Below are positions 1 to 64,000 of a stretch of DNA of 64,000 bases, in pieces. The DNA lies in NCBI GenBank assembly GCA_013138735.1, contig WTCE01000026.1:1-64000 (forward strand), given 5' to 3'. The notes beneath the pieces were generated by a model. That model was not told the DNA's origin and did no database searches. It saw nothing but the letters and a program-made list of their open reading frames with translations. The position numbers and the translations under genes were made by a program. Source of the DNA: Crocinitomix sp. (GTDB lineage Bacteria > Bacteroidota > Bacteroidia > Flavobacteriales_D > Crocinitomicaceae). Positions within the stretch are counted from its first letter, which is position 1. Every line of letters starts with the position of its first letter.

Positions 1-105
1 TTGCAAAATTATTTGAATGAATTTTGCTACAAACTTAACCGCAGATACTTCGGGGAAAGGCTCTTTGATAGATTAACATTAGCCGTGGCTAAATCTTACT
101 GGTAA
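1..105 (+). CDS. IS1595-family transposase, C-terminal fragment
   Basis: An open frame runs in from the left edge and stops with TAA at 103-105, giving 34 residues. It contains YLNEFCYKLNRR followed by FGERLFDRL, which matches the conserved C-terminal end of ISXO2/IS1595-type DDE transposases (usual form YLDEF-x-FRFNRR). The catalytic residues would lie outside the window, so it cannot be said whether the element is intact. No terminal inverted repeat was recognised between the stop and the next gene, which starts only 46 bases later. That suggests a truncated or degenerate right end beside the defence genes. The family call rests on motif memory only. Confidence 0.7.
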   Translation: MQNYLNEFCYKLNRRYFGERLFDRLTLAVAKSYW

Positions 106-150
106 GAAAGCGACGAATCAATAAAAACTATATTCGAAACAATAAACCCC

Positions 151-2121
151 ATGTATATAAAAAGAATATCAATAAATAATTTTAGATTACTTAAAGACAC
201 AAATATTCAACTTGATGAAGATAAAAAGCAGGACTTAGCATTACTAATTGGAAAAAACAATACTGGTAAAACTTCATTTATCGTTTTATTTGACAAATTT
301 TTCAGAAATGAAAGCTCCAAGTTTAGTTATAACGACTTCCCTTTAACCGTAAGAGATCAAATATTAAATACTGAAGAAGGTTCACCTCCCATTTCAATAC
401 AGATGAAACTTGAAATAAGTTATTCTAAAAAGGATAATTTAGAAAATATTTCTGATTTCATCTTGGACTTAGACCCAGATGAAAACGTAGTGAAATTACT
501 TTTTAAATGCTCTATTGATATTCCTAAATTAATTAACGATTTATCATTTATCACAAAACAAAGTAATCAGGAAAGGTTTATAATAAAGAGTTTAGGAGAT
601 TACTTAGTCAACAAATATTATGCATATTATAACGAAGAAGACTTATTACCTGCAAATTCAGGGGATTTAGTAGAGAAAACTATATCGGATATTAGGAAAG
701 TGATAAACTATCAAGTTATTCATGCTAAAAGAAATGTTTCAAGTTCAGAGTCTAATGGAAGTAATAAAACCGCTTTATCAGAATTAGCCTCCAAATATTT
801 TAATAAAGAGAATTCCTTTTCGCAAGAAGCGTTTGGCAGTATCAATGATACAATCTTAGAAATGGATGAGACTTTAAACGAACAATACAAAACACATTTT
901 AAAGATTATTTTGATAATGTAAAAGAATTCATTGATGAAGGAAAAGGTGAGCTAAATGTTATTTCAAATTTAGAATCAAAGGAAGTTTTATCAAATCATT
1001 CTAAGGTAGTTTATGGTAATTCCCATAGTTATTTACCAGAGAATCAAAATGGACTAGGGCATTTAAATATTCTCTTTTTATTATTACAAATAGAGATTAA
1101 AAGAAAACTTTTCGAACAGGAAAATAAAGATATTAATCTATTATTCATAGAAGAGCCTGAAGCACATACGCACCCACAGATGCAATATGTTTTTGCAAAA
1201 AGGATTAAAGATATTTTAAAGAAGATTCCAAATTCACAAACGTTTATAACCTCACATTCATCACACATTGTGTCCCAATGTGAATTTGAAGATATTCGAT
1301 ATTTTAAAGTAATTGACAACAATGTATTAATCAAGAATTTTCATAAAGAACTTAAAGAAAAGTATACTTCAACACCTGAACATTTTAAATTTATAAAACA
1401 ATATTTGACTCTTTATACTTCGGAACTATTTTTTGCGGAAAAGATAATTTTTATTGAAGGCTTATCTGAAAAACTTCTTTTGCCCTATTTTATTCAACAG
1501 TACGACAAATCCAGAAAAACAGAAAAGGATTATATACCTCTCACTTCAAAAAACATATCTTTTGTAGAAGTTGGAGCTAATGCAAAGGCATTTCGCCATT
1601 TTATAGAATTCTTAGATATTAAAACTTTGATATTTACGGATATTGATACGACGAAGTACAATACAGATAAAAAAAGATGGAAAGCTTGCTCTGTACAAGA
1701 TGCAGAAAATAGCAGTAACACATCAATAAAGTATTATTTAGATGCTCCAGACGAAGAACCAACAAAAAAAGAGTTTATAGATTGGCTTGCAAAACTTAAG
1801 AAGAACACCACCACCTCAATAAGCAATAAAGTAAATATATCCTATCAACTAGAAGAGAATGGTTATCATGGAAGAAGTTTTGAAGATGCTTTTGTTTGTG
1901 TTAATCTAAATCTGTTAATAGAACAGAAGGTGAAAATTTTAGGTCTTAAAAACATTAATGAACTCAAAGATAGTAAAGCAGATTTTTATGAATTAACAGA
2001 AAGTATTTTAGATAAAAAATCAGATTTTGCTTCATCAATATTATACTTAGCATTAACTGAAGACATTAAATGGAAAACGCCTAGTTATATTGTAGAAGGT
2101 TTAAAATGGATATCAGAATGA
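151..2121 (+). CDS. gajA: Gabija GajA-like OLD-family ATPase/nuclease
   Basis: This 656-residue protein has an N-terminal ABC/SMC-type ATPase and a C-terminal TOPRIM nuclease domain, the architecture of OLD-family endonucleases such as GajA. Visible motifs are the Walker A GKNNTGKT (residues 34-41), the Walker B LLFIEEPEAHTHP (about 330-342), an H-loop TSHSSH (about 367-372), the TOPRIM acidic motif FIEGLSEK (about 434-441) and the TOPRIM LIFTDIDTT motif (about 493-501). In known Gabija systems GajA is a DNA-nicking nuclease whose activity responds to nucleotide depletion during phage infection. The UvrD-like partner overlaps by four bases, so the two are probably translationally coupled. At 656 residues it is somewhat longer than the GajA of Bacillus cereus. 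A TATATTCG element at 129-136 could be the -7 box. A generic OLD nuclease is the alternative, but the helicase partner makes Gabija the better call. Confidence 0.85.
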   Translation: MYIKRISINNFRLLKDTNIQLDEDKKQDLALLIGKNNTGKTSFIVLFDKFFRNESSKFSYNDFPLTVRDQILNTEEGSPPISIQMKLEISYSKKDNLENISDFILDLDPDENVVKLLFKCSIDIPKLINDLSFITKQSNQERFIIKSLGDYLVNKYYAYYNEEDLLPANSGDLVEKTISDIRKVINYQVIHAKRNVSSSESNGSNKTALSELASKYFNKENSFSQEAFGSINDTILEMDETLNEQYKTHFKDYFDNVKEFIDEGKGELNVISNLESKEVLSNHSKVVYGNSHSYLPENQNGLGHLNILFLLLQIEIKRKLFEQENKDINLLFIEEPEAHTHPQMQYVFAKRIKDILKKIPNSQTFITSHSSHIVSQCEFEDIRYFKVIDNNVLIKNFHKELKEKYTSTPEHFKFIKQYLTLYTSELFFAEKIIFIEGLSEKLLLPYFIQQYDKSRKTEKDYIPLTSKNISFVEVGANAKAFRHFIEFLDIKTLIFTDIDTTKYNTDKKRWKACSVQDAENSSNTSIKYYLDAPDEEPTKKEFIDWLAKLKKNTTTSISNKVNISYQLEENGYHGRSFEDAFVCVNLNLLIEQKVKILGLKNINELKDSKADFYELTESILDKKSDFASSILYLALTEDIKWKTPSYIVEGLKWISE

Positions 2122-4103
2122 GCGTAGCTATTGAAAAAATGAAAAAAATTATTGACCTCAATGTAAAAGAGGATGGAGATTTTAAAAACTTCGTATTACA
2201 AGGAGGAGCTGGTAGTGGAAAAACAGAATCATTAAAGGAAATAATTTCATATGTTTCTAATAAATATCCATCAAAAAAAATAGCATGTATTACACTAACT
2301 AATGCAGCTAGTGATGAAATTAAATCTCGTATTGGTCATAATGACAACTTCACTTTTAGTACAATTCATTCATTTTTAGATTCACTAGTTAAAGATTATA
2401 AAAAAAACATTAAAGAAGTTATTCATCATGTTTTTTGTCTAAAAAAAATTGAAACTCAAATACACAAAGATTATAAATCTATACATGAGAAATTCTCTAA
2501 AAAGTTATTTTCCATAGAAGAAATAAATACAGAAAAAGTAATTGGAAAAAGAGATTATGATAAATCTCCTTCTGTCTACAACACAGAAATAAATGATAAA
2601 ATTGATACTCTTAATGAAAAAATAATTCAACTTATTGACTCAAAACCATATAAAGATATAGAGTATAATTTAACAAGATTTGATTCTTTTAAAAACTTAG
2701 GCTTTTCACATAAATCATTAATTACTGTTTCACATGAATTGTGTTTAAAATTTGATTTATTACCTAAAATCATTAGTGATAAATACGATTATATTTTTAT
2801 TGACGAATATCAAGACACAAGTGAGTTCGTTATAAACATATTTCTAAATCTTTTACCTAAGAATAATAAAACGACTCTTGGTCTATTCGGAGATTCAATG
2901 CAAGGTATTTATGATGATGGAATTGGTGATATTAAAAAACATATTGAAATTGGTAGCGTTGTAAAAATTAACAAAGAAGATAATTATAGATGCTCAAAAG
3001 AGGTCATAGATTTTATCAATGTAATTAGGACTGATGAAATAGAGCAAAAACTAGCCTTAAAACGAGAGGAAACGAAAAATCATAGAGCAGGTAGTGTTAG
3101 TTTGCATTATAGTATATGTGGTAAAAAACCTAATGCATTTAGTAAACGAGAAGTAAAAAAAGAGTACTTATCTAAGTTAAATAACTTAATCACTTTAACA
3201 AAGAAAGAATTCAATCAACCTAATACTAAAATATTAATGTTAACGAATAAATCTATTTCTCTAGAAATGGGTTTTGTGAATTTATATAATATTTTCAGTG
3301 CCAGATTCACGGAGGTTAAAGACGATATTGAAAAAGAGTTTTCTAAAATTCAAATAAGTGACATAATAAATTTGTGCAAATTATATTCTTCAAAAAAATA
3401 TAATCCGCTAATTGTTTATCTCAAAAAAAATGGTTTTATAATAAAATCATTTGAAGACAAAAAGAAAATAAGCCAACACTTTGAATATTTATTGAACACT
3501 AAGCTAAATCTTCAGCAAGTCTTGGATTATTGTTTTAAAAACAAATTGATTAAAAAGTCTGAAGGTTTTAAATATTACTTTAACAGAAAAATTGGTTTTT
3601 TAAAAGAGTATGACAGTAATTCTAATTATCAAAAACTCGAAAAACTATTCATAAGTGGGAGTAATACTCCAAAACGTTTAATGGAAAATCATGATATAGA
3701 AATATCTGTTGAAAAGTTTGATGAATTTTATAAAGCTTTAAAAAAGAAAACATTTTACATAGATTTATTTTCTGACAAGTTAGATTTTCAAGAAGTCGTA
3801 AATTATTACAGTTATTTAAACGAAGAAGAAGAAACCGAATACATAACCATGCATAAAACCAAGGGTTCAGGAATAGAAAATGTTATGGTCGTTCTTGACG
3901 AATATTTTTGGAATAAATACAACTTTAAAAGTATCTATGATACATCTATAGAAAATGAAAAAAGACATAAGAATCAAAAACTTTTCTACGTAGCATCATC
4001 AAGAACTATAAAGAATTTAGCTATTGTAAGAATGATTGAAGATGAAAAAGAAGAAGTAATTATGAAAGACTATTTTAAGTATTGTAAAATAAATAAAGTT
4101 TGA
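2118..4103 (+). CDS. gajB: Gabija GajB-like UvrD/Rep superfamily 1 helicase
   Basis: The protein has superfamily 1A helicase motifs in order: Walker A GGAGSGKT (about residues 29-36), an LTNAASDEI motif Ia, Walker B IFIDEYQDTS (about 227-236), motif III LFGDSMQGIYD, motif V MHKTKGSGIENV and motif VI LFYVASSRT. This is the composition of GajB, which works with the GajA nuclease in the Gabija anti-phage complex. The ATG at 2118 is preferred because it gives the classic ATGA overlap with the gajA stop; an in-frame ATG at 2106 would add four residues. At 661 residues it is clearly longer than the roughly 500-residue B. cereus GajB, with extra sequence between motifs Ia and II and between III and V. 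It is very AT- and lysine-rich compared with the rest of the window, which fits horizontal acquisition. Confidence 0.83.
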   Translation: MSVAIEKMKKIIDLNVKEDGDFKNFVLQGGAGSGKTESLKEIISYVSNKYPSKKIACITLTNAASDEIKSRIGHNDNFTFSTIHSFLDSLVKDYKKNIKEVIHHVFCLKKIETQIHKDYKSIHEKFSKKLFSIEEINTEKVIGKRDYDKSPSVYNTEINDKIDTLNEKIIQLIDSKPYKDIEYNLTRFDSFKNLGFSHKSLITVSHELCLKFDLLPKIISDKYDYIFIDEYQDTSEFVINIFLNLLPKNNKTTLGLFGDSMQGIYDDGIGDIKKHIEIGSVVKINKEDNYRCSKEVIDFINVIRTDEIEQKLALKREETKNHRAGSVSLHYSICGKKPNAFSKREVKKEYLSKLNNLITLTKKEFNQPNTKILMLTNKSISLEMGFVNLYNIFSARFTEVKDDIEKEFSKIQISDIINLCKLYSSKKYNPLIVYLKKNGFIIKSFEDKKKISQHFEYLLNTKLNLQQVLDYCFKNKLIKKSEGFKYYFNRKIGFLKEYDSNSNYQKLEKLFISGSNTPKRLMENHDIEISVEKFDEFYKALKKKTFYIDLFSDKLDFQEVVNYYSYLNEEEETEYITMHKTKGSGIENVMVVLDEYFWNKYNFKSIYDTSIENEKRHKNQKLFYVASSRTIKNLAIVRMIEDEKEEVIMKDYFKYCKINKV

Positions 4104-4113
4104 AAATCCCACG

Positions 4114-4246
4114 CTCCCCTGCGTCCCGATAGCTATCAAGAGTATCGCTTGGTAAAAGTCAAACCGCACACAACCTAATTCAAATAACAATACCGTTCCA
4201 AAATCAATAAAAGCGTAAGCAGCCATATAATCCCACTATAGCGAAG
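4114..4246. repeat. Dispersed repeat element, copy A (133 bp)
   Basis: It starts with a CCCGATAGCTATC palindrome and continues with a block that recurs at 4554-4687 in the same orientation. Shared blocks are GATAGCTATC, GAGTATCG, CCGTTCCAAA, CAATAAAAGCGTA, ATATAATCCCAC and TAGCGAA. No gene was recognised in it. The two copies flank a stretch of about 300 bp holding one doubtful small ORF. Confidence 0.75.
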
Positions 4247-4376
4247 AGACATTGCATAACCCCCTTGTTATGTCCCGTTTTCATTCCTTTATGCTCTGCT
4301 AGAAATTTTAATACTTTTTCTTGATTCTGAATAAATAATTCAGTTCCGATTTGTATATTGAAGGAAACATAAAATT

Positions 4377-4511
4377 ATGAAAAACTCAATTAATCTTTTT
4401 ATTGTAGACGAAATCTCAAATCCAGCAAAGATCATAGGTGGATCAAATGGATTAACTACCGGAGCTGATGAGCATATTTCAACATCTACTGCAAGTTCTG
4501 AAATAGATTGA
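4377..4511 (+). CDS. Possible 44-residue peptide (doubtful)
   Basis: A 44-codon ORF begins MKNSINLFIVDEIS and has a Gly-Gly at residues 21-22, followed by a Ser/Thr-rich tail ending SSEID. It is preceded by an A-rich leader (GGAAACATAAAATT) typical of Bacteroidota start regions, with a TATATTGA element nearby that resembles a -7 box. The Gly-Gly and the Ser/Thr-rich tail recall the layout of ribosomally made peptide precursors, but no modification enzyme or exporter is adjacent and the resemblance is weak. An 87-codon ORF runs on the opposite strand across the same bases. It could also be a chance ORF between the two repeat copies. Confidence 0.22.
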   Translation: MKNSINLFIVDEISNPAKIIGGSNGLTTGADEHISTSTASSEID

Positions 4512-4553
4512 CGGAACAAAATTTCTGAATCAACCTTGCTTAAAATTTCCGCA

Positions 4554-4687
4554 TGCTCCCGCGCGCGTTGATAGCTATCGGGAGTATCGGTTGCGAAGGC
4601 CAAATCGCAGACAATCTGTGTTACATAGCAATCCGTTCCAAAAACAATAAAAGCGTACGCACGCGATATAATCCCACGGTAGCGAAA
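4554..4687. repeat. Dispersed repeat element, copy B (134 bp)
   Basis: This is the second, same-orientation copy of the element at 4114-4246. Its palindromic head GATAGCTATCGGGAG is followed by the same blocks in the same order, ending in ATATAATCCCACGGTAGCGAAAA. The copies are diverged but align over their full length. The TAGCGAA end is shared with shorter palindromic elements elsewhere in the window (near 10615, 20564 and 8605). Confidence 0.75.
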
Positions 4688-4751
4688 ACTATAAATGAAT
4701 CTTAATTATGTATAATTAATTAAACACTTCAAAGCCAGCCCACACAAAACC

Positions 4752-5138
4752 CTACTCCCTCTTATAATACATACCGCTCTTCACCTCCTTCAAATAAACA
4801 CCACTTACATATTCCAGTAATACATACTCAACAGTACCCGTGTCCGTTTCACCCTGAATGTTCAGCGTAATCACATCTCTCGCAACAGTCCACGTCCCCT
4901 TAAAAACAAACCTACCCGTATGATCATTTTGAATAAGCATTGCTTTGCCAGACGATTTTAGTTTGACAGTAGCCTCTCCTACAATTAACGGTGGAATATT
5001 GTACGTGCCGTCTGCATTTATAGCAACAAAATCTTCTGGTGGTGTATTAACAACTTCATAAGTTCCCACCTGTGCAAAACTGGAAGTTGAAAGACATAAG
5101 AAAAGAACTAGAATAATATATTGCGTAAATCTTTTCAT
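4752..5138 (-). CDS. Small secreted protein of unknown function
   Basis: From the ATG at 5138 the product is 128 residues. It begins MKRFTQYIILVLFLCLSTSS and has a clear type I signal peptide ending in SFAQ. An upstream ATG at 5171 would put 11 polar residues before the signal peptide, so the shorter start is preferred. The mature part is beta-rich, with alternating patterns such as GRFVFKGTWTVARDVITLNI and GVYLKEVKSGMYYKR. That suggests a small beta-sheet domain of the lipocalin-like type that ends in a strand with Lys/Arg-Glu, but no family could be named. It stands alone, between the repeat region and the divergent leucine-rich-repeat gene. Confidence 0.7.
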   Translation of the reverse strand: MKRFTQYIILVLFLCLSTSSFAQVGTYEVVNTPPEDFVAINADGTYNIPPLIVGEATVKLKSSGKAMLIQNDHTGRFVFKGTWTVARDVITLNIQGETDTGTVEYVLLEYVSGVYLKEVKSGMYYKRE

Positions 5139-5282
5139 TGAAAGCATGGTGTTGTGTTTATTAATTGACATTATAAACTCTTAAAATTGGCTTTAATTGC
5201 ATCAATTGCTCCAATCAAATTGACCACTTATGAATTATGCTATACCACTTATGAAAAACAAGCCTATATAGTTCCTAAAAAA

Positions 5283-5313
5283 TTTGAACCGTTCAAGTAA
5301 ATAGCTATTTTCG
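5283..5313 (+). promoter_or_regulatory. Bacteroidota-type promoter for the BspA-like gene
   Basis: TTTG at 5283-5286 is separated by 19 bases from TATTTTCG at 5306-5313. The Bacteroidota consensus is TTTG, about 19 bases, then TAnnTTTG; here the -7 box has one mismatch. The start codon follows 22 bases later. Assignment is by consensus only. Confidence 0.45.
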
Positions 5314-5335
5314 AAGTGCGTTAAAAACTATATAC

Positions 5336-6331
5336 ATGAAAAAAACATTACTTATTTTATCTACTCTATTCCTATCATTAATAGGATTTTCTCAAACCTT
5401 TACAGATGGTTATTTCACTTACAATATCATATCACCAAGCGAGGTAAGCCTGAACGACTATGATATGGCGGGAGGCACTGATGTAACAATTCCTGCAACC
5501 GTAAGCTATGATGCAGTAACATACGACATTACTTATATTGGATACCAAGCCTTTATGAGTAATGAATTAACAAGCGTTACAATTCCAGAAGGTGTTACCA
5601 ATATTGTAAATGGTGCTTTTCTATTTAATAACTTAAGTACCGTTACGATACCGAATAGCGTTACGAGTATTTGGGAGGCTGCGTTTGCGAGCAATGAATT
5701 AACCAGCGTTATTCTAGGAGAGAATGTAACAACTATAGCGGCAAATGCTTTCAACGGTAATCTATTAACAACGATTGATCTTCCAGCTGGTGTTACAAGC
5801 ATTGCGAAACAAGTTTTTGCAAATAACAGCTTTACAGATCTTATTATTCCAAACGGCATTACAGAAATTGGTGAAGGATCATTTTCAGGAAACCCATTAA
5901 CTTCCGTTACGAGTATCAATGCAGTCCCACCTAATATTGTTACAGGGATGGGCATAGCAGACAGTTTTGCAGAAGATCGAAGCGACATTTGCCTGTACAT
6001 TCCAATTGGCACGGAGGGCCTTTATGTGACTGATCCTGGCGCAGAATGGATTGGCTTTAAATCTTTTGAAGAAACAACATTTGCTGGAACACCTGATTTT
6101 TATATGACTGATCAATTTAACATTTTTCCTAATCCAGTAAATTCTCAATTCACTGTTATTTCGGATTTTACAATTGAAAGTTTGATGATATTAAACTCGA
6201 ATGGTCGTGTAGTAGAAACGATTATTAATCCAAGTAGCTCAATTGATGTATCCAATCTTGCACAGGGAGTTTATATTTTACAGATACAAACAGTGAAAGG
6301 TTTGTCAAACAAAAAATTTATTAAGAATTAA
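5336..6331 (+). CDS. BspA-type leucine-rich-repeat protein with T9SS sorting domain
   Basis: The 331-residue product has a signal peptide (MKKTLLILSTLFLSLIGFSQ) and about five BspA/LRR_5-type repeats of roughly 23 residues. The repeats have the pattern LTSVTIPEGVTNIVNGAF, with N/E-L-T-S-V-x-I-P and I-x-x-x-A-F in each (about residues 60-190). A type A T9SS C-terminal domain follows, seen as FNIFPNPVNSQF, then SNLAQGVYILQIQT and KKFIKN at the very end. BspA-like repeats usually serve in surface adhesion or binding. The protein should cross the outer membrane through T9SS and lose its C-terminal domain. The reverse-strand ORF across the repeats is a shadow of their periodicity. Confidence 0.88.
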   Translation: MKKTLLILSTLFLSLIGFSQTFTDGYFTYNIISPSEVSLNDYDMAGGTDVTIPATVSYDAVTYDITYIGYQAFMSNELTSVTIPEGVTNIVNGAFLFNNLSTVTIPNSVTSIWEAAFASNELTSVILGENVTTIAANAFNGNLLTTIDLPAGVTSIAKQVFANNSFTDLIIPNGITEIGEGSFSGNPLTSVTSINAVPPNIVTGMGIADSFAEDRSDICLYIPIGTEGLYVTDPGAEWIGFKSFEETTFAGTPDFYMTDQFNIFPNPVNSQFTVISDFTIESLMILNSNGRVVETIINPSSSIDVSNLAQGVYILQIQTVKGLSNKKFIKN

Positions 6332-6349
6332 TTATAGTTCCCTCGACTC

Positions 6350-6381
6350 CTGCGCGTCCTGATAATTATCGGGACGCGCAG
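6350..6381. terminator. Palindromic hairpin between convergent genes
   Basis: A perfect 10-bp stem (CTGCGCGTCC at 6350-6359 against GGACGCGCAG at 6372-6381) encloses a 12-base loop that is itself partly palindromic (GATAATTATC). It lies between the stop codons of two converging genes and could act as a bidirectional terminator, though there is no long T-run. The sequence is also related to the window's CCCGATAGCTATCGGG-type repeats, and is followed by GTAACGAA. Confidence 0.5.
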
Positions 6382-6415
6382 TAACGAAATGATATAAAAG
6401 GTAAACAAGCAGTCC

Positions 6416-8521
6416 CTACCTACTCAAAACAAAGCGGCTAAACCCACTCCCCTTTTCATTACTTGCTTCAACAAAGTAAACCCCATCCGCCAATCCTTCT
6501 AAGTCAACAAGATTAGCTCCCTTTTCAACATCCATTTCCAATACCAGCTTTCCTGATTGATCGAATATGCGAATAAGCATTGCTGATTCGGCAGTAAAAG
6601 TGATGCTACCTGCTGAAGGATTAGGAAACAATGTGAAATTATTCTCATTGGAGAAATTTTGAACCCCAACACCAAATAAAACAAAACAATCCGTTGTATC
6701 AACACAATCCCCATTCGTTACAATAACAGCATAGCTACCTGATTCAGTTGGTGTAAACGTTTGTTCTGTTTCACCAGGAATAACGGCATAGTCATCATTA
6801 CAATCTATCCAGACATATTCTTCGTCCCCTGGATAGGCTGTGAGCACGACACCGCCAGATTCTAAACTCACTGCTTCATCATTAATCGTGAGTGAAATGG
6901 TAATGACACTATCGCAACCTGACTCTGTTGTCAAGGTATCGTTATAAGTCCCTGTTTCATAATAGGTTTCGTCACCACTTGGTACTGTGTAAGAATCACA
7001 GGCAAATTCTGAAAAAGCATGATTTACTTCTCCGCAATGGTTTAGTTTCCAAATATAATATATATCGTCATAATCAATCCTAGCGGAATCAGCTCCAAAA
7101 TCAAAATCGAATGTTGTACCTCCTCCATCACCTACTAAATAAAGATCACCAAATTCGTCTAAATCCAAACCACGCAATTTCACATAAAAGGAATCTTGCG
7201 AAGCTTCAGCCCACAATAAATTGCCATCCGAATCGAGTTTTTGAATAAATAAATCTGGGTAATAGGTTTCATCAAGATTTGCCACAATTAATTCATCAAC
7301 TCCAGGATCAAGGTCAACCGATCCACCTTTAAAGAAACCTACAGTAAAAACAGCACCAAATGGATCTACACTTATGCCCTGCGGTTGAATGTTAGCTGTT
7401 CCACCCATATTTTTGGCCCATATCAAGTTGCCATCAGTATCCAATTTTTGGATGAACGTATTCGTGTCTGACCCCGTGTACAAATCAAATTCATCTGGCC
7501 CAGGATCAAAATCAACAATACTCGAAAATAACCCTGTAATATAAATTTCATTTTCGAAATCATCTATGCCCTCCGGAGATATCCCAGATGATCCATCAAT
7601 TTGTTTTGCCCAGATTAATTCGCCTGCATCATTCAATTTTTCAATTAATAAAGATGGAATTAAAGCATCTGTAGTTAAAGTAAGCGTGCCAATCCCTGGG
7701 TCAGCGTCGATCGAACCTGTAAAAGAACCAGCAAGATAAATATCCCCGTCGCTATCAACCGTTACATAATCAAATGCGCTCGCCTGATCGCCTGCAATAA
7801 CATCCACCCATATAAACTCTCCCGCAGGATTCAATTTAAGTAAATAGGCATCACATGAGTCACCCAAAACCGTTTCTAAGTGAACATCAGGACCGGGATC
7901 GAAATCCGCCGTACCACTGAAATTTCCTGTAATTAATATATTATCAGAGTCGTCAATATGTAATCCATTACTTCGATCCTCTGGAGGTCCTCCAATTGCA
8001 TGTGCCCACAAAAAATTCCCATCCTCATCTAATTTCCATATAAAACCGTCATACTCAGTTGGATCTACGGAGCTCAATAGATGCACATCATCCCCTGGAT
8101 CAAAATCCATTTCTCCTTTAAATTTTCCAGAAATGTAAACCGCTCCACTTGCATCACAAATGATATCGAAGGATTCACAATAATCTGATCCATCTGCAGA
8201 AAAACCTTTTGCCCAAATAAAATTGCCTTCATTATCTAATTTAATTACACAAGTGCGAATGGAGAAGTAATCACCTCCTAGGTCATACGTAGCAGGACCT
8301 GGATCACCATCCATACTCCCCCAAACCTTTACTGAAAGGTAGATGTTTCCTAAATCATCAAGTGCAACATCAGCCAAATCTATATACCCCCCGTCTGGCG
8401 GCAATATACCTGCACTTTTAACCCATTCAAAGTCTTGTGCTTTTCCAAATGAAGTGAATAGAATAATGCAAAATAGCGTGATACTGGACCGGAGCCCAAT
8501 GGATAGGTTAATAGATTTCAT
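6416..8521 (-). CDS. Large secreted SBBP-type beta-propeller protein, T9SS cargo
   Basis: The product is about 701 residues from the preferred ATG at 8521 (MKSINLSIG, then a hydrophobic signal sequence ending SFGKAQ); the upstream ATG at 8545 adds eight residues. The body is built of roughly seven repeats with an FDPGPD/FDPGDD calcium-like loop and the phrase KLDxDGNxxWA, typical of SBBP (seven-bladed beta-propeller) repeats. A domain with ESGCDSVITISLTIN and a C-terminal T9SS type A domain (LFPNPSAGSITF, then LADGVYFVEA and SRFVLSR) follow. These are secreted or surface proteins of unknown binding partner. It converges on the BspA-like gene and appears monocistronic. Confidence 0.86.
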   Translation of the reverse strand: MKSINLSIGLRSSITLFCIILFTSFGKAQDFEWVKSAGILPPDGGYIDLADVALDDLGNIYLSVKVWGSMDGDPGPATYDLGGDYFSIRTCVIKLDNEGNFIWAKGFSADGSDYCESFDIICDASGAVYISGKFKGEMDFDPGDDVHLLSSVDPTEYDGFIWKLDEDGNFLWAHAIGGPPEDRSNGLHIDDSDNILITGNFSGTADFDPGPDVHLETVLGDSCDAYLLKLNPAGEFIWVDVIAGDQASAFDYVTVDSDGDIYLAGSFTGSIDADPGIGTLTLTTDALIPSLLIEKLNDAGELIWAKQIDGSSGISPEGIDDFENEIYITGLFSSIVDFDPGPDEFDLYTGSDTNTFIQKLDTDGNLIWAKNMGGTANIQPQGISVDPFGAVFTVGFFKGGSVDLDPGVDELIVANLDETYYPDLFIQKLDSDGNLLWAEASQDSFYVKLRGLDLDEFGDLYLVGDGGGTTFDFDFGADSARIDYDDIYYIWKLNHCGEVNHAFSEFACDSYTVPSGDETYYETGTYNDTLTTESGCDSVITISLTINDEAVSLESGGVVLTAYPGDEEYVWIDCNDDYAVIPGETEQTFTPTESGSYAVIVTNGDCVDTTDCFVLFGVGVQNFSNENNFTLFPNPSAGSITFTAESAMLIRIFDQSGKLVLEMDVEKGANLVDLEGLADGVYFVEASNEKGSGFSRFVLSR

Positions 8522-8726
8522 AAGGGTATTCATAAGTGGTTGCATTAATATAAACGAAAACCATTTCTAATTGGTTGGAAAATCTTTTCTTTTTTTATAG
8601 GATTGGGTCTATCGCACAGTAGCGAAAAGTTTTATATGAAGTCCAAATAATTAGATCCTGCAGATTATGAGCAAAAAAACAACAGAAATTCCTTAAATTA
8701 ACCGAATAAAAAACAACTCAATCCAA

Positions 8727-10010
8727 ATGAACGATATCATCTGCCCCAACTGCAATAAAGCCTTCAAAATAGACGAAGCTGGCTTCGCAGACATCCTCAA
8801 ACAAGTGCGCGATCATCAATTTGAAGAAGAATTGCAAAACCGCTTAAACTTGGCAGAAAAAGAAAAGTTAAATGCGGTTCAATTGGCTGAGGCGAAACTT
8901 AAAAATTCATTACAAGAAGATTTTGCGAAAAAGGATAAAGAAATAGCTGAACTGAAAGCTAAAAACGAACGCGAATTAGGAGAGAAATTAGCAAAAAAGG
9001 AAGCGGAGATCGCTGAAATGAGATCAAAAATCAGCAATGCAGAAATTGAGAAAAAATTGCAAGTAACAGAGGCCGTCAGAGCAATTGAAAAAGAGCGTGA
9101 CAACCTTGCAAATGATTTAAAAATAAAAGAAACGGAGAAGGCATTATTAGAAAAATCGATCAACGAAAAATTTACCGACAAGCTAAAGGTAAAGGACGAC
9201 ACCATCAAAATGAAGGATGATGAAATTGATCGTTTAAAAGACTTTAAATTGAAGCTTTCTACAAAAATGATTGGCGAAACATTGGAACAACATTGTGAAG
9301 CTGAATTCAACAAATTGCGTGCAACCGCTTTTCAGAATGCCTATTTTGAAAAAGACAACAATTCAAGCGGTGGAACAAAAGGTGATTTCATTTACAGTGA
9401 AAAAGACGAAGCAGGCAATGAAATCATTTCAATTATGTTTGAAATGAAGAATGAGAATGACGAAACGGCTACCAAAAAGCGAAATGAAGATTTTTTCGCA
9501 AAACTAGACAAAGACCGCACAGATAAAAAATGTGAATATGCTGTGCTAGTTTCACTACTCGAGTCAGAAAATGAATTCTATAATACAGGAATTGTTGATG
9601 TATCTTATAAATACAAGAAAATGTATGTGGTGCGTCCGCAATTTTTCATTCCTATTATCACACTTTTGCGCAATGCGGCAATGAATTCTATGCAATACAA
9701 AGCAGAGCTAAACTTGATGAAAAATCAAAGTGTGGACATCACCAATTTTGAGGAAAAAATAAACACATTTAAAGAAGGGTTTGCAAAAAATTACGACCTA
9801 GCTAGTCGTAAATTTCATATTGCTATTGTGGAAATTGATAAGACCATTAGTCATCTACAAAAAACTAAAGACGCCTTGTTATCATCAGAGAATAACCTGC
9901 GTTTGGCCAATAACAAAGCGGATGATTTAACGATCAAAAAATTAACCCACGGAAATCCTACAATGAAATCTAAATTTGATGGACTTTCAGGTGAGGGTGG
10001 TGAGGAATAA
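8727..10010 (+). CDS. DUF2130 domain protein
   Basis: The 427-residue product begins with a short Cys-x-x-Cys segment (ICPNCNKAF). A long Lys/Glu-rich coiled coil follows (about residues 35-185), then a globular part with [47 protein letters not shown] and [13 protein letters not shown], all features of DUF2130. The D-x-x-F-E-M-K pattern suggests a restriction-endonuclease-like fold, which is known only by inference for this family. The N-terminal zinc-ribbon-like start is usual. The protein should be cytoplasmic; no signal or membrane segment is seen. Function is unknown. The 200 bases before it include a short element, CTATCGCACAGTAGCGAA, related to the window's palindromic repeats. Confidence 0.85.
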
Positions 10011-10041
10011 GAGACTTTTGATGAAAACATAATTTTCGCAA

Positions 10042-10149
10042 ATGAATAACAATCGAAAAGAAGAGGCTGAGGCCAAATTCATCTTAATTAATGAGCAGCT
10101 TGGTATTTTAGAGAGCATTAAAAATGCTAACAAGCCAAGATCTATTTAA
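10042..10149 (+). CDS. Possible 35-residue leader ORF
   Basis: ATG at 10042 opens a 35-codon ORF (MNNNRKEEAEAKFILINE, ending KPRSI) that overlaps the first 26 bases of the next gene in a different frame. Its start lies in an A-rich context (TCGCAAATG) and its composition is protein-like. It may be a translationally coupled small gene or the original N-terminus of the downstream protein separated by a frameshift. The downstream frame has a stop at 10118-10120, just before its own ATG. Confidence 0.35.
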   Translation: MNNNRKEEAEAKFILINEQLGILESIKNANKPRSI

Positions 10150-10594
10150 GCGCTACTCTTTTGAGCGCATTAAAAAGGAAGAATTTCCAATAAAAAAAGT
10201 TGTTTTGAAAGAGATCAAGAAAGTGTTAGAATCTTCATACGACCCAAGTGACTTCAGCAATTACCATCAAAATAAATTTGAAAAATTAATCGCCCATGAC
10301 TTTGAATTAAAGTACCATGTCGACTGGAAAAAACAGTTAATTATACAAGCTGAATATTGGATGAGAGATGACGCCTTAATACTTAAACATCTCAAACTTG
10401 AAAACGCAAAGGCTATTGCTGATTTCACAGATTCACTCACACTCTTTTTCATTGATAAAAAAATGGAAATGCACACCATTGAAGGAGCCATAAAAAGAGC
10501 ACTTCCATGGCACTGGGGAGGTGTTTATTATGATGATTTCTTTTTCGACACGGAGGAGATTGTGTACCATCTTCATTTTGAGGAAAATGATTGA
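10124..10594 (+). CDS. Hypothetical cytoplasmic protein
   Basis: The 156-residue product begins MLTSQDLFKRYSFERIKKEE and has no signal peptide or membrane segment. It is rich in charged and aromatic residues, with a C-terminal stretch RALPWHWGGVYYDDFFFD followed by YHLHFEEND. No family was recognised. The ATG at 10124 is the first start after an in-frame stop at 10118-10120. A small ORF overlaps its start, so the true N-terminus could be longer if the region holds a frameshift. It is followed by a GC-rich palindrome at 10615-10635. Confidence 0.65.
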   Translation: MLTSQDLFKRYSFERIKKEEFPIKKVVLKEIKKVLESSYDPSDFSNYHQNKFEKLIAHDFELKYHVDWKKQLIIQAEYWMRDDALILKHLKLENAKAIADFTDSLTLFFIDKKMEMHTIEGAIKRALPWHWGGVYYDDFFFDTEEIVYHLHFEEND

Positions 10595-10614
10595 ATTGAA
10601 TACTCAGCCCGCTG

Positions 10615-10635
10615 CCGCGCGACTGTATCGCGCGG
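10615..10635. repeat. GC-rich palindromic element
   Basis: A perfect 8-bp stem CCGCGCGA / TCGCGCGG surrounds a 5-base loop and is followed directly by TAGCGAAG, the tail shared by other palindromic elements in the window. It stands out sharply from the AT-rich surroundings and sits between two genes read in the same direction. Confidence 0.6.
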
Positions 10636-10742
10636 TAGCGAAGTGTAACAGAACCGCCCAATTCAAATATCATTAATAAATGATTCAGCCCATTTTCAAT
10701 TTGAAATCGTTAAATTTATTCCAACTTCTAATAAAGCTCCTC

Positions 10743-11132
10743 ATGTATAAAGTACTTTCGCTAATTGTATTCGCATCCCTCCTCTCCTGCTCAGATGATT
10801 GCAGCGAGTGCGAACAGAAGCTCAATATACTCATGCATTCTACGTCTACGCCATTAGACCTTCCGAAATCGCCAGTAGTTGAATACGGAATTGATGAAAC
10901 CGTCCTTACAATTGAAGTAACGGCTGAAAACAAGTACCGATTAGACGGTGAACTTTATGAATACGAGAATTTGGAGCCAATAATTTACAACCTGATTGGC
11001 ACACCAGAATTAGAGAGCGAAACGATAAAAATCGAAGGACATCCTCAAGCAGACTACGAAGCCGTATTTAAATTAATCGCATTTTGCCAAGTGAATAACC
11101 TCAGTCCAGTGTTGGTGTTTACTGGCGAATAG
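10743..11132 (+). CDS. Lipoprotein with ExbD-like periplasmic domain
   Basis: From the ATG at 10743 the 129-residue product starts MYKVLSLIVFASLLSC, an ideal lipoprotein signal with the lipobox LLSC. An upstream ATG at 10680 adds 21 residues and spoils the signal. After a short linker containing LDLPKS, the last 75 residues read VLTIEVTAENKYRLDGELYE, then LEPIIYNLIG, then TIKIEGHPQADYEAVFKLIAFCQVNNL. This matches the order of the ExbD/TolR periplasmic domain: strand, a small dGelv turn, helix, I-x-A-x-x-x-V-x-Y-x-x-V-x-x-V, and a strand. The ExbD transmembrane helix and its aspartate are replaced by a lipid anchor. It cannot couple to the proton gradient by itself, so its role is unclear. Confidence 0.6.
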   Translation: MYKVLSLIVFASLLSCSDDCSECEQKLNILMHSTSTPLDLPKSPVVEYGIDETVLTIEVTAENKYRLDGELYEYENLEPIIYNLIGTPELESETIKIEGHPQADYEAVFKLIAFCQVNNLSPVLVFTGE

Positions 11133-11271
11133 AATGCTAGTTTAATTTCATTATTCTATCGTAGCCGCCGCTCCGTGCCATTGAACAAATTAACTTCTGT
11201 TTAATAGAAAAACGAATCAGATAAAACGATTTGCTTGTTATTTATGGTAAATATTCTCTATCTTACTCAGA

Positions 11272-12498
11272 ATGAGAAGCCTTCTCTTATTCTACAGTTT
11301 ATTCATCATGCTTTCAGCACAGGGACAATGGACGATTATTACTGATTCCGTTGGGTATGGAACGTATTATACAGACATGCACTTTGTTGATGATGAAACT
11401 GGGTATATAGTTGGCAAAAGAAATTCAAGACCGGCTATTTTCAGGACTTTTGATAGTGGGGTGACGTGGGATACTGTTTACGTTGACAGCGTTTCAGGAG
11501 CTTATCATGCGACGCAAACACTTCATGATGTTTATTTTCCCGATCCTAAGATTGGTTATATCGTAGGTCATTGGGACATTTTTAAAACATCCGACTACGG
11601 CCTAACTTGGATTATCGTGGACACCACAGATGAAACAGGTGTTGTAGGCAATCAACAGGACATTATATTCATTAATCAGGACACAGGCTTTGTTGGTTGG
11701 GCTGATTATGGTTCTGGAGGATTAATAACAACCGACGGAGGTTGGACGTGGACAAATGCTCCAGGACTTGGCGAGGTGCGAGAATTTAATGAGTATAACG
11801 GAAAGATTACTGCTTGCGCTAGTAACTGGTATGAACTAGATGAAGAATCACTTACTTGGACTGCCTTTCCCCCACCTTCATTTGGTGCTGGGCATTTTTG
11901 GAAAGACTGTATAAAACACAATGACAAACATTTCGTAATAGCAAATAATTTATATGCTGAAACAGTCGATTTGGGAGACAATTGGAGTGCCTATTCGATA
12001 GGATATGGTATCACAAATAAGATCTATTTTTATGATGACACGCTTGGTTTTCTTGCCGGCGGATTAAGTGGCGCCTCAAAAACGACTGACGGAGGCATGA
12101 CCTGGTACAGTTGCACAGTTGACAACCTTGAAACAACAATGTCCATCAATTTAAAAGCGATTCAAATGATCTCTCCCTCAAAGGGGTTTGGGATAAGTGA
12201 AAACGGCATTTATATTACCAATAACGCCGGAGGAACAGGAGTTGAAACAGCTTTTCTTAGTCTTGAGTCCTTAAGCACAGAAAGGATAACGCTCTACCCA
12301 AATCCTGTTCAAAATGTTTTATATATCGAAACGGGAGAAAACAACATTGACAAGGTAAGCATCTATGATTTAAGCGGTAAACTTGTTTTTGAATCGCATC
12401 AAAATGAGCTCGACATAAAAGACCTCAGCTCAGGAAGCTATGTCATTACAATTCAATCTGATGGTCAACTTTATTCAAGCAAATTCATTAAGGAATAA
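11272..12498 (+). CDS. YCF48/BNR-like propeller protein, T9SS cargo
   Basis: The 408-residue product has a signal peptide (MRSLLLFYSLFIMLSAQGQ). Repeats of the type FVDDETGYIVG, FRTFDSGVTWDTVY, IGYIVGHWDIFKTSDYGLTW and GASKTTDGGMTW form a BNR/Ycf48-like beta-propeller across about residues 20-310. The C-terminus has a T9SS type A domain (LYPNPVQNVLYIE, then LSSGSYVITIQ and SSKFIKE). Such proteins are secreted and often surface-bound; the ligand is unknown. It lies just before the Fur-tail fragment, and its stop codon at 12496-12498 is almost at the boundary of that duplicated segment. Confidence 0.86.
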   Translation: MRSLLLFYSLFIMLSAQGQWTIITDSVGYGTYYTDMHFVDDETGYIVGKRNSRPAIFRTFDSGVTWDTVYVDSVSGAYHATQTLHDVYFPDPKIGYIVGHWDIFKTSDYGLTWIIVDTTDETGVVGNQQDIIFINQDTGFVGWADYGSGGLITTDGGWTWTNAPGLGEVREFNEYNGKITACASNWYELDEESLTWTAFPPPSFGAGHFWKDCIKHNDKHFVIANNLYAETVDLGDNWSAYSIGYGITNKIYFYDDTLGFLAGGLSGASKTTDGGMTWYSCTVDNLETTMSINLKAIQMISPSKGFGISENGIYITNNAGGTGVETAFLSLESLSTERITLYPNPVQNVLYIETGENNIDKVSIYDLSGKLVFESHQNELDIKDLSSGSYVITIQSDGQLYSSKFIKE

Positions 12499-12499
12499 C

Positions 12500-12547
12500 T
12501 CAAACATTACAGTCCTTGCACAAACCCGTCGCTTGAATTTCTAGTTC
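12500..12547 (-). pseudogene. Fragment of a Fur-family gene (3' end only)
   Basis: Read on the minus strand, these bases encode ELEIQATGLCKDCNV and a TGA stop. That is almost identical to the end of the intact Fur-family gene at 16818-17216 (LEIQATGLCVECNV). The 46-bp cores differ at only four positions, and the last 28 bp are identical. No upstream portion of the gene is recognisable beyond 12547, so this is a detached 3' tail. The CxxC at the end is the usual structural zinc-binding pair of the family, and CKDC is its more common form. Confidence 0.8.
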
Positions 12548-12653
12548 CTATTCCTTCTAAGTATCAGAGCTCTATATTAAATAGTAAAATTAATGCGGCT
12601 CCACCAATGATTAGCCCAACTCGAATAACCAATAATTTAGTTGTTTTTCAAAG

Positions 12654-13196
12654 TCATTCTGGGTTTAAGTTCTTTTGTAATTGTTTGGAAACGGGTAACC
12701 AATCAAAGTGATTGAAACCTAAGAGTTTGCTTACAAACACATTGGGGAAAGTTACAATTGAATTATTATGGGCTGCAACTAAACCGTCAATATAAAGTCG
12801 TTTTGAAGAAATATCACCCCTTAAATCATCCCAAGTATATTCAAAATGTGAAAGCATTGTATTATATTTTAGTTCAGGATATTTTTCAGCCTGAATAAAG
12901 ATATTTTTCACAGCCACGACCCCTTCATTTTCTAACGTTTCTTCTACGCTTGAACTTGCAGTAGATAATCCCTTGATTTTCTCAATTAAATCTTTCTCTA
13001 AGTTCATCCGTTGCTCTGAGAAATCAAGCAGATCTAAAATTAAATCTGTTCTTTCAATAAAAAGGGCATCCAACGAAGAAATTGCATTTTCAATTTGATT
13101 TCGATTTTTCAAAAGCCGTATATATTTTGAAATTAGGGCTGCTAATAAAACAATCCCAATGCTTATAAAGAATAAATATTGTGTGTTTAAAACCAT
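12654..13196 (-). CDS. LemA family protein
   Basis: The 180-residue product starts with one transmembrane helix (about residues 6-27) followed by NRNQIENAISSLDALFIERTDLI, then YPELKYNTMLSHFEYTWDDL and SIVTFPNVFVSKLLGFNHFDW. These are the LemA signatures: an N-terminal anchor and helical bundle, the YPeLkaN motif, and the FPs-n-v-A-k-l-f-g-F end. LemA proteins are membrane-anchored helical-bundle proteins of poorly understood role, often beside a TPM domain protein; none is present here. It is the first gene inside the block bracketed by the two Fur-tail copies. Confidence 0.85.
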   Translation of the reverse strand: MVLNTQYLFFISIGIVLLAALISKYIRLLKNRNQIENAISSLDALFIERTDLILDLLDFSEQRMNLEKDLIEKIKGLSTASSSVEETLENEGVVAVKNIFIQAEKYPELKYNTMLSHFEYTWDDLRGDISSKRLYIDGLVAAHNNSIVTFPNVFVSKLLGFNHFDWLPVSKQLQKNLNPE

Positions 13197-13323
13197 AGTT
13201 GATTTATTGATTTGTACAATTAACTAATAATGATGACCCGTTTAGAATTTTTAAAGTTGATTCAGTATGAATTGAGGTCATTTATCAACCTTATTTGCGC
13301 AATAATTATTTGCCACTTTAGTT

Positions 13324-13938
13324 TTAATCCATTGACATAATTACCGCTCCATTCTCATCCATTTCAAATTCAAACTCATAATAGTTTGTTACAACATCTC
13401 TCCCTTCTATATGATCGTTTTCCCCTTCAAGTAAACAATTTAAAATAAAGGTGTCAGCACGCTTATTATCCTCAAATTCGATCTGATACTCATATAAACT
13501 ATGATCAACATATTCAGAAGAGATAAGGCTTTTAGCCGTTTCAATATTCTTTTCAATCAAGTTGAAATCGATATCACTAATTTTTTTTGGCTCGTTTTTT
13601 TTATGTACTCGGACAGAGAACTCACTATCAATTATTGAAATATTTGGTTCACCTTCTTGCGTTAATTGGAAATCTATCCGATTCAAGGTTTCTTCTTGCG
13701 CCTCATCACTTGTTACAATGCTAATTGCATCCATTGACGTTTCTAACTCTGTCTGTGATGTCAATCTAATTTCATAGGCCAATACGTCTCCTGCGGCAGC
13801 TATAATTTCCTTTTTAACTTCGGCTATCTCACCTGGTTTATCTAAATCATAGATACTTTCTTTATTGCCGCAAGCTGCTAATGCAATTAAAACTCCTATT
13901 GAAAGAAATATTTTAGTTCTTGTCTTTTCTCTTTTCAT
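13324..13938 (-). CDS. Hypothetical lipoprotein
   Basis: From the ATG at 13938 the 204-residue product begins MKREKTRTKIFLSIGVLIALAACGN, a lipoprotein signal with lipobox ALAAC. The ATG at 14022 would add a 28-residue segment ahead of it and is unlikely. The mature part is acidic, with alternating beta patterns (DVLAYEIRLTSQTEL, INISIIDSEF-like strands, YEYQIEFEDNKRADTF) and ends in EFEMDENGAVIMSMD. No family was recognised. It is not obviously in an operon with its neighbours. Confidence 0.65.
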   Translation of the reverse strand: MKREKTRTKIFLSIGVLIALAACGNKESIYDLDKPGEIAEVKKEIIAAAGDVLAYEIRLTSQTELETSMDAISIVTSDEAQEETLNRIDFQLTQEGEPNISIIDSEFSVRVHKKNEPKKISDIDFNLIEKNIETAKSLISSEYVDHSLYEYQIEFEDNKRADTFILNCLLEGENDHIEGRDVVTNYYEFEFEMDENGAVIMSMD

Positions 13939-14140
13939 ATCAACTATTTTTTTGTTTTTATCAAAGGGAATGAAAAAAGAAGGAGAAAAAAAACCAAATA
14001 AGTATTCGCTCAGTACGATCAATTTTTCGTCACAAGTGAATTTGTTTTTGTTTTGAAGATTTTAACAATAAGCGTTCAATGATAAGTATTCCATTGCCGT
14101 TACAAGGGGGAAACGTTCTAGTTGCTGATCCAATTTCGGA

Positions 14141-14875
14141 TTAAAGACCTCCAAATATTTTGGCCATAATACTATCCTTTTTTCTAATCGAAACGGCTAT
14201 TTTATCACCATTTTTGAGAAATAGAAAACGGGTTTTGTCATACCTATCTATAAAAGAAATATTAACTAAATAGGATTGATGTGTTCTAACAAATGTAGCG
14301 GCAGGAAGTTGATTGACAAAGTCCTTTAAAGGCTTTGACACTACAAATTTTCGCCCGTCTGACAAAAAAAATGTTGTATAACCACTATCCGCTTTGCAAT
14401 ACATGAGGTGTTCAAAGTCAACAATTTGAAAACTGTCTTGCATTCGCAATACGATTCGATCATTTTTTCCAATAAATTGATCTTTAACAACAGTCATTCG
14501 TTCTTGCGTTTGGTTCTGCGTGATAGCCATTACTTTTTGAATGGCTTCATCTAGTTCCCCCGAATCGATTGGTTTCAAAATATAATCTACAGCTCCGCAT
14601 CTTAATGCTTTCAAAACATAATCTTCGTAAGCTGTAATAAAAATTATCTTGAAATTTATTTCTGCTATTTGATCTAAAAAGTCAAAGCCATTTCCATCTT
14701 TTAAATTGATATCTAAAAACACCAAGTCCGGAGATGTCGCCTTGCAAAGCAAAAGAGCATCTTGAACAGATTCGCTTTCACCAAGAATTGTTACTTCACT
14801 AGAAAGGTTATTAAGATTTGCTTTTAAAGCTTCTCTTGCATATGCCTCATCTTCAATTATTATAGCTTTAATCAT
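14141..14875 (-). CDS. LytTR-family response regulator
   Basis: The 244-residue product has an N-terminal receiver domain (MIKAIIIEDEAYAREALK, phospho-acceptor Asp in DLVFLDINLKDGNG at about 55, conserved Thr/Lys in FITAYEDYVLKAL and DYILKPI). A C-terminal LytTR DNA-binding domain follows (about residues 140-244, with FVRTHQSYLVN and DKTRFLFLKNGDKIAVS). It overlaps the 3' end of the upstream histidine-kinase gene by eight bases and must be its partner. LytTR regulators bind paired direct repeats in target promoters; the targets cannot be inferred here. Confidence 0.92.
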   Translation of the reverse strand: MIKAIIIEDEAYAREALKANLNNLSSEVTILGESESVQDALLLCKATSPDLVFLDINLKDGNGFDFLDQIAEINFKIIFITAYEDYVLKALRCGAVDYILKPIDSGELDEAIQKVMAITQNQTQERMTVVKDQFIGKNDRIVLRMQDSFQIVDFEHLMYCKADSGYTTFFLSDGRKFVVSKPLKDFVNQLPAATFVRTHQSYLVNISFIDRYDKTRFLFLKNGDKIAVSIRKKDSIMAKIFGGL

Positions 14876-16556
14876 TGGTGTATGGAATTGTTAATAGTAC
14901 AATTGTTCCTTGCTCATTTTCCTTTTCTCGGTCAAAAACTACCAAGTCAGCCTTTGCTTTAAACTCTTTCGCCAGCAGTTTCATTCGTTCTGCCGTAATA
15001 GTAGTTGACAAGGATTCCTTTTTCGGAACTATTGAGGCTTCAGAAACGGTGTTTACACCAATTCCATTATCAATAATTTGGCAAATGAGCGACTGCTTCT
15101 CTAAATAAATATTAATCTTTAGATTACCCTTTCTGTCAATATTTTTAAATCCATGATCAATGGCATTTTCAACAAAAGGCTGGATCAACATTGGTGGAAT
15201 GTAGGTGTTTTCTCCATTAATATTTTCACCCACCTCAATTAAAAAATCAAAAGCTTCACTGAATCTTGCCTTTTGTAGCTCTAAATAATTCTTAATTGCT
15301 TCTAACTCATCATCAAGAGACACCACTTTATGACGCGAGTTTTGTAAAATGAGTCGAACAAGTCTGGAAAATTTGGACAAATAATTTGCAGCCGTTTCTC
15401 TTTTTCCACTAAGGATCATACCTTGAATTGTAGCTAATGAATTAAATAGAAAATGCGGCGTAATTTGTGAGCGTAAAAGCTGTTGATTGATTAGCAAATA
15501 ATCGCGACTCGTTTTAAGGTTTTTATATCTCAAATATACGAGGAGACTACCCCCAAATATGACAACAAATAGAACAATAATAATCCATATTAGAATCTGC
15601 TCACGTGATCTTTCCAATTCTTCGCTAGTAAGTACTATTCTAGTTTTTAGGTTATCCTCTCGATCATAAGAATTTTTAAGATCTTGTATTTCTTGATTCA
15701 AACTTTCTTGGAAAAGAAAATTATTCAATTCCTTCATTTTTTCAACATAAACAAAGGCCGAATCAACCATTCCAAGTTTTGAATATGCAATGTAATAGTT
15801 TTGAAAAACTAATTCATAAACGGGATTATTTTCATCTAATTCTACTCTTGCTGCCGTATCAAGATAAATTAATGCCGTTTCGAAATCATTTAATTCCACG
15901 TAAGACGAAGATAAATTTGAATAACAAAGTACTTTTCCATAATTATCGCCATCAGCTTTAAAAGAAAGCGATTGTTTTGTGCAATAAATGCTTGAATCTA
16001 AATCACCTTTTTCAGCATAAATAATGGCGAAATTCGTGAAATATTCACCCTGTCTTCGATCAGCTACAATTGCGTCATAATCTATCTTACTGTAAATTTC
16101 ATAAGCTAATTCATTCTCGTCATTTTCATGACGAAACAATCCTAGCAGCAAATTCAGATAGGCAATTCCCATTGAATCGCTTTCACTATAGTGTCGAAGC
16201 GTAAATTGAGCAGATTCAATGCCTCCCTCAAAGTCTTTAAGGAAATATAAATTCTCTGTTTTATATCGAGAGGCTTTTATAATGTTTGTTGTATCGTTTT
16301 TTTCCAAAGATTTATGAAGCCATTTTTCTGAATACATTAGACCATTCTTAAAATCTCCCATTGCCATGTAGGCATAAATCAAATATACATAATCCGAAGG
16401 CTTACAAATTGGCATATCAATAATTGGCACTAAGCCTTCAACTATAGGTTCGAATTTACCTTGCGCTGCTAATTCAATCACAATTTCTTCTCGATCCTTT
16501 GAGTAGCAATTAAATCCGACAAATAGAAATAATATGAAATGGAATCTAGCTAACAT
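14868..16556 (-). CDS. LytS-type sensor histidine kinase with TPR sensor region
   Basis: The 562-residue product has a signal or anchor at the N-terminus, TPR-like repeats over about residues 20-290, a coiled coil and one transmembrane helix (WIIIVLFVVIFGGSLLVYL, about 325-345). A His_kinase domain (QLLRSQITPHFLFNSL, His at about 366) and an HATPase domain with IPPMLIQPFVENAIDHGF (N box) and DNGIG (G1) follow. The topology puts the TPR region in the periplasm and the kinase in the cytoplasm. It forms a two-component pair with the overlapping LytTR regulator. TPR-fused LytS-type kinases are common in Bacteroidota; the stimulus is unknown. Confidence 0.92.
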   Translation of the reverse strand: MLARFHFILFLFVGFNCYSKDREEIVIELAAQGKFEPIVEGLVPIIDMPICKPSDYVYLIYAYMAMGDFKNGLMYSEKWLHKSLEKNDTTNIIKASRYKTENLYFLKDFEGGIESAQFTLRHYSESDSMGIAYLNLLLGLFRHENDENELAYEIYSKIDYDAIVADRRQGEYFTNFAIIYAEKGDLDSSIYCTKQSLSFKADGDNYGKVLCYSNLSSSYVELNDFETALIYLDTAARVELDENNPVYELVFQNYYIAYSKLGMVDSAFVYVEKMKELNNFLFQESLNQEIQDLKNSYDREDNLKTRIVLTSEELERSREQILIWIIIVLFVVIFGGSLLVYLRYKNLKTSRDYLLINQQLLRSQITPHFLFNSLATIQGMILSGKRETAANYLSKFSRLVRLILQNSRHKVVSLDDELEAIKNYLELQKARFSEAFDFLIEVGENINGENTYIPPMLIQPFVENAIDHGFKNIDRKGNLKINIYLEKQSLICQIIDNGIGVNTVSEASIVPKKESLSTTITAERMKLLAKEFKAKADLVVFDREKENEQGTIVLLTIPYTND

Positions 16557-16817
16557 TAATTAAAAATTTTATTTAAATAAAGTGTTATTTATGTTGAACA
16601 AACCTCAAATGGTTCATAAACATAACCGATTCTTTAATTTGCTCTCAAGATGTTTATAATATTTCGATTTTCAAATTCTTAGGTTGCTTATTTCAATAAA
16701 GCATTACTATCGCTACGTTGCAGTATAAGCGTTATCATAGATACTATAGCAATCTAAGCAAGAGAAGAATCTTGTTTATAACTAAGGTAAGGTACTATCG
16801 TTTAAAAAAAACAACTT

Positions 16818-17216
16818 TCAAACATTACACTCCACACACAAACCCGTCGCTTGAATTTCTAGTTGATCAATTTGATAACCGGGTAAAACAATCGCCGGAA
16901 ATGGATCTACCTCCACACAAAAAATAGTGCTGCATTGCTTGCATTTAAAATGAACATGTTGATGATTATGTGTCACCTGGTCACAATCACGGCAAATTGC
17001 ATAATTCGATTCTTCGCCACTAATTGTAATTTCATGAATGATTCCTTTTTCTAAAAAAATTTTAATGGTACGGTATAAAGTTATACGGTTATAACCCTCT
17101 AACGCCTTCTCAATCGTTGAAAGTGGAATAGCATTTTCATGTTGACAAAAAATTGCCAAAACTTCCTTTCTGAAAGGTGTTTTACTTAATTTTTTATCAG
17201 CTAATAAATCTTTCAT
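16818..17216 (-). CDS. Fur-family metalloregulator, Zur-like
   Basis: The 132-residue product begins MKDLLADKKLSKTPFRKEVLA, a Fur winged-helix domain with PLSTIEKAL and NRITLYRTIKIFLEKGIIH. The dimerisation part carries metal ligands (HNHQHVHFKCKQC, then FCVEVDPFP, and the terminal GLCVEC). The two CxxC pairs form the structural zinc site. The ATG at 17216 is chosen because longer starts would place the palindromic operator at 17227-17245 inside the gene. It is divergent from a TonB receptor, with two matching palindromes between them. That supports autoregulation and control of metal uptake; zinc is the best guess from the receptor and operator, though Fur or another metal is possible. Confidence 0.88.
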   Translation of the reverse strand: MKDLLADKKLSKTPFRKEVLAIFCQHENAIPLSTIEKALEGYNRITLYRTIKIFLEKGIIHEITISGEESNYAICRDCDQVTHNHQHVHFKCKQCSTIFCVEVDPFPAIVLPGYQIDQLEIQATGLCVECNV

Positions 17217-17226
17217 AAAAAAACTA

Positions 17227-17245
17227 ATTGCAACAATGTTGCAAT
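17227..17245. promoter_or_regulatory. Fur-family operator 1 (perfect palindrome)
   Basis: ATTGCAACAATGTTGCAAT is a perfect 9-1-9 inverted repeat lying 10 bases upstream of the Zur-like start codon. A second copy lies 37 bp away (centre to centre). The spacing and location fit a repressor dimer site controlling the regulator gene itself. Binding is inferred. Confidence 0.7.
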
Positions 17246-17263
17246 TATCTAAATTCATGTATA

Positions 17264-17282
17264 TTTGCAACATTGTTACAAA
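17264..17282. promoter_or_regulatory. Fur-family operator 2 (near-perfect palindrome)
   Basis: TTTGCAACATTGTTACAAA is a 9-1-9 inverted repeat with one broken pair. It shares the TTGCAACA-n-TGTT core with operator 1 and ends 13 bases before the receptor start codon. It probably controls the TonB receptor transcript. Binding is inferred. Confidence 0.65.
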
Positions 17283-17295
17283 TATAAGGGATTGA

Positions 17296-19515
17296 ATGAA
17301 AAAGAGTATTGGAATAGCGCTTATTTTATTGGTATCGATTGGTACGTTTGGTCAGACATTTACTGGCACAGTGCTTCATAGCCAAACAAACGCCCCACTT
17401 GAAGGCGCTCAAATCTATTTTACCGATTTAAAAACGGGAACAGAAACTGACGAAAGCGGAATCTTTCTAATACAAGATCTCCAACAAAAAAGCCTTCACA
17501 TCCAAATTACGCTGGATGGGTATAATATGATCGAGGAGTTCATCAACCTTGAAGCAACAAGCGCAAAAACATTTCACTTAGAAAAGGGTCATTTTGAACT
17601 TGATGAAGTCATAGTGTCCGCACCAAAAACAAGGTTACAAGGTGAAAACATTGTGAATATTACACATAAAAAAATGGCCGAATTACAGCAATCCGGCCCG
17701 CTAACGTTGGCCGAAGCGATAAGCTCAATTCCTGGAGTGGAGCAAACTACCACCGGCGCAGGAATTGGAAAACCCGTGATTAGAGGTTTATCTGGCAATA
17801 GAATTGTCACCTATTCGCAGGGCATCCGAATTGAAAATCAACAATGGGGAGATGAACATGGTTTGGGAGTTGGTGAAGTTGGAATTGAAAGTGTTGAAGT
17901 GATTAAAGGTCCCGCTTCTTTACTTTATGGATCAGATGCACTAGGTGGTGTTCTTTATTTTAATGACGAACGTTACGCCAGTCAAAACACAATTGAAGGA
18001 TTTGCTCAAACGCAATTTCTTTCGAATACATTAGGATCTAAAAATAGCCTTGGTTTTAAAATTCACAAAGGCAAACTCAAATTCAACCTCTTTGGCGCCT
18101 ACTCTTCCCAGGCCGATTATCAAACTCCCAGTTTTGACCGTGTCTATAATACACGCTTTGATGAAAAAAATGCAAAGGCAGCTTTAGGTTTTAATACCAG
18201 CTCTTGGATTTCAAATATTCGTTATAGCTATTTGCAGAATAATTATGGAATTATAGAAGACAGTTCCTATACCAATGATGCCGATCGCAACTTCATCATC
18301 CCTTTTCAAACCATTGACAATCATAATGTGAGTTTTGAGAATATTATTTTTGCAAAAAAATCAAAATTGAATTTGACTTTGGGTTATACCAATAACTACC
18401 GCAAAGAATTTGAAGAAGATGCTACGGAACAGGCTTTAGGTCTTTATTTAAACACCTTTACCTATAATTTTAAATGGCATTCTCCTACTTTCAAAAAACG
18501 ATTCGACTTTATTGTTGGTTCGCAAGGAATGGCGCAGCAAAATAAAAATAATGGCGAAGAGGTTCTAATTCCAGATGCTGCCACAAACGATTATGGTGCT
18601 TTTTTCATTGGAAACGGCAACTTTGATAAACTGCAATTTCAAGCAGGAATGCGCGCAGATTATCGCGAAATTGACACCAAAGAAATGCTCACGGACGAAG
18701 GTTCATTTCCTGCACTGAATCGATCCTTTAAAGGATTGACTTATTCGGGCGGTGCAGTTTACAAACTCAAAAAAATCAAATTTAGAGCAAATGTTTCAAA
18801 TGGTTTTCGTGCGCCCAATACCACTGAATTATTATCAAACGGTGTGCACCACGGAACCAATCGTTACATTAAAGGAGCTTCAAATTTGATCAATGAAAAG
18901 GCGACTCAAACCGATTTTTCTGTCGACTATCAAAATGATCACCTTGCTTTTTCCATTAATGCATTTTACAATAACATTCAAGACTATATCTTTCTTTCCC
19001 CAACAAATGACGTGTTAGATGGTAGTCCTGTTTTTGAATATTTACAAACGGATGCCTATTTGTACGGCGGAGAAGTTGGTTTCCATTATCATCCACATAA
19101 AATACATTGGCTGCACTTAGAAAGTAATCTTTCTACGGTTATTGCTGAAGATAAGGCTGGAAATTCGCTCCCATTAATTCCGCAAACTAAAATTAGTTCC
19201 ACTGCGCGGGCGAACTTTACTGGTGATGGCAAATTGCAATTGAAAAACATTTTTGTGCAGCATATTTACAAATTTCAACAAGATAGAATTGGTCTTTTTG
19301 AAACAGCAACCAATGATTATCACCTCATCAATGCAGGTTTGAGTCTTGAAGTTGCAAGCAAGAACAATCCCATTGAAATTTCTGCAGGTGTTAAGAATGC
19401 GCTCAACACTTCTTATATCGATCATCTTTCAAGATTTAAACCAATGGGGATTCAAAATCAGGGAATTAATTTTTATATTGGGGTAAAGGTGAAGTTGGAG
19501 AAAAAATTAAAATAA
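17296..19515 (+). CDS. TonB-dependent outer-membrane receptor, probably metal uptake
   Basis: The 739-residue product has a signal peptide (ending GTFGQ), a carboxypeptidase-regulatory-like domain (FTGTVLHSQTNAPLEGAQ, about residues 22-95), a TonB plug (ELDEVIVSAPK, then PLTLAEAISSIPGV and GKPVIRGLSGNRIV) and a beta-barrel ending YIGVKVKLEKKLK. It contains His-rich stretches such as FHYHPHKIHWLHLE. These, and the Zur-like regulator and operators directly upstream, suggest zinc (ZnuD-like) transport or another divalent metal. Regulation is probably repression by the divergent Fur-family protein when metal is plentiful. It starts a compact group with two downstream genes spaced three bases apart. 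Confidence 0.88.
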   Translation: MKKSIGIALILLVSIGTFGQTFTGTVLHSQTNAPLEGAQIYFTDLKTGTETDESGIFLIQDLQQKSLHIQITLDGYNMIEEFINLEATSAKTFHLEKGHFELDEVIVSAPKTRLQGENIVNITHKKMAELQQSGPLTLAEAISSIPGVEQTTTGAGIGKPVIRGLSGNRIVTYSQGIRIENQQWGDEHGLGVGEVGIESVEVIKGPASLLYGSDALGGVLYFNDERYASQNTIEGFAQTQFLSNTLGSKNSLGFKIHKGKLKFNLFGAYSSQADYQTPSFDRVYNTRFDEKNAKAALGFNTSSWISNIRYSYLQNNYGIIEDSSYTNDADRNFIIPFQTIDNHNVSFENIIFAKKSKLNLTLGYTNNYRKEFEEDATEQALGLYLNTFTYNFKWHSPTFKKRFDFIVGSQGMAQQNKNNGEEVLIPDAATNDYGAFFIGNGNFDKLQFQAGMRADYREIDTKEMLTDEGSFPALNRSFKGLTYSGGAVYKLKKIKFRANVSNGFRAPNTTELLSNGVHHGTNRYIKGASNLINEKATQTDFSVDYQNDHLAFSINAFYNNIQDYIFLSPTNDVLDGSPVFEYLQTDAYLYGGEVGFHYHPHKIHWLHLESNLSTVIAEDKAGNSLPLIPQTKISSTARANFTGDGKLQLKNIFVQHIYKFQQDRIGLFETATNDYHLINAGLSLEVASKNNPIEISAGVKNALNTSYIDHLSRFKPMGIQNQGINFYIGVKVKLEKKLK

Positions 19516-19518
19516 ATT

Positions 19519-19788
19519 ATGATATTCCAAGCAGGAATTGATCTAGAAATAAAAGATAGAGATGTACAGGCTATCATTGATTTGGATACTGGCTTAATCG
19601 GTTTCACTGAAAGAGTGGCTGATGATTCGAAAGAATATCATTACTCAAAAAGCCCTATAGAATTTAGAATCGCTTTTTTTGAAAAAATAGAAGCACTTTG
19701 CGTTAGTAAAAGTCATTTTAATTCTAAGATTTACAGAAAAGGTAAAGTAGCGAATCAATTATGGGATTCAATTGAAGAAAATCAATAA
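19519..19788 (+). CDS. Small hypothetical protein in the receptor operon
   Basis: The 89-residue product (MIFQAGIDLEIKDRDVQAI, ending LWDSIEENQ) starts three bases after the TonB receptor stop and ends three bases before the SDR gene. No signal peptide or membrane segment is present. No family was recognised. The tight spacing implies co-transcription with the receptor and perhaps metal-dependent expression. Confidence 0.6.
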   Translation: MIFQAGIDLEIKDRDVQAIIDLDTGLIGFTERVADDSKEYHYSKSPIEFRIAFFEKIEALCVSKSHFNSKIYRKGKVANQLWDSIEENQ

Positions 19789-19791
19789 CCT

Positions 19792-20532
19792 ATGAAAACA
19801 CTAGTTCTAGGAGCAAGCGGCGCCACAGGCAAACATTTAGTTGAACAATTACTCGCCATGAATCAGCAAGTAAAAGTAATTGTCCGTTCTACGGCTAAAA
19901 TTCCCGAATCGTGGAAAAGCAATAACAATCTAAGCATCATTCAAGCCACTGTTTTAGATATCCCTATGGATGAAATGGCCAAACACATTAAAGATTGTGG
20001 TGCAGTTGCATCTTGCCTAGGCCATAATATAAGCTTCAAAGGAATTTACGGAAAGCCACGAAAGTTGGTAAGAGATTCGGTTAAGCTGCTTTGCAAGGCT
20101 ATCACTCAAAACAAGACGCAACAACCTATCAAATTAGTTTTAATGAATACGGCAGGAAATCGAAACGGCGACTTAACAGAACCAATTTCATTCGGAGAAA
20201 AAATTGTTATTGGATTAATTCGAGCGCTATTGCCACCGCAAGCAGACAATGAGCAAGCCGCGGAGTATTTAAGAGTCCAAATAGGTCAAAAAGATCCTCA
20301 TGTCTCATGGGCTGCCGTGCGACCAGATGACTTGATAGATGCGGATGACGTCTCTGATTATACAGCACACCCATCTCCAACGTGTAGTACAATTTTTAAT
20401 GCGGGAAAAACTAGCCGAATTAATGTGGGACATTTTATGGCTACTTTGATCACAGATGATGCTGTTTGGAATAAATGGAAAGGCCAAATGCCTGTTCTTT
20501 ATAATCAGTCATCTGAAACAAAGGAAAAATAA
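19792..20532 (+). CDS. NAD(P)-binding Rossmann-fold protein, atypical SDR
   Basis: The 246-residue product begins MKTLVLGASGATGKHLVEQL, with a GxxGxxG dinucleotide-binding motif typical of atypical short-chain dehydrogenases of the NmrA/SDR_a5 type. VIVRS follows for cofactor phosphate recognition, and later KLVLMNTAGNRNG and WAAVRPDDLID fit the same fold. The catalytic Tyr-x-x-x-Lys of classical SDRs is not evident, as is common in this subgroup. Its substrate is unknown. It is likely the last gene of the TonB receptor operon. Confidence 0.8.
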   Translation: MKTLVLGASGATGKHLVEQLLAMNQQVKVIVRSTAKIPESWKSNNNLSIIQATVLDIPMDEMAKHIKDCGAVASCLGHNISFKGIYGKPRKLVRDSVKLLCKAITQNKTQQPIKLVLMNTAGNRNGDLTEPISFGEKIVIGLIRALLPPQADNEQAAEYLRVQIGQKDPHVSWAAVRPDDLIDADDVSDYTAHPSPTCSTIFNAGKTSRINVGHFMATLITDDAVWNKWKGQMPVLYNQSSETKEK

Positions 20533-20563
20533 ATCGCTCATAAAATGAAAGCAACATATAATA

Positions 20564-20597
20564 GTCCCGATAGTTATCGAGGAGCGCGGTAGCGAAG
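20564..20597. repeat. Palindromic repeat element
   Basis: The sequence TCCCGATAGTTATCGAGGAG followed by CGCGGTAGCGAAG has the same parts as the elements at 4114, 4554 and 10615: an imperfect CCGATAGTTATCG palindrome, then GCGCGGTAGCGAAG. It lies between two genes read in the same direction. Confidence 0.55.
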
Positions 20598-20614
20598 AAA
20601 GAAAAAGAATCAAA

Positions 20615-21529
20615 ATGAAGTTCACTAGAAACCAATCACTTCCTCATAAAGTTGACTATTGGATCATTGATCAAAAAGGTTTAACGCAAGGAATGATCAT
20701 GAACAATGACCCAAAATTTGATCGTTCGAATTTTTTTGCCATCCAAAACTTATTGCAAGTGACAAACTTCATGAAAATTGAAGCAGAACTACCGGAAAAT
20801 GTCACCGTACTTAAAATGTTTGAACTCATTTTAGCCGATATGCCCACTGCTAAGAATTTCACTCAGCTGAGACAAGAAATAACCGCGAAAATTAACAATT
20901 TGAAGCCCGAGTATGATAATTACGCCAACTACTTATTGGACGATTCAATTGTAAAATCAAAAGAAAAAATACACGAAGTATTCAATGAAAACGAATTTTG
21001 GAAAATCGTTGAAAAGGCAAAAAACAATGCCTCTAATCGCATAGAACAGCAGCAGTATTTAATCCAAGAACTTATCAAACTAACACCAGAACAAATCATA
21101 GGATTCAGATTACAAACCGACAAACTTCTATATGAATCCTACACAAGCGAACTGTTTTCTGCCTGTTATATCATGCATGAGGTAACAACTGACAATAGTT
21201 TCGAACATTTCAGAAACTGGCTTATTTCAATGGGAAAGGAAACCTACGATAAAATTATAGATAAAGTTGATAACCTAGTTGAACATGTGACGGACACAAC
21301 TGTGGTTTTTGAATTCGAAAATTTCTGGTCAATTGCAATTGTTGCGTTCAAATTCAAAACACAAAAGCACCTTTTCCATTATGTAGACTATGCTAATTTT
21401 GAATATAAATCAAGAATGCATTCTGCCTATCCGAAATTCGGTTCGACCAAAAGATATTCCGAAATTTGCCCGGAACTTTGTAAAGTTTATGGGCGGGATT
21501 ATCTGCCAAATCATTCTGCTGGCAAATAA
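20615..21529 (+). CDS. DUF4240 domain protein
   Basis: The 304-residue product contains a central DUF4240-like domain: FNENEFWKIVEKAKNNASNR, EQQQYLIQELIKLTPEQIIGF, SELFSACYIM and FEHFRNWLISMGKETYDKII (about residues 122-225). The family has no established function. It carries extra segments on both sides: an N-terminal part (about 1-115) with MKFTRNQSLPHKVDYWIID, and a C-terminal part with HYVDYANFEYKSRMH. No signal peptide is visible. The start codon follows the palindromic element at 20564-20597. Confidence 0.75.
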   Translation: MKFTRNQSLPHKVDYWIIDQKGLTQGMIMNNDPKFDRSNFFAIQNLLQVTNFMKIEAELPENVTVLKMFELILADMPTAKNFTQLRQEITAKINNLKPEYDNYANYLLDDSIVKSKEKIHEVFNENEFWKIVEKAKNNASNRIEQQQYLIQELIKLTPEQIIGFRLQTDKLLYESYTSELFSACYIMHEVTTDNSFEHFRNWLISMGKETYDKIIDKVDNLVEHVTDTTVVFEFENFWSIAIVAFKFKTQKHLFHYVDYANFEYKSRMHSAYPKFGSTKRYSEICPELCKVYGRDYLPNHSAGK

Positions 21530-21597
21530 CTTCCATTTATAATTGAAATGATCAACAGTAAAAGCGTTCAGCATAATTGATCCAAATAAGAACACAA

Positions 21598-22059
21598 ATG
21601 AATCCAATAGAAAACCTAAAAGAACTCGGACTTGAACTACCAGAGACATCTGAGCCAGGAGGCAACTATGTTTCTGTGAATATACGTAAGGACATAGCTT
21701 ATATCGCCATTCAATTCCCAATTTTAAATGGAGACTTCCTTTATCAGGGAAGATTAGGAGAAACGCTGACAACACAGGACGGATATAACGCAATGAAATT
21801 GTGTGCACTGAATGTTTTAGCACAGATTGAAAAAAAAATTGGCTTTAGTCGCATTGTTGGTCTCAACCATATTGACGCATACTTTCAAGCTGGAGAAGAT
21901 TGGGACGAATCACCTAAAGTTGTAAACGGTGCGTCCGACTTATTTGTAAAAATACTAGCCGAGAAAGGCATACATTCCAGAGCAATATTTGGCGTACACA
22001 AATTGCCAAGAAACTTCTCTGTGGGACTAACTACATCTTTTACGATTACGTCAAAATAA
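21598..22059 (+). CDS. RidA/YjgF family protein
   Basis: The preferred start is the ATG at 21598 (MNPIENLKELGLELPET), giving 153 residues; an earlier ATG at 21577 adds seven. The sequence follows the longer YjgF-like subgroup: GNYVSVNIRKDIAYIAIQFP, YQGRLGETLTTQDGYNAMKL, IVGLNHIDAYFQ, KVVNGASDLFVKI and the IFGVHKLP end, where classical members have AVGV-x-x-LP. Classical RidA proteins are imine deaminases that act on 2-aminoacrylate; the arginine used for catalysis is not clearly present here, so activity is uncertain. It converges on the arsC-like gene. Confidence 0.83.
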   Translation: MNPIENLKELGLELPETSEPGGNYVSVNIRKDIAYIAIQFPILNGDFLYQGRLGETLTTQDGYNAMKLCALNVLAQIEKKIGFSRIVGLNHIDAYFQAGEDWDESPKVVNGASDLFVKILAEKGIHSRAIFGVHKLPRNFSVGLTTSFTITSK

Positions 22060-22085
22060 AATTCGAACAAATCAGAGGATAGATC

Positions 22086-22427
22086 CTAGCCCAACAACAA
22101 ATCAATATTCTCGGGTGGTCTTCCAACAACAGCTTTGTCCCCTTTAATAATAATTGGGCGCTCAATTAATTTGGGGAATTTAACCATAGCTTCAATCCAA
22201 TCATTTTCAGTCATGGTTTTGCCCTTATAATTGGCTTTAAAATCCGCTTCACCTTTACGAATAATGGCTTCTGCTGGTAAATTCAATTTCTTTAATAAAT
22301 CCGTGATTTCAACTGCAGAAAGTGGATTTTCTAAATACTTTATAATTTCAAAATCAAGGCCTTTATTTTCTAAGATTTCTAAAGCACATCTGCTCTTTGA
22401 ACATCTATTATTATGTAATATCTTCAT
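22086..22427 (-). CDS. arsC: ArsC/Spx-family arsenate reductase-like protein
   Basis: The 113-residue product starts MKILHNNRCSKSRCALEIL, with the catalytic-type Cys at residue 9 in the HNxRCSKSR motif. It continues IIKYLENPLSAVEI and LIERPIIIKGDKAVVGRPPE, the usual glutaredoxin-dependent ArsC (thioredoxin-fold) pattern including the R-P-I and GRPPE elements. Arsenate reduction uses glutathione or glutaredoxin in known members. There is no ars regulator or efflux pump nearby, so a detoxification role is not supported by context. It ends close to the RidA gene and is divergent from the large T9SS gene at 22538. Confidence 0.88.
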   Translation of the reverse strand: MKILHNNRCSKSRCALEILENKGLDFEIIKYLENPLSAVEITDLLKKLNLPAEAIIRKGEADFKANYKGKTMTENDWIEAMVKFPKLIERPIIIKGDKAVVGRPPENIDLLLG

Positions 22428-22537
22428 TTCGCTCGTTTTTACTCTGCAATTGTAAGAATAAAAGACAACTTTCTTTATCTTTAGCGCGTATTATAATGTA
22501 TAGAATGTATCAACACTGTTGGTGCTACGAATAGCTT

Positions 22538-25500
22538 ATGTTAAAAAAACTACTTTATCTGTTCTCATTCTTGTTCTTAACCTACACAGGTTATGGCCAA
22601 TTCACAACAACTGGTGATGCTTCAAGCACCACTTGTAATTGTTATGAAGTAACGGATGACGCGGCTTCTGAACTAGGTTCCTTTTACAAAACAGCTACCA
22701 TTAATTTAAATACAGCTTTCCACTTTAAATTTTCTGTCAATTTTGGTTGTGAAAACACAGGTGGCGAAGGTTTGGCATTTGTACTACAACCTTCTACTTG
22801 GGATGTGGGGAATGATGGTTACGGAATCGGTTATGAAGATATTACAGGCAATAGCCTGAGCATAGAATTTGACACCAGAGACAATGAAGCATCTGGAGAA
22901 ATTGCCAACTGGGATGTGCCAAGTGATCATATTTCGCTGCAAGACAATGGCGACATTGATCATGAAATGGACAATCCAAACAATTTATTGGGCGATCCGT
23001 CTGGACTAAATGCTGGAGAAGATGCCACACCGCATCCCATTAAACCAGGATTTCCAAATGTTGAAGATTGTGAAGATCATGTTGTAGAAATTATTTGGAC
23101 ACCAGGTGCCAATCAAACCATTCAGGTTAAAATTGACAACATTACTACCATGACCTATATTGGAGATATGATTGCTGATCAATTTGACGGCAATGCAAAT
23201 GTATTGTGGGGATGGACGGGAAGTACGGGAGTGTTTTCAAATGTTCAAACCGTTTGCACTGCGTTGATTCCTGATTTTTCATATACGCCAACCAATTGTC
23301 CGGGTGAAGAAATTGACTTTACAGATGAATCTTGCGCATTTTATACCATTACCGATTGGAATTGGGATTTTGATGGTTTAGGAACTTCCACAGCCGAAGA
23401 TCCTAGTTTTACTTTTGTTGATGCAGGATCTTTCCCTGTTGATTTAACCATTACAGATAGCGAGGGTTGTGAGACTACAGTTACGATTGAAATCCCTGTT
23501 GGTTTTGAAACAGAAACCAGTGTAGATGACGCTACTGTTTGTATTGGCGAATCAACTATCATTCATGCAGAAGGGAATCCTTTTGTCGAAACAGAATGTT
23601 GCTTTAAATTGGTTTTAAACGACCTTTGGGGAGATTATTGGGGAAGCGGAACCGCCAATGAACTCGAAATTATTGCAGATGGTGTGACCTTTGGAATGTA
23701 CACACCAACCTCCTTCGATCCTGGAGCTGGAACAAGTGATACAATTGATCTTTGTTTTGAGCAAGGAACAGAACTAGAGTTTGTTATTCACGGTGAAGAT
23801 AGCCCAGCAGAATGTGCTTATTTCTTTTTAACAGACGACTTGACCGAATTGGTTTCAGTGGATGGTGCTGTTGGCGGAACATGGTTTGATGGCGCCAACG
23901 AATTTCATACAGTAGATTGCGGATTAGACCCGCCAGAGTATGATTATTTATGGGACAATGCGCCATTACTTTCAGACGAAACTGATCCTGATCCTACAGC
24001 AACAATTATTACGGACACATGGTTTCATGTTGAAATTACGGATATAGAAACAGGGTGTACAATTCTTGATTCAATTTTAGTAACTGTTCACCCACCAGTA
24101 GATGCAGAAATCTCAGGAGATATCACGATTTGTGACGGAGATGTAGGCGAATTAACAGTTACTTTTACTGGACCCGCTCCGTATGATTTAGATATTACAG
24201 GACCAAGTGGACCTTTGGGAACAATTACAGACATCCCTGGAAGCCCCTACCTTTTAGAAGTAAGTGAGGATGGTGATTATACCATTACTTATGTGACTGG
24301 AGATGGTTGCGAAGGAACTTTTTCAGGTACTGGAATCGTTGAAGTTATTATTCCATTTGCAGTTGAAATTGAAGCAAGTGCCGAGTATTGCGACGGCGAT
24401 CCAATTGTTGATTTAAACGTAACATCCACAGGTGGTGGAACGGTAAATTGGTATGACAATCCAGGATTGATTCCACCAGAAATTGGAACAGGATTAACAT
24501 TTACACCCGGAGGAGGAATTGGCACAACAACCTATTATGCGGCAGAAACAGAAGGCGTTTTCGGATGCGAAGGACCAGGTGATGAAGTTACAATTACCAT
24601 CTACGCTATTCCACCAGCACCAGCCTATACGGGCGAAACTGAATATTGCGAAGGAGATGATGCATCAGACTTATTTGGTGAACCATCTTTGGGCGGAACT
24701 ATTACATGGTATGATGCACCACCACCTGGCGGAGGAATTTTAGGAACAGAACTTTCATTTACACCACCAATTTTTGAACCAGGGATAACAATTTATTTGA
24801 CAGAAACTGCAGACGGTTGTGAAAGCCCTGCAACGGAAGTAATTATAACCGTAAATCCTACTCCTGACCCGCCTGCAGTTGTTGGCGATACAGAATATTG
24901 CGAAGGAGATATACCAACCCCAATAACAGCGGTAATAGGTTCAGGTGGAACAATTGAGTGGCGAGATGATACAGGTGCATTATTAGAAACTGGAACAACC
25001 TTTACACCAACATTGGTAGTTGGAACTACGACCATTTTCGTGTACGAAGTTTTAGGAGGATGCATTAGTGATCCTACCGAAATTGAAATTATTGTAGATG
25101 AGTTTCCAACCATCAGTCTTCCAGAAAATTTAACCATTTGTTTAGGCGATTCAATTTTAGTTACGGCAACCAATAATGGCTATGACATAACTTGGAGTGA
25201 TGGACAAGAAGGTGAATCGGTTTGGTTAAAACCTGAGGTGACGACAAGTTATGTTGGAACAGCAACAAACCCTTCATGTGGGTCTGCTACAGCCACTTTA
25301 TTATTAACTGTTCATGCGCTTCCAACAATCACCACGAGTGATGATGTTGTTGTTGGAATTGGCGGTGAGGTTGAAATGTGGGCTTCGTCAGAGGATGCAG
25401 AAACATTTACTTGGAGTCCTGATATTTACGAATGTATTACAAGCAATTGTTCCGAAGTGCTAGCAGTTCCAGATCGCGCTACAGTTTATGTGGTAACTGT

Positions 25501-25831
25501 TACGGATGATAACGGATGCTCCAATACCGACACTATTTTTGTTGACATTAACGGAATTATGGAAATATTTGTGCCCAATATCTTTTCTCCAAATGGAGAC
25601 GGTTCAAATGATTTTGTTGTCATCCATGGACCAAGACTTTTCGAATTTAACATTGAAATTTATGACCGTTGGGGCAAAAAAATGTATCAAACAGATGAAC
25701 AAAAAGAATATTGGGACGGTACATTTAATGACAAAATTCTTCCACCGCAAACCTTCGTCTATATTATCACTGGCGTTACCATTTTAGGAGAACCGATTAA
25801 AAAAGAAGGAAACGTGACTATCATAAGATAA
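22538..25831 (+). CDS. Large lectin/PKD/Ig-repeat surface protein with CHU_C (T9SS type B) domain
   Basis: The 1097-residue product has a signal peptide (MLKKLLYLFSFLFLTYTGYGQ). An L-type legume-lectin-like domain follows (about residues 30-240; GGEGLAFVLQPSTWDVGNDG, NSLSIEFDTRDN), then a PKD domain (WNWDFDGLGTSTAEDPSFTF). Next come several Ig-like blocks of about 80 residues with the phrase EYCEGD and TITWYDAPPPGG, and finally a CHU_C domain (FVPNIFSPNGDGSNDFVVI, then YDRWGKKMYQT and FVYIITG). The CHU_C end directs type IX secretion and surface retention (T9SS type B). The lectin part suggests carbohydrate binding and adhesion. It is the first of two adjacent T9SS cargo genes. Confidence 0.9.
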   Translation: MLKKLLYLFSFLFLTYTGYGQFTTTGDASSTTCNCYEVTDDAASELGSFYKTATINLNTAFHFKFSVNFGCENTGGEGLAFVLQPSTWDVGNDGYGIGYEDITGNSLSIEFDTRDNEASGEIANWDVPSDHISLQDNGDIDHEMDNPNNLLGDPSGLNAGEDATPHPIKPGFPNVEDCEDHVVEIIWTPGANQTIQVKIDNITTMTYIGDMIADQFDGNANVLWGWTGSTGVFSNVQTVCTALIPDFSYTPTNCPGEEIDFTDESCAFYTITDWNWDFDGLGTSTAEDPSFTFVDAGSFPVDLTITDSEGCETTVTIEIPVGFETETSVDDATVCIGESTIIHAEGNPFVETECCFKLVLNDLWGDYWGSGTANELEIIADGVTFGMYTPTSFDPGAGTSDTIDLCFEQGTELEFVIHGEDSPAECAYFFLTDDLTELVSVDGAVGGTWFDGANEFHTVDCGLDPPEYDYLWDNAPLLSDETDPDPTATIITDTWFHVEITDIETGCTILDSILVTVHPPVDAEISGDITICDGDVGELTVTFTGPAPYDLDITGPSGPLGTITDIPGSPYLLEVSEDGDYTITYVTGDGCEGTFSGTGIVEVIIPFAVEIEASAEYCDGDPIVDLNVTSTGGGTVNWYDNPGLIPPEIGTGLTFTPGGGIGTTTYYAAETEGVFGCEGPGDEVTITIYAIPPAPAYTGETEYCEGDDASDLFGEPSLGGTITWYDAPPPGGGILGTELSFTPPIFEPGITIYLTETADGCESPATEVIITVNPTPDPPAVVGDTEYCEGDIPTPITAVIGSGGTIEWRDDTGALLETGTTFTPTLVVGTTTIFVYEVLGGCISDPTEIEIIVDEFPTISLPENLTICLGDSILVTATNNGYDITWSDGQEGESVWLKPEVTTSYVGTATNPSCGSATATLLLTVHALPTITTSDDVVVGIGGEVEMWASSEDAETFTWSPDIYECITSNCSEVLAVPDRATVYVVTVTDDNGCSNTDTIFVDINGIMEIFVPNIFSPNGDGSNDFVVIHGPRLFEFNIEIYDRWGKKMYQTDEQKEYWDGTFNDKILPPQTFVYIITGVTILGEPIKKEGNVTIIR

Positions 25832-25874
25832 CCAACCGTTCATCAAACATTACCGTAATAAATAAAAATACCGT

Positions 25875-27371
25875 ATGCGAAATTTATACTTATTATTGCT
25901 TTTACTTATTGGTTCTGCTGGATATGCGCAACTGGAACTTCCAGGAGCACCGCAGAGTTATGATACCGGTACACAACCTGATTGGACACAAACTAACACA
26001 AAAGTTGCTGTTGATACATGCGGTGCCTATTTCAACAATTACATTGGTTTAGTAAAAGCTACAGACATTTATTTTGAAGAATTACGAACTGGTGATGGAA
26101 CAGACTTTACTCCTTATGCAGGAAGAGGGCAACGTTTTCATGCGAACCAACCTATCGAGATTAGTGGTGTACAATTCTATAGTTTTCAAAACAATCCTTT
26201 AGAGGATTCATTAATGGTGGTTACGGTTCTTTACGATTGGGATGAGGTTTTAGATTCTACAGGAACAGAACTAGCAAGAGATACTGTTTGGGTAACGCAC
26301 ACTGAATTTACGCCGCTTTTAGTGGATTTAGAAGTAGACAGTTATTTTGATGAACCTATTGTAGTAACAGAAGATTATATTGTTGCACTCTATTCGCCAA
26401 GTAATGATTCTTTAAAAATAATTAGTTCAGATCCAGGCGGAGATGGTGATGATGAAGGCGTATCCTTTGTTTATTATGACAATCCTGTAGCGCCAAGTTT
26501 TACAGGTTGGTATCAAGCATTGGAAACATTTGGCCCAGGTTATGATCTTGATTTTTTAATGAACCCTTTAGTTCGTTATCACTTGCATGACGATTTTGTA
26601 ATGGACAACGATACAATTTGTCCTAATGTAGTAAGCGCAGTTTGCACAGACTATCCGCAAGTAGCTAATTTCTCTGATCCGCATTATAACCGCTTCTATG
26701 ATGATCCAGCTGGAAAAGTAACATGGTTTTGGGGAGATGGTTTGCAAAACACAGGAATGACTGCACCTTGTCATACTTATTTAGAATCAGGCACCTATAC
26801 CATTACCTTAATTGATTCGATTAGAAGACATGATTATTTTGATTTTACTTGTGCCTTTGAACGCACCAAAACAATTGTGGTGTTAGATTCTACTAAAGCA
26901 GGCGGATCAGGAACTTCAACTGGATTAACAGCAAATTTTGAAGGTGATCCAATTAACGCAGATTCTGTTTCATGGAATTTTGGCGACGGTTCGGCATTCT
27001 CAACAGAATTAGATCCAACACATATTTATGACGCTGTGGGAACTTATGACGTTTGGATTACAGCATTTGGGCCTTGTAATATCGATTCGCTTTTAATTAC
27101 AATTGATATTGATGATGTTAGTATTGATCCATCTTATAAATCGCCTTACAGTATCTATCCAAATCCGGCAGATCAAGCTGTTTATATAATGGACTTAGAA
27201 TTACCAACGCAAGTTTTGATTTTAAATGTGCTTGGTGAAGTTGTTTACACAGGACAAACTGTAAATAATGGATTGAAAATTGAAACCAATCACTTAGCTG
27301 CAGGGGCTTATTTCATTCAAATGACGGACGAATTGGAACAAAACACGATAAAGCTCATTGTGAGACATTAA
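25875..27371 (+). CDS. PKD-domain T9SS type A cargo protein
   Basis: The 498-residue product has a signal peptide (ending GSAGYAQ), a beta-rich N-terminal domain with DFTPYAGRGQRFHANQPIEI, and two PKD-like segments (VTWFWGDGLQNTGMTAP and VSWNFGDGSAFSTELDPTH). A T9SS type A domain follows (YSIYPNPADQAVYI, then HLAAGAYFIQM and KLIVRH). It begins 43 bases after the large lectin/Ig protein and is probably co-transcribed. Both would be displayed or released through T9SS. The substrate or partner is unknown. Confidence 0.87.
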   Translation: MRNLYLLLLLLIGSAGYAQLELPGAPQSYDTGTQPDWTQTNTKVAVDTCGAYFNNYIGLVKATDIYFEELRTGDGTDFTPYAGRGQRFHANQPIEISGVQFYSFQNNPLEDSLMVVTVLYDWDEVLDSTGTELARDTVWVTHTEFTPLLVDLEVDSYFDEPIVVTEDYIVALYSPSNDSLKIISSDPGGDGDDEGVSFVYYDNPVAPSFTGWYQALETFGPGYDLDFLMNPLVRYHLHDDFVMDNDTICPNVVSAVCTDYPQVANFSDPHYNRFYDDPAGKVTWFWGDGLQNTGMTAPCHTYLESGTYTITLIDSIRRHDYFDFTCAFERTKTIVVLDSTKAGGSGTSTGLTANFEGDPINADSVSWNFGDGSAFSTELDPTHIYDAVGTYDVWITAFGPCNIDSLLITIDIDDVSIDPSYKSPYSIYPNPADQAVYIMDLELPTQVLILNVLGEVVYTGQTVNNGLKIETNHLAAGAYFIQMTDELEQNTIKLIVRH

Positions 27372-27459
27372 TTGATTCAAAAATTTAGAAATTCAAACTC
27401 TGTCAAACTTTTGTAGGGCGGTGTTTTTATTTTATCTAAAATAACCTCACCTTTGTGAT

Positions 27460-28368
27460 ATGTTTAGGAGGCGTTTAAAAAATCCGATATTCTTAATTTA
27501 TTTGTTGGTGATTTATGTGACCTTACAATTCAGTTGGTGGCTCTACCTCATTTTTTCTTTATACGATAAAATTTATTCAGACAAAGATACGCTCAGTAAA
27601 AAAACATGGATGCTTTTAGGAGAAGGTTCGGTTTTCTTTCTCATTCTTATTATTGGTGTCATTATAATTCTGCGTGCTTTTAAGCGAGAACGCACGCTAA
27701 CCTTACAACAAGACAACTTTGTATTATCGGTTACCCATGAATTGAAAACACCAATAGCATCTGTCAAACTCTTTTTACAAACCCTACAAAAAAGGGAACT
27801 TCCTGAGGATAAAAAAATTGAAATTTACAAGCGTTGCTTAACCGACATTAATCGATTAGATGGATTAGTCAATAATATTTTGATTACAAGAAGCATTGAA
27901 AATGAAAACTACTTTTTGAACAAGAAAGAAGTAAATATCAAGGATTTTATAGAGAAACGCATTCTTCTTTTGCAAGATTCTATGTTAAAATCGCATCAAA
28001 TAAAGTTGAATTTAGAAGAAGCCTCATTAGCTGTAGATGCAATAGGGTTTGAAAGCATCCTTGTCAACCTACTTGAAAACGCATCCAAATACAGCCCAAA
28101 GAATAGCACTATTAGCGTTCAATTGCTTAATAAAAGTGATAGCGTGCACCTTCAAATCAAGGACGAAGGAATTGGAATTTCAAAAGAAAAGAGAATAACT
28201 GTATTCTCAAAATTTTTTAGAGAAGAAAACGAAATGACCCGCAAATCCAAAGGTACTGGATTGGGATTATATATTGTAAAATTTTTAATTGAACAACACA
28301 ACGGTCGGATTGATTTAAAGGGGAATGCCCCTAAAGGTTTGATCGTAAATATTGAATTTAAGAAATGA
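27460..28368 (+). CDS. Sensor histidine kinase (HisKA/HATPase)
   Basis: The 302-residue product has two transmembrane helices (about residues 12-32 and 50-70) with a short periplasmic segment. A HisKA dimerisation domain follows (SVTHELKTPIASVKLFLQTL, His at about 93), then HATPase_c with VNLLENASKYSP (N box), DEGIGI (G1) and GTGLGLYIVKFLIEQHNG (G2). There is no response regulator beside it, so it is an orphan kinase in this window. Its last four bases overlap the gpmI start codon (ATGA), an unexpected link with a glycolytic gene. The short periplasmic loop gives no hint of ligand. Confidence 0.9.
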   Translation: MFRRRLKNPIFLIYLLVIYVTLQFSWWLYLIFSLYDKIYSDKDTLSKKTWMLLGEGSVFFLILIIGVIIILRAFKRERTLTLQQDNFVLSVTHELKTPIASVKLFLQTLQKRELPEDKKIEIYKRCLTDINRLDGLVNNILITRSIENENYFLNKKEVNIKDFIEKRILLLQDSMLKSHQIKLNLEEASLAVDAIGFESILVNLLENASKYSPKNSTISVQLLNKSDSVHLQIKDEGIGISKEKRITVFSKFFREENEMTRKSKGTGLGLYIVKFLIEQHNGRIDLKGNAPKGLIVNIEFKK

Positions 28369-29885
28369 AAAAAAAGGTAGCACTAATAATTCTTGATGGT
28401 TGGGGAAATGGCGACAAATCTGAATCTGACGCAATTTTCAATGCGAAAACTCCGTTTATTGATCACCTCAAAAAGGAGTATCCAACAGCTGAACTACTAA
28501 CACATGGCGAACATGTTGGTTTACCAGAGGGACAAATGGGGAATTCAGAAGTGGGTCATTTAAATATTGGTGCTGGCCGTGTTGTTTATCAAGACTTAAC
28601 ACGGATCAACAAATCAATAGCAGACGGTGAATTCCAAAAAAACGAAGTATTATTAGAGGCTTTTAAACATGCCAAACAAGCTCGAAAGCCCGTACATTTT
28701 ATAGGCCTTGTTTCTACTGGTGGCGTTCACTCTTCGCAAGAACATTTGCATACGCTTTGCGATATGGCAAAAGAGAATGGTTTGTCAGATGTGTTTATCC
28801 ATGCTTTTACAGATGGGCGCGACTGTGATCCCATGAGTGGACTTGGTCAAATAACTAATTTAGAAAAGCACCTAGAAACCTCAGTAGGTAAAATAGCATC
28901 TGTAATGGGACGCTATTATGCTATGGATAGAGATAATAGATGGGATAGGATAAAATTAGCCTACGACTGCGTAGTGAATGGTAGAGGCGAACAAGTAAAC
29001 AGTGCAACAAAAGCCATTCAACTTTCATATAACAATGGCATAACAGACGAATTTATTAGTCCTAAAGTTTTGCATGAAAATGGAAAACCTATCGCAAAAA
29101 TCACGGCTGGTGATGTTGTCATTTGCTTTAATTACAGAACTGACCGTTGCCGTCAATTAACTACTGCTTTAACGCAAAAAAACTTTCCTGAAAAGAGAAT
29201 TCATGCCATAAACCTGCATTATTGCACCATGACGAATTACGATAAATCTTTTAAGAAAATCAATGTTATTTTTGAAAAAGACAATTTGAAAGAAACTTTG
29301 GGCGAAGTAATTTCAGAAGCAGGATTGACGCAAGTTCGAATTGCAGAAACAGAAAAATATCCGCACGTTAGCTTTTTCTTTTCAGGTGGACAAGAGGATG
29401 AATTTGAAGATGAATCACGCATTATGATTCCTTCACCTAAAGTGGCAACATACGATTTGCAACCCGCAATGAGCGCGCCAAAAGTTACCAGTGCCATTTG
29501 CGAATACAGAAAGAGTGATGCACCAGATTTTATTTGCTTAAATTTTGCCAATACAGATATGGTTGGGCACACAGGTGTTTATGGTGCCATTGAAGAAGCC
29601 GCGTCCGTTGTTGACGGGTGTGTTAAAGAAATTATAGAATCCGAAACAGAAGATACTGAATACACTTATGTTATTATAGCCGATCATGGTAATTCTGATT
29701 TTGCGATTAATCCAGATGGTACTCCAAATACGGCGCATTCAATGAATCCGGTTCCAATAATCATAGTTGACAAGGACGTAAAGACAGTTAAAAACGGAAC
29801 ATTAAGAGATGTGGCTCCAACTATTTTGGATTTAATGGGCATTGATCAACCTGCTGAAATGACAGGTAGTTCTTTAGTGAATTAA
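28365..29885 (+). CDS. gpmI: 2,3-bisphosphoglycerate-independent phosphoglycerate mutase
   Basis: The 506-residue product is the usual length for GpmI. It converts 3-phosphoglycerate to 2-phosphoglycerate in glycolysis and gluconeogenesis with two Mn ions. Visible signatures are VALIILDGWGNG (first metal Asp), GNSEVGHLNIGAGRVVYQDL (catalytic Ser at about 63), HAFTDGRDCDP, ICFNYRTDRCRQL, FANTDMVGHTG and IADHGNSD. It overlaps the histidine-kinase gene by four bases and converges on tsaB, with a four-base overlap of stop codons. Confidence 0.96.
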   Translation: MKKKVALIILDGWGNGDKSESDAIFNAKTPFIDHLKKEYPTAELLTHGEHVGLPEGQMGNSEVGHLNIGAGRVVYQDLTRINKSIADGEFQKNEVLLEAFKHAKQARKPVHFIGLVSTGGVHSSQEHLHTLCDMAKENGLSDVFIHAFTDGRDCDPMSGLGQITNLEKHLETSVGKIASVMGRYYAMDRDNRWDRIKLAYDCVVNGRGEQVNSATKAIQLSYNNGITDEFISPKVLHENGKPIAKITAGDVVICFNYRTDRCRQLTTALTQKNFPEKRIHAINLHYCTMTNYDKSFKKINVIFEKDNLKETLGEVISEAGLTQVRIAETEKYPHVSFFFSGGQEDEFEDESRIMIPSPKVATYDLQPAMSAPKVTSAICEYRKSDAPDFICLNFANTDMVGHTGVYGAIEEAASVVDGCVKEIIESETEDTEYTYVIIADHGNSDFAINPDGTPNTAHSMNPVPIIIVDKDVKTVKNGTLRDVAPTILDLMGIDQPAEMTGSSLVN

Positions 29886-30559
29886 AAGATCTTCTTAGGC
29901 GTACCAGCAATAAAGTCTTTCAAATAAAAAGGCTCAAAATAGGCTAGGTCTACAAAATTCTGCTGTTCAAATTTCTCGTGAGCAAAAGCATGCATGCCTT
30001 TCGCTGAGACTTTCACGTCTAGATCAAATGAGGCGTTTTTATGTTGTAAAGTCTCTTGGCATTTTTCTGCTCCTGGACCAATAAAACAGATGGGATGTTC
30101 TGCTAAAAAATCTTGGTAAGAAATTTCATCAATCACTACTGCGCGTGTTGCTTCTAACTCCTTCATATCTGCATCATAAATGGCAGAATAAACTTCCATG
30201 CGCCTCGCATCAAACATGGGGCAAATAAGTATCCCCTGCCCTCTCTTTTCGGCGGCCAATGCTTTCAATGAATTAATGGCTATTAATGGAATGTCTAAAG
30301 CGTAACACAAACCCTTGGCGGTAGATGTTCCAATCCTTAATCCGGTATAGGAACCTGGACCTTCGCTAATCGCGACTGCGTCTAAATCATTCAAACTGAT
30401 ATTAGTTTGCTTTAACAAATCGAGCAAGAGCCCATTTAGCCGTTCGGAATGTGAGTAATGATCAGAAAAATGATTGATTGTTGCCACCTCTATTCCGTCT
30501 TTCACCAAACTGAGTGAACAAACTTTTGTTGCTGTTTCTAGACAAAGAATTAAACCCAT
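29882..30559 (-). CDS. tsaB: tRNA threonylcarbamoyladenosine biosynthesis protein TsaB
   Basis: The 225-residue product begins MGLILCLETATKVCSLSLVKDG and has LNDLDAVAISEGPGSYTGLRIGTSTAKGLCYA, the ASKHA-fold signature of TsaB. TsaB is the inactive paralogue of TsaD that helps form the t6A modification on ANN-decoding tRNAs together with TsaC, TsaD and TsaE. Length is normal. It follows the OmpA-like gene after only two bases, so the two probably share a transcript. Its 3' end overlaps the convergent gpmI stop. Confidence 0.94.
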   Translation of the reverse strand: MGLILCLETATKVCSLSLVKDGIEVATINHFSDHYSHSERLNGLLLDLLKQTNISLNDLDAVAISEGPGSYTGLRIGTSTAKGLCYALDIPLIAINSLKALAAEKRGQGILICPMFDARRMEVYSAIYDADMKELEATRAVVIDEISYQDFLAEHPICFIGPGAEKCQETLQHKNASFDLDVKVSAKGMHAFAHEKFEQQNFVDLAYFEPFYLKDFIAGTPKKIF

Positions 30560-30561
30560 AC

Positions 30562-31740
30562 TTAGTCAATAATCTTTATTTCAACACGACGATTTGCTTC
30601 TTCTTGTTGAACATTTACAGGTTCTTCAAATAGCATTTGTGTATTTCCATAGCCTTTAACGACCATTCGATTCCCGTCGATTCCGTTGTCTTTTAAGAAT
30701 TTTTTTACTGCTTTCGCTCGATTTTCAGACAAGGCTTTAATTTTACCATTATTCTTATATCCTGGTGCATTTACATGTCCTTGAATTTCAATTCTGAGCT
30801 CATCATTGACGGCCATAAAATCTAATAAACGTTTTAATGCGGGATAAGCAATGGAAATAAACTCAGCTTCATCCTGTTCAAATTTAATATTCTCAAGCGC
30901 TAATTTTTTGCCGGGTGCCAATCGTTCAAGCTCCAATAAAATCTCCATATTATTAGTGGACGACCCTATGGATTCAAAATCCTTCACGAATAAAAAATAA
31001 CCTTGTGTATTGGATTCAATGTGCATCTCACGCGCAGTGGTGGCATCAAAATAAAAGTCAGTTCCTAAGAACAAATAATTATCCTTATCAACACCAGAAA
31101 TAATCATGTTTGCCTCTACAGGATCACCTGTTTCTTTGTCTCGAATACGGACACGAATAAAGTTCCCCGTTTTATCCGTTCTATAATCTTGAATCACAGA
31201 TTCGGTCACAGAGACTTTCCCAATCCGTTTATACTTTACAGTTAGCCGACCTTGATAGGTTGAATTGGTATGAATCATCAAATAAAAAACGTCTGTTTGC
31301 TTTGCTTCAATTGATCCTTTAAAGTTGTCACCCCCGGCATCCATTGCACCTTTATTATGGTAAGAAATACTTTGAGAAATTTCTGGAGCAGCTTTGTCAG
31401 CTTCTAGATGTTCGCAAAATGAATTGTCCGTTGCTCGAAATAAGTGATAACTAAAATCGACATTGTTCTCAGTTGAAACTTCAAATTCAAAAACACCATC
31501 TACATTAGGCTCTAAACGCAACCAAACTGAGTTTACTTCATGAAAGTCAGGATCGAACCCAATAAAGTCATCCCGTAAACCAAAGTTACCCGGAAATTGC
31601 AGGTGCGAGGCTGTATTATAATCCATAACCTCTACAGCACCAAAGCAATCCGCAAAAGAATTGGATAAGTGCATTTTGAATCCTTGCCCAAAACCTTGAA
31701 CAAAAATCAGTAAAAATAATATGGTAATAAATTTCTTCAA
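30562..31740 (-). CDS. OmpA-family outer-membrane/peptidoglycan-binding protein
   Basis: The 392-residue product starts at a TTG codon (31740), reading (M)KKFITILFLLIFVQGFGQ, a signal peptide; no in-frame ATG exists just upstream. The N-terminal two-thirds is a beta-rich domain (VWLRLEPNVDGVFEFEVSTE). The last 110 residues are an OmpA C-terminal domain (ALENIKFEQDEAEF, RIEIQGHVN, LSENRAKAVKKFLKDNGID, NRRVEIKII), which binds peptidoglycan. Here the canonical GHTD is GHVN. No transmembrane barrel signature is obvious, so it is probably periplasmic or lipid-independent. It sits two bases before tsaB. Confidence 0.88.
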   Translation of the reverse strand: MKKFITILFLLIFVQGFGQGFKMHLSNSFADCFGAVEVMDYNTASHLQFPGNFGLRDDFIGFDPDFHEVNSVWLRLEPNVDGVFEFEVSTENNVDFSYHLFRATDNSFCEHLEADKAAPEISQSISYHNKGAMDAGGDNFKGSIEAKQTDVFYLMIHTNSTYQGRLTVKYKRIGKVSVTESVIQDYRTDKTGNFIRVRIRDKETGDPVEANMIISGVDKDNYLFLGTDFYFDATTAREMHIESNTQGYFLFVKDFESIGSSTNNMEILLELERLAPGKKLALENIKFEQDEAEFISIAYPALKRLLDFMAVNDELRIEIQGHVNAPGYKNNGKIKALSENRAKAVKKFLKDNGIDGNRMVVKGYGNTQMLFEEPVNVQQEEANRRVEIKIID

Positions 31741-31816
31741 ACCCTCAATATTGCCGTAAAGATAGCCTATTTTTGTTAAATCATTTTTAATCAGAATTTA
31801 CGAATTGACCAGCAAC

Positions 31817-32191
31817 ATGGAAAAAGTAAAAACGCTTTATGAATTAATCGGTGACGATCGTTTACAAGATCTTATAAACAGTTTTTATGCCAAGGTTTTT
31901 GACAGCCCTATTTTAGCGCCATTATTCAACCAAACAAATGCGGATATTATTAAGGATAAACAATTCAGTTTTTTAACTCAATTTTTGGGTGGACCACCCC
32001 GTTATATGGAAAAATATGGCCCTCCACAAATGCGCCGCCGGCATATGCCACATGCCATTACAAATGAAGCCAAAGATGAATGGTTAAGTTTAATGCAGAT
32101 TTCTATTCAAGAATTAGATTTGGCTGATAATTTAAAAACGGCTTTGTACAATTGTTTTCCGAAAGTGGCGCAGCATATGGTGAATAGTTAG
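31817..32191 (+). CDS. Truncated haemoglobin, group II
   Basis: From the ATG at 31817 the 124-residue product begins MEKVKTLYELIGDDRLQDLIN. It has FYAKVFDSPILAPLFNQ, FLTQFLGGPPRYMEKYGPPQMRRRHMPHAI and ALYNCFPKVAQHM, the trHbII pattern with the proximal-His region RRHMPHAI. Such proteins bind O2, NO or related ligands and often take part in nitrosative or oxidative stress defence. A TTG at 31805 could give four extra residues. It is divergent from the OmpA gene, with about 76 bases between starts, and stands alone. Confidence 0.93.
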   Translation: MEKVKTLYELIGDDRLQDLINSFYAKVFDSPILAPLFNQTNADIIKDKQFSFLTQFLGGPPRYMEKYGPPQMRRRHMPHAITNEAKDEWLSLMQISIQELDLADNLKTALYNCFPKVAQHMVNS

Positions 32192-32220
32192 ATATTGGAG
32201 GTTAGATATTAGATTAAAAA

Positions 32221-34368
32221 TCAAACCCGCACCCCCAAAATACATACATCATCTACCTGCTCTAAATCACCTTTCCATTTCCCAAATTCTTTTTGTAAAT
32301 GTATGATTTGCTCGTCTTCAGAATTATCCGCAATGTTGATTAAAAATTGTTTCAACTGCTTGTATTTATACTTCTTCCCTCGAATACCACCAAATTGATC
32401 TGGAAAACCATCTGTAAAAGAATAAATCATGTCGCCTACATTGACAGGAACTACATGCGTGCTGAACTTTTTACGATTTTCTTGATAGCCAATAGACTGC
32501 CGGTCGCCTCTGATTTCAACTAAATAATTACGCTCATTTTGGATGACTTCATCCGACAAATCTAAAGCGGCCGTTTTTGGTTTAACGATATACAGTGGAT
32601 TATTTGCCCCAGCAAATGAATAAGTATTCGTCTTTTTATTGAAACAACACAATGAAATATCCATTCCATCTTTAACATTCTGATTGCTTTGCACAAATGC
32701 TTCAATTAATAAATCAGTTGTTTTATCCAAAATCTCACCCGGATCACTCAGCTTAAACTCCTCAATTGTGCGATTTAAAGCATTGGAGCAAACAACACTC
32801 ACTAAAGCTCCTGGAACACCATGTCCTGTGCAATCAGCAGCAGCAAAATATACGCGGTCACCTTCTTCACGAATCCAATAAAAATCACCTGCAACAACTG
32901 CTTTTGGTAAATATAAAACGAAGTGCTTTTGCAAGATCTTCGCTATTGATTCGGCAGATGGTAGAATGGCATTTTGAATGCGCTGCGCATAATTAATACT
33001 ATCCGTTATTTCTTGATGAATTAGCTCCAATTCCATTTTTTGGTCTTGGGCAATTTCACGTTGCTCATCTGCAATTTGTTTTTCTTCCTGTACACGGTCA
33101 CGCTGTTTTTCAACCTCATTTTTTTGGGCTAAAATCTCTTCAGAAGCGCGTTTTTTACTTCTGTAATTTCGATAAACTAGAATGACAATACCTAGCATTA
33201 ATCCAAGCGCCACAATTAATCCAATCATCACCAACTTTGAAGTATGCGCTTTTTGATCGCGAATTTCTTTTTCCTTCGTTTCTCGAATTTCGTCCAATTT
33301 AATTTGCTCTGCATTGATGAGGCTATCTTGTAATTTTTGCTCGGCATATTTGCTGTTCAAATTAACACGAATCAATTCTTCGCGTTGCTCAATGCCAAAA
33401 ACACTGTCCTTTAACTCATAAAATTTTATACTGTATTTATAGGCATTTTTATAATCTTTTAAATCACCATAAAGGCGCAATAATAATTCGTGAAGGCGTA
33501 ATTCAATCGTTGGATTAGGCACTATCTGGACTTCTCTTTCAATACTTTCTAATATTGGTTTCGCCTCTAATCCACGTCCTAACTCAATTAAGGCCTTTGC
33601 AATATTGACTTCACTTTCTTGAATGCTAGATGGTGGTGGCATGTCCATTCTGTTGCGATAGCCCAAACCTTTTTTAAAATAAAACAAGGCAGAATCATAA
33701 TTTTCATCATCAAAAAAAACAGTTCCTAAATTGTTATACGATTGACCAATGCCATAATTCTCCTCTCCCTGAAGACGTATTGTGAGACAGCGATTATGAT
33801 TAGCCATGGCTGAATCCAATAGCCCCAAATTTGCAAAAGTAATCCCTTTATTATTGTAAAGATACTCGTAAGTCCTTCCACTAATCTCCTCCGCTTCGGC
33901 CTTAAATAAAAGCGCTTGATTGAAATATTCAATTCCTTTTTCACCTTCATCAAAAACGAGGTAAATTATCCCCATCATATTATAAACTTCTAGTTTTTCT
34001 CGGGCATCTAATCCATCTTGAATTTTTAGCGCCGCGGTGAAACTATCAATCGCGCGTAATCCCTGATCTATTTCATAATATAATTCGCCTAATCGATAGA
34101 AAACAGTAGCTTTCAATTCCAAATCGTCAAGATCTTCGACAATTTCTGCCGCATTTTCTAAATAAGAAAGCGCTTCAGTAAATTTTCGTTGTTTCAAATA
34201 AAAGATTCCAATTTCTAATTGCGTACTAGCTCTTTCTTTGTCCGTTTTAACGTGTGCTAGAGCGATTAACAAAGAATCGGGTTCATCATTTACCAAACCA
34301 GCATATCCATTGCTAAGAAATGCGAGCATTGCGGCAAATAAGAATGTCCTTAGTTTGATTGGATTCAT
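32221..34368 (-). CDS. TPR-sensor SpoIIE-family PP2C phosphatase
   Basis: The 715-residue product has an N-terminal signal, five or more TPR repeats (about residues 45-330), a transmembrane helix (LVMIGLIVALGLMLGIVILVY, about 375-395), a coiled coil rich in Glu/Lys/Gln (about 400-460), and a SpoIIE-type PP2C domain. That domain has LPKAVVAGDFYWIREEGDRV, then FAAADCTGHGVPGAL, with acidic metal ligands in GDFYW and DCTGHG, and SFTDGFPDQFGG. Proteins of this kind dephosphorylate anti-sigma antagonists or act in partner switching. It is read after the icd terminator and appears single. Confidence 0.92.
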   Translation of the reverse strand: MNPIKLRTFLFAAMLAFLSNGYAGLVNDEPDSLLIALAHVKTDKERASTQLEIGIFYLKQRKFTEALSYLENAAEIVEDLDDLELKATVFYRLGELYYEIDQGLRAIDSFTAALKIQDGLDAREKLEVYNMMGIIYLVFDEGEKGIEYFNQALLFKAEAEEISGRTYEYLYNNKGITFANLGLLDSAMANHNRCLTIRLQGEENYGIGQSYNNLGTVFFDDENYDSALFYFKKGLGYRNRMDMPPPSSIQESEVNIAKALIELGRGLEAKPILESIEREVQIVPNPTIELRLHELLLRLYGDLKDYKNAYKYSIKFYELKDSVFGIEQREELIRVNLNSKYAEQKLQDSLINAEQIKLDEIRETKEKEIRDQKAHTSKLVMIGLIVALGLMLGIVILVYRNYRSKKRASEEILAQKNEVEKQRDRVQEEKQIADEQREIAQDQKMELELIHQEITDSINYAQRIQNAILPSAESIAKILQKHFVLYLPKAVVAGDFYWIREEGDRVYFAAADCTGHGVPGALVSVVCSNALNRTIEEFKLSDPGEILDKTTDLLIEAFVQSNQNVKDGMDISLCCFNKKTNTYSFAGANNPLYIVKPKTAALDLSDEVIQNERNYLVEIRGDRQSIGYQENRKKFSTHVVPVNVGDMIYSFTDGFPDQFGGIRGKKYKYKQLKQFLINIADNSEDEQIIHLQKEFGKWKGDLEQVDDVCILGVRV

Positions 34369-34387
34369 TGGTTAAGCTCCAAAATAC

Positions 34388-34421
34388 AAAAAACCTTGAC
34401 TCTAAGAGCCAAGGTTTTTTT
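34388..34421 (-). terminator. Intrinsic terminator downstream of icd
   Basis: ACCTTGACTC (left arm) and GAGCCAAGGT (right arm) around TAA form a strong hairpin with one mismatch, flanked by A- and T-runs on either side so that it can act in both directions. It lies between the icd stop (34444) and the SpoIIE-type gene start (34368) on the minus strand. Confidence 0.8.
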
Positions 34422-34443
34422 ATAATTCATTTGCTATTGCGAC

Positions 34444-37011
<2,568 letters not shown>

Positions 37012-37704
37012 CTAAATCTCACCATTTTCAAGACTTCTGTGGAAATTTGTTATAATCGAGATCAAGTTAATTCCAACGTTTACAGAATAAACGGTATTGT
37101 AAACTTTCATATCGGCTTGATTAATTGGCGCTAATATGTCGCGATTGCATTCTAATTCGAGCCATAAAACATCATCAAAACTTAAACCTACTCCAAGATT
37201 AAAGCCTAAATTTAATTTAGAATAATCTTCGTATGTCAAGCGCGCACCATTACCAAACGTTTTCGCCTCGTAAAACGGTAAAGTTTTTGATCCATTCTTG
37301 AAAAGATACCCAGTTGTTAGGCCCAAATAGTTATACGGCTGTATTCTTTTATTATCCCCCCACTTTCGGACTAAATTTAAATCTGTTGAAACGTAATGAT
37401 ATTTCTGCGCACGTTCGTCTAATTGGTATATATAATAATCACTCACAAAGCCTTTCGTCTCAACCCCAGCCTTAACACGAAATTGCCATTTCTCGCCTAG
37501 ATTAAAGTCTGCAAATGCATCAATTCCTACTGCCGCCAAACGACCCTCTACTGACCTCGCAAGTCTTTTAGGTATGTTTTGCTCAACATTCAAGTGCCGC
37601 GAAAAATTCATTTTTGGTTGAATTCCTGCCCCCGTTAATTGGGCATTAGCGTTTTGAAAAAAGCATAAAAAGGTAAAAACAACACAGGTTATTTTGAATT
37701 TCAT
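37012..37704 (-). CDS. Outer-membrane beta-barrel protein of unknown function
   Basis: The product from the ATG at 37704 is 230 residues (MKFKITCVVFTFLCFFQNANAQ signal peptide). The rest has alternating amphipathic strands such as KWQFRVKAGVETKGFVSDYY, YNYLGLTTGYLF, LNLGFNLGVGLSFDDVLWLELE and VYSVNVGINL, typical of a porin-like outer-membrane protein fold. The end (SIITNFHRSLENGEI) lacks a T9SS domain. No ligand is predicted, and neighbours give no clue. Confidence 0.68.
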   Translation of the reverse strand: MKFKITCVVFTFLCFFQNANAQLTGAGIQPKMNFSRHLNVEQNIPKRLARSVEGRLAAVGIDAFADFNLGEKWQFRVKAGVETKGFVSDYYIYQLDERAQKYHYVSTDLNLVRKWGDNKRIQPYNYLGLTTGYLFKNGSKTLPFYEAKTFGNGARLTYEDYSKLNLGFNLGVGLSFDDVLWLELECNRDILAPINQADMKVYNTVYSVNVGINLISIITNFHRSLENGEI

Positions 37705-37830
37705 TTGATCAATTTTTTGGTTAGGCAAGAGTTTCTAGGCAAAAGGCAATAGGTGAAAAATTATTTATTTAGGATTTTGAATTGTAAACGAGGTTGGATA
37801 TATTTTATTGTGGACTTCCGATTAAAGGAA

Positions 37831-37893
37831 CTTGTTCTCGATACAATTTTAATTTTTGGCGGCGCCAAAATTAAACCCACTCGAACTGACGTT
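37831..37893. repeat. Constant-flank hairpin element, copy 1
   Basis: Left flank CTTGTTCTCGATACAA and right flank CACTCGAACTGACGTT enclose an imperfect hairpin (TTTTAATTTTTGGC / GCCAAAATTAAA). The flanks recur almost unchanged at 44073 and 60747, with different hairpin cores. It lies in a 292-base gap between two genes that has no coding potential that could be supported. Confidence 0.72.
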
Positions 37894-37996
37894 CTGGTTT
37901 TGCAGTGTTTTGTGTGATGTTTTAAGTGTTTGGAAATTGATAATTGCTCATTGATAACAAACAACTTTTGCCTCTTGCCTATTTACCTTCTGCTTT

Positions 37997-39349
37997 TTAA
38001 TCCAATTTCACTAATTCGTTTTTTAATTCTTCCATAGTATAATCCTTGAAAGAAACTCCTTTCAATTCTCCTTGTGAAGTGATATGTTCAGTTATGGACA
38101 TTTGGATCTTTTTCTTCATTGTTTTAATAATGATGAGCGTGATGTCTTTCCCTTCCGGAACCCCTCTGAAATGACTTATTCCATCTGCGTATGAAGGTGT
38201 TATAATTGATTTTAAATCCTTATAAACAAATTTGATCATTAAATTTTCTGGCTCTTCCAAAATCAAACTCATGTCCACTTTAGGCGAAGGATCATCAACG
38301 AAATGGTCGCAATTTAACCAACCTAATTTTGCCGTATTAAAAATATAATAATTGAGTTCCACTTGGTCAATGTCATTAATTGAATTATTTCCGAAATCTG
38401 GATATTTGCCTTCTATTTCTTTCAAATAAGCGGCATTCGATAAATGTTTGGCGGGGATATACTTCACAGCAAAATTTACCCAACTTTCCATATCAATTAA
38501 TGCACCATTTCTTCTATAAGGCCTAACGTTAGGCATGTTTTTAATTAGATTCAAGAGTCTTTTGCAACGTCTCTCGTCATATCCTTTTTCTAATTCAACA
38601 TTTGTGATTTCACCGTTTTTGGTAACTATAAACTTGATATTAAAATCTCTTAACCTCACATAGTCCCTTTCTTTTTCTGTTAAAATGATTTCATCCTCCA
38701 GCCAATCCCAAATATTCTTCCCATCAATCGTCTCCATTGTATCATTATCCAAGTCCTCGTATTTGATAATAAATGGCGTTAATGTATCAACTTCATGCCC
38801 CACAGAAGGTTTCTCTTTTTTCCATTTAACCGTATTTGTTGGAGAATCTGTAAATGACTGCGAGAATAATTGCATCTCTGCCGTATTTCCATTCTTTGGG
38901 AAGTGAATAATTAGATCTTTGCCTGCTTTCAAATAGACTTTTTTCCCATTTGATGTCGCTTCAACATGAATCATCCCTCCAGTTTCCAAAACCCCATTTT
39001 CGGTTTGAGTGGACAAATCTTGAATTAACATATCAGACATGTCATAATATTCTTTCAAAGAAAAATCGACTTGCACAAGCTCTTTACCATCAAATGACTC
39101 AAATGAATTCGCTTCAATAAAAATTGCGGTCCCAGCTTCACCAAACAAAATGGTGTCCGAGTTCTGCGCAATATTAAATTGGTTTACCTCAACGTCAAGC
39201 TCCTTTTGCAAGTCAATTGCCCCTGAATTAGTGTCACTTTCTGCAGACATTTCTCCCGCGCAAGAGTTTAAAAGAATTGCAATGAATAAATATGGGACTA
39301 ATTCCAATTTAAGTACTGCTTTCAGATGTTTTGAAATGTTTGATGTCAT
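37997..39349 (-). CDS. Lipoprotein with TonB-C-like segment, function unknown
   Basis: The 450-residue product has a lipoprotein signal with lipobox LLNSC (Cys at about 30). Most of the mature part is unassigned, including DSDTILFGEAGTAIFIEANSF-type strands. A central part reads FNIKFIVTKNGEITNVELEK, then CKRLLNLIKNMPNVRPYRRNG and WVNFAVKYI. This resembles the C-terminal domain of TonB-type proteins, which pattern is known to be reused in Bacteroidota lipoproteins. The last section ends MEELKNELVKLD. The role is unknown; the lipobox places it in a periplasm-facing or surface membrane leaflet. Confidence 0.72.
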   Translation of the reverse strand: MTSNISKHLKAVLKLELVPYLFIAILLNSCAGEMSAESDTNSGAIDLQKELDVEVNQFNIAQNSDTILFGEAGTAIFIEANSFESFDGKELVQVDFSLKEYYDMSDMLIQDLSTQTENGVLETGGMIHVEATSNGKKVYLKAGKDLIIHFPKNGNTAEMQLFSQSFTDSPTNTVKWKKEKPSVGHEVDTLTPFIIKYEDLDNDTMETIDGKNIWDWLEDEIILTEKERDYVRLRDFNIKFIVTKNGEITNVELEKGYDERRCKRLLNLIKNMPNVRPYRRNGALIDMESWVNFAVKYIPAKHLSNAAYLKEIEGKYPDFGNNSINDIDQVELNYYIFNTAKLGWLNCDHFVDDPSPKVDMSLILEEPENLMIKFVYKDLKSIITPSYADGISHFRGVPEGKDITLIIIKTMKKKIQMSITEHITSQGELKGVSFKDYTMEELKNELVKLD

Positions 39350-39413
39350 AAATTCTATTCTTTAAACAAACAACTATTGTCTCCTGCCTAACTGCCTCTT
39401 GCCTAAAAAAAAT

Positions 39414-40190
39414 CTAATACAATTCTTCAACAGGTTTCTCCTTCGGCTTTTTAGGGTCTGGCACAAAACGAATACCGATTGTATTGAAGCGTAACTTTGG
39501 CAGCGGAATGCGATAATCGGGTGTTTCGTACTGCGTTTGTTTGGTAAATAATTCAAAGGCAAAAAGATCAACTGAAGCAAAAAAGGTCAATGAGAATCCT
39601 TTATATTGTTCGGTGATTTGAGGTTGATATTTGAACTTAATAATTGGGTGATTGGTATTAACCATAGTTCCGTCAAAATCTAATGCGGGGCTTGCGCCTC
39701 GCACCAATGCGGTTAAGCCAACGCCAAGTGAATTAGTAATTTTAATAGTGGACGAAGGATTCCAATGCACATCTAAATAATGATCAAACCGCACCATGTG
39801 ATAATTTGATTTGTAGGTAAATCCATCAAAAAAATTGACAATTGAATCGGCATAGGAAGTAGAACTTTCGCGATAGAGAAATTTGCTATTACTAGTGAAA
39901 TACTGATACCCCAATTCCAATGAATAGCCAAAAGTCACTTTTTTAGGATTTAAAAATTGCCCTCCAAAACTACGCCCCATAACGCCATGCGAAACTGCGC
40001 CCAATTCACTTTGAACGGAATAAAAATCAAACGTCTCGTTATCGTTATAAACTAAAACATTGAAATTATACTCATTTTCCGTTTGAATGAAACCCAATTC
40101 ATATCCTGCGCCTACTACAAATTGACCGTAAGAAAATGATCCCATTTGAAGTAGTAAAATAAAAAAAACAAACCTAATTTTTAATGTCAT
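39414..40190 (-). CDS. Outer-membrane protein of unknown function
   Basis: The 258-residue product has a signal peptide (MTLKIRFVFFILLLQMGSFSYGQ) and then a pattern of alternating strands with aromatic ends (VVGAGYELGFIQTENEYNFNV, KVTFGYSLELGYQYFT, GFSLTFFASVDLFAFELF, FNTIGIRFVPD), suggesting a beta-barrel. The tail (PKKPKEKPVEELY) is Lys/Pro-rich. No family was recognised. It is followed, about 40 bases upstream on the same strand, by the thioredoxin-like and ispD genes. Confidence 0.65.
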   Translation of the reverse strand: MTLKIRFVFFILLLQMGSFSYGQFVVGAGYELGFIQTENEYNFNVLVYNDNETFDFYSVQSELGAVSHGVMGRSFGGQFLNPKKVTFGYSLELGYQYFTSNSKFLYRESSTSYADSIVNFFDGFTYKSNYHMVRFDHYLDVHWNPSSTIKITNSLGVGLTALVRGASPALDFDGTMVNTNHPIIKFKYQPQITEQYKGFSLTFFASVDLFAFELFTKQTQYETPDYRIPLPKLRFNTIGIRFVPDPKKPKEKPVEELY

Positions 40191-40230
40191 CTTGTTAATA
40201 ATACAAAAATGAGTAGTTGAATGTTACAAT

Positions 40231-40509
40231 CTAATGAAATCTAAGTTCATATGTACGTTTCAATTTTTGATCAATTTCAAATCCAGAAAAATTTCGAGCA
40301 AAGCGATAATGCTCTTTATTATCGAATAAGATAATCAAAACTGGAATGGTAAACACATTAAATTGAGCGGCAATTTCTGGAAATTCTTGAACGGGGACAA
40401 TTTCAAATTCTAAAAGCGGATAATTTTCTGAAAAATGCTTTTCCATTTTAGGCAATAGCGCTGCGCATACGCCACAGTTCTCACCTTTAAAGTACAATGC
40501 CTTATTCAT
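40231..40509 (-). CDS. Thioredoxin-like protein
   Basis: The 92-residue product (MNKALYFKGENCGVCAALLP) has the redox motif CGVC at residues 12-15, a cis-proline segment (VFTIPVLIILFD) and a C-terminal strand and helix, the core of a thioredoxin fold. No signal peptide is present, so it should act in the cytoplasm. Its start overlaps the 3' end of ispD by eight bases, so it is co-transcribed with that gene. The substrate is not known. Confidence 0.85.
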   Translation of the reverse strand: MNKALYFKGENCGVCAALLPKMEKHFSENYPLLEFEIVPVQEFPEIAAQFNVFTIPVLIILFDNKEHYRFARNFSGFEIDQKLKRTYELRFH

Positions 40510-41170
40510 CAGAAATTAGCGTTTCAGCCATGCGCAAATCAATTGGCCGTGTGATTTTAATATTGGCTTCATTTCCCTCAATTAAATGAATTGTTGTTCC
40601 ATTCTTTTCAACCACACTGGCATCATCTGTGAACTGCTCAGAAAATTCTAGCGCATAAGCAGATTTTAAAATTTCATTCTGAAAACACTGCGGTGTTTGA
40701 ACTAACTTATAGTTATTTCGGTTAACGGCGATAGATCCATTCGAATTTATTTCACGAATTGATTCATTAATGTCGAACACAGGAATGGCTGCTCCTTTTT
40801 CTAATGCTGTTGCAAAACAATTGGCAATTACAGCCTCTGAAACTAATGGCCGCACAGCATCATGGACGCCAATAACTTTACCTTTTGCCAAGGCTAAACC
40901 ATTTTTAACAGAGAAAAAACGTTCTTTCCCTCCTTTTACAATCGCATGTTCAATCAAAAAATTATTCTTACTACATAATGCTTTCCAATAATCAATTTGA
41001 TTGGCAGGCAACACTACTATAATTTGTATTTCAGGATCGAATTGCGCAAATTTTTCAATGGTATGAAATAAAACCGGACGGTTATTTAGATTTAAAAATT
41101 GCTTTGGTATCCGAGCTCCCATTCGTTTGCCGATACCGCCTGCACTAATTATTACCGTCCTTGCTACCAT
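40502..41170 (-). CDS. ispD: 2-C-methyl-D-erythritol 4-phosphate cytidylyltransferase
   Basis: The 222-residue product begins MVARTVIISAGGIGKRMGARIPKQFL, with the nucleotide-binding G-G-x-G-x-R-M pattern. It continues VVLPANQIDYWKALC, GKVIGVHDAVRPLVS, QTPQCFQ and TDDASVVEKNGTTIHLIEGN, all IspD signatures. It forms CDP-methylerythritol in the non-mevalonate isoprenoid pathway. The length is normal. It follows a hairpin terminator that ends the queA transcript and precedes the thioredoxin-like gene with an eight-base overlap. Confidence 0.95.
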   Translation of the reverse strand: MVARTVIISAGGIGKRMGARIPKQFLNLNNRPVLFHTIEKFAQFDPEIQIIVVLPANQIDYWKALCSKNNFLIEHAIVKGGKERFFSVKNGLALAKGKVIGVHDAVRPLVSEAVIANCFATALEKGAAIPVFDINESIREINSNGSIAVNRNNYKLVQTPQCFQNEILKSAYALEFSEQFTDDASVVEKNGTTIHLIEGNEANIKITRPIDLRMAETLISDE

Positions 41171-41184
41171 TTGGGATTTTGTAT

Positions 41185-41239
41185 AAAAAAAACCGCCGAG
41201 TTAGATTTTCAAATGAATGATCTTAAACGGCGGTTTAAA
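41185..41239 (-). terminator. Intrinsic terminator downstream of queA
   Basis: AAACCGCCG (41190-41198) and CGGCGGTTT (41228-41236) form a perfect 9-bp GC-rich stem. On the minus strand the second arm runs straight into eight T residues, as in a classical terminator. It lies between the queA stop at 41261 and the ispD start at 41170. The 29-base loop is long. Confidence 0.75.
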
Positions 41240-41260
41240 TTTAGCTATAATTCTTGAGTC

Positions 41261-42316
41261 TTAGATGATTAGCATTGCGTCACCGTAAGAATAGAATTGA
41301 TATTTTTCTTTTATTGCTTCTTCGTATGCTCTTTTTACAAAATCTAAATCAGAAAACGCAGCCACCATCATCATTAAAGTAGATTGTGGTGTATGGAAAT
41401 TCGTGATCATACAATTTGCAATTGAAAATTCGAATGGAGGGAAGATGAATTTATTCGTCCAACCACCGAATGGTTTCAAATAACCATCAGTAGAAACACT
41501 TGATTCAATTGCGCGCATACTAGTTGTACCTACTGCACAAATTCGTTTCTTATTCCTTTTTCCTTCGTTCACCATATCCGCAACTTCTTGCGTGATCTCA
41601 GCTTGCTCAGAATCCATTTTATGTTTTGTCAAATCTTCTACGTCTACCGTACGGAAAGTACCTAAACCAACGTGCAACGTAAGCTCTGCAAATTTAACAC
41701 CTTTGATTTCAAGGCGTTTTAATAATGCACGGCTAAAATGCAATCCTGCTGTTGGTGCAGCAACTGCTCCTTCATTCTTAGCGTAAATTGTTTGATATCT
41801 TGCTTCATCTTCAGGAACAACATCACGCATTCCTTTAATGTATGGTGGAATTGGAGTTTCGCCCAATTCTGTAATTTTTTCTTTGAATTCTTCATAAGAA
41901 CCATCAAACAAAAAACGAATCGTACGTCCTCTTGAAGTTGTATTATCAATTACCTCAGCAACTAATGAATCGTCATCCGTAAAATAAAGTTTGTTTCCAA
42001 TACGGATTTTTCTTGCTGGATCAACCAACACATCCCATAAAAGACTTTCACGGTTTAATTCTCTCAATAAGAAAACTTCAATTCTTGCACCTGTTTTTTC
42101 TTTATTTCCATATAAACGTGCTGGAAAAACTTTGGTGTTGTTCATTATCAAAACATCATCCTCGTCAAAATAATCCAACACATCTTTAAATTGCTTGTGT
42201 TCGATTGTTTGCTTTTCACGATTCAAAACCATTAAGCGTGCTTCGTCACGATTTGGATTTGGATGCTGTGCAATTAATTCTTCCGGTAGTTCAAAATTGA
42301 ATGCTGATAACTTCAT
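41261..42316 (-). CDS. queA: S-adenosylmethionine:tRNA ribosyltransferase-isomerase
   Basis: The 351-residue product begins [20 protein letters not shown] and has [106 protein letters not shown] and [15 protein letters not shown], the QueA family motifs. The enzyme uses SAM to convert preQ1 at tRNA position 34 to epoxyqueuosine. The length is normal. It ends at a strong terminator. Confidence 0.97.
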
Positions 42317-42437
42317 ACAGTATGTCTAGTTTTTAAGAGGACAAAGTTAACATTTATAAATGTGAAATAAAACTGTTAATGAATCCAAATTACGCAACAA
42401 CAGGAAAGTGTTGCGCAATTTGAACTCTAAAGCTATG

Positions 42438-44039
42438 CTAACTGGCAATTACCATAGCTTTTTCAACCAAATTTAAAAATCCGATTTTACGCGAATCATC
42501 CAAATTTAAGGTCGATTTTGCCAATGCTAAGACCTCTTCGAGGGAATAATCGTTCATATATTGCGATTCGCGCAGGATTAAAGAGAAGGCAGCAACTGCC
42601 GCTGAAAAGCGAAAATCCTTAGAGTTTTCATCCAAATTTTTCGTAGAATTATTAACTGTTAGTTCAATTAATTGGCTTTCATTTTCATCAGGTTTTTTGT
42701 AACGTAATTTAATTGTTGCTAATTCCGCCGAACTATTATTGATTTGCTGCTGATATTTTAAATCGTTCTTTTTAGCAGTTCCTGGAATTATTTCATAAAT
42801 GGCTGTTACTGTATGTCCTGCCCCTAATTCTCCAGCATCTTTTTTGTCATCTGCAAAATCCTCTGCATTCATTAATCGGTTTTCATAACCAATCAATCTA
42901 TATTCTGAAACGAATTTTGGATTAAACTCAACTTGGATCTTCACGTCTTTGGCAATTGTGAATAACGTTCCGGCTAAATTATCGACTAAAACATTGTTGC
43001 TTTCACCTATATCATCAATATAAAAGTAATTGCCATTGCCGTGATCAGCCAAGCTTTCCATTTTAGAATCCTTATAATTCCCCATTCCAAAACCTAAAAT
43101 GGTTAAGTAAACGCCTAAATCTCGTTTCTCCTCAATTAGTCGGGTCAATTCTCCACCAGATGATCTTCCAATATTAAAATCACCATCCGTTGCTAAAATG
43201 ATCCTGTTATTTCCTTCTTTGATGAAGTTCTCCACGGCTTGGTCATAGGCCATTTCAATTCCACCCTCGCCATTGGTTGAACCACCAGATGATAAATTAT
43301 CGATTGCTGCTAATATTTCAGTCTTATTTTCGCAAGAAGTTGATTCAAGCACTAAGCGCTCATCTCCAGCGTAAGTTACTATTGAAACTTTGTCTTTGGT
43401 ATTGAGTCTATTCACCATTAATTTGAAAGACTTTTTTAATAAAGGCAACTTATTTTTATCATCCATTGATCCTGAAACGTCCAATAAAAAAACCAAATTT
43501 GAAGGCGGCAAATCCTCAATTGGAACGGTATAGCCTTTTAGTCCAACATGCATTAATTGATGCGCATCATTCCAAGGACATTCTCCCATTTCGGTATAAA
43601 CAGAAAAAATATCCGATTTAGAAGGGGTTGGATAATCATAATCAAAATAGTTGATGAATTCCTCCGTTCTAACAGCATCTACAGGTGGTTGTTGCCCTTG
43701 ATTTAACATACGTCGAACATTGGTATAACTTGCGTTATCTACGTCAATTGAAAAAGTTGAGAGAGGATTAACGCCTGGCGATAAAAAATCGTTTTCTGCC
43801 AAATAATCATATTCTTCTGTGTTAAAATCTTCAGACACTTGTTCTTCCATTATCATCATGGCGTCTCCAGCTTCATTCATCTCATAGTAACCGTCGTCTA
43901 CTTCTGTGGACATGTCATACATGACGGGTTCTTCATGTGAATATATATTATCTGTCGCTTCATCTCCTCCGCCTCCGCAAGAAGCAAGTATGACTAAACT
44001 TGTAATGTATGCTGCGATTATTCTCTTTTTATTTTTCAT
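42438..44039 (-). CDS. vWA-domain lipoprotein of the YfbK/DUF3520 type
   Basis: The 533-residue product starts with a lipoprotein-like signal (lipobox LASC). An N-terminal von Willebrand-associated region follows (SPGVNPLSTFSIDVDNASYTNVRRML, then AVRTEEFINYFDYDYP). The vWA domain carries its MIDAS motif DVSGSMDD (about residue 187) and GGSTNGEGGIEMAYD, and the C-terminal DUF3520-like part has IIPGTAKK and IRKIGFLNLVEKAMVIAS-type sequence. YfbK-like proteins are of unknown function. It lies near the DUF4349 lipoprotein and a sigma factor, as in other Bacteroidota. Confidence 0.9.
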   Translation of the reverse strand: MKNKKRIIAAYITSLVILASCGGGGDEATDNIYSHEEPVMYDMSTEVDDGYYEMNEAGDAMMIMEEQVSEDFNTEEYDYLAENDFLSPGVNPLSTFSIDVDNASYTNVRRMLNQGQQPPVDAVRTEEFINYFDYDYPTPSKSDIFSVYTEMGECPWNDAHQLMHVGLKGYTVPIEDLPPSNLVFLLDVSGSMDDKNKLPLLKKSFKLMVNRLNTKDKVSIVTYAGDERLVLESTSCENKTEILAAIDNLSSGGSTNGEGGIEMAYDQAVENFIKEGNNRIILATDGDFNIGRSSGGELTRLIEEKRDLGVYLTILGFGMGNYKDSKMESLADHGNGNYFYIDDIGESNNVLVDNLAGTLFTIAKDVKIQVEFNPKFVSEYRLIGYENRLMNAEDFADDKKDAGELGAGHTVTAIYEIIPGTAKKNDLKYQQQINNSSAELATIKLRYKKPDENESQLIELTVNNSTKNLDENSKDFRFSAAVAAFSLILRESQYMNDYSLEEVLALAKSTLNLDDSRKIGFLNLVEKAMVIAS

Positions 44040-44072
44040 CTTTTTAGATTTTTAGTGTTAAGTTTTATGTCA

Positions 44073-44124
44073 CTTGTTCTCGATACAATCCCCAAGAGAC
44101 TTGGGAATCACTCGAACTGACGTT
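44073..44124. repeat. Constant-flank hairpin element, copy 2
   Basis: Flanks CTTGTTCTCGATACAA and CACTCGAACTGACGTT match copies at 37831 and 60747. The core here is a GC-rich hairpin (TCCCCAAG-aga-CTTGGGAA), quite unlike the AT-rich cores in the other two copies. It sits in the gap between the vWA gene and the DUF4349 gene. Confidence 0.72.
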
Positions 44125-44148
44125 CCTTTTTTTTAGTGATTAATTTAT

Positions 44149-45021
44149 TTACTTTGCTTTCTGTTTGCGTAATTTGAGTCTTATGATTAGCAGGATTATG
44201 GCAATTAGCACTAATACAGGCCAAATGCTTACTAGGCCAACAAAAAACCATACTGTACCTTGCCATCCGTTAGTAAAGGCGTTTTCAAATTTATTATCAA
44301 ATTCTACTGGCACATCAATTGTTCTGTAGTAGGTTAAATTAATTGTGGCATATTTAACGCTGCCTGACAAATACTTAAGCCTACCTTCATACGATTCTAT
44401 TTCAGCTTGCAAGGCTGTAATTTCGCGTTCAATTTCCATTATTTTGGCAATCGTCTCCGCTTTATCTAAAAGGGCAATAAATCTTATTTTTAATTCCTTT
44501 TTAGTGTTGATGCGCGCCTCAACATCAACAAATTCCTCCGTCACATCATCCACCTCAATTGTTTTGGAATCGAAACTGCCAACACCATTTGTAATGGCAT
44601 CCATAAAAGGATCAAAATTAGCCGCCGGAACACGAATAGTAGTCGTGACTGTTTCTTGATAAGGGGAAGCATACTGCTCTTCATGCTCAACATAGGCTTT
44701 AAAATCTTTCACGGCTTTTTTCACAATGCTCTTGCGTGCGCTTAAACTATCCGTTTCAAAACTGAGTGATGCATTCTTAATGAGCTTCCGATCTAAAATC
44801 ATTTGATCGTCTAAATCAATTTGCGCTCCGTCGCCATTTGGAGCCACACTGTTATTATTAGATTCGTAGCCCTTTTCTGTTGCTTGATAGTCATCACTTG
44901 CGCCTACCATAGCTTCGTCATAATAAGCATTCATCTCACTCTCAGTCATTTTTCCGCCGCATGCAGCAAGGAGCAATGTTGTGATCATAAACACGGGTAA
45001 TAGTTTCCTGTTAAATTTCAT
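44149..45021 (-). CDS. DUF4349 domain lipoprotein
   Basis: The 290-residue product has a lipoprotein signal with lipobox LLAAC, then a Ser/Asp-rich linker. The DUF4349 domain (about residues 80-245) shows LIKNASLSFETDSLSARKSIVKKAVKDF, TIRVPAANFDPFMDAITNGV, VDDVTEEFVDVEARINTKKEL and IMEIEREITALQAEIESYEGRLKYL, a coiled-coil portion. A C-terminal transmembrane helix ends the protein (WFFVGLVSIWPVLVLIAIILLI). It should be anchored at both ends. Its start codon directly abuts the sigma-factor region, which runs in the opposite direction. Confidence 0.88.
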   Translation of the reverse strand: MKFNRKLLPVFMITTLLLAACGGKMTESEMNAYYDEAMVGASDDYQATEKGYESNNNSVAPNGDGAQIDLDDQMILDRKLIKNASLSFETDSLSARKSIVKKAVKDFKAYVEHEEQYASPYQETVTTTIRVPAANFDPFMDAITNGVGSFDSKTIEVDDVTEEFVDVEARINTKKELKIRFIALLDKAETIAKIMEIEREITALQAEIESYEGRLKYLSGSVKYATINLTYYRTIDVPVEFDNKFENAFTNGWQGTVWFFVGLVSIWPVLVLIAIILLIIRLKLRKQKAK

Positions 45022-45141
45022 ATGATTGATTTTTATTTATTGATTTATCCTAGAATCTCGCAGAAGGTCACCTGCTTTGAACTTTTTTTTTTTAATTTGG
45101 GTGACCTTTTAGTTTTTAAAGGATATATACTATTAGTGCTT

Positions 45142-45702
45142 GTGACTATAGACCAAGAAATAACAACTAGAATAGTTGATCAAATTCGCGTTAGAGATCG
45201 GAATACACTGACCTCTGTCTATAGAGATGCATATCCAATGGTAGAAAAATATATTCTAAACAATAGTGGTTCAAAAACTGAAGCTCAGGACATTTTTCAA
45301 GATGCACTTTATGTGCTTATAAAAAAAACAGCCGATAAAAACTTTGAATTAACAGCCAAGGTGAGCACTTATTTATTTAGTGTAGGCAAAAACTTGTGGC
45401 TAAAACAATTGGTCGCGCATAAAATAGATGCCTCTGGCCTGGCTACCGAAAATGAATACGAAGAACAGCTAGATGAAGTTGATATAACGAAACTTAAAAA
45501 AGTAAAACACATGCAAGCTTGCATTACAAAGCTTGGAGAACCATGTTGTACAATTATTACGCAATTCTATTTTTTGAAAACACCAATGAAGCGCATTGCT
45601 GAAATGTTGCATTACACAAATGCCAACAACGCAAAAAATCAAAAATATAAATGCTTTATGCGTTTAAAGAAAATGGTTTTGGGGGTGAATAAAGGGGAAT
45701 AA
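45142..45702 (+). CDS. ECF-type RNA polymerase sigma factor
   Basis: A GTG start at 45142 is chosen because the upstream in-frame ATG at 45022 would add 40 hydrophobic residues foreign to the family. From GTG the product has 186 residues. It has region 2 (DAYPMVEKYILNNSGSKTEAQDIFQDALYVL) and a region 4 helix-turn-helix (ITKLGEPCCTIITQFYFLKTPMKRIAEML). Its stop codon overlaps the next gene's start (TAATG), so it is coupled to the anti-sigma/protease fusion. It opposes the DUF4349 gene. Its targets are unknown, but the neighbours suggest an envelope-stress theme. Confidence 0.85.
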   Translation: MTIDQEITTRIVDQIRVRDRNTLTSVYRDAYPMVEKYILNNSGSKTEAQDIFQDALYVLIKKTADKNFELTAKVSTYLFSVGKNLWLKQLVAHKIDASGLATENEYEEQLDEVDITKLKKVKHMQACITKLGEPCCTIITQFYFLKTPMKRIAEMLHYTNANNAKNQKYKCFMRLKKMVLGVNKGE

Positions 45703-46814
45703 TGGAAGAACGGGAACATATCGCATTATTTGATCGCTACATTTCTGGAGAGATGGATGCCGCAGAGAAATCGGCATTCGAGGAGAGATTAACGCATTCA
45801 GAATCCTTAAAAAAGACCTTTGAGGAATATACAACGTTTTCAGCTGAAATAGCTGCAGGAGGAGAATATGGCGCAATAAAAAAAGAATTGGGCACCATCC
45901 ATCAAGATTTACATGGAAGAAAACGTTCTAAACTTTTCAGTCCGAAATTTTTGATACCCGTTGGCGTTGCGGCAACAATTACATTGGTATTTATGATTAG
46001 CCCGTGGAACAGGATGAACGACAGCACTATGGCTGAGAATAACATTTACGAACCACTCGCAAATCATTCTAATGATGGCTATGGAGAATCAGATGATGCC
46101 CTGATTATGTATGAAGAAATGGTGACAGAGGCGGCAGGTGATGCGAATCCAGACTCGGCACAAGCTGACGTAGAAGATCTTCTCTTAAGGGATTCATTGG
46201 CGCAGATTAATCTATCACCCCACGGAACTGCCTTTCTAATATCAGAGGATGGGTTCTTTTTAACCTCCAAACATTTAATTGAAGGTCAAAAAATTGTTGA
46301 CTTGCAACAAAAGGGATTAGGCTTAACGTTTGAGGCAGAGGTTATTTACAGCGATTCGATTCTAGACTTTTCTATTTTGAAAAGCTCCATTAAAACGGCT
46401 ATAAATTTTGACGCAGTCCCTTATGAAATAGTGGAAGAAACTCCGGAACTAGGTGATGCTGTTTTCACATTGGGCTATACAAAGAAAGACATTGTTTACA
46501 CCGAAGGAGTGGTGAGTTCGGAGACGGGATTTGAATCAGATTCTATTTATTTTGAGGTGTCATTACCTTCAAATGCGGGACATAGTGGCGCCCCGCTTTT
46601 TAACGAAAAAGGGAATTTAATTGGTATTATTACTGCGCATCTTTCAGACAAGCAAGCCGTCACATATATACTGAGACCCGATTATATTCAAAACAGATTG
46701 GATGCTTTATCTGACTCCCTTTCTATCGATTTATCGACCAATTACTCGAAAAAAAATGCGTCAACCAAGCGCTTAATCAAGCTTTATCGCCCGTTTATCT
46801 TTGAGGTTCATTAA
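45702..46814 (+). CDS. Anti-sigma-factor/trypsin-like serine protease fusion
   Basis: The 370-residue product has a cytoplasmic N-terminal anti-sigma-like part (EHIALFDRYISGEMDAAEKSAFEERL, about 1-80), one transmembrane helix (IPVGVAATITLVFMISPW, about 87-105) and an acidic linker. A periplasmic S1C trypsin-like domain follows, with an apparent catalytic triad: His in FLTSKHLIEG (about 190), Asp in DSILDFSILK (about 221) and Ser in GHSGAPLFNEKG (about 296). The N-terminal part lacks a clear zinc-finger Cys/His set. Start overlaps the sigma stop in TAATG. The fusion implies that a periplasmic event controls sigma release in one protein. Confidence 0.78.
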   Translation: MEEREHIALFDRYISGEMDAAEKSAFEERLTHSESLKKTFEEYTTFSAEIAAGGEYGAIKKELGTIHQDLHGRKRSKLFSPKFLIPVGVAATITLVFMISPWNRMNDSTMAENNIYEPLANHSNDGYGESDDALIMYEEMVTEAAGDANPDSAQADVEDLLLRDSLAQINLSPHGTAFLISEDGFFLTSKHLIEGQKIVDLQQKGLGLTFEAEVIYSDSILDFSILKSSIKTAINFDAVPYEIVEETPELGDAVFTLGYTKKDIVYTEGVVSSETGFESDSIYFEVSLPSNAGHSGAPLFNEKGNLIGIITAHLSDKQAVTYILRPDYIQNRLDALSDSLSIDLSTNYSKKNASTKRLIKLYRPFIFEVH

Positions 46815-46896
46815 TTCTCAACAACCGATAAACAACTAACCATCAAGCTCTTTAACGCGTACCCTTTTCTTTATTTTTAAAATAATTGCAGCAGCA

Positions 46897-46929
46897 TTTG
46901 CATTTCCGAATAAAATTAGCATACATTTG
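46897..46929 (+). promoter_or_regulatory. Promoter for the ABC transporter operon
   Basis: TTTG at 46897-46900 and TACATTTG at 46922-46929 are separated by 21 bases, a full match to the Bacteroidota TTTG/TAnnTTTG consensus. The start codon follows 40 bases later. Confidence 0.7.
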
Positions 46930-46953
46930 TAGTGTACTATTTCACTAATACAC
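46930..46953. promoter_or_regulatory. Probable operator for the operon's GntR regulator
   Basis: Directly after the -7 box, nested inverted repeats occur: GTGTA-(12)-TACAC and TAGTG-(8)-CACTA. This is where a repressor would cover the transcription start. The operon's own GntR/YtrA-like gene is the natural candidate to bind here. Binding is inferred only from position and symmetry. Confidence 0.5.
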
Positions 46954-46969
46954 CTAAACAAATAAAATA

Positions 46970-47803
46970 ATGATAGCATTCAACAATTTTAATTTTGCTT
47001 ATCACAAAAAATATCCGCTCTATGTTGATCTCAATTTAGAACTTTCACCCGGCAAAATATATGGCTTGTTTGGAAAAAATGGAGCGGGAAAATCAACCTT
47101 ACTCAAAAATATTACCGGACTCAATCGACCAACTACCGGCACTGTACAAGTGAACGACAAAACACCGTATAAGCGGAAGCCTTCTTTCTTAAATGACATA
47201 TTTTTAATACCAGAGGAAGTTTATATTCCAGCTATCAGTCGCGAGAACTATATTAAAACCTACGGAAGTTTTTATCCAAATTTTTCGAGAGAGTCATTTT
47301 TATCGCATTTGGATGAATTGGATGTGCCTGAAACAAAAAACTTAACGAAGCTCTCTTTTGGTCAGCAAAAAAAATTCATTATTTCATTTGCCTTAGCCTG
47401 TAATACAAGTGTGCTAATTATGGATGAACCCACCAATGGTTTGGATATTCCCTCTAAAAGTGAATTTAGAAAACTGATGGCCAAAACCATGAACGAGGAT
47501 AAAATCTATATCATTTCTACCCATCAAGTAAGAGATCTTGATAATATTTTAGATCATATCTTAATCGTAAACGCAGGCCAAATTGTATTGGATGCAAGTA
47601 TTTATGAGATCTCAAAAAAGATTGCATTCAATTTTTACCTGAATCTGCCTGAAGAAGTGGTTACAATTGCAGTTGATGAAACAATTGGCGGTTATTCAGT
47701 CATGGAGAAAAACACAATGGATGAAGAAACTACGATCAATCTAGAGCAGCTTTTTAACACGACAATTATGAATCCAGACGCCATTACAACACTTTTTAAA
47801 TAA
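46970..47803 (+). CDS. ABC transporter ATP-binding protein
   Basis: The 277-residue product has Walker A GLFGKNGAGKSTLL, the signature LSFGQQKKF (in place of LSGGQ), Walker B SVLIMDEPTNGLD and H-loop STHQVRDL. It resembles the ABC-2/YtrB-type ATPase with a short C-terminal extension. It begins the four-gene unit of ATPase, permease, GntR regulator and DUF2807-like protein. YtrA-family regulators typically control such transporters. The substrate is unknown. Confidence 0.92.
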   Translation: MIAFNNFNFAYHKKYPLYVDLNLELSPGKIYGLFGKNGAGKSTLLKNITGLNRPTTGTVQVNDKTPYKRKPSFLNDIFLIPEEVYIPAISRENYIKTYGSFYPNFSRESFLSHLDELDVPETKNLTKLSFGQQKKFIISFALACNTSVLIMDEPTNGLDIPSKSEFRKLMAKTMNEDKIYIISTHQVRDLDNILDHILIVNAGQIVLDASIYEISKKIAFNFYLNLPEEVVTIAVDETIGGYSVMEKNTMDEETTINLEQLFNTTIMNPDAITTLFK

Positions 47804-47811
47804 GCCCTATT

Positions 47812-48600
47812 ATGTACGATATTTTCAGTTTAAAACGCTTTTCACTTTCACTTAGAAGACTTTTTGTAGAAAAAGGCATTAAGATGATAGGAAGTATTTT
47901 GATCATTCTTTTTGTGATGGTTCTTTTTATGAATATAAATTTTGCTCCGGGGTTCTATTCAGAAATCCGCATGTTCTTTTTAGTACTTGCATTAATGTTT
48001 GGCCCTGTACTTTATATGAGTGTTGTCGCCAATGAGTTCACTAACCATTCGAAAGGGATTTCCTATTTACTAATGCCCAACTCAACCTTTGAAAAATGGC
48101 TCACAAATAACGTGATCGTAATTGCCATATTTTATATCGTTTTTGGTTTATTATTCCGTTTGGTAGACCTATGGATGATTGGTCGTTTGAATGCTAATTT
48201 TGGATTAGCAGAAGGCAAGGTAACGCCAGTAGAGTTTGCATCAGATATATTTGTCATTTCGGGTCTAATTGGAACCGCTATTTCATTAGGCATTTTATTA
48301 GGATCGCATTATTTTAAGAAAAATAGCATGATTATCTCGCTCTTGCTAATGTTTGGTTTATTTATGTTCGCATTTTTTCTAGATTATATATTTGCCAATA
48401 TGTTATTTGATGGACAAGTTCTTTTTGGCGACTCCGCCCCATTTGGTCCAGTATCGGTTACAGATCCATCCTCAGCAGTTGGACATTATCATCTTGACAT
48501 TCCAATAACAGCAAGACAACTAATTACCTATACCTTTGTGCCAATAATCGCGGGTCTGTCGCTGACTTACTTTGTCAGACTTAAGGAAAAGCAACTCTAA
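47812..48600 (+). CDS. ABC-type transporter permease, multi-pass membrane protein
   Basis: The 262-residue product has about six hydrophobic segments (for example IGSILIILFVMVLFMNINF, FFLVLALMFGPVLYMSVV, VIVIAIFYIVFGLLF and LLLMFGLFMFAFFLDYIF), consistent with an ABC-2 permease. It starts nine bases after the ATPase gene and ends two bases before the GntR gene. No family name was recognised beyond this context. Confidence 0.8.
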   Translation: MYDIFSLKRFSLSLRRLFVEKGIKMIGSILIILFVMVLFMNINFAPGFYSEIRMFFLVLALMFGPVLYMSVVANEFTNHSKGISYLLMPNSTFEKWLTNNVIVIAIFYIVFGLLFRLVDLWMIGRLNANFGLAEGKVTPVEFASDIFVISGLIGTAISLGILLGSHYFKKNSMIISLLLMFGLFMFAFFLDYIFANMLFDGQVLFGDSAPFGPVSVTDPSSAVGHYHLDIPITARQLITYTFVPIIAGLSLTYFVRLKEKQL

Positions 48601-48601
48601 T

Positions 48602-48961
48602 ATGGAATTCAAACAAAAACAAACCATATACCTACAAATTGCTGAAAGCATCTGCGAAAAGATTGTGGGCGGCTTATTATCAGAAGGTGAAAAAATTTCG
48701 AGTATTCGATCTTTGGCTGTTGATTTGGAAGTAAATCCAAATACAGTTCAGCGCACCTATGAACACTTACAATCTGAAGGGGTTATATATACACAGAGAG
48801 GTCTAGGTTATTTCGTATCTGAAGGAGCCAAGGCAAAAATCAAACATACGAGAAAGGCAAAGTTTCTGGAAAAAGAACTCCCTAGCCTTTTTAAAAACAT
48901 GTCATTATTAGATATTGACATTGATTTAATTGTTAAGAAACATAAAGAATTTAAGAAATAA
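48602..48961 (+). CDS. GntR-family (YtrA subfamily) transcriptional regulator
   Basis: The 119-residue product starts at ATG 48602 (MEFKQKQTIYLQIAESICEK). It has the GntR winged helix: GEKISSIRSLAVDLEVNPNTVQRTYEHLQSEGVIYTQRGLGYFV. A short C-terminal helical part (FLEKELPSLFKNMSLLDIDID) follows, the YtrA type rather than a large effector domain. It sits third in the operon and probably represses it by binding the palindromic site at 46930-46953. Confidence 0.92.
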   Translation: MEFKQKQTIYLQIAESICEKIVGGLLSEGEKISSIRSLAVDLEVNPNTVQRTYEHLQSEGVIYTQRGLGYFVSEGAKAKIKHTRKAKFLEKELPSLFKNMSLLDIDIDLIVKKHKEFKK

Positions 48962-48971
48962 TAGCGCAGCA

Positions 48972-49667
48972 ATGAAAACAAGCATCAAATTATTACTCGG
49001 ACTTTTACTAGTGATTATGGGAGGTCTTTTTTACGTCAAATACGACTTGAAACAACAATACAAATCACTTGACACTTCTGACCCCTATTTCGGGTTTGAA
49101 AAAACAGAAGGGCTCCAATTTTCGCACATTAAAATTGAAGGTGGAAATAACAGTCATTTATATATTGAACCGGCTGCAACAAATCGGCTGTTAATTGAAA
49201 AAGGGCTATTGTCTGATGTTTCATATAGCGTGGTGAATGACACCTTGATGATCAATTACTCTCCTACCCAAACTCAAAATGGAGACGGCACTGGAAACTA
49301 TTGGGGTACTCGGGAACGTTCTAGCGTCATTATTGAATATGCTACAGTGGAGTCAATTGTGGCGAGCAATGCCTCAATTGGAATGGAAATGAACGGACAA
49401 AAGCAATTTAAAACACAGCTTTTTGGTGCCTCAAATTTGGAATTATTTACCCAGCAAAAAACATTAGAAGCTTTATCTATTGAAGCACATAACGATTCGA
49501 AGCACCGAATAAACAACAAGGATGGAGTCATGAACTTGGTCTTTTTAAATGTGGCTTTAACAGATCAAAGCATGGCTGAACTGTATCGAATTTCGTTTGA
49601 TAGTAGCGCCATACGCCTAGATTCAACGAGTAGATTATCAGCTGACGCCAATTTTTTCAAAAAATAG
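48972..49667 (+). CDS. DUF2807-like membrane-anchored protein
   Basis: The ATG at 48972 is 10 bases after the GntR stop and gives a 231-residue product with an N-terminal membrane anchor (IKLLLGLLLVIMGGLFYV). The rest is beta-rich with IKIEGGNNSHLYIEP, SVIIEYATVESIVASNASIGM and AQSMAELYRISFDSSAIRLD-like strands, a pattern similar to the DUF2807 (GIN) right-handed beta-helix. It lies last in the ABC operon. The role is unknown. Confidence 0.72.
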   Translation: MKTSIKLLLGLLLVIMGGLFYVKYDLKQQYKSLDTSDPYFGFEKTEGLQFSHIKIEGGNNSHLYIEPAATNRLLIEKGLLSDVSYSVVNDTLMINYSPTQTQNGDGTGNYWGTRERSSVIIEYATVESIVASNASIGMEMNGQKQFKTQLFGASNLELFTQQKTLEALSIEAHNDSKHRINNKDGVMNLVFLNVALTDQSMAELYRISFDSSAIRLDSTSRLSADANFFKK

Positions 49668-49772
49668 CGTTACTAAAATACAATATTGACTTACATAAGT
49701 AAGTTTTAACAAAAATAAAGAAAGCGTGTAACTTTTTTGCGCGAAATTTGTCTAACCTATAGAACCAACCCA

Positions 49773-52316
49773 GTGAAATTGATTTTTGTGTATAAAAACT
49801 TTTTAATTGCCCTTTTATTATTCGGTATTTCCGGCCCTGTTTTTGGCCAGAGTATTACTGGTTTTGTTATGGATGAGGATAACAATCCGCTTCCGTTTAC
49901 TAAAGTGTATCTTAAAAACTTCTCAAGCACTGGTGCTAGTACAGACATTGAAGGGAAATATTCATTTGTCTGTGATTTGGGAGATTATGATGTTATCTAT
50001 AAATGTGTCGGATTTGAGGACTTAGAAGTAAAAGTTACGGTTGACAAGCAAGAACCAACCGTTAAAAACGTTTATTTAAAACAGCAAGATAAGAGACTGA
50101 ATGAGGTTGAGGTGCGCACTAAGCGAAAAAATGTGGGTTGGATGATTGTTCAAAATGTGATCGATCATAAAAAAGACATGATTCAACAAATGGACGCCTA
50201 TAGCTGCGACATTTATATTAAAGGAATAGAAACCTTTGATAAAAAGGAGAAGAAAAATGCTAAGAAAGAGGATGACGAGGGTAAAGGAGAAAAGGATCTT
50301 TTTCAGGAACAAAAGGATGAAATCGCAAAAAAATTAGAGGGAGAAAATCGCTTAAATATGGTTGAGATTAATTTAACCAAACATTTTCAATACCCCAATA
50401 AAATTAAGGAGATTCGAAACGGATATGAAAAAATTGGGAAACCGGGTCAAATTTACTATCAATCAACTACAAGCGGCGAATTTAATTTTTATGAAAGTTT
50501 AATCCGAAAAGATGACCTGCACTTAACGCCAATCGTTTCGCCCTTGCATCCGTCAGGCATTTTATCTTATAAGTATAAATTAACTGCCATAACAACTACA
50601 CTTACCAATGACACCATTTATACGGTTCAAATTTCCCCACGTTCGGTGGGGACTTCAACCTTAAAAGGTGAACTCTATATTTTAAAGAGCGAGTGGGTTT
50701 TAACTGGAGTTGATTTGTCCATGCATAAAGGAAACTTAAAAAAGTATGATGATTTTAGAATTGTACAAGAATATAAGAAGTCTGACTCGCTGTGGTTATT
50801 AGAAAAACAAATTTTTGAGTACAAAACAAAATATGGTCGAGAAACTGTAAAAGGCAGGACACAAGTTGTTTATTCTAATTACATAATCAACCCGACATTT
50901 GAGAAAAAATATTTTTCTAACGAAGTAGGTATTACAACAAAAGAGGCCTACGAACGCGACACAACTTATTGGGATGAAATACGACCAATTCCATTAACTG
51001 TACATGAGCAAAGATCAAAATTTGTACAGGATAGCTTAAAAGCAATTTACACCTCAGAGGTCTATTTAGATTCAATTGATGCTGATTTCAATAAGATAAC
51101 AGCATTAAAAGCGCTTTGGTTTGGGTTTCAGCACCGCAATAGAGAAAAAAAAACGCAATGGTTTTTATCCTCAGTTGCTGATGTTATAGAGCCTTTTAAT
51201 GTTGGAGGTCTTAGATTTGGGCCTGGGTTTGAATATTTTAAAAAATGGGAGAACGAACAATGGATTGATTGGTATAGTGACATGACAATTGGGTTTAACA
51301 ATGCCGATTTACGCGGAAGAGCAAGGTTGTATCATCTTTACGATCCTAAACGATCTGGAAGGTATATCGTTTCATACAATAAGGATGCTGCATTAATTAA
51401 TTGGAACACGAATATAACCGACTTGGCGAACCGGGAAAATGTTTACAACAGGGCATCTGGAACACTTTGGCATTCCATTGAAATTTTGAATGGCTTATAT
51501 TTGGGTACTATGGCTAGGTTAGAGCAACGCTCAGCATTCAGTTTAGATTATAAATTCGTAACATGGATTGACAAATACATTGAAAATGGCCCGCCCATTC
51601 AGTTTGATACATACAATGCCTTTAGAACCACCTTTGATTTATCCTATACGCCTGGTCAAAAATACATGAGCGAACCAAATCGAAAAGTAGTGTTAGGAAG
51701 TCGTTGGCCGACATTTACTGTTTTTTGGGAAAAAGGATGGAAAGGCCCTTTCGGATCAGTCGTAGATTTTGATTATGTGAGCGCAACTATTGAACAAAGT
51801 TTTCAAATTGGGACCATAGGCGTTTCCAAATACAAATTAAAAGCAGGTACTTTTGCCAATCAAGACAGTGTTTTTTATATTGACAGAAAATTCTTTCGAA
51901 AAAATGACCAAAGCACTTGGCTACGTTTCCTTTTTGTCAATCCCTTACAGAACTATCAAAATTTAGATTCTTCTTACCAAACGCAAGAACTTTATCTAGA
52001 AGGACATTATATCCATCATTTTAATGGCGCAATCATTAACAAGATTCCTTTCATGAAAAAGACGGGGATTAAAACTACGTTTGGCGGTGGCTTTGTTTAT
52101 CTTCCTGAGCATGATAATTACTTTTATACCGAGGCCTTTTTCGGTGCTGAGCGCATCTTTAAAATTGCACGAAAAAGATTGCGAGTAGGTGCCTATGCTA
52201 TATTCAGTGTTTCGAGCAATGAGTTTGCGTTACCGCAAGAGGATCAGCCAAAAAATTTCCAATTCAAAGTATCATTTGATATAATGGATGATCGGGATTT
52301 GAAATTTAATTTTTAA
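49773..52316 (+). CDS. DUF5686/carboxypeptidase-regulatory-like outer-membrane protein
   Basis: The start is probably GTG at 49773 (VKLIFVYKNFLIALLLFGIS, a signal peptide ending VFGQ); the open frame continues to a TTG at 49737. The product of about 847 residues has a carboxypeptidase-regulatory domain (SITGFVMDEDNNPLPFTKVYLKNF, about 25-100). DUF5686 follows with VRTKRKNVGWMIVQNVIDHK, PIVSPLHPSGILSYKYKL and DRRFFRKNDQSTWLRF-type barrel strands. Such proteins are TonB-receptor-like outer-membrane barrels without a plug. The upstream TAACTTTT could be a -7 box. Substrate is unknown. Confidence 0.85.
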   Translation: MKLIFVYKNFLIALLLFGISGPVFGQSITGFVMDEDNNPLPFTKVYLKNFSSTGASTDIEGKYSFVCDLGDYDVIYKCVGFEDLEVKVTVDKQEPTVKNVYLKQQDKRLNEVEVRTKRKNVGWMIVQNVIDHKKDMIQQMDAYSCDIYIKGIETFDKKEKKNAKKEDDEGKGEKDLFQEQKDEIAKKLEGENRLNMVEINLTKHFQYPNKIKEIRNGYEKIGKPGQIYYQSTTSGEFNFYESLIRKDDLHLTPIVSPLHPSGILSYKYKLTAITTTLTNDTIYTVQISPRSVGTSTLKGELYILKSEWVLTGVDLSMHKGNLKKYDDFRIVQEYKKSDSLWLLEKQIFEYKTKYGRETVKGRTQVVYSNYIINPTFEKKYFSNEVGITTKEAYERDTTYWDEIRPIPLTVHEQRSKFVQDSLKAIYTSEVYLDSIDADFNKITALKALWFGFQHRNREKKTQWFLSSVADVIEPFNVGGLRFGPGFEYFKKWENEQWIDWYSDMTIGFNNADLRGRARLYHLYDPKRSGRYIVSYNKDAALINWNTNITDLANRENVYNRASGTLWHSIEILNGLYLGTMARLEQRSAFSLDYKFVTWIDKYIENGPPIQFDTYNAFRTTFDLSYTPGQKYMSEPNRKVVLGSRWPTFTVFWEKGWKGPFGSVVDFDYVSATIEQSFQIGTIGVSKYKLKAGTFANQDSVFYIDRKFFRKNDQSTWLRFLFVNPLQNYQNLDSSYQTQELYLEGHYIHHFNGAIINKIPFMKKTGIKTTFGGGFVYLPEHDNYFYTEAFFGAERIFKIARKRLRVGAYAIFSVSSNEFALPQEDQPKNFQFKVSFDIMDDRDLKFNF

Positions 52317-53099
52317 GAGGATTTGACTTACTGTTTTCTTAATCGAATTAGTCAATGGCACGCAGATAAAGCTGATCAAGCAGATGAACGCTGATTTTTT
52401 TTAATCTTGTTATCGCAGAACATCAAGTGTAGCGTTTATCCTCATGGATACTATAGCCTTTTTAACTTCGAAATTCGACGTTCTTTGTTCGATATTCGGC
52501 ATTTGTTTTCTATTAAACCCAAAAGAACCTAGTAAAGGAAGGGTTGTATCCTCATAAGGATTGAGACTAATGGAACTCAGATATTGAAATTTGTATGAAT
52601 CAATCATTTTTAATAATGAATGTCGATTAACGATTTTTGAATGTCGAAGTAAAAACAACTAGAAGGCTCAAACTTTTATGGAAGTTCGAATTGTAAATAA
52701 AAAATACCAACTTAAATCTTACATTTTTTAACTTCGAAATTCGGCGTTCCTTGTTCGATATTCGACATTCGTTTTTACCAAACTCCTTTGTATTGTACGA
52801 TTAAATTTTGATAATGAAAGGGATCTGTGAAACTTAATTTGGTAAAATAATAATTCAATCAATGACACGCAGAAAGCGCTGATCTTAGTCCGCCTGAGGC
52901 GGACTGATTTTTTTAATCTTATTATCCTACAACATTAAGTATAAAGATTAAACTTGATGGATAGTATTGCCCTTTCATCAATGCCAAACGGATGACGCTC
53001 CAGATAGTGATCTGAATAGTAGATGATCGCTGATTTTTTTCTATCTATTTAAGCGCATACAATTCACCGTTTTCTTATCCAATTTATTAATTTCATGCC
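52317..53099. repeat. Repeat-rich non-coding interval
   Basis: This 783-base interval has no supported gene. Two diverged copies of a unit with ACGCAGA-AA-GCTGATC, CTGATTTTTTTAATC and TTATC (52354-52460 and 52863-52975), a third partial one (52985-53060), and two near-identical copies of a TTCGAAATTCG-GTTC-TTGTTCGATATTCG unit (52461-52510 and 52725-52776) fill it. An inverted partial copy of the second unit lies at about 52617-52655. An 82-codon reverse ORF at 52410-52658 is a product of these repeats. Confidence 0.7.
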
Positions 53100-53645
53100 A
53101 TGGAAAGTTTTGAATTTGAAATTGAATTTGATGAGGCTAGAGAACGTAAGGCTTTAAATGCTCAGTTGAAGCGTATCTGGAAAAAAAACATAACAATTGC
53201 CTATATTTTCATAGGATTTGGAGCTTTACTTCTAATTTTAAAATTCATTGAACATGGCTCCTTAATAGTTGACGGAGAACCAATATATGTCCCTCTTTTC
53301 GTTCTTCTTTTTGGCGGTGTTCTTTTGTTTTTACGCTATAAGTCAAAGAAAATGTCTCATGAACGACTAAGGAAAGTGCTTGATGTGCTAAAAACAAAAG
53401 CGTCATCTACGACATTTATTAACGATACTAATTTTGGAGTCCGTGGGGGATTTGGAGACTGCGCATTGCATTGGAATAGCTTTTCTACAATTGATTACTG
53501 GGACGGATATTTATTAGTTTATCATGCAGGAAAAGGCACTACCCCAATATCGATTAGTGTGGATGAAGTTGGTAAAGAAAATTTCGAGCGTGTTTTAGCG
53601 GCCGTTAAAACTAAAATAGATGACCTCAAAAATGAAGTTCAATAA
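53100..53645 (+). CDS. Two-helix membrane protein, YcxB-like
   Basis: The 181-residue product has an acidic N-terminus (MESFEFEIEFDEARERKALN), two adjacent transmembrane helices (IAYIFIGFGALLLILKF and VPLFVLLFGGVLLFLRY), and a C-terminal beta-rich domain with DGYLLVYHAGKGTTPISISVDEV. The order (charged head, two helices, soluble beta domain with an aromatic and a closing helix) resembles the YcxB-like family. Function is unknown. Its stop codon is directly beside that of the convergent GldM-like gene. Confidence 0.65.
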   Translation: MESFEFEIEFDEARERKALNAQLKRIWKKNITIAYIFIGFGALLLILKFIEHGSLIVDGEPIYVPLFVLLFGGVLLFLRYKSKKMSHERLRKVLDVLKTKASSTTFINDTNFGVRGGFGDCALHWNSFSTIDYWDGYLLVYHAGKGTTPISISVDEVGKENFERVLAAVKTKIDDLKNEVQ

Positions 53646-54362
53646 TTATCCAGAAACGGGATTACGCCAACGATTTCCATCTGGATCAGGTTCATAATCA
53701 GTATTACGCTTCACTTTTTTAATATAGGTTTGATCCATCTTTACTTTTCGAGCAATTCCATCTGGTGCAATAATGGTCACATTATCAAAATAAACCCTCG
53801 TTCCCTTCTTCGCTTTTTTAAAGGCGGCCTTAAAATCATCTGTCAGCTTTGCATCCGTATTTGTAAACGTTGTTTTGCCAATATTAATTGACCATTCAAG
53901 TATTCGAAACTTAACACCCGTTAAATGAACGCTTTCATCATACCTAACAGAAAAGCGGTTTTGGTGAAAAAGATTTGTTTCTTTCACATGGTTAAAATCC
54001 TTGTTCATAGCAATTCCACCCAAATAAATTTTTGGCTTTGGCAATGCTTTTATTATATATCGCTCGCTCCATAAACTAGTCGTATCAGATCCGAGAATAC
54101 ATTTGATACTCAAAGTTAAATTGCGCTTTCCTGCTTTCGGCCTAACATAAAACTGTCCTTTATTCCGCATGGTCACTTCTGCATCTGCAGATGAAACATA
54201 GACCGAGTCGCATACTTCGCAGGTATAAATTTCTAATGGATTATCATAGCCACGATAAAGAATCCGTGTATCAGGATTGCTAATCAAACCTTTGATTGCG
54301 TTATTTTGACTAAAGCTCAAAACGCCTTGCATAAGTATCCAAGAAAAAATCGAAAATTTCAT
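53646..54362 (-). CDS. Stand-alone GldM C-terminal-domain-like protein
   Basis: The ATG at 54362 gives a 238-residue product with a signal peptide (MKFSIFSWILMQGVLSFSQ). The rest follows the C-terminal half of GldM, the T9SS motor shaft protein: TRILYRGYDNPLEIYTC (GldM: L-Y-r-G-v-x-N-P-l), then GQFYVRPKAGKRNLTLSI, KALPKPKIYLGGIAMN, VKFRILEWSINIGK and RVYFDNVTIIAPDGIARKV. No transmembrane N-terminus or the other GldM domains are present. It would be periplasmic. It may be a paralogue of the GldM D3/D4 region; its task is unknown. Confidence 0.68.
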   Translation of the reverse strand: MKFSIFSWILMQGVLSFSQNNAIKGLISNPDTRILYRGYDNPLEIYTCEVCDSVYVSSADAEVTMRNKGQFYVRPKAGKRNLTLSIKCILGSDTTSLWSERYIIKALPKPKIYLGGIAMNKDFNHVKETNLFHQNRFSVRYDESVHLTGVKFRILEWSINIGKTTFTNTDAKLTDDFKAAFKKAKKGTRVYFDNVTIIAPDGIARKVKMDQTYIKKVKRNTDYEPDPDGNRWRNPVSG

Positions 54363-54485
54363 ATTAGAGTAAAGATAAAATAAAAACACTTGACTAACAA
54401 AGCGTCCTTAATAAAAATAAACGTTGCGTGAAATTTGCATTTCTAACTGAAATACAATACATTAGGGACAACCAATAACCAATTT

Positions 54486-54587
54486 ATGGACACTTACTAC
54501 CTTGCATGGAAAATATTAGGAGTGGTTGTTATCCTTTTTTTAGCCTACACTTTTTTCGTGGTTAAAAACAAAGAAGAACAAGGCTAA
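54486..54587 (+). CDS. Small membrane protein (33 residues)
   Basis: A 33-codon ORF reads MDTYYLAWKILGVVVILFLA followed by YTFFVVKNKEEQG. It has a hydrophobic core of about 18 residues (LGVVVILFLAYTFFVV) and a charged C-terminal tail, the plan of a single-pass small membrane protein. The A-rich leader (CCAATAACCAATTT) fits Bacteroidota start regions, and its 3' end lies 16 bases before the stop of the convergent T9SS gene. It is too short for standard gene callers and has no recognised family. Confidence 0.45.
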   Translation: MDTYYLAWKILGVVVILFLAYTFFVVKNKEEQG

Positions 54588-54603
54588 TTGACCTTTTAGC
54601 CAA

Positions 54604-55584
54604 CTATTGCACAAAACTAATACGTTCTTGATAGACGCTATCATTCACATCAGTTACACGTAATAGATAGACTCCTGTATTCAAACCTAACTGACTTAAA
54701 TCCAACAAAGTATCAACCCCTTGGTAAACTATTCGTCCTAATGCATCCGTTAAAACAACCGTCTTAAGTTTTATTTTTGTCTGAATAGTCAATGAACCAT
54801 TCGTTGGATTAGGATAAACCACTAGCACATTTAATTCAGTTTCTGGAATGGAAACGCTAGGATCATTACTATTGATGACTCCAACTGCATCTAAATCAAA
54901 ACCACCACTTTCAAAATCGGTTTTAAATGGATCATTAATTATATGTGCATGACTATCATACGTACTATGTGCCCAATCAATGGCGCCGATTACATCAATA
55001 ATACGCACATACTTTACATCCGTTAAATCAATACCTGGTTCATCCACAATATCCTCCAAGTCGAATGGCGTTCCAAAACCTTGTCTGTATTTCCCGGCTA
55101 AATTGTAAATTTCGGTAGGATCCGTATCTCCAAAAGTTCCAGTTTGAACATCTGTCTGCGTCAATGATCTAGAAGGGACCCGTACAAAGTTTATACCGTC
55201 TGAACTCACCTCCACATGCGCCAATTCTAAATAAGTATCTGAAAAACTATTTTCAAAAACCAAAAAGTCAAAGCCTTCTCCATTATGAAAAGCATATTCA
55301 AAAGTTACTGTGATGGAACCATTATCACCCAAACTCACCACATCTGCGCTATTGCCCTCGGCGTACCCTAAGGCATCCGTTGAGTCTCCGTAAGAGGCCA
55401 ACGGTCCATCAGGAATTGACATATCTTCTAATCCGCGATTAAACGATACAACCTCAGTAGCCCAAGCAAATATTACGCTCGAGTCTTTGTGAATCGCAGT
55501 TGTCCCTGGCTCCCCAGCCGCCGGGGCATACTGTGCAAATGAAGTAAGTGAAGTGAGAAGCGTGATAAATGTTAATGTTTTCAT
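54604..55584 (-). CDS. T9SS type A secreted protein of the cobalamin operon
   Basis: The 326-residue product has a signal peptide (MKTLTFITLLTSLTSFAQ), a large beta-rich domain with GSITVTFEYAFHNGEGFDFLVFEN, FVRVPSRSLTQTDV, GFGTPFDLEDIVDEPGIDL and GGFDLDAVGVIN, and a T9SS type A domain (VVYPNPTNGSLTIQ, then LGLNTGVYLLRVT and ERISFVQ). It is last in the riboswitch-controlled operon, separated from the propeller lipoprotein gene by a heptamer array. The domain type is known from secreted Bacteroidota proteins but its function is not; a B12-capture role is inferred only from context. Confidence 0.83.
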   Translation of the reverse strand: MKTLTFITLLTSLTSFAQYAPAAGEPGTTAIHKDSSVIFAWATEVVSFNRGLEDMSIPDGPLASYGDSTDALGYAEGNSADVVSLGDNGSITVTFEYAFHNGEGFDFLVFENSFSDTYLELAHVEVSSDGINFVRVPSRSLTQTDVQTGTFGDTDPTEIYNLAGKYRQGFGTPFDLEDIVDEPGIDLTDVKYVRIIDVIGAIDWAHSTYDSHAHIINDPFKTDFESGGFDLDAVGVINSNDPSVSIPETELNVLVVYPNPTNGSLTIQTKIKLKTVVLTDALGRIVYQGVDTLLDLSQLGLNTGVYLLRVTDVNDSVYQERISFVQ

Positions 55585-55601
55585 TTTTTTTATGTTTTGC
55601 T

Positions 55602-55692
55602 ACTGAGTACTTGGTACTGAGTACTTGGTACTGAGTACTTGGCACTTGGTACTGAGTACTTGGCACTTGGTACTTGGTACTTGGTACTTGGT
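55602..55692. repeat. Heptamer tandem array, 13 units
   Basis: Thirteen 7-bp units run without a break: ACTTGGT (6), ACTGAGT (4; alternating with the first type at the left end), ACTTGGC (2) and one more. The array ends two bases before the stop codon of the propeller lipoprotein gene and starts 17 bases from the downstream gene's start codon. It fills nearly the whole gap between two genes of the B12 operon. On the minus strand it reads ACCAAGT and ACTCAGT repeats. Confidence 0.9.
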
Positions 55693-55693
55693 A

Positions 55694-56740
55694 CTAATTG
55701 TTAAATATCAAATCTGTTGCGACAAGGCCGGCTTTGAATTCGAATAAAAAATTGCCTGATAGATTATAGGCCATAATTATTGATGAATTCACGTAGCCGT
55801 TAGCGTCTATGCAAAATAAGCGCTCATTTGTTTTGTCAATAATTATTCCCCCGAATGTTTCGTAGCTTGATACATCCATAAAAGCAGTTGGTTCGACTGC
55901 TTCTGTTACAGTATTATATCTATATACCGCTTCTTCGCTCTCGTTGTAGAAATACATCCAATTATTGTAATAAGCCAATGAAGTTATTTCCATTTCAGTG
56001 GTTTCTAAAACCGTATTCGTAAGCGGATCAATGCGCAGTAATGCTGGTGAAACATCATCATAATTACCATTTGAAAGCAAGTAAATCTCGTCCTGATCAT
56101 CTACAATCATTTGGGTGCAATTGATGCGGGTTTCAATGGTTTCCTCAACTAACAAGGTCGACAAGTTAATTACCGACAATGTAGAGTCATAAATTGGGTA
56201 ATGCAAGCCGCCAGAATTCGAAACGTAAAGTTTATCATTGACAATTGCTAAGCCATCAGGATTTGCGCCTACATCTATTAAATCAATAACTGAATTGGAT
56301 ATGAGGTCAATCACGCCAATTGTTCCATCAAAATTACAAACAAAAGCACGAGTTCCATTAACATTAATATGCCTTGGCTCACGTGCATTTATGCCATCAA
56401 AAAATGGGATTTGTACAACTGTTTTTAAAGTTTTTCTATCAATAATTTCAACTTGACTAGAGATGTCCACAGCGATAATTATATATTCTGTCCCTCCAAA
56501 TGAATAGGTGTCGAAATCATTGGCCGTATCACCTAACCCTCTGCCATTCTCAGACATGAAAACTTGCTGATAGACTGTTGTTCCATCATAAAATGTTAAG
56601 GAGGCATTATTTTGTTCAAACAAACCTTCATTCAGCACCACTATACCTGACTCGTATTGAGCAGGAACGGTTGGTGGTTCTGGTTTTTTCTTACAGGCTA
56701 TTAAAACGAATAGCACAGTGATTAAGTAATAATATTTCAT
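55694..56740 (-). CDS. YncE/DUF5074-type propeller lipoprotein, BtuG-like
   Basis: The 348-residue product has a lipoprotein signal (MKYYYLITVLFVLIACKKK, lipobox LIAC) and repeated blades such as VEIIDRKTLKTVVQIPF, IGVIDLISNSVIDLIDVG and LSVINLSTLLVEETIETR, a seven-bladed YncE-like beta-propeller. Bacteroides BtuG, a surface lipoprotein of this fold, binds vitamin B12 with very high affinity at the BtuB receptor. Here the gene follows a BtuB-like receptor with a four-base overlap, in an operon behind a cobalamin riboswitch, so the BtuG-like call rests on context and fold. Direct binding is not shown. Confidence 0.8.
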   Translation of the reverse strand: MKYYYLITVLFVLIACKKKPEPPTVPAQYESGIVVLNEGLFEQNNASLTFYDGTTVYQQVFMSENGRGLGDTANDFDTYSFGGTEYIIIAVDISSQVEIIDRKTLKTVVQIPFFDGINAREPRHINVNGTRAFVCNFDGTIGVIDLISNSVIDLIDVGANPDGLAIVNDKLYVSNSGGLHYPIYDSTLSVINLSTLLVEETIETRINCTQMIVDDQDEIYLLSNGNYDDVSPALLRIDPLTNTVLETTEMEITSLAYYNNWMYFYNESEEAVYRYNTVTEAVEPTAFMDVSSYETFGGIIIDKTNERLFCIDANGYVNSSIIMAYNLSGNFLFEFKAGLVATDLIFNN

Positions 56741-58725
56741 TTAGCTAGCGAATATTTTAAGCGTAATTGCAGATATCTTCCTGGCATTGGAAAGCTACGA
56801 ATTACTTGATAATTCTTATTTAAAAGGTTCATTAATTTCAAATCAACCAAAAAGCTACTCTTTTCAAAATGTATCTTTTTAGAGATTCCTAGATTAATGT
56901 CTACAAAACCGGGTAATAGATTGGCATAAATGTTTTCATTCAAAGAAAAACGATAACCAGATATTAGTACGTTCGAACTAAAACTAAATCCTTTAACCTC
57001 CCAACTTACACCGCTCGTTGAAGAGTAATAGGGCGTATACGGGATTTGGCTCCCATACGTTGGACTCAAAATATTGGTAATATCTATAGAAGAATTGAAG
57101 GAGTGATTACTATTTAAGGTTAATTGCGATTGTTTAATCTTAAATACCACCAAGGCGCCAATATCAATACCCCGAATATCGGTTTCGCCTATATTTTGCA
57201 TACTCCAATTAAAAAGGTCTTTGGTTGGAATTGCTACAATTTTATTTTTAACCCGATTGTAGTAGCCATCAATTGTCAATTCTGCCGACCAATCTTTTTG
57301 TTCATGCCCATAAGTGATCCCTAAATTAAAGAGATTTGCATCCTCGGGTTCCAAACCTGTATTGCCAATAAAATTAAAATACAAATCATTAAACGTTGGC
57401 ATTCGAAAGGTATTCTTATAAAAAGCCCTAAAACGGAGTTCAGTTTTTGAGAAAGGGCGAAACCCCATGGCTACAAAAGGTGAAAACTTTAAGAATTCTC
57501 GATCCTCCGAAGTTGTGGATTCGTATGTGTCTTGAATGAATTGCGCCGTGACATTTCCATCCAGTTTAAACTTTCCGAACATAGTACTGCCACCAATTAC
57601 ACTGTTGTTTTGCAATCGAATTGGGCGACCCGTGATATTACTTCCAAACAAACTACTTTTAACCAGGTCCGTTCCAATAAAAACGCGCTCGTTTGGGAAA
57701 CGAAAAGATTTGGATAGTAGCGTACCGACATCTAGATTCTCCTGATAGTAGACCACATTAATAAAACCATCTAAGTTCAAATAATAAGGGTCTTGATAGT
57801 TGGTGAAATTATCTTGTAAATTAAAATGACTTTGTAAGTTCCATTTCCCAATACGCAGTTCATGTATAAGATTTAAACGCCAATCTTGATTCCACAATTT
57901 TTGATCATTCGACGGATTAAACAAGACAGCAGCACCCGGCAATTCTTGCTCATTTTTATTCAAAAAGGCACTAATCGTAATTTTATTTTTCCGTCCAATA
58001 AATCCACCGACTATCCGCGCCCTATAATTAAATAGCGCCGTGTTTAATCTGGTGTTAATAATATCCGCACTTGACTCTGGATGAATGAATTTATATTGTC
58101 CATTGCCAAATTTTACCATACCCTGGCCCCCAATAAAAAATCTTTTACCTAATCTCGTTTGAGCAAAAAGTCCTTTCTCGTATGCATTAATTGATGTTGA
58201 GTTGGAATAAAGTCCCAAGCGAAATTTATGCGGTTGACTGGCCAAAATTGAGTTTAAAGCAATGGTATTGGCTGGTATATAAGCCGAAGCTGAAGAACGA
58301 GAATCTACTGCTCGGCCAGAGCTAAATGAAATTTTTTCTAATCCAAATAATTCAAAGGATGATAAATTGATCACGCCAGTTTGCAAATTTGGAATTTGAA
58401 TACCATCCAATTGAACCGCAGTGTGACCAGCTCCAAGGCTGCGGAAGGAAAGCGTTTTCACACCACCTATTCCCCCATAATCGCGCAACTGAACACCCGG
58501 TATATATTTTAGCGCCTCACCTACATCTTTCGCTCCAAGCTGATCTAATTTTGCAGCTGTTAATTCAAAATGCGGAATGCTTGCGCTTATCACGGCTAAC
58601 CTCAAAATGCTGTCTTGCTTCGCGAAAACAGGAATAGTTTGCAAATATTTTGAAGTATCTTGGGCGCTACTTAAAAGCACAAAAAGGATGCAAAAACTCG
58701 TTGATATATAGCGTGTTAATTGCAT
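56737..58725 (-). CDS. btuB: TonB-dependent receptor, BtuB-like (cobalamin)
   Basis: The 662-residue product has a signal peptide and a TonB plug (LDQLGAKDVGEALKYIPGVQLRDYGGIGGVKTLSFRSLGAGHTAV, GVINLSSFELFGLEKISFSSGRAV; about residues 60-165). The beta-barrel ends KLMNLLNKNYQVIRSFPMPGRYLQLRLKYSLAK; the YQ-x-x-x-x-x-M-P-G-R tail is common in BtuB/CirA-type receptors. It lacks the carboxypeptidase-regulatory N-terminal domain of SusC-type receptors. The cobalamin riboswitch upstream and the BtuG-like gene downstream support B12 as the ligand. Confidence 0.88.
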   Translation of the reverse strand: MQLTRYISTSFCILFVLLSSAQDTSKYLQTIPVFAKQDSILRLAVISASIPHFELTAAKLDQLGAKDVGEALKYIPGVQLRDYGGIGGVKTLSFRSLGAGHTAVQLDGIQIPNLQTGVINLSSFELFGLEKISFSSGRAVDSRSSASAYIPANTIALNSILASQPHKFRLGLYSNSTSINAYEKGLFAQTRLGKRFFIGGQGMVKFGNGQYKFIHPESSADIINTRLNTALFNYRARIVGGFIGRKNKITISAFLNKNEQELPGAAVLFNPSNDQKLWNQDWRLNLIHELRIGKWNLQSHFNLQDNFTNYQDPYYLNLDGFINVVYYQENLDVGTLLSKSFRFPNERVFIGTDLVKSSLFGSNITGRPIRLQNNSVIGGSTMFGKFKLDGNVTAQFIQDTYESTTSEDREFLKFSPFVAMGFRPFSKTELRFRAFYKNTFRMPTFNDLYFNFIGNTGLEPEDANLFNLGITYGHEQKDWSAELTIDGYYNRVKNKIVAIPTKDLFNWSMQNIGETDIRGIDIGALVVFKIKQSQLTLNSNHSFNSSIDITNILSPTYGSQIPYTPYYSSTSGVSWEVKGFSFSSNVLISGYRFSLNENIYANLLPGFVDINLGISKKIHFEKSSFLVDLKLMNLLNKNYQVIRSFPMPGRYLQLRLKYSLAK

Positions 58726-58756
58726 CCTTTTTATTTCCTAATTCAAATTATATTCT

Positions 58757-60301
58757 TTATTGAATGATTAATTTTTGTTGGGTACTAATGCCATTTACGG
58801 TTGCCGAAACAACATAAATTCCCTTTGCCAAGCTAGAAACATCAATCGTGTTTAAACCTGTTTGATACGTTTGCGTTAACACTAATTTGCCTTGTCCATT
58901 AAGAATTTCAACTCTAGCATTCTCGCCCAATTCAATTGTAAACTCTTTGCTTGCAGGATTTGGATAAAGTGTCAATCCAGCGGTTTCCGCCTCATCAATA
59001 CCCCAAACTGCAAATCCAACTTCTGGTAAACTCGGCGGTGTCGCGGGCGACCAAGTTGAATAAGAACATCCAAACCAATCTCCATCAGACATTTCAGTGG
59101 TAATTCCTGCATTTACAATCCAATCACCTACATTTTGTGCACTCCAAGTACTCCAATAGTTTGGAGCACCAGCAATTCCATCTTCACCAGAAGCACCATA
59201 GCTAATGTCATTTAAAAAACCACCATCCAAGTTGAACATAAGACCAAAAACTTCTGCATCTTCTAAACCAATCATCACCTCTTGTGCTGTAATGGTTTCC
59301 GCTTCAAACAAGTAACCAAATGTATAAGATTCCCCTGGCAACCATTCATTAAAATCAATCACCAGTACTGCTTTATTCTCTCCCGTTCCAAAAATAAACT
59401 CTACGTCAGACAATGGAACATCTGCAGAATCTAAGGCCGAAATAGGGTTAAATGGTCGCCTTGCTGGCCACGCATCATAAGAACAGCCGAACCAATCGCC
59501 CGAACTAATGCTTGTACCTATTCCTGCATTCGCGGTCCAATCTGTTAAATTAGTACCACTATATGTATTCCAATAATGCGGATCAGCTGCTAAACCTGCT
59601 AAACCGTTGAACATAATATCATCCAAAAAAGGTCCTGCATTCACCAATAAATTAACATCCGCTGCAGCAATATCATTCAACATTGTTTCGGCATCCATTG
59701 CTCCATCAAAACGATATCCCCAAGCGTAGGTCATAGCTTCACCTGAAGGACCAACAACAAAATCAACTACTAAAACTGCCGAATCTGCTCCTTCGCCAAC
59801 CCAAAACTGAATCATTGAAGCGTCATAATTTGCAGATTCATAAGCAGGAAGTGGTTCTCCTGGAAGAATTGCTGGATCAAAATCGGTATAAGAACATCCC
59901 CACCAATCACCGTTGGCCAAAACTTCCGCCAAACCATCATTCGATTCCCAAGCGGTTTCTGCCGTTTTACTCCAAATTCCCCAAAAAGCAGGATCTCCAC
60001 TAACACCCGTATGCGCATTAAAGTGAATTTGAGTCAAAAAACCACCTTCAATTAAGAAGTCTAGTTTTGCCTCATCCGCGGCAATTGCAGTCAATGCATC
60101 TTCGCCCGTTACACTGCCCGTCGCATCAAATAAAAATCCCCAGGCGTACGAGGTGTCAACCGTTTCATCTAAAAAATCGATCACAATGACAGCCGTGTCT
60201 GGACCATCTCCAACATAATAAATTAAATCACTTTGCGTAAACTGAGATTTTCCAGTTAATGACGCGAGCATGATTGCTCCAAATAGTACTATTTTTCTCA
60301 T
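58757..60301 (-). CDS. Three-repeat T9SS-exported protein of the cobalamin operon
   Basis: The 514-residue product has a signal peptide (MRKIVLFGAIMLASLTGKSQ) and three tandem domains of about 130 residues (about 22-155, 157-290 and 292-430). Each has V-G-x-G-x-D-x-A-V-x-V-I/V-D-F, then YAWG-(F/Y)-x-F-D, a helix with D-A-L or M-L and AAD, a segment GFL-x-x-I, WxxWS or YSGT, and (G)DW-(F/W)-GCSY. A T9SS type A domain ends it (LYPNPASKEFTI, then LAKGIYVVSA). It is the first gene after the cobalamin riboswitch. I could not name the domain; a B12-binding or scavenging role is the inference. Confidence 0.82.
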   Translation of the reverse strand: MRKIVLFGAIMLASLTGKSQFTQSDLIYYVGDGPDTAVIVIDFLDETVDTSYAWGFLFDATGSVTGEDALTAIAADEAKLDFLIEGGFLTQIHFNAHTGVSGDPAFWGIWSKTAETAWESNDGLAEVLANGDWWGCSYTDFDPAILPGEPLPAYESANYDASMIQFWVGEGADSAVLVVDFVVGPSGEAMTYAWGYRFDGAMDAETMLNDIAAADVNLLVNAGPFLDDIMFNGLAGLAADPHYWNTYSGTNLTDWTANAGIGTSISSGDWFGCSYDAWPARRPFNPISALDSADVPLSDVEFIFGTGENKAVLVIDFNEWLPGESYTFGYLFEAETITAQEVMIGLEDAEVFGLMFNLDGGFLNDISYGASGEDGIAGAPNYWSTWSAQNVGDWIVNAGITTEMSDGDWFGCSYSTWSPATPPSLPEVGFAVWGIDEAETAGLTLYPNPASKEFTIELGENARVEILNGQGKLVLTQTYQTGLNTIDVSSLAKGIYVVSATVNGISTQQKLIIQ

Positions 60302-60442
60302 TCTTTTAAAAATTTAGACCAATTCAATTTTTTTTGGCCTGGTTAATAAAAAGAATAGCAACGAAGAATAAGCGCACAGAAACGTGCCACTTAACCTTTG
60401 CTTTTATCCCGAAAGCTGTGCACAAGGCACATTAGTTAATAT

Positions 60443-60640
60443 TTGAGGTTGGCAGGTCTTCTGACTTACTCCTTGCGCTAAACCCTTCCCGCGTCCTTCA
60501 TTTCGACATTTCGAGAACCTCAATGGTCTTCTCAATGCGCGGACGCAGTGGTGTTGTTTAACGTTTTGGAGCTTACAGCTGCGGGAACAGTCCAAGATTT
60601 CTTTCCGTTTTTCAGGAAAGGCACTTGATTCCCATTTTAA
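60443..60640 (-). ncRNA. Cobalamin riboswitch
   Basis: Read on the minus strand, it has GGGAATCAAGTGCC at its 5' end, then the conserved core CTGTTCCCGCAGCTGTAAGC, a variable arm, and the B12 box AGTCAGAAGACCTGCC near the 3' end. Those are the hallmarks of the cobalamin (AdoCbl-type) family. After the B12 box a GTGCCTTGTGCAC palindrome could be part of the expression platform. It lies 142 bases before the first gene of the four-gene operon and would turn it off when cobalamin is plentiful. A TACCTTTA at 60685-60692 could be the promoter's -7 box. The 63-codon reverse ORF here is a by-product. Confidence 0.94.
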
Positions 60641-60746
60641 TTCTTAATTCCCAATGTTGTTAGGGATGAAACCAAAACTCGGGGTAAAGGTAGTTTTTTT
60701 TTAGTCAATAGTTATTAGTCGTTAGTCATTAGATTTTTTTGTGGTG

Positions 60747-60809
60747 TTGTTCTTGGTACGATTTTAATTACTTGCGTTGCAAGTAATTAAAATCACTCGA
60801 ACTGACGTT
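60747..60809. repeat. Constant-flank hairpin element, copy 3
   Basis: Flanks TTGTTCTTGGTACGAT and CACTCGAACTGACGTT match copies 1 and 2. The core is a perfect 16-bp stem, GATTTTAATTACTTGC against GCAAGTAATTAAAATC, with the three-base loop GTT. A short TAGT-CATTAG-type tandem sequence precedes it (60703-60730). The remaining interval to 60973 has no feature I can name. Confidence 0.78.
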
Positions 60810-60973
60810 AATGGGGGTTATTAGTTTTTTGGGGTGAGTGTGATTATTGGGGTGGCGTGTTATTTGCATTGAATAATGCTTCGCGTAAGTACGGAAATTA
60901 CTGGGGTTTTAGGTGTGAGGTGATAAGTTTTAGTTCCTTTGAATTTTTACTTTTCGCCAGAGACTAGAGAAAA

Positions 60974-61600
60974 TTAAGTAAACTTATTTTCTAATGCAAA
61001 ACGGACTAGACCAGCCACGTTTTTTGAACCGGTTTTACTTAAAAGATTTTTTCTATGTGTTTCCACTGTGTATGCACTAATGAATAATTTTTCAGCTATT
61101 TCATTTGTGTTTAGCTCATTGCAGATCAATTCTAGAATTTCTTTTTCTCGGCGTGTAAGCTTGATTTCTGTTACAACTTTATCAGAATTAAAACTATTCA
61201 TGAAGATTTGCTGTACATCTCCTCCATAGAATTTATTCCCAGCTAAAACTTTATCAATCGCTTCATATAACTCTCCTTTAGACGTTGTTTTAAGCAAATA
61301 TCCATCCACTCCCACTTCTAACAGTTTTCTGATATAATTTTGAGTTTCATGCATGGTAAGCATGATTATTTTCACATTGGGATAATCTTTTTTTATGATT
61401 TCTGCCGTTGCAATACCATCCAATTCAGGCATACTAATGTCCATTATGACAACATCAGCTACGTTTTCTTTTAGTAAATCTATCACCTCAAGTCCATTTG
61501 CTGCGTGTCCTGCTATTTTATATTTAGCTGCTTCATCAAAAAAGGAGGCTATACCTTCTCTAAAAACGTGGTGATCATCCGCTAAAATTATTTGAATCAT
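60974..61600 (-). CDS. NarL/LuxR-family response regulator
   Basis: The 208-residue product has an N-terminal receiver domain (MIQIILADDHHVFREGIASF, phospho-Asp in VADVVIMDISMPELDG at about 54, Thr in IIMLTMHET and Lys in DGYLLKTTSKGEL). A C-terminal LuxR helix-turn-helix follows (KLTRREKEILELICNELNTNEIAEKLFISAYTVETHRKNLLSKTG). It overlaps the histidine-kinase gene by four bases. The target genes are not known. Confidence 0.95.
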   Translation of the reverse strand: MIQIILADDHHVFREGIASFFDEAAKYKIAGHAANGLEVIDLLKENVADVVIMDISMPELDGIATAEIIKKDYPNVKIIMLTMHETQNYIRKLLEVGVDGYLLKTTSKGELYEAIDKVLAGNKFYGGDVQQIFMNSFNSDKVVTEIKLTRREKEILELICNELNTNEIAEKLFISAYTVETHRKNLLSKTGSKNVAGLVRFALENKFT

Positions 61601-63411
61601 AATGGAATATTAATAATAATTATTGTTCCACGACCTATAACTGAGTCGTAATTAACTGTTCCACCTAATTTTTCTACCCTATTATTGATTCCAGTCAGTC
61701 CTAATCCGTTTAATCTTGCATTGTCCAACACAAATCCAATCCCATTGTCCTCATAAAGGATATTCAGCATTTTATCGTTCCTATTCAATTGTAATTCGAC
61801 CGTTTGAGCGTTAGCATGCTTCAGCGTGTTACTAATAATCTCTTGAATGATGGTATAAATCTCTTGCTCTTTCTTCTTGTCAAATTCAGGTAATGAATCA
61901 TCCATGAAAAAATCAACCTCCATTTTTTTGGCGGTATTTAAGATTGTTGCTAAATCTTCTAAGGCGCCTTTCAATCCCAATTTTGAGATACGACCAGAGG
62001 CTAAGTCATGTGAAATTCGTCTCACATCTTGTACTGCTTCACTTAACATACCGTTTACTTTATCAAACAAATCACGGTTTTCACTTTTAATCTCGTCGAT
62101 CTTTTGATCCATTAATCCAAAATGTACTTTTACTGCAGCTAACGTACCACCCAATTGATCATGTAAGTCTTGTGCGATTCTTTCACGCTCGGCATTTTGT
62201 CCTTCTAATAAAGCTGCATAAGACTTCGCTTCTTGCGTTTTGAGGAGGGTGTTTATTTCTTGATTTTTCACGTCTACTTCGAGAGAGTTGAGTTTTGATT
62301 TTTGTTTGGTGTTACGGCGCCAGAAGAAGAGAGCGATTGCGATTATTCCGAAGGCGCTTAGGAGGAGGTAGATTGTTAGGCGTTTGTTTGCGTCCTCGGC
62401 TTGAAATTTTTCTTTTTCGGTTCTTTCGAATTGGCCTTTTTGTTGAGCTTCTTGGGTTTGATATTTAGCCTCGTATTCGGCTGTAGCATCTATTATCGCC
62501 ACTTGCTTTTCAATTGAGTAAACGGAATCTCGGTATGAAATATATTCGTCAAACATGCTAACAGCTGAATCCGAATAATTCAATTTTACGTAGACCTCTG
62601 CTTTGGACAAAATTATGTAATCCAAATTTTCAAAATTCCCAGTCTGTTCAACTATTCTTTCCGCTTCTTGAAAGAGGTAAAGCGCTGAATCATACTGCCC
62701 CAATTCATATTTGCAAACACCAAGATCAATCACGGGTGAGATTGTCCTACCGAACGCACCTAATTCTAGATACTTTGCACGAGACAATCTATAATAAAAA
62801 ATGGCCCTTTCTAACCGATCGTTATTGTACTCAATATTTCCGAGATTTGTATATGCCGTAGCGACTCCTTCGGTATCATTTTGATCAATATATATTTGCA
62901 ATGCTTGAGTATGATAAAATAGTGCACTATCATAATTCTCAAGATTAAAATGAACGTTTCCAAGCCCCGAGTACAAACCTTTCAAATAATTTGGATTCCC
63001 GTCTTGTTTTTTTATGGTTAGGCTTTTATATAGATGCACTAAACCGAGGCTATCTTCTCCTAATGATAAGAGTAATCTAGAGAGATACTCGTGACTTGAA
63101 GCCGCATGAAGACTATATCCAAACTCCATGCGTATTTCAAGGGCGTTCTCTAGATAAATCTGCGCCGAATCTGGTTTTGCCGTAACACGATATATTTCAC
63201 CTAAAATCGAATAACACTTTGATTTAAAATATGGACTTTTTTCAACTTCCGATAACTTAAGAAATTTAAGCAATTTTCCCTTAACGATTTCGGGTTCATC
63301 ATATTTTATCCCTGAGCAATCATTTATTGCAGTTTCCAATTGAGTGGAATCCATTTTACAGTATCCACCGCGAGAAAGTATTAATAATAATATGATTATA
63401 AACTGTTTCAA
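61597..63411 (-). CDS. NarL-type sensor histidine kinase with TPR sensor
   Basis: The start is a TTG at 63411 (reading as MKQFIIILLLILSRGG), 12 bases after the upstream lipoprotein gene; there is no ATG nearby. The 604-residue product has a signal sequence, TPR repeats (about residues 50-300), a coiled coil and a transmembrane helix (LTIYLLLSAFGIIAIALFFW, about 345-365). A HisKA_3 domain (ERERIAQDLHDQLGGTLAAVK) and HATPase with DNGIGF follow. The predicted layout puts the TPR part in the periplasm. It pairs with the overlapping NarL-type regulator. Confidence 0.93.
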   Translation of the reverse strand: MKQFIIILLLILSRGGYCKMDSTQLETAINDCSGIKYDEPEIVKGKLLKFLKLSEVEKSPYFKSKCYSILGEIYRVTAKPDSAQIYLENALEIRMEFGYSLHAASSHEYLSRLLLSLGEDSLGLVHLYKSLTIKKQDGNPNYLKGLYSGLGNVHFNLENYDSALFYHTQALQIYIDQNDTEGVATAYTNLGNIEYNNDRLERAIFYYRLSRAKYLELGAFGRTISPVIDLGVCKYELGQYDSALYLFQEAERIVEQTGNFENLDYIILSKAEVYVKLNYSDSAVSMFDEYISYRDSVYSIEKQVAIIDATAEYEAKYQTQEAQQKGQFERTEKEKFQAEDANKRLTIYLLLSAFGIIAIALFFWRRNTKQKSKLNSLEVDVKNQEINTLLKTQEAKSYAALLEGQNAERERIAQDLHDQLGGTLAAVKVHFGLMDQKIDEIKSENRDLFDKVNGMLSEAVQDVRRISHDLASGRISKLGLKGALEDLATILNTAKKMEVDFFMDDSLPEFDKKKEQEIYTIIQEIISNTLKHANAQTVELQLNRNDKMLNILYEDNGIGFVLDNARLNGLGLTGINNRVEKLGGTVNYDSVIGRGTIIIINIPL

Positions 63412-63423
63412 ATCTGCGGTTCT

Positions 63424-63999
63424 TTAGTATGCTGGTTCTGGATGAGTAGTTGGATTGGCTGCAACAACTTTTTTCTTTCGCCCACCATTATCGCTCGTAT
63501 AAACTGTAAAAAACTCATATTTACCCCAGTGAGATTGCGTCAAAGTATATGAAAATGATTCAACACTTGGACTTAGTTTAGACTGTTTATAACCTAGCTC
63601 TAAATCAAATATGAATTGATTATTCAGACAATCAGAAGTTGTCGTATCAACTTCACGGATTACAACTTTTTTAATATAGATATTCGCAGGTAATTGAACA
63701 ACAAAAGATATATCATCATTATTAGAATTGCTATCAGTCATATCTGATTCTGACGGCAATGACATCCAAACTATGTCATCTGTTGCTCGGCTTTCATTGA
63801 GAGTTTTATTTTGAATTACTATCCAGTTTAAAACTTCACTTGGGTAGTCCAATGTATCAAGAATAGTGCCTGGGTCATCACAGATCTGTAATGTAGTATC
63901 TGAACTTACAATTTCTTTATTTTGATTCTCACTATGTTCATCATTCGAGCATGCGGTAATAAGGAAAGTTATTAGGCACAAATAAAATATATTTTTCAT
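63424..63999 (-). CDS. Lipoprotein preceding the two-component system
   Basis: The 191-residue product starts MKNIFYLCLITFLITACSNDE, with lipobox LITAC at about residue 17. The mature part is Ser/Thr/Asn-rich, with beta strands such as DISFVVQLPANIYIKKVVIREV and ESFSYTLTQSHWGKYEFFTVYTS and a basic stretch GGRKKKVVAA. It lies 12 bases before the histidine-kinase gene and probably shares its transcript, which makes it a candidate accessory sensor or output. No family was recognised. The ATG at 63999 is one base from the right edge, but the gene looks complete. Confidence 0.7.
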   Translation of the reverse strand: MKNIFYLCLITFLITACSNDEHSENQNKEIVSSDTTLQICDDPGTILDTLDYPSEVLNWIVIQNKTLNESRATDDIVWMSLPSESDMTDSNSNNDDISFVVQLPANIYIKKVVIREVDTTTSDCLNNQFIFDLELGYKQSKLSPSVESFSYTLTQSHWGKYEFFTVYTSDNGGRKKKVVAANPTTHPEPAY

Positions 64000-64000
64000 A

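Follow-up and report, generated by a model that had tools for sequence, protein, structure and literature searches.

The window analysed here is a stretch of 64,000 nucleotides of a Crocinitomix contig, and carries on its minus strand a gene for an exported protein of 514 amino acids (58757-60301), identified as an open reading frame and by its orthologues. A hydrophobic N-terminal stretch, read by eye as the predicted signal peptide (about residues 1-19, MRKIVLFGAIMLASLTGKS, 60245-60301), is followed by three repeats at residues 28-142 (59876-60220), 165-279 (59465-59809) and 302-418 (59048-59398), the last one being the least conserved copy between species. Residues 445-514 (58760-58969) form a T9SS type A C-terminal sorting domain, recognised by Pfam Por_Secre_tail (6.3e-15) and by NCBIfam TIGR04183 (4.5e-14). 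The protein combines the two elements of type A cargo, the sorting domain and, as judged by eye, the signal peptide, and the tail is in keeping with the export by T9SS proposed in the earlier note. Repeat 1 was delimited from alignment, AlphaFold and Foldseek as a transcobalamin-beta-like domain, repeats 2 and 3 from the repeat alignment.

That the three tandem copies are homologous to each other is beyond doubt from their sequences: pairwise identity is about 36-43% over the aligned stretch, and Smith-Waterman scores of 194-227 compare with shuffle maxima of 56-60 (z 26-33). The motifs listed in the earlier note were found as VGxG..A, YAWG/YTFG and DW[FW]GCSY, although copy 3 starts with FGTGENKAV and is the one with YTFG. 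The AAD motif is present as IAADE in copy 1 and AAAD in copy 2, but copy 3 has EDAE in its place, and the repeat length of about 130 residues corresponds to a core of about 115, or about 137 with linkers. No further copy was found in the own genome by a query-profile search.

A cobalamin riboswitch aptamer (RF00174, 60434-60687, minus strand; cmscan 74.1 bits, E 2.2e-16) lies upstream, its end 132 nt away from the start codon of the three-repeat gene, which is the first gene behind it. It is the sole cobalamin riboswitch of the whole 6.84-Mb assembly. On the same strand lie a BtuB-like TonB-dependent receptor (56737-58725; Pfam TonB barrel and plug, with TIGR01779 TonB-B12 as best NCBIfam match at 2e-24, under its cut-off) and a BtuG-type beta-propeller lipoprotein (55694-56740; PDB 8blw, B. 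theta BtuG1, 1.5e-37; 8ptf 2e-36; DUF5074 1e-11). Gene 4 of the operon (54604-55584, minus strand) encodes a BtuH-like domain protein with a T9SS tail of its own (4e-9). The profile of the gene-4 family, A3, matched 8blw at 7e-5, most strongly in the BtuH part of that chain, and orthologues of gene 4 matched the BtuH of another locus, L011, at 4e-4 to 2e-6. Since the gene-4 model was of middling quality (pLDDT 75) and unrelated beta-sandwiches made up most of its Foldseek matches, it is the profile match that carries the identification as BtuH, which is a weak one. On this BtuH-like domain the T9SS tail replaces the lipoprotein signal, which gives the operon another candidate B12 binder exported by T9SS.

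Immediately behind the B12 operon, 53646-54389 (minus strand) encodes a short protein made up almost entirely of GldM C-terminal domains. It occupies the same place in loci L021, L022 and L023, and a stand-alone paralogue of the T9SS motor tip is a possible identity. Elsewhere in the window, an overlapping gene pair at 151-4103 (plus strand) is likely a complete Gabija system (PADLOC GajA 1.5e-199, GajB 1.2e-247), and 5336-6331 (plus strand) encodes a leucine-rich (BspA-like) repeat protein whose C-terminus looked T9SS-tail-like by eye.

CbiC catalyses one specific reaction in the de novo synthesis of corrins. It was not found in the genome, which has 16 B12-binding-domain matches, and B12 import is therefore expected to matter for this organism, the absence of one enzyme being only an indication of such a need.

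A scan of 84,980 species genomes with two patterns derived from the repeat alignment yielded 19 loci (Crocinitomix, other Flavobacteriales, Chitinophagales, Owenweeksia-like and Chlorobiota bins), to which L010 was added from a phylum survey. Orthologues with the same three-repeat architecture were present in 11 loci besides the one described here. The earlier note had staked its interpretation on the domain keeping company with the riboswitch, and this it did: Rfam detected RF00174 upstream, on the strand of the gene, in every one of the 20 repeat loci, as well as in each of the three loci examined that carry a distant form of the domain. Further loci from a survey of the order, some of whose genomes may share species with the first 19, were also riboswitch-linked, the exception being a partial copy (L056) with none within the short stretch covered. 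The repeat gene came first behind the riboswitch in 17 loci and second, after BtuB, in L031-L033; the premise that the first gene behind a cobalamin riboswitch acts directly on cobalamin is accordingly not a general one. With several contigs ending early, a BtuB homologue was counted in 16 of the 20 loci, BtuG in 17 and a homologue of the BtuH-like gene 4 in 17, and in L010 the riboswitch was followed by the repeat gene alone.

Few genomes carry the domain, which the query profile detected in 8 out of 396 from Bacteroidota and in 9 out of 199 from the order, the own genome counted. Three copies are typical of Crocinitomicaceae-like loci, other loci have two, L036 and L038 have one, and the masked locus L039 has more. 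Copies of the same index shared 59%, 61% and 50% identity between loci, as compared to 44% for copies of different index. This orthology by position indicates that the triplication is old and has been maintained.

No family match was obtained for the repeat in Pfam, NCBIfam or the PDB sequences. Scores for PKD_5 and 'Kirola' were at chance level, and a weak match to bradavidin (E 0.12) was taken as chance as well. The profile and structure search of a single repeat, as suggested in the earlier note, thus returned no family by sequence, but the predicted structure led to transcobalamin-type beta-domains. AlphaFold2, run on repeat 1 with an alignment of 45 copies, produced a model with a mean pLDDT of 95.6 and a pTM of 0.87. 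It predicts strands at 10-17 and 26-33, a helix at 41-51 and later strands up to 107-114. Two additional predicted strands after the helix, at 55-60 and 63-69, would correspond to the extra beta-hairpin of the transcobalamin-like clade. In a Foldseek search against 350,542 PDB chains, the top 19 matches were the beta-domains of transcobalamin, haptocorrin and intrinsic factor together with 3u7z, all with a probability of 1.00, and the next class, ubiquitin-like domains, reached at most 0.66. The model matched the transcobalamin beta-domain over its full length with TM 0.61-0.67; for 5np4, the isolated human domain with cyanocobalamin, the values were 0.62/0.67. The bacterial structure 3u7z is probably a DUF4430-type protein. 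Since the Foldseek E-values were around 1e-3, we place the resemblance at the level of superfamily or fold and do not consider it close. At this level, the repeat is predicted to adopt the beta-grasp fold of the transcobalamin/intrinsic-factor beta-domain. The two conserved glycines of the transcobalamin-like clade (after strand 2 and before strand 3) may have counterparts in G61 (82%) and in an FDG consensus after strand 2, neither of which is invariant.

The curated Pfam profile DUF4430 (PF14478), which human haptocorrin and Firmicutes proteins match, matched none of the 45 copies at E<=1, and for this reason we did not file the repeat as DUF4430. In hhalign, the narrow 45-row alignment compared with transcobalamin plus DUF4430 gave 0.13 with a score of 13.3, inside the null and not significant. 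A profile enlarged from the 45 copies by L010, L039 and the long-insert relatives described below gave P 0.0022 with a score of 22.8, whereas 60 column-shuffled controls reached 16.8 at most; its alignment spanned nearly the full length and kept the register of the predicted strands. The signal, which appears only after this addition, provides moderate support for sequence kinship of the repeat to transcobalamin and DUF4430. The transcobalamin, haptocorrin and intrinsic factor sequences in this comparison were PDB chains and the DUF4430 rows were plasmid records, those checked matching PF14478; a plasmid search with a long-insert relative gave no match.

The transcobalamin-like clade is defined by the hairpin after the helix (Burroughs et al. 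2007, PMC1796856). In the repeat family, F63, L64, the following N-D-I, W82, T84, W85, N96 and G98 are invariant or nearly so. When placed on the model, the invariant W82, N96 and G98 and the FLNDI strand would fall within segments that contact B12 in transcobalamin (PMC1796856). Strands 1, 2 and 5 are highly conserved as well, so that the conserved residues are compatible with a binding face there but are not unique to it. In the animal carriers, an alpha-toroid closes the B12 site. The isolated transcobalamin beta-domain nevertheless binds cyanocobalamin and cobinamide in crystals (PMC5599065), and its share of the buried ligand surface is about equal to that of the alpha-domain (PMC11107200). 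It is thus plausible that B12 is bound by a beta-domain alone or in tandem, although the affinity of a lone one may be low since the toroid that completes the site is absent.

Among structures in the PDB, those nearest to the repeat are the beta-domains of the animal carriers (5np4, 2bb5, 4kki, 2pmv), with which it shares the predicted beta-grasp with extra strands after the helix and, in the case of intrinsic factor, the N-x-G-[IV] and YW segments (PLNEGVADY and TYWQFL in intrinsic factor). Identity to these proteins, however, is 9-18%, and the repeat protein is bacterial, T9SS-exported, built of three tandem copies and devoid of an alpha/alpha-toroid. With the SLBB transcobalamin-like clade and DUF4430 it has in common the predicted fold, the extracellular location and a predicted role in B12 scavenging. 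That clade was described from Gram-positives, planctomycetes and euryarchaea (PMC1796856); in Latilactobacillus a DUF4430 gene adjoins ECF transporter genes, and no DUF4430 match was found in 148 Bacteroidota genomes. The Bacteroides proteins BtuG, BtuH, BtuJ, BtuK and BtuL are likewise extracellular accessory proteins of B12 uptake from the same type of riboswitch operon, but they are lipoproteins and not T9SS cargo, and comprise a propeller, the BtuH domain, a jelly-roll and others.

The repeat protein could not be identified with any of these. It had no match to BtuG in the PDB, and it is the third gene of the operon that does match. For BtuH, neither 7biz nor 8blw was matched, and the BtuH of another locus was found easily. 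BtuJ (DUF4465) was dismissed since no DUF4465 match was obtained, true DUF4465 genes scoring 2e-18 to 5e-48, and since the model is a beta-grasp and not a jelly-roll. The repeat profile did not match the Bacteroides BtuK/BtuL candidates either, which were picked by gene order (L123, L106); genes in the BtuK position in Bacteroides are PKD_3/DUF5074, with DUF5074 on one of two in L123. As the DUF4430 test failed, a toroid is absent and the repeat is not BtuG, BtuH or BtuJ, we take it to be of the transcobalamin-like beta-grasp kind outside any named family, the comparison with BtuK and BtuL covering the candidates picked by gene order.

Relatives with a long insert were found in cobalamin-riboswitch loci of other Bacteroidota. 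They keep the VGxG..A, WG, TGEDML, YWSYW and GSWD segments, but differ by some 40-60 residues inserted between their halves, by their single copy and by being fused or adjacent to a DUF5074 propeller. In L107 the domain is a 262-aa lipoprotein encoded between BtuH and a DUF5074 propeller; in L108 and L109 it lies N-terminal to the propeller in one protein of about 750 aa with a T9SS tail. The L109 propeller is DUF5074 (4e-113) and matches PDB 9s6c at 3e-14. A related arrangement occurs behind the cobalamin riboswitch in L036 (3791-5494) and L038 (6939-8642), where a putative N-terminal propeller, called by eye and with no significant Pfam match, precedes one repeat and a T9SS tail. Such fused or neighbouring positions point to a joint action of the domain and the propeller of B12 loci. 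One genome, G266, has two separate cobalamin-riboswitch loci, the solo two-repeat gene of L010 and the long-insert domain with DUF5074 propeller of L109.

From these data we consider it about 75% probable that the gene product is a surface-exposed or released cobalamin-capture protein, for which we infer B12 binding, the binding face, the stoichiometry and the hand-over to BtuG. Low intracellular cobalamin would make the riboswitch permit expression of the operon, the signal peptide would bring the protein across the inner membrane and T9SS across the outer one. Each of the three beta-grasp domains would then hold a cobamide on the face formed by the hairpin, strands 3-4 and the connector of strands 4 and 5, and the bound vitamin would be passed to BtuG/BtuB for TonB-dependent uptake. 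The affinity of BtuG for B12 was reported to be femtomolar (PMC6143338). Tentatively, and with the odds somewhat against it, the protein may even be a bacterial counterpart of intrinsic factor, that is, T9SS-secreted tandem domains that capture cobalamin, where a BtuG/BtuK-type propeller or a neighbouring repeat contributes the half-site for which animals use the alpha-toroid.

The constant co-occurrence with BtuB and BtuG and the propeller fusions would also suit an accessory scaffold whose repeats attach to BtuG/BtuB or to one another and not to the vitamin, such as a surface lid or a docking protein of the uptake complex; in B. theta, BtuL and BtuK2 from the same kind of loci did not bind B12 (PMC12751083). 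We consider such a role unlikely, since it is B12-binding beta-domains in particular that the repeat resembles, and not the beta-grasp at large, and since the L010 gene stands solo behind its own riboswitch. A different corrinoid ligand (cobinamide, other cobamides or corrinoid-loaded proteins), with repeats that broaden or filter the input of BtuB, would fit the binding of cobinamide by the transcobalamin beta-domain (PMC5599065) and the three copies, mutually diverged yet kept as separate orthologous lines. The sequence, however, indicates no particular cobamide, and the probability of this option appears low. Least credible to us is an ordinary T9SS adhesin or carbohydrate-binding repeat that lies in a B12 operon by chance and owes its fold likeness to convergence. 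Tandem domains are common in T9SS cargo, the genome has about 60 T9SS-tail matches and the profile support is only moderate, but a chance association is hard to reconcile with a cobalamin riboswitch in 20 of 20 loci across Flavobacteriales, Chitinophagales and Chlorobiota bins and with a repeat confined to this gene in its own genome.

Cobalamin capture is the reading that we retain. The undescribed type of B12-capturing protein proposed in the earlier note is strongly favoured and was right in direction, although known structural relatives exist in the transcobalamin-like clade fold of SLBB/DUF4430. No description of the domain was found in open-access papers.

Many Bacteroidota rely on B12 that they scavenge; the capture proteins known so far, BtuG, BtuH, BtuJ and BtuK, were found in gut Bacteroides. 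The repeat protein is a candidate B12-capture family for environmental Flavobacteriales, unnamed in the profile libraries searched. Its predicted fold is otherwise known from human B12 carriers and bears on the origin of the transcobalamin domain. B12 capture is a specific claim that can be tested with a domain of 115 residues, and the tandem repeats would represent a small scaffold for it. If the counterpart to intrinsic factor holds true, extracellular B12 binders of Bacteroidota would comprise one more family, a T9SS cargo with this fold.
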